Source: Gammaproteobacteria bacterium
Lineage (GTDB): Bacteria > Pseudomonadota > Gammaproteobacteria > Pseudomonadales > Pseudomonadaceae
Length of the DNA: 11,905 nucleotides
Direction: 5' to 3'
NCBI GenBank assembly: GCA_012735335.1
Contig: JAAYHO010000321.1
Coordinates: 1 to 11,905, forward strand
Made by a program: the position numbers and the translations under genes. Positions 1 through 11,905 of this stretch are shown here, piece after piece. Under the pieces are notes generated by a model. It did not search any database and had not been told where the DNA came from. It worked only from the letters and a program-made list of their open reading frames with translations. Position 1 is the stretch's first letter. Every line of letters starts with the position of its first letter.

Positions 1-920
1 TACGGGCAGTTACCACGGTAGTCAGCAATATCCCGATCGGATCTGTGGTTCGGGCCACACAGGAACTGGCTGTAGCGAGTGTCTTCGTCGAGGAAGCGCT
101 TCATCCAGGACACACCGAAACGGCTCAGCACGTTGTTGTTCAGACCACCACCGTTGGCACAGTAGTGGCTGCCACCGCTGATTTCCACATAGGCCTTGTC
201 GATGCTGTTGGGCAGGCGGTTGTAGAACGGCGAAGCATGGGCTGCTACCGGTGCAACGATATCCGCCTGGCAGGCGAAGATCAGCGTTGGTGCCTGGGCG
301 TTGGCAGCGTAGCTGCTGACAGTATCCCACGGCGCCAGCGGAATGGCAGCCTTGATACGGCCTTCAGACGCCACCCGCAGGGTGCCACCACCACCCATGG
401 ACCAGCCGATCACACCCAGCCGATTGGTGTCAATCATGCCGCGCACCGGACTGGTACGGCTGCTGTTCTGGGACACCAGATAGTCCAAGGCGTTATTGAT
501 CTGACGGGCACGGCTCGGCGGCTGGTCGAAGCCGGTGTTGGTATCGATGGTCAGCACCACGAAGCCATGGGAAGCCAGCTTAGGTCCCCACCAGTCGATG
601 GAGGACTCGGCGGATACGAACCCCGGAATCACCACGACAGCGCCCATGGTGCCGGTGGTACCGGTCGGATAGTGGATGGTGCCGCCACCGAAGCCGCTTA
701 CCAGGCTGGAAACGCGACTGGTACGTACGCTCAGCGGACCGCTGCGGGCTTCCAGAAAGGATACGGTGGGGTTGGGGCCGCGTACGTAGGGCGATTCTTC
801 AGCGGGCGGATTCGGCGTGCTTGGCGGTGCCGGGTTGGTCGCCATTGCTGTAGAGGAAAGCAACAGTGCGCCCGCTGCCAACATGGACAGCAGTGAGCTG
901 GACAAGGTTTTATTTATCAT
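1..920 (-). CDS. Secreted PETase-like polyester hydrolase (cutinase family), 3' end cut by window edge
   Basis: This alpha/beta hydrolase should cleave ester bonds in polyesters (cutin-like polymers, aliphatic polyesters, possibly PET) outside the cell. The ATG is at 918-920 with GGGA 8 nt upstream (929-932). Residues 1-27 form a Sec signal peptide (MINKTLSSS..., cut after AMA), followed by a Pro-rich linker. Visible: YVRGPNPT at 45-52, oxyanion loop PGF (99-101), nucleophile motif GWSMGG with Ser174, APWD (196-199), Asp220 in CQADIVAPV, and His252 in GGSHYCAN. Trp173 precedes the Ser. Cys217/Cys254 and Cys288/Cys305 match the two disulfides of type II PETases. From the catalytic His to the VxW motif there are 21 residues, as in Ideonella PETase; the Thermobifida cutinase has 18. 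Overall it closely resembles Halopseudomonas aestusnigri PE-H as I remember it. 306 codons plus TA are visible; PE-H ends NCPY, so probably only Tyr and the stop are missing. Family assignment is strong; PET activity is inferred. Confidence 0.93.
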
Positions 921-1009
921 TATAAGGATCCCGTTTGTTGGTTTTATTTTAATAGTCCGTGGCTCTGCCCCCAACTACTATCCGGGTACGACCACAGCCG
1001 TCGACATGC

Positions 1010-1038
1010 AGTATTTTGATTGTCATATGCAAGGTCAA
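1010..1038 (-). promoter_or_regulatory. Candidate sigma-70 promoter of the polyester hydrolase
   Basis: On the minus strand a -35-like TTGACC (1033-1038) is followed after 17 nt by AATACT (1010-1015) as -10. Matches to consensus are 5/6 and 4/6. Transcription would start near 1003, giving a leader of about 80 nt before the hydrolase ATG. Seen by eye only; the surrounding AT-rich interval offers other, weaker possibilities. Confidence 0.4.
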
Positions 1039-1156
1039 TACACAAACAGCAATTCCACCCGCACGGGTGATCCAGAGTTCAATAACAGTTATCAGATAGC
1101 CATTATAAAACCACTATAAAACCCGTAATTAACCACCCATCAGGGTTAGTTCACTT

Positions 1157-1185
1157 TTGGGTTAATAGCCTTGCGCTGTTATATA
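1157..1185 (+). promoter_or_regulatory. Weak candidate promoter for the mscS-FUSC unit
   Basis: TTGGGT (1157-1162) and TATATA (1180-1185) are 17 nt apart on the plus strand, 120 bp before the MscS start. The -35 match is poor (3/6) and the -10 is 4/6, so this is only the best pair visible upstream. Confidence 0.22.
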
Positions 1186-1305
1186 TCCGCACCACGCAGA
1201 GCAGTGCTTCAGCTCTGTCCGCCGCCCCGCCGGGACGCTGCTGGCGATTGACGCCGAACCGGCGACAGCACATCATCGGTAAGTAATTGTTGATAGGGGT
1301 AAAAC

Positions 1306-2205
1306 ATGTTCGAGAATGTGGACTGGCTGCCAGACAATTTTGTCATTTCCGATGCCGTGCTCAGCCTGCTGGCCAGCTCGGTGATACTGGTGGTCACCGT
1401 CATGATCCTGCGCTCGCTGACCGCTCGCTTCATCCAGCGCACCGTGCAGTCGCCGGAGCTGCGCGGCAAGTGGCTGATCAACTCACGCAATGGCTTCCTG
1501 CTGCTGATGTTGCTGGGGCTGGTGATGATCTGGGGTGAGGAACTGCGCACCCTGGCACTGTCGATTGTTGCCATAGCGGTGGCCTTCGTGGTGGCGACCA
1601 AGGAACTGATCCTGTGCTTTACCGGCTCGATCCTGAAAAGCGGTTCGCGCTCCTTTGTGCTTGGTGACCGCATCCAGGTCAAGGATCTACGCGGCGATGT
1701 GATTGACCAAACGCTGCTGGCGACCACCATTCTCGAAGTCGGACCGGGCAAGAACATGCACCAGCGTACCGGCCGCCGCATCGTGATCCCCAATGCGCTG
1801 TTCGTCTCCGAGCCAGTGGTCAACGAAAGCTTCACCACCCATTACGACTTCCATGTATTCACCGTGCCCTTCAAGCGCGAGGATAACTGGCAGGCCGCCC
1901 AGGCCGCACTGCTGGAGTCGGCCAACCGCCACTGTGCGCCCTACCTGGAGCTGGTACGCCGCTACATGAGCAAGATCGGCAACCAACGCGGACTGACGAT
2001 GCCGACGGTAGAGCCCAGGGTAACCCTGCAGGTACCGGTTGCCGGGGAAATTCACCTGACCGTGCGCCTGCCGGTCAAGGTCGGTGAACGCAATTTCATC
2101 GAACAGGGCATTCTCAGTGAAGTTTTCACCGATAACGACTTTTCACCCCAGAGCCGAAGCAGGAACACGGCTGGCGAGCACGCTGCTCCAGCCGTAGCCG
2201 AATAA
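1306..2205 (+). CDS. Small MscS-type mechanosensitive ion channel
   Basis: 299-residue inner-membrane channel that probably opens under membrane tension to release solutes after osmotic downshock. About three hydrophobic helices are visible (roughly residues 17-38, 60-77 and 82-105). They are followed by the MscS beta-domain signature: FVLGDRIQV (about 117-125), RGDVIDQTLLATTILEV, and RRIVIPNALFVSEPVVN (about 154-170), matching the family pattern of a GD, a G-V turn, a T-x-L and an IPN-x-N motif. The C-terminal part is the soluble alpha/beta cage region, ending in a polar tail. AGGGG at 1295-1299 lies 6 nt before the ATG, supporting this start. The FUSC-family gene begins 12 nt after the stop, so the two are probably co-transcribed. 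MscS proteins of this compact type are common in proteobacteria; the exact subclass is not assigned. Confidence 0.88.
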   Translation: MFENVDWLPDNFVISDAVLSLLASSVILVVTVMILRSLTARFIQRTVQSPELRGKWLINSRNGFLLLMLLGLVMIWGEELRTLALSIVAIAVAFVVATKELILCFTGSILKSGSRSFVLGDRIQVKDLRGDVIDQTLLATTILEVGPGKNMHQRTGRRIVIPNALFVSEPVVNESFTTHYDFHVFTVPFKREDNWQAAQAALLESANRHCAPYLELVRRYMSKIGNQRGLTMPTVEPRVTLQVPVAGEIHLTVRLPVKVGERNFIEQGILSEVFTDNDFSPQSRSRNTAGEHAAPAVAE

Positions 2206-2217
2206 TGCAGATTCATC

Positions 2218-4164
2218 ATGCATAAGACCCCGGGCTATCGCCTGACTCGCCTCGGCTTCAACGTACCACAACTGACCTTCAGCCTGCGCACCGCCCTGGC
2301 CTCAGGGCTGGCGATGCTGCTGGCCTGGTGGATCGGCCTCGAGCATCCGCAATGGTCGGCCATGACAGTGTGGGCGGTCTCCCAGCCGGTACGCGGCATG
2401 CTGCTGGAGAAAAGCCTGTTCCGCGCCCTCGGCACCCTGCTGGGAACCCTGTTCGGGGTGTTGCTGGTGCTGCTGGCCGGGGGCAACCTGCCGTACATGG
2501 TGGTCTGCCTGGCGCTGTGGATCGGCCTGTGCGTTGGAGTCGGCAACCTGCTCAGCGGGTTGGTGTCCTATGGCACCCTGCTGTCCGGCTATTCTGCGGC
2601 CATGGTGGTGCTGCTCAATACCCAGCAACCGGAAGGGCAGATATTCCTGCTGGGTATCGACCGGTTGCTGACCGTATTGACCGGGGTACTGGTGGGACTG
2701 CTGGTCGGATTGCTGTTCACTCCACGCGACGCCGAAGACCAGTTGGCCAGCCGGGTACGGCGCAGCAGCAGTGACATTCTGCGCGCCATGGCCGAGGCTT
2801 TCACTGACAGTCACAACCAGCCTCGGGCCGAGATTACCCACCGTCTGCTGCAGGACATCGCCGCCACCGAGCAACTGTTCGATACCCACGCCGCAGGCTC
2901 GCCGCGCAGCCACCGCAGCGTCAAGGCCCTGCGCGCGCTGGTACAGGCTCAGGTGGCTGCCACCTTCTGGATCAGGAACTCGCGCAATCTGGCTGCCGCC
3001 CCGGCCATGGCCGAGGCGCTGAAAACAGCAGCCCGCGCACTGGACAACAACGCCCCGGCCAGCCAGGTAGTGGATGCCCTGACTGCCTGTCGCGAGCGCA
3101 GCACGGATCAGTCAACCCTCACCGTACTGAGCCAGTTGCTGGACTGCCAGCGCACACACCTGGCCACCGAGGGCGAACACCTGGCCATGGGCATTACCCA
3201 CAGCCGGGTGGTTCTGCACCGGGATTGGGTCGGCGCACGTCATGCCTCGCTGCGCGCCCTGACCCTGCTGTTGCTGATCGCCGCACTGTGGATCGTCACC
3301 GACTTTCAGGCCGGTGCCTATGTGATGCTCGGTGCCTCGGTAATGATCAGCCTGTTCTCGACCTTCGAGACACCCTCGCGGATCATGGGCCATATCTTCA
3401 TCTGGCAATCGATAGCCGCCGCTGCGGCACTGACCTGCTACTGGCTGGTCTGGCCGTGGGCAAGCAATGAATGGCAGATGATTGCCCTGCTGCTGCCGTT
3501 CATTCTGTTGATAGTCCCTTTCATGGCGCACCCACGAGTCAACAGCGGCTCCATGGATTACATGATGGCGCTGCTGTTGCTATCCCACCCCGTCTATCCA
3601 CTGGACAGGAGCTTTGCTGAGTCGGTGACCATTGCTCTGGCGGTGGTTTCCGGGCCTCTGCTGGCCTATATCGCCTTTCGTCTCCTCTGGCCCGCCGACA
3701 CCCGGCGGCGCCGCCAACACCTCACCGGCATGATGCTCAACGAGCTGGTGAACATGGCCAGAAGCCCCTTCGCCCCCGAACGCCAGCAGATCTGGCGCAC
3801 CCGCCTGCAACACCGATTGCTCAAGCTGATCCAGAGCGTCAACCGCAGCGACGAGCCACTGCAACCGGTTACCCAGGGTGCCCTGGCGGTCCTGGCCGTG
3901 GGTAATGCCATCCAGCAGCTGCATGAGCTGCAACGGCAACCCCAGCAGCCCTTGCGCCTGCAACGTCAGATCAGGGTGGCACTGCTGCGCCTGCGACAGA
4001 TCCGCCAACACCCCGCAGCAGCCGCCCGCAGCCTGCGGCGCACCGCTGACCAGTTGCAACAGCACAATCACCCCGCCGCCTGGACCCTGGAAAACGCCGC
4101 GCGGGCGATCAACGCCAACCAGGCCTTCTTTAAAGATCAGATGGGGTCAGATCAATCGATCTGA
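2218..4164 (+). CDS. FUSC-family (AaeB/YccS-like) inner-membrane exporter
   Basis: 648-residue protein with the two-half FUSC architecture. A first bundle of about six hydrophobic helices (residues about 20-168) is followed by a soluble helical region (170-345), a second bundle (about 347-493, beginning RALTLLLLIAALWIV), and a long Arg/Gln/Leu-rich cytosolic tail. The family (PF04632) includes AaeB, which exports aromatic carboxylic acids with the membrane-fusion protein AaeA, and fusaric acid resistance pumps. No AaeA-like (HlyD) or AaeX/DUF1656 partner is adjacent, so substrate and partners are unknown. The start lacks a good Shine-Dalgarno and lies 12 nt after the MscS stop, suggesting translation coupled to the upstream gene. 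The last residues (DQMGSDQSI) are encoded largely within an inverted-repeat element, so the extreme C-terminus may be acquired. Confidence 0.88.
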   Translation: MHKTPGYRLTRLGFNVPQLTFSLRTALASGLAMLLAWWIGLEHPQWSAMTVWAVSQPVRGMLLEKSLFRALGTLLGTLFGVLLVLLAGGNLPYMVVCLALWIGLCVGVGNLLSGLVSYGTLLSGYSAAMVVLLNTQQPEGQIFLLGIDRLLTVLTGVLVGLLVGLLFTPRDAEDQLASRVRRSSSDILRAMAEAFTDSHNQPRAEITHRLLQDIAATEQLFDTHAAGSPRSHRSVKALRALVQAQVAATFWIRNSRNLAAAPAMAEALKTAARALDNNAPASQVVDALTACRERSTDQSTLTVLSQLLDCQRTHLATEGEHLAMGITHSRVVLHRDWVGARHASLRALTLLLLIAALWIVTDFQAGAYVMLGASVMISLFSTFETPSRIMGHIFIWQSIAAAAALTCYWLVWPWASNEWQMIALLLPFILLIVPFMAHPRVNSGSMDYMMALLLLSHPVYPLDRSFAESVTIALAVVSGPLLAYIAFRLLWPADTRRRRQHLTGMMLNELVNMARSPFAPERQQIWRTRLQHRLLKLIQSVNRSDEPLQPVTQGALAVLAVGNAIQQLHELQRQPQQPLRLQRQIRVALLRLRQIRQHPAAAARSLRRTADQLQQHNHPAAWTLENAARAINANQAFFKDQMGSDQSI

Positions 4165-4165
4165 C
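4146..4165. repeat. Perfect 8-bp inverted repeat at the end of the FUSC gene, REP-like
   Basis: GTCAGATC (4146-4153), a 4-nt centre AATC, and GATCTGAC (4158-4165) form a perfect palindrome containing the FUSC stop codon. It is preceded by ATGGG (4141-4145). The TGGGGTCAGA core resembles repeats often seen near REP-associated (Y1/RAYT) transposases in proteobacteria; that likeness is from memory. It ends 5 nt before the terminator stem, giving two hairpins in tandem. Confidence 0.6.
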
Positions 4166-4167
4166 AG

Positions 4168-4203
4168 AAAAAAGCCCCGCAAACGCAGTGTTTGCGGGGC
4201 TTT
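4168..4203. terminator. Bidirectional intrinsic terminator between FUSC gene and tRNA-Cys
   Basis: A perfect 14-bp stem (4171-4184 with 4190-4203; AAAGCCCCGC... pairing with ...GCGGGGCTTT) closes a 5-nt loop GCAGT. On the minus strand the stem is followed by a run of T (complement of the A run at 4168-4173), an ideal terminator for the tRNA transcript. On the plus strand only a short TTT follows, so termination of the FUSC transcript may be weaker. It serves both convergent units. Confidence 0.9.
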
Positions 4204-4208
4204 CAAGA

Positions 4209-4282
4209 TGGAGGCCGAGGTCGGAATCGAACCGGCGTTGACGGATTTGCAATCCGCTGCATGACCACTCTGCCACCCGGCC
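4209..4282 (-). tRNA. tRNA-Cys (anticodon GCA)
   Basis: A 74-nt cloverleaf reads on the minus strand from GGCCGGGTGG (ending at 4282) to ...GGCCTCCA (4209), with the CCA end encoded. The anticodon GCA is at 4248-4250 within GGATTGCAAATCC. The 7-bp acceptor stem pairs fully with one G-U, and discriminator U73 is typical of tRNA-Cys. The T loop is TTCGATT. One oddity is an apparent C50-A64 mismatch in the T stem (4221/4235). The gene is read towards the strong hairpin terminator. A 6-bp hairpin, GCTGCC-TTT-GGCAGC (4301-4315), lies just upstream of the mature 5' end. Confidence 0.96.
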
Positions 4283-4345
4283 TCTAAACGGGTGTGCCCT
4301 GCTGCCTTTGGCAGCGGAGCGAAATACGGATCAGAAAAATTTACT

Positions 4346-4367
4346 ATCGATAAGCTAAGCTATTGAT
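4346..4367. promoter_or_regulatory. Imperfect dyad upstream of putA and tRNA-Cys
   Basis: ATCGATA (4346-4352) and TATTGAT (4361-4367) form an inverted repeat with one mismatch around AGCTAAGC, in the AT-rich stretch between the divergent tRNA-Cys and putA. It could be an operator for proline-dependent control of putA; this PutA has no repressor domain of its own, and pseudomonads use the AraC-type activator PruR. Binding by any named regulator is speculation. Confidence 0.25.
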
Positions 4368-4511
4368 TGTAAAAAGCTTTCCACAGGCATTGCCTGAACA
4401 ACGGACGCAATTATGGACTTAATTATCCCGCCAGGCAACCCCCATATCGATCTTTGACTATATTGAGTTCTGACAGTCGGGCATGGGCACCGACGAGCCG
4501 GAGAATACAGC

Positions 4512-7500
4512 ATGGCCTTGCCTCATCCACTTCACGATCAGAACAGACAACAGCACCACAATACCCGGGCATTGCTCCATCCAGACCTTGAACAGCAAAA
4601 CCTGCTCCAACTGGCGCAGCAGATCAGTCAGCACTATATGGTGGATGAAGACACTCTGATGCCAGAGCTGATTCAGGTACTGGATCATTCCCCCGATCGT
4701 ATCCAGCAACTGAATCAGCGCACCGCCGAGCTGGTCGAGCGGGTACGCGCCCAGGGCGATGCCATCGACAGCGTGGATCAGTTGCTGCAGCAGTACAGCC
4801 TGGACACCCAGGAGGGGGTGCTGCTGATGTGCCTGGCCGAAGCCCTGCTACGGGTCCCTGACTCCCGTACGGCCGAGGCGCTGATCCGCGACAAGCTGTC
4901 GATTGCCGACTGGGAAAAATATCTGGGCCAGAGTGATTCGCTGCTGGTCAATGCCTCTACCTGGGGGTTGATGCTGACCCGGCGGGTGGTCAAGGTTGAT
5001 CCGAAGGATGATGAGCCGGTGCCGGTATTCAGACGCCTGGTCAGCCGACTGGGTGAGCCGGTGGTGCGTCAGGTGATGTCCCATGCGATGAAGCTGATGG
5101 GCTATCAGTTCGTGCTGGGCCGCACCCTGCCGGAGGCGCTGACCAATGGCAAGCCCTTGTTCAAGCAGGGATACACCTATTCCTTCGACATGCTCGGGGA
5201 GGCGGCCTGTACCCGGGAAGATGCGCAGCGTTATTTCGCCGCCTATCTGGATGCCATAGAAAAGGTCAGCGCCGCCACAGCAAAAGAGGCCGCCTCTGCC
5301 CCGCCGCCGTCCATTTCGATCAAGCTGTCCGCCCTGCATCCGCGCTACGAGCGCAGCCAGCGTGAGCGGGTGCTCGCCGAACTGGGGGATACCCTTGGGC
5401 AACTGTTGGCCCGCGCCCGGGAACTGGATGTAGCCATTACCCTGGACGCCGAGGAGGCGGATCGACTGGAGATTTCCCTGGAACTGCTGGAGCTGGTCTA
5501 TCGCCAGCATGCCAAGGGATGGGGCAAGCTGGGGCTGGTGGTGCAGGCCTACTCCAAGCGGGCGCTGCCGGTATTGCACTGGCTCACCCGTCTGGCCGCT
5601 GAACAGGGCGATGAGATTCCCGTGCGACTGGTCAAGGGTGCCTACTGGGATACCGAGATCAAACATGCACAGATGCTGGGGCTGGCGGACTATCCGGTAT
5701 TCACCCGCAAGGCCAATACCGATATTGCCTATCTGGCCTGTGCCCGTTATCTGCTGTCGGATGCTACCCGTGGCCGACTGTTCCCGCAGTTCGCCACCCA
5801 CAACGCCCATACCCTGACCAGCCTGCTGGGTATGGCCGGGAATCGCCCGATCGAGTTCCAGCGCCTGCACGGCATGGGCGAGGCGCTGTACAAGCAGGCG
5901 CTGCAGATGGCGCCCGCCGGCAGCTACTGCCGTATCTATGCGCCGGTGGGGGCACACAAGGATCTGCTGCCCTATCTGGTGCGTCGCCTGCTGGAGAACG
6001 GTGCCAACTCCTCCTTCGTGCACCAACTGGTTGACGAGCGGGTGCCGGTGGAGCAGCTCTGCCGCCATCCGCTGGAAGTGCTCGACAACAAGGCCAGCTA
6101 CCGCAATACCCGCATCCCCCTGCCCCATGATCTATACGGGCCGCAACGTCCCAACTCCAAGGGCCTCAACCTGCTGATCGACAGCCAGCTTGAGCCGCTG
6201 CGCCAGGCCATGCAGCCCTGGAATCAGCATCAGTGGCGCGCTCAGTCACTGGTGGCAGCGGCGGTGACGGCCGCTGCGGGAGCGAGCGAAGTGGTAGTCA
6301 GCCCCTTTGACCGCCAACAGCAGGTCGGTGAGGTACAGCTGGCCTCGGCCGAACAGGTACAGCAGGCTCTGGATGCCGCAGCGCTGGCCTTTCCTCGCTG
6401 GAATGCCGTGCCGGTGAGCGAACGGGCAGCGTCCCTGCGCCGCTTGGGCGATCTGCTGGAGCAGCACTTTGCCGAGCTGATGGCACTGTGTGCCCGGGAG
6501 GCGGGCAAGCAATTGGCCGATGGCGTGGCGGAGATCCGTGAGGCGGTGGACTTCTGCCGCTATTACGCCTTTCAGGCGGAACAGAAGATGGGCGCGGCGA
6601 CGACCATGCCCGGCCCCACCGGTGAGTCCAACGAGCTGTACCTCACCGGCCGGGGTGTATTTGTGGCCATCAGCCCGTGGAACTTCCCGGTGGCGATCTT
6701 CCTCGGTCAGGTAGCCGCCGCGCTGGTAACCGGCAATACGGTGCTGGCCAAACCGGCGGAACAGACCTCGCTGGTAGCCCATCGCTGTGTTCAGCTGGCC
6801 CATGAGGCGGGTATCCCCCGGGATGTGCTGCAACTGCTGCCCGGCTCCGGCCGGGAGCTGGGCCCGGTACTGACCGGCGATCCCCGGGTGGTCGGTGTGG
6901 TGTTTACCGGCTCTACCGCCACCGCACAGCAGATCAACCTGAGTCTGGCCCAGCGCCAGGGCGGCGCGCTGGCCACCCTGATAGCCGAAACCGGAGGTCA
7001 GAACGCCATGCTGGTGGACTCCACCGCCCTGCCTGAACAGGTGGTGGCGGATGTGGTCGAGTCGGCCTTTGCCAGTGCCGGGCAGCGCTGCTCCGCCCTG
7101 CGGGTGCTGTTTGTGCAGGAAGATATCGCCGACAAGGTAGAAGGTCTGCTGGCTGGTGCCATGCAGGAGCTGCAACTGGGTGATCCCCGGGATCTGGCCA
7201 CGGATGTGGGCCCGGTGATCGATGCCGGGGCCAGGCAGAAGCTGCTGGCCCATATAGAGGATTATCGTCAGCGCGGACGCCTGCTGGCGCAGACCGCAGT
7301 ACCGGAGGACTGGCAGCAGCGCGGCGAGTTTGTCACTCCCACCGCCCTGCGTCTGCAATCCATGGATGAGCTGGACCGGGAGCACTTCGGTCCGGTACTG
7401 CACATCATCCGCTACCGGGCACAGGAGGTGGATCAGGTAATCGACAGCATCAACCGCTGCGGCTACGGCCTGACCTTCGGTATCCAGAGTCGCAACGAGG

Positions 7501-7733
7501 GTTTCTGTTCTTATATCGAAAGTCGCATTCGCGTAGGTAATGTGTACGTTAATCGTAATATGATAGGCGCCGTTGTGGGCGTCCAACCCTTTGGTGGCAT
7601 GGGGCTGTCCGGTACCGGCCCCAAGGCCGGCGGACCGCACTACCTGCTGCGTTTCATTACCGAGCGCACCCGTACCATCAATACCGCAGCCATCGGCGGC
7701 AATGCCAGCCTGCTGGCGCAGGGAGATGACTGA
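4512..7733 (+). CDS. putA: Bifunctional proline dehydrogenase / P5C dehydrogenase PutA (no DNA-binding domain)
   Basis: A 1073-residue enzyme of the inner face of the membrane. It oxidises proline to delta-1-pyrroline-5-carboxylate with FAD and quinone, then oxidises the semialdehyde to glutamate with NAD, channelling the intermediate. After an N-terminal helical arm, the PRODH barrel shows LDAEEADRLEISLELLE, RLVKGAYWD (about 372-380) and RRLLENGANSSFV (from Arg491-Arg492). The aldehyde dehydrogenase half has SPWNFP, FTGSTATAQQ, ETGGQN with general base Glu826, and GQRCSALR with catalytic Cys860. The length and the absence of a ribbon-helix-helix N-terminus fit the short PutA class, so unlike the E. 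coli enzyme it should not repress its own operon. A GGAG at 4500-4503 sits 8 nt before the ATG. putP follows after 110 bp on the same strand. Codons at about 7500-7575 are unusually AT-ending. Confidence 0.97.
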   Translation: MALPHPLHDQNRQQHHNTRALLHPDLEQQNLLQLAQQISQHYMVDEDTLMPELIQVLDHSPDRIQQLNQRTAELVERVRAQGDAIDSVDQLLQQYSLDTQEGVLLMCLAEALLRVPDSRTAEALIRDKLSIADWEKYLGQSDSLLVNASTWGLMLTRRVVKVDPKDDEPVPVFRRLVSRLGEPVVRQVMSHAMKLMGYQFVLGRTLPEALTNGKPLFKQGYTYSFDMLGEAACTREDAQRYFAAYLDAIEKVSAATAKEAASAPPPSISIKLSALHPRYERSQRERVLAELGDTLGQLLARARELDVAITLDAEEADRLEISLELLELVYRQHAKGWGKLGLVVQAYSKRALPVLHWLTRLAAEQGDEIPVRLVKGAYWDTEIKHAQMLGLADYPVFTRKANTDIAYLACARYLLSDATRGRLFPQFATHNAHTLTSLLGMAGNRPIEFQRLHGMGEALYKQALQMAPAGSYCRIYAPVGAHKDLLPYLVRRLLENGANSSFVHQLVDERVPVEQLCRHPLEVLDNKASYRNTRIPLPHDLYGPQRPNSKGLNLLIDSQLEPLRQAMQPWNQHQWRAQSLVAAAVTAAAGASEVVVSPFDRQQQVGEVQLASAEQVQQALDAAALAFPRWNAVPVSERAASLRRLGDLLEQHFAELMALCAREAGKQLADGVAEIREAVDFCRYYAFQAEQKMGAATTMPGPTGESNELYLTGRGVFVAISPWNFPVAIFLGQVAAALVTGNTVLAKPAEQTSLVAHRCVQLAHEAGIPRDVLQLLPGSGRELGPVLTGDPRVVGVVFTGSTATAQQINLSLAQRQGGALATLIAETGGQNAMLVDSTALPEQVVADVVESAFASAGQRCSALRVLFVQEDIADKVEGLLAGAMQELQLGDPRDLATDVGPVIDAGARQKLLAHIEDYRQRGRLLAQTAVPEDWQQRGEFVTPTALRLQSMDELDREHFGPVLHIIRYRAQEVDQVIDSINRCGYGLTFGIQSRNEGFCSYIESRIRVGNVYVNRNMIGAVVGVQPFGGMGLSGTGPKAGGPHYLLRFITERTRTINTAAIGGNASLLAQGDD

Positions 7734-7763
7734 TCATGGGCGCCCTGCCCCATTCCCTTAGAC

Positions 7764-7769
7764 AAGGAG
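7764..7769 (+). promoter_or_regulatory. Strong ribosome binding site of the 22-codon ORF
   Basis: AAGGAG lies 9 nt before the ATG at 7779. It is the best Shine-Dalgarno in the putA-putP gap and does not serve putP directly, which has its own GGAGG at 7831-7835. It is the main reason for believing the short ORF is translated. Confidence 0.6.
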
Positions 7770-7778
7770 CTGTTCCCC

Positions 7779-7847
7779 ATGCTGGACAACAACAATAACC
7801 CCGATTCAATCAACGGGGCTTCCCCGGAGCGGAGGGCATTCCCATGA
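7779..7847 (+). CDS. 22-residue ORF overlapping the putP start (possible leader peptide)
   Basis: The frame starts MLDNNNNPDS and ends RRAFP, with TGA overlapping the putP ATG as ATGA (7844-7847). AAGGAG 9 nt before its ATG gives a plausible start. This geometry is classic for translational coupling: ribosomes ending the short ORF can restart on putP. The peptide is polar (four Asn in a row) with no membrane segment or signal, so the act of translation may matter more than the product. It contains no proline run of the kind used in attenuation (two isolated Pro before the last). A small inverted repeat, CCCCG (7799-7803) with CGGGG (7814-7818), lies inside it. I do not recognise a family. Confidence 0.45.
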   Translation: MLDNNNNPDSINGASPERRAFP

Positions 7848-9352
7848 CCGACCAGACATTCCAGCTGATTGCCATCGGCCTGTACTTCATCACCATGCTC
7901 GGTATCGGCTATTACGCCTACTTCCAGACCAGCAGCCTGGATGACTACATGCTGGCCGGGCGCAAACTGTCCCCCGGCGTAGCTGCGCTGTCCGCCGGGG
8001 CGTCGGACATGTCCGGCTGGCTGCTGATGGGCCTGCCGGGCGCCATCTATGCCTCCGGCCTGGTCGAGGCCTGGATCGCCATCGGTCTGACCATAGGTGC
8101 CTATCTGAACTGGCGACTGGTGGCACCGCGCCTGCGTGCCTATACCGAGGTGTCGAACAACTCCATCACCCTGCCCAGCTTCATGGAAAGCCGCTTCAAG
8201 GACAGTACCCGGCTGCTGCGCATCACCTCCGGGGTGATCATCCTGGTGTTCTTCACCTTCTATGTGTCCTCTGGCATGGTTGCTGGCGGGGTGTTCTTCG
8301 AAGCCTCCTTCGGTACCCACTATCTGTTCGGCATGCTGCTGGTAGCGGGCATCACCCTGACCTACACCCTGTTCGGCGGCTTCCTCGGCGCATCACTGAC
8401 CGACGTGACCCAGGGGCTGCTGATGCTGGGTGCGCTGATCATAGCACCGGTGGTGACCATCTACACCATGGGCGGACTGGGCGATACCATCGACGCGATC
8501 AACGCCGCCGATGCCGCGCACAACCTCGCCAACCCGGAGGCCCAACTGCATCGCACCTCCCTGCTGTTCGGCGGCAGCCTGCTGGCGATTCTGTCAGCCG
8601 CGTCCTGGGGGCTGGGTTATTTCGGCCAGCCGCACATCATTGTGCGCTTCATGGCCATGCGCTCCTCCGCCGATGCCAAGGCCGGGCGCCGCATCGGTAT
8701 CGGCTGGATGGTGCTGGTGGCTGCCGGGGCGGTGTTCACCGGGCTGATCGGGGTGGGCTTCTTCCACACCACCGAGCACACACTGGACAACCCGGAAACC
8801 GTGTTCCTGCTGCTGTCGCAGATCCTGTTCCACCCCTTCATTGCCGGCCTGGTGCTGGCGGCGGTGCTGGCGGCGATCATGTCCACCGTTTCCTCCCAGT
8901 TGCTGGTGTGCTCCTCAGCGCTGGTGGAAGACCTGTACAAGATCTTCGGCAAGAACCTGTCGGCGCAGGCCCAGGTCATGCTGGGCCGTCTGGGGGTACT
9001 GGCGGTGGCTGTGGTGGCTGCGCTGCTGGCGATTGACCCGCGCTCGAATATCCTCGGCCTGGTGGCCTTTGCCTGGGCCGGCTTCGGTGCGGCCTTCGGT
9101 CCCATCATCCTGCTGTCGCTGTTCTGGCGCAGGCTGACCTCCATGGGCGCGCTGGCTGGCATGATTGCCGGTGCGGTGGTAGTCGGCATCTGGGGCAACA
9201 TTCCCAGCCTGCAATCGCAGATGTACGAGATCGTGCCCGGCTTCTTCGCCTGCGTAGTGGTAGCGGTGCTGGTGTCACTGGTGACCCGGCTGCACCATGA
9301 TGAGGAGATCCAGAAGGAGTTCAGCGCGATGCAAACCCATCAGTTGAACTGA
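7844..9352 (+). CDS. putP: Sodium/proline symporter PutP
   Basis: 502-residue inner-membrane permease of the solute:sodium symporter family that imports L-proline with Na+. It keeps E. coli PutP numbering through the key region: Arg40 in AGRKL, Ser50, and SAGASDMSGW with Asp55, Ser57 and Gly58, the residues tied to Na+ and proline binding. The second conserved block is ILAAIMSTVSSQLLVCSSALVEDLY-like, corresponding to the Ser340/Thr341 site, and GYFGQPHI and AWAGFGAAFGP are also family signatures. About 13 hydrophobic helices can be traced. GGAGG at 7831-7835 is 8 nt before this ATG. Placement directly after putA, with a coupling ORF between, marks a proline catabolism unit. The protein ends in a short polar tail; a hairpin follows the stop. 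Confidence 0.96.
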   Translation: MTDQTFQLIAIGLYFITMLGIGYYAYFQTSSLDDYMLAGRKLSPGVAALSAGASDMSGWLLMGLPGAIYASGLVEAWIAIGLTIGAYLNWRLVAPRLRAYTEVSNNSITLPSFMESRFKDSTRLLRITSGVIILVFFTFYVSSGMVAGGVFFEASFGTHYLFGMLLVAGITLTYTLFGGFLGASLTDVTQGLLMLGALIIAPVVTIYTMGGLGDTIDAINAADAAHNLANPEAQLHRTSLLFGGSLLAILSAASWGLGYFGQPHIIVRFMAMRSSADAKAGRRIGIGWMVLVAAGAVFTGLIGVGFFHTTEHTLDNPETVFLLLSQILFHPFIAGLVLAAVLAAIMSTVSSQLLVCSSALVEDLYKIFGKNLSAQAQVMLGRLGVLAVAVVAALLAIDPRSNILGLVAFAWAGFGAAFGPIILLSLFWRRLTSMGALAGMIAGAVVVGIWGNIPSLQSQMYEIVPGFFACVVVAVLVSLVTRLHHDEEIQKEFSAMQTHQLN

Positions 9353-9358
9353 TCGCTC

Positions 9359-9385
9359 AGGCGGCGTCCTCCCCGGGCGCCGCCT
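9359..9385. terminator. Hairpin between convergent putP and EamA genes
   Basis: AGGCGGCG (9359-9366) and CGCCGCCT (9378-9385) form a perfect 8-bp stem around an 11-nt loop. It fills almost the whole 33-bp gap between the putP stop and the stop of the opposing EamA gene. T tracts are poor on both sides, so its strength as an intrinsic terminator is uncertain. Confidence 0.6.
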
Positions 9386-10288
9386 TCACTTCGGCCAGCG
9401 GACAGTCTGCAACAGCAGACTGAGCATGATCAGCGGTATCCCTGCCCAGCCCACCGGCGCCAGCCATTCTCCCACCACCAGAACTGCCAGCAGAACCGCT
9501 ACCACCGGCTCCAGCAGGGTAATCAGCGTGGCTGTGCTGGCGGCGATATAACGCAGTCCATAACTGAAACACAGATAGCCGATGAACATGGGTACCAGCG
9601 CCATGTACAGGGCGACGCTGGCGTGGGTGGCGGTGGAAAACAGGTTATGCCCGGTGAACGCCAGGCTGGGCAGAAGCAGCAGCGCAGCAATACCGAACAT
9701 GCCGGCCATGGCCGAGCGGGAGCCCACCCCCTGCTCGATCATGTGCCGTGCCACCCAGGAATAGGTGGCGTAGGTCAGCCCGGCAAGCAGCCCGAGCCCT
9801 GCGCCCAGCCAGGTCGTCAGTGAACTCGCGGCGGCGGACTCATCCGCAGCCCGCCCCAGCGCCAGCAAGGCTATTCCCAGCGCGCCCAGTACAAAACTGA
9901 ACCCCCAGCGCAGACTGATGCGCCTGCCGCTGATCAGCCACTCCAGCAGCACGGTGAACAGCGGCGCGCTGGCAATGGAGATGACGGTACCGACAGCCAC
10001 CCCGGACAGCCGCATGGAACTGTAGAAGGCCAGCGGATAGATAGCCACCGACAACCCGCCCAGCAGCAGACTGCGGCGCTGGGTCAGCAGCAGTAGCCGG
10101 TCGCGCTGCAGCTCGCCGAGCGCATTGAGCATCAGCAATACCCCGCCTGTGCCCATGGCAAAGGCACCTATGGCCAGAGCACTGACCGCGGGAGCAAAGG
10201 ACGCGGCGGTACCTGTGGTACCCCAGATGATACTGGCAGCCAGGATGGCGAGAACACCACGGGAGTAGTGCTGAGGTCGAGTCGTCAT
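9386..10288 (-). CDS. EamA/DMT-family transporter
   Basis: About 300 residues forming the usual ten-helix drug/metabolite transporter built from two EamA repeats. The first repeat starts at GVLAILAASIIWGTTGTAASF, with the typical WG-T pattern of helix 1. The second starts near AGLGLLAGLTYATYSWVARHM and ends with the conserved ATLITLLEPVVAVLLAVLVVGE block. Members export amino acids, metabolites or other small molecules; the substrate cannot be told from sequence. The ATG at 10286-10288 (MTTRPQHYSRG) is preferred because helix 1 follows directly. The frame is open upstream to a TTG at 10322-10324, which would add 12 mostly hydrophobic residues. Neither start has a clear Shine-Dalgarno; a GGAGG near 10344 belongs to neither spacing well. 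It lies on the same strand downstream of the lipoprotein and cytochrome genes. Confidence 0.88.
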   Translation of the reverse strand: MTTRPQHYSRGVLAILAASIIWGTTGTAASFAPAVSALAIGAFAMGTGGVLLMLNALGELQRDRLLLLTQRRSLLLGGLSVAIYPLAFYSSMRLSGVAVGTVISIASAPLFTVLLEWLISGRRISLRWGFSFVLGALGIALLALGRAADESAAASSLTTWLGAGLGLLAGLTYATYSWVARHMIEQGVGSRSAMAGMFGIAALLLLPSLAFTGHNLFSTATHASVALYMALVPMFIGYLCFSYGLRYIAASTATLITLLEPVVAVLLAVLVVGEWLAPVGWAGIPLIMLSLLLQTVRWPK

Positions 10289-10348
10289 GAGCGCGATAAG
10301 CACACTGAGAAAAAAGGCACACAATCATGAGCTTACCGAACCCTCCAG

Positions 10349-10374
10349 GCAAGCCCCGCCACCTGCAGGCTTGC
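10349..10374. terminator. Hairpin between lipoprotein gene and EamA gene
   Basis: GCAAGCC (10349-10355) and GGCTTGC (10368-10374) pair perfectly in 7 bp around a 12-nt loop. It lies after the presumed original stop of the lipoprotein (10390-10392) and before the EamA start. No T run follows on either strand, so it may be an attenuating or RNA-stabilising hairpin rather than a full terminator. Confidence 0.35.
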
Positions 10375-10389
10375 TCTGGAACCAGTGCG

Positions 10390-10594
10390 TTACTGGGTAG
10401 TGCCGGTACCTGTACCGGTCGCTGGATCAGTCACCTCACCGCTGTCGGTGCCGTACTCGGTGCCCAGACCGGTGCCATCATCCGCCGGTGGGGGCGTGGT
10501 GGTGCCCGCCGGGCAGGTCGGTGTCACGCTGATCATCACCACAGGCTGTCAGCAGTACCGCCACAAAAGGAATAGCAAGATAAGTCAGTCGCAT
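10390..10594 (-). pseudogene. Small lipoprotein gene, apparently frameshifted
   Basis: The ATG at 10592-10594 has GGAG 7 nt upstream (10602-10605). It encodes a lipoprotein signal, MRLTYLAIPFVAVLLTAC, with lipobox LTAC and acceptor Cys18, so it would be a membrane-anchored periplasmic lipoprotein. As written the frame stops at 10478-10480 after 38 residues, just past an odd HHHAPTGG. Removing one base from the GGG run (complement of 10505-10507) restores a frame to TAA at 10390-10392: LPGG, TTTPPPADDGTG, then a Gly/Thr/Asp-rich tail ending TGTGTTQ, 67 residues in all, with good codon use. This is either a real frameshift or a one-base sequence error. It begins 53 nt after the cytochrome stop on the same strand and may belong to that unit. 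Function unknown. Confidence 0.6.
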
Positions 10595-10647
10595 GGGAAC
10601 TCTCCGGATTCAGTGGGCCATCTCTGGCTTTGACCGGTAGATTTTCC

Positions 10648-11760
10648 TCATGTGCGGTTTTTTTTACGCCGACGCAGCACGAGCCCAATGACCAGCAGCA
10701 CCACCAGGACACCCACCAGCAGGCCAATCCGCGCCAGCAGCAACAGATCCGGCTGCCCTTGCGCCTGTGCGGTACCTTCGCGCAGGGCACTGACCTGCCC
10801 CTCGCTGAGTTCAGCGGCCGGGTTGCCGTACATCTCGATCAGGTAGTTGCCCAGGGTAGCTATCTGCTGATCGGTCAACTCATGGGCGAAACCCGGCATG
10901 TGCATCTCGTGACCATCACCGAACCAGTGGATACCCTGCAGGATAACCAACGCCAGGTTGTTGCTTTCCGGGCGCCCGGTCGCGGTGTTGTTGTACAGGG
11001 CCGGCATGATGCCATCAGGAGTACCCTGGGCAGACGGTTGATGACAGGCAGCGCAATAGGCGTCGAACAACTGCGGTCCGCTCCAGTCATTGGTCTCCTC
11101 CGGCAGGGTTACCCCGCGCACCTCAGCCAGCCGATTGCCCGGCTGGCCCCAGTCATGGACGGTCTGGGCGCCCTGCTCGCTCGCATCTGCGGGGACGCTT
11201 TTCAGGTAGATGGCAATGGCCTGCAAATCCTCGTCAGTAACATGTTGCAAGCTGTGATCCACCACTTCGGCCATGGGTCCGGAGGCCTGGCTGCGCCGGA
11301 TGCTGCCGGTCTTCATGTACTGCACCAGCTCCTCGACGCTCCAGTCGCCGATCCCCCGGTTCCGGTCTGAGGTGATATCCGGTGCTGCCCAGGGGCCCAC
11401 CGCTCCGCCTGCCAGCAGGCGGGATCTATCCTCGCCCATGAACAGGTTGCGCGGGGTATGGCAGGTGCCGCAGTGGGTCAGGCCTTCCACCAGATAGGCA
11501 CCGCGATTCCACTCATCACTCTGGGCCGGATCCGGGGTGTAGGTCCGGTTATCATGGAATAACAGGTTCCAGGCGGCCATCGACAGGCGAATATTGAACG
11601 GGAACGGCAGCTCGGTGGCCGGCGGTTGATAATCGCTGGGTGCCACCTCGTTCATGAACCATTGGTACATGGCCGCAATGTCCTCATCCGAGACGCGGGC
11701 GTAGGCGGTGTAGGGCATGGCCGGGTACAGGCGTTTGCCGTCAGCGCGGATACCCAGGCG
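10648..11760 (-). pseudogene. Membrane-anchored cytochrome c subunit of a sugar/alcohol dehydrogenase, 5' truncated (first heme domain missing)
   Basis: This resembles the three-heme cytochrome c subunit that passes electrons from membrane-bound dehydrogenases (FAD-sorbitol or alcohol dehydrogenase type) to quinone. The visible part enters at YRLGIRADGKRLYPAMPY, a block that normally follows the first heme domain. It then has CGTCH (11458-11472, in THCGTCHTPRN) and CAACH (11041-11055), a late MPGFAHEL that could hold a Met ligand, and a C-terminal membrane helix followed by RRRKKNRT. The expected signal peptide, first CXXCH and NITPD region are absent. Going upstream, the frame stops at a TGA about 55 nt past the junction, with non-coding-like sequence between. 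The first ATG in frame (11716-11718) lies inside the PAMPY motif and would give a 356-residue protein without a signal peptide, so heme attachment would fail. The remaining frame is free of damage, suggesting recent loss. Confidence 0.7.
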
Positions 11761-11905
11761 GTAGCGATCTTGCGCGGTACCCCGGCCAGCTCCGGGTACT
11801 GCTCATCCAGTAACGCCTGCAATTGCAGAGGGTCTATCTGCTGCTGGTTGATCAGCGCCAGCAGTTCGCTCACGGCGGCAGGAAAGTCGACATCCACCGA
11901 CACCA
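11754..11905 (-). pseudogene. Fragment resembling FAD-SLDH small subunit (sugar dehydrogenase complex), broken at 11754-11760 and cut by the window edge
   Basis: The frame is open at the right edge and reads VSVDVDFPAAVSELLALI, then DPLQLQALLDEQYPELAGVP, then RKIATAW. Codon use is strongly G/C-ending, as in real genes. The pattern, a D-x-x-F-x-x-x-V-x-x-L helix followed by a linker and a final I-x-x-AW, resembles the middle of the small subunit of FAD-dependent sorbitol/sugar dehydrogenases (PF12318), where AWY-x-G-V-V normally follows. Here AW is followed by out-of-frame cytochrome sequence, and the frame runs on nonsensically to a stop at 11652-11654. Such small subunits sit upstream of a GMC-type large subunit and a cytochrome c subunit, which fits the neighbour. 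The family assignment is from memory of the motif and is moderate. Confidence 0.5.

Follow-up and report, generated by a model that had tools for sequence, protein, structure and literature searches.

A new but ordinary type IIa PET hydrolase gene at a contig end of a probable Halopseudomonas genome

The window, meaning the whole 11,905-nucleotide stretch of DNA analysed here, is one contig (C172; JAAYHO010000321.1) of a gammaproteobacterial assembly of 2.95 Mb in 513 contigs that is 92.5% complete (GCA_012735335.1). Its closest named proteins and the tree described below suggest that the source belongs to the genus Halopseudomonas. At the left end of the window, ORF translation gives a minus-strand alpha/beta-hydrolase frame (920→1) of 306 codons, open to base 3 and free of internal stops. 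Bases 2-1 are the start of the last sense codon and the stop codon lies beyond the window edge, the gene running off the end of the contig. The features are as follows, with residues numbered from the ATG at 920-918 and with the equivalent positions of PE-H (from Halopseudomonas aestusnigri) and IsPETase.

1..920, minus strand: gene for a type IIa PET hydrolase or cutinase-like polyester hydrolase, codons 1-306 and two bases of codon 307 (Tyr)
840..920, minus strand: putative Sec signal peptide, residues 1-27, with Lys4, a hydrophobic core at about residues 9-22 and AMA before Thr28
618..620, minus strand: Phe101 codon, oxyanion-hole and aromatic-clamp position (PE-H Phe98, IsPETase Tyr87)
399..404, minus strand: Trp173-Ser174 codons, with the nucleophile in GWSMGGGG
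270..272, minus strand: Cys217 codon, paired with Cys254 by alignment (equivalent to PE-H C214-C251)
261..263, minus strand: Asp220 codon, catalytic acid
162..167, minus strand: His252-Tyr253 codons, catalytic base and the IsPETase Ser238 / PE-H Tyr250 position
123..167, minus strand: residues 252-266, spanning the type II loop extension (15 residues; type I-like sequences have 12)
159..161, minus strand: Cys254 codon, partner of Cys217 by alignment
57..59, minus strand: Cys288 codon, paired with Cys305 by alignment (equivalent to PE-H C285-C302)
6..8, minus strand: Cys305 codon, partner of Cys288 by alignment
1306..2205, plus strand: MscS-type channel gene, divergent from the hydrolase gene and with no part in its function

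The ORF listing also offers an upstream start, TTG at 974; we set the start at ATG 920-918 because the closest PDB chains begin there too (MINK...). The missing end is found on contig C39 of the same genome, whose terminal 127 bases match positions 1-127 of the window exactly. Joining the two gives Tyr307 and TAA, hence a protein of 307 amino acids ending ...RGNCPY, which is the C-terminal ending of the database homologues P0002-P0005. C39 carries genes that we take, from reading their sequences, to encode an AEC transporter, a PaaI-like protein, RimO and AcnB, in the order and orientation seen downstream of the counterpart hydrolase gene of H. formosensis (locus L006); on the upstream side L006 has MscS and FUSC genes, as does the window. 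This agreement in gene order supports the join. Just beyond the stop, C39 has a terminator-like hairpin of 13 pairs followed by a T-rich tail, so the hydrolase gene is probably monocistronic and transcribed alone. A promoter scan of both strands gave three matches against 0.6 in shuffled sequence, the one near the gene start being a weak minus-strand match (9/12) at 1038-1010. The gene is the only one of type IIa found in the genome.

We compared 80 of 101 related loci, with 86 proteins of at least 230 residues. MscS and AEC genes were both found at six of the 80 named loci (L006-L010 and L041), with MscS more than 7 kb away in Pseudomonas saudimassiliensis (L008) and RimO reversed in L008 and L009. 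Among further loci from the same genus, taken with 1.5 kb flanks, MscS was present in 6 of 29. The 8 kb flanks of the PE-H locus (L016) yielded no other query gene; like it, many loci with less similar enzymes show no such neighbours. The position of MscS next to the hydrolase gene, common to close relatives, supports orthology. Farther along the window, at 4512-9352, lies an ordinary proline-use locus, putA (proline dehydrogenase / glutamate semialdehyde dehydrogenase) followed by putP (sodium/proline symporter).

The protein scores 404.6 bits with the Pfam PETase model PF12740 (cut-off 28) and its best PDB sequence match has an E-value of 2.1e-167, so the family match is beyond chance. Two other assignments were considered and rejected: dienelactone hydrolase, whose model PF01738 gave 32.2 bits, above its own cut-off of 21, against the 404.6 for PETase; and type III (HaloPETase1-like), since the window protein has GWSMG and no GHSQG. 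The score with NCBIfam model NF051441 for the BHET hydrolase BdeA, 337.1 bits, did not reach its cut-off of 520.

For the type we used the criteria of Joo et al. 2018 (PMC5785972), which also define type IIa by Phe or Tyr at the position of IsPETase Ser238. The window protein has the catalytic triad Ser174, Asp220 and His252 with Met175 in the oxyanion hole, Trp173 replacing His before the nucleophile, and an extended loop after the catalytic His. Cys217, Cys254, Cys288 and Cys305 lie at the positions of PE-H C214-C251 and C285-C302 and would form the two type II disulfides. Tyr253 is the type IIa residue. An excerpt of a 2024 review gives the subsite I consensus as Tyr/Phe-Met-Trp (PMC11219463). 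Trp precedes the nucleophile in all of the best 120 of 3060 listed homologues, and His does so in the 21 type I-like sequences. The stretch from His252 to Ser266 is 15 residues long, whereas it is 12 in 21 of 21 type I-like sequences, so the three-residue extension that the earlier note had described is real. That note had also placed Phe101, Trp173, Ser174, Asp220, His252 and Tyr253, and all of these fall at the numbers it gave on the 307-residue product. Glu105, equivalent to PE-H E102, is Glu in 116 of the best 120 of 3060 listed homologues. An ISME J. paper, in the part cited here, links motif elements including DxDxRYxxFxC to measured PET activity (PMC12224614); these elements are present in the window protein when compared without that paper's spacing rules.

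An AlphaFold model has a mean pLDDT of 80.2, falling below 50 over residues 1-42 and weak at the Phe101 loop (block mean 66, residues 101-110). Its best Foldseek matches are 6scd, 8ait, 8ais and 6sbn, a predicted likeness at the level of the fold, and by VIA-align 9vzr (MG8) ties with these four. In the tree, from which 15 of 95 sequences were omitted as near-copies or fragments and which holds no Burkholderiales type IIb sequence, the window protein falls in a 23-member group (98/89) including 8ait, 8ais and 6sbn. Within it the nearest neighbours of the protein are P0002 and P0003; H. formosensis and H. pertucinogena join them next (100/92), and the enclosing 14-member group (100/99) also contains PbauzCut and PsCut. 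Over the aligned part there is 100% identity between the L009 protein (H. bauzanensis) and 8ait, and between the L016 protein (H. aestusnigri) and 6sbn.

Identities of the mature protein were taken over the aligned part of residues 44-307. They are 89.0% to H. formosensis, 86.3% to H. xiamenensis and 86.0% to H. pertucinogena. The H. formosensis orthologue, which may be the Hfor_PE-H named in the literature (PMC12442448), has the same active-site residues and gene neighbourhood and differs at about 11% of positions. PsCut of P. saudimassiliensis (PDB 8AIS; 86.2%) has the FWSDHY residue set and an 11-residue loop sequence in common with the window protein, although its loop after APWDT is two residues shorter. 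PbauzCut of H. bauzanensis (PDB 8AIT; 85.1%) has the same set and the same two-residue loop difference; MscS and AEC flank its gene (L009) as they do across the join of the window and C39, with RimO in reversed orientation. PE-H (PDB 6SBN; 83.7%) has Phe98 and Tyr250 where the window protein has Phe101 and Tyr253, and its disulfide positions are alike, but its post-His loop reads HYCGNGGSIYND and that of the window protein differs in sequence. IsPETase, of type IIb, has the fold, triad, both disulfides and Trp before Ser in common, at 49-50% identity to those wild-type chains that Foldseek listed, and differs in having Ser238 and Tyr87 in place of Tyr253 and Phe101.

We are highly confident that this is the gene of a probably secreted and mesophilic type IIa polyester hydrolase, closely related to PE-H and sharing its gene neighbourhood with its counterparts, the H. 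formosensis enzyme and PbauzCut. The earlier note's assignment to the PETase-like polyester hydrolases of type IIa is upheld by sequence, residues and tree. That the protein might instead be an inactive or non-hydrolase paralogue retaining only the fold is very improbable: nothing found speaks for it, the triad, oxyanion residues and cysteines are intact, there is no internal stop and close relatives are active. It is a new but ordinary type IIa PET hydrolase. As a single member it matters little, such genes being widespread in the genus: with the window's genome excluded, matches below E 1e-100 occur in 35 of 36 sampled same-genus genomes and in 0 of 21 from other genera of the order. Named loci with a related hydrolase do extend beyond the genus, to Marinobacter and others.

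The earlier note had further drawn attention to Tyr253 and Phe101 as natural variation at two substrate-contact positions. They do depart from Ser238 and Tyr87 of IsPETase, as it said, but the variation is not noteworthy, PE-H having Tyr250 and Phe98; the Phe that the note gave for PE-H at the Ser238 position was mistaken (PDB alignment, and the excerpt of PMC7031157). Among the best 120 of 3060 listed homologues, 100 have Tyr at position 253, 14 Phe, four Thr and two Trp; at position 101, 90 have Phe and 30 Tyr. The Phe101/Tyr253 pair is the commonest combination among these 120 (75) and also among type II-like sequences from named genomes (28 of 65), and so is the norm for the subgroup. The idea that the residues at the Ser238 and Tyr87 positions are unusual was accordingly rejected, both being common. 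That the two residues make this an unusual natural variant deserving attention, as their departure from IsPETase might suggest, is scarcely credible given these counts and the presence of both in PE-H, PbauzCut and PsCut. Since those three have been crystallised with both residues, there is little comparative gain at Phe101/Tyr253, and the value that the note saw in the protein as a comparison enzyme at these positions is small. The effect of Ser at the Tyr250 position is itself published, PE-H Y250S being an improved mutant with structure 6SCD, according to the part of PMC7031157 cited here.

The exchange of Tyr for Phe does occur between close relatives. P0002, 99% identical to the window protein, has three differences, P33L, S72R and Y253F; it may represent another strain, from this sample or one like it, and the difference may reflect a strain mixture or an error in one contig. 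The exchange does not depend on P0002 alone, because H. oceani (L012), with Phe, adjoins H. aestusnigri PE-H, with Tyr, in the tree. It is conceivable, though we think it a long shot, that such Tyr/Phe pairs in near-identical enzymes are a natural on/off switch of a cleft latch tuned by selection, an idea prompted by the Tyr250 hydroxyl of PE-H, which holds the cleft loop through the E102 backbone. If so, the pairs would provide a near-isogenic test of the latch. The sequence is of modest use for tests of this Tyr/Phe gate residue. Thr is found at the Ser238 position in the type IIa-like homologues P0095, P0106, P0109, P0118 and L038, of which P0118 represents 50 contigs and is placed among Halopseudomonas type IIa sequences in the tree; Ser or Thr there is counted as type IIb in the excerpted 2024 review (PMC11219463).

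The enzyme would act as follows. It would be exported by Sec, with cleavage probably before Thr28, as composition and hydropathy suggest, and then probably pass through type II secretion; the genome has a type II secretin gene. Ser174, activated by His252 and Asp220, would attack the ester carbonyls of polyesters, with the oxyanion held by the backbone NH groups of Phe101 and Met175 and the acid moiety clamped between Phe101 and Trp198. Tyr253, beside the catalytic His, probably narrows the cleft as Tyr250 does in PE-H, where the Tyr hydroxyl touches the E102 backbone and Y250S opens the cleft, as described in the excerpt of PMC7031157. With Tyr253 keeping the cleft narrow, small esters and aliphatic polyesters would be cut readily and amorphous PET slowly, the predicted main product from amorphous PET being MHET. 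By analogy with PE-H, then, the enzyme probably cuts polyesters and, slowly, PET.

Its natural substrate is probably not PET, because no terephthalate dioxygenase was recognised in a family search of the 92.5% complete assembly, a search uncalibrated on known TphA2. The search for ring-hydroxylating dioxygenases found two Rieske oxygenase alpha subunits, one of them cut by its contig. Neither reached an NCBIfam cut-off, and the terephthalate dioxygenase structure 7q04 matched the two with E-values of 3.2e-4 and 1.5e-8, many other oxygenases ranking above it. A search for the MHETase/tannase family gave no match in the window's genome (G000), nor in any of 14 control genomes, so its silence carries no weight.

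We are evenly divided on a further reading, by which the protein is a cutinase- or lipase-like esterase that serves to cut lipids or naturally occurring aliphatic polyesters and its PET activity a negligible side reaction. This is compatible with a type IIa polyester hydrolase and differs on the natural substrate, so our confidence in the two does not sum to one. It agrees with the failure to recognise a terephthalate dioxygenase in the genome and with the labels cutinase, lipase and dienelactone hydrolase that close homologues bear in the PDB and other databases. A further point for it is that PE-H cut amorphous PET and not bottle PET, as reported in the part of PMC7031157 cited here; yet PE-H, and HaloPETase5 and 6 as well, do hydrolyse PET (excerpts of PMC7031157 and PMC12442448), which argues against PET activity being negligible in the type IIa polyester hydrolase of the window.

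A second polyester hydrolase gene lies on contig C69 of the same genome (L005:2641-3510). Its product has the motif GHSQG and its best PDB match is 9hl5, which is HaloPETase1, of type III, according to the excerpt of PMC12442448. The genome therefore encodes both type IIa-like and type III-like enzymes, and is of modest use for this combination.

Several features of the wider set of loci may be recorded. The post-His loop has 18 residues rather than 15 in the type IIa-like proteins of L013, L019, L023, L025, L028, L029, L030 and L040, for example HYCANGGSSFGRYDAVLG. Ser directly follows the catalytic His in type II PETase-like Gammaproteobacteria proteins of L046, L047 and L071; the type IIb enzymes in the excerpt of Joo et al. 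2018 (PMC5785972) were all four from Burkholderiales. In L046 (Proteobacteria bacterium 005FR1) there is a tandem pair, at about 8001 and 9500, with loops HSCANSGNANQ and HSCANSGNSNS. Neighbouring arrays of two or three hydrolase copies are found at L014, L023, L026, L034, L046 and L098, and also at L099, L100, L104, L107, L113 and L114, in genomes of Halopseudomonas, Marinobacter and others.
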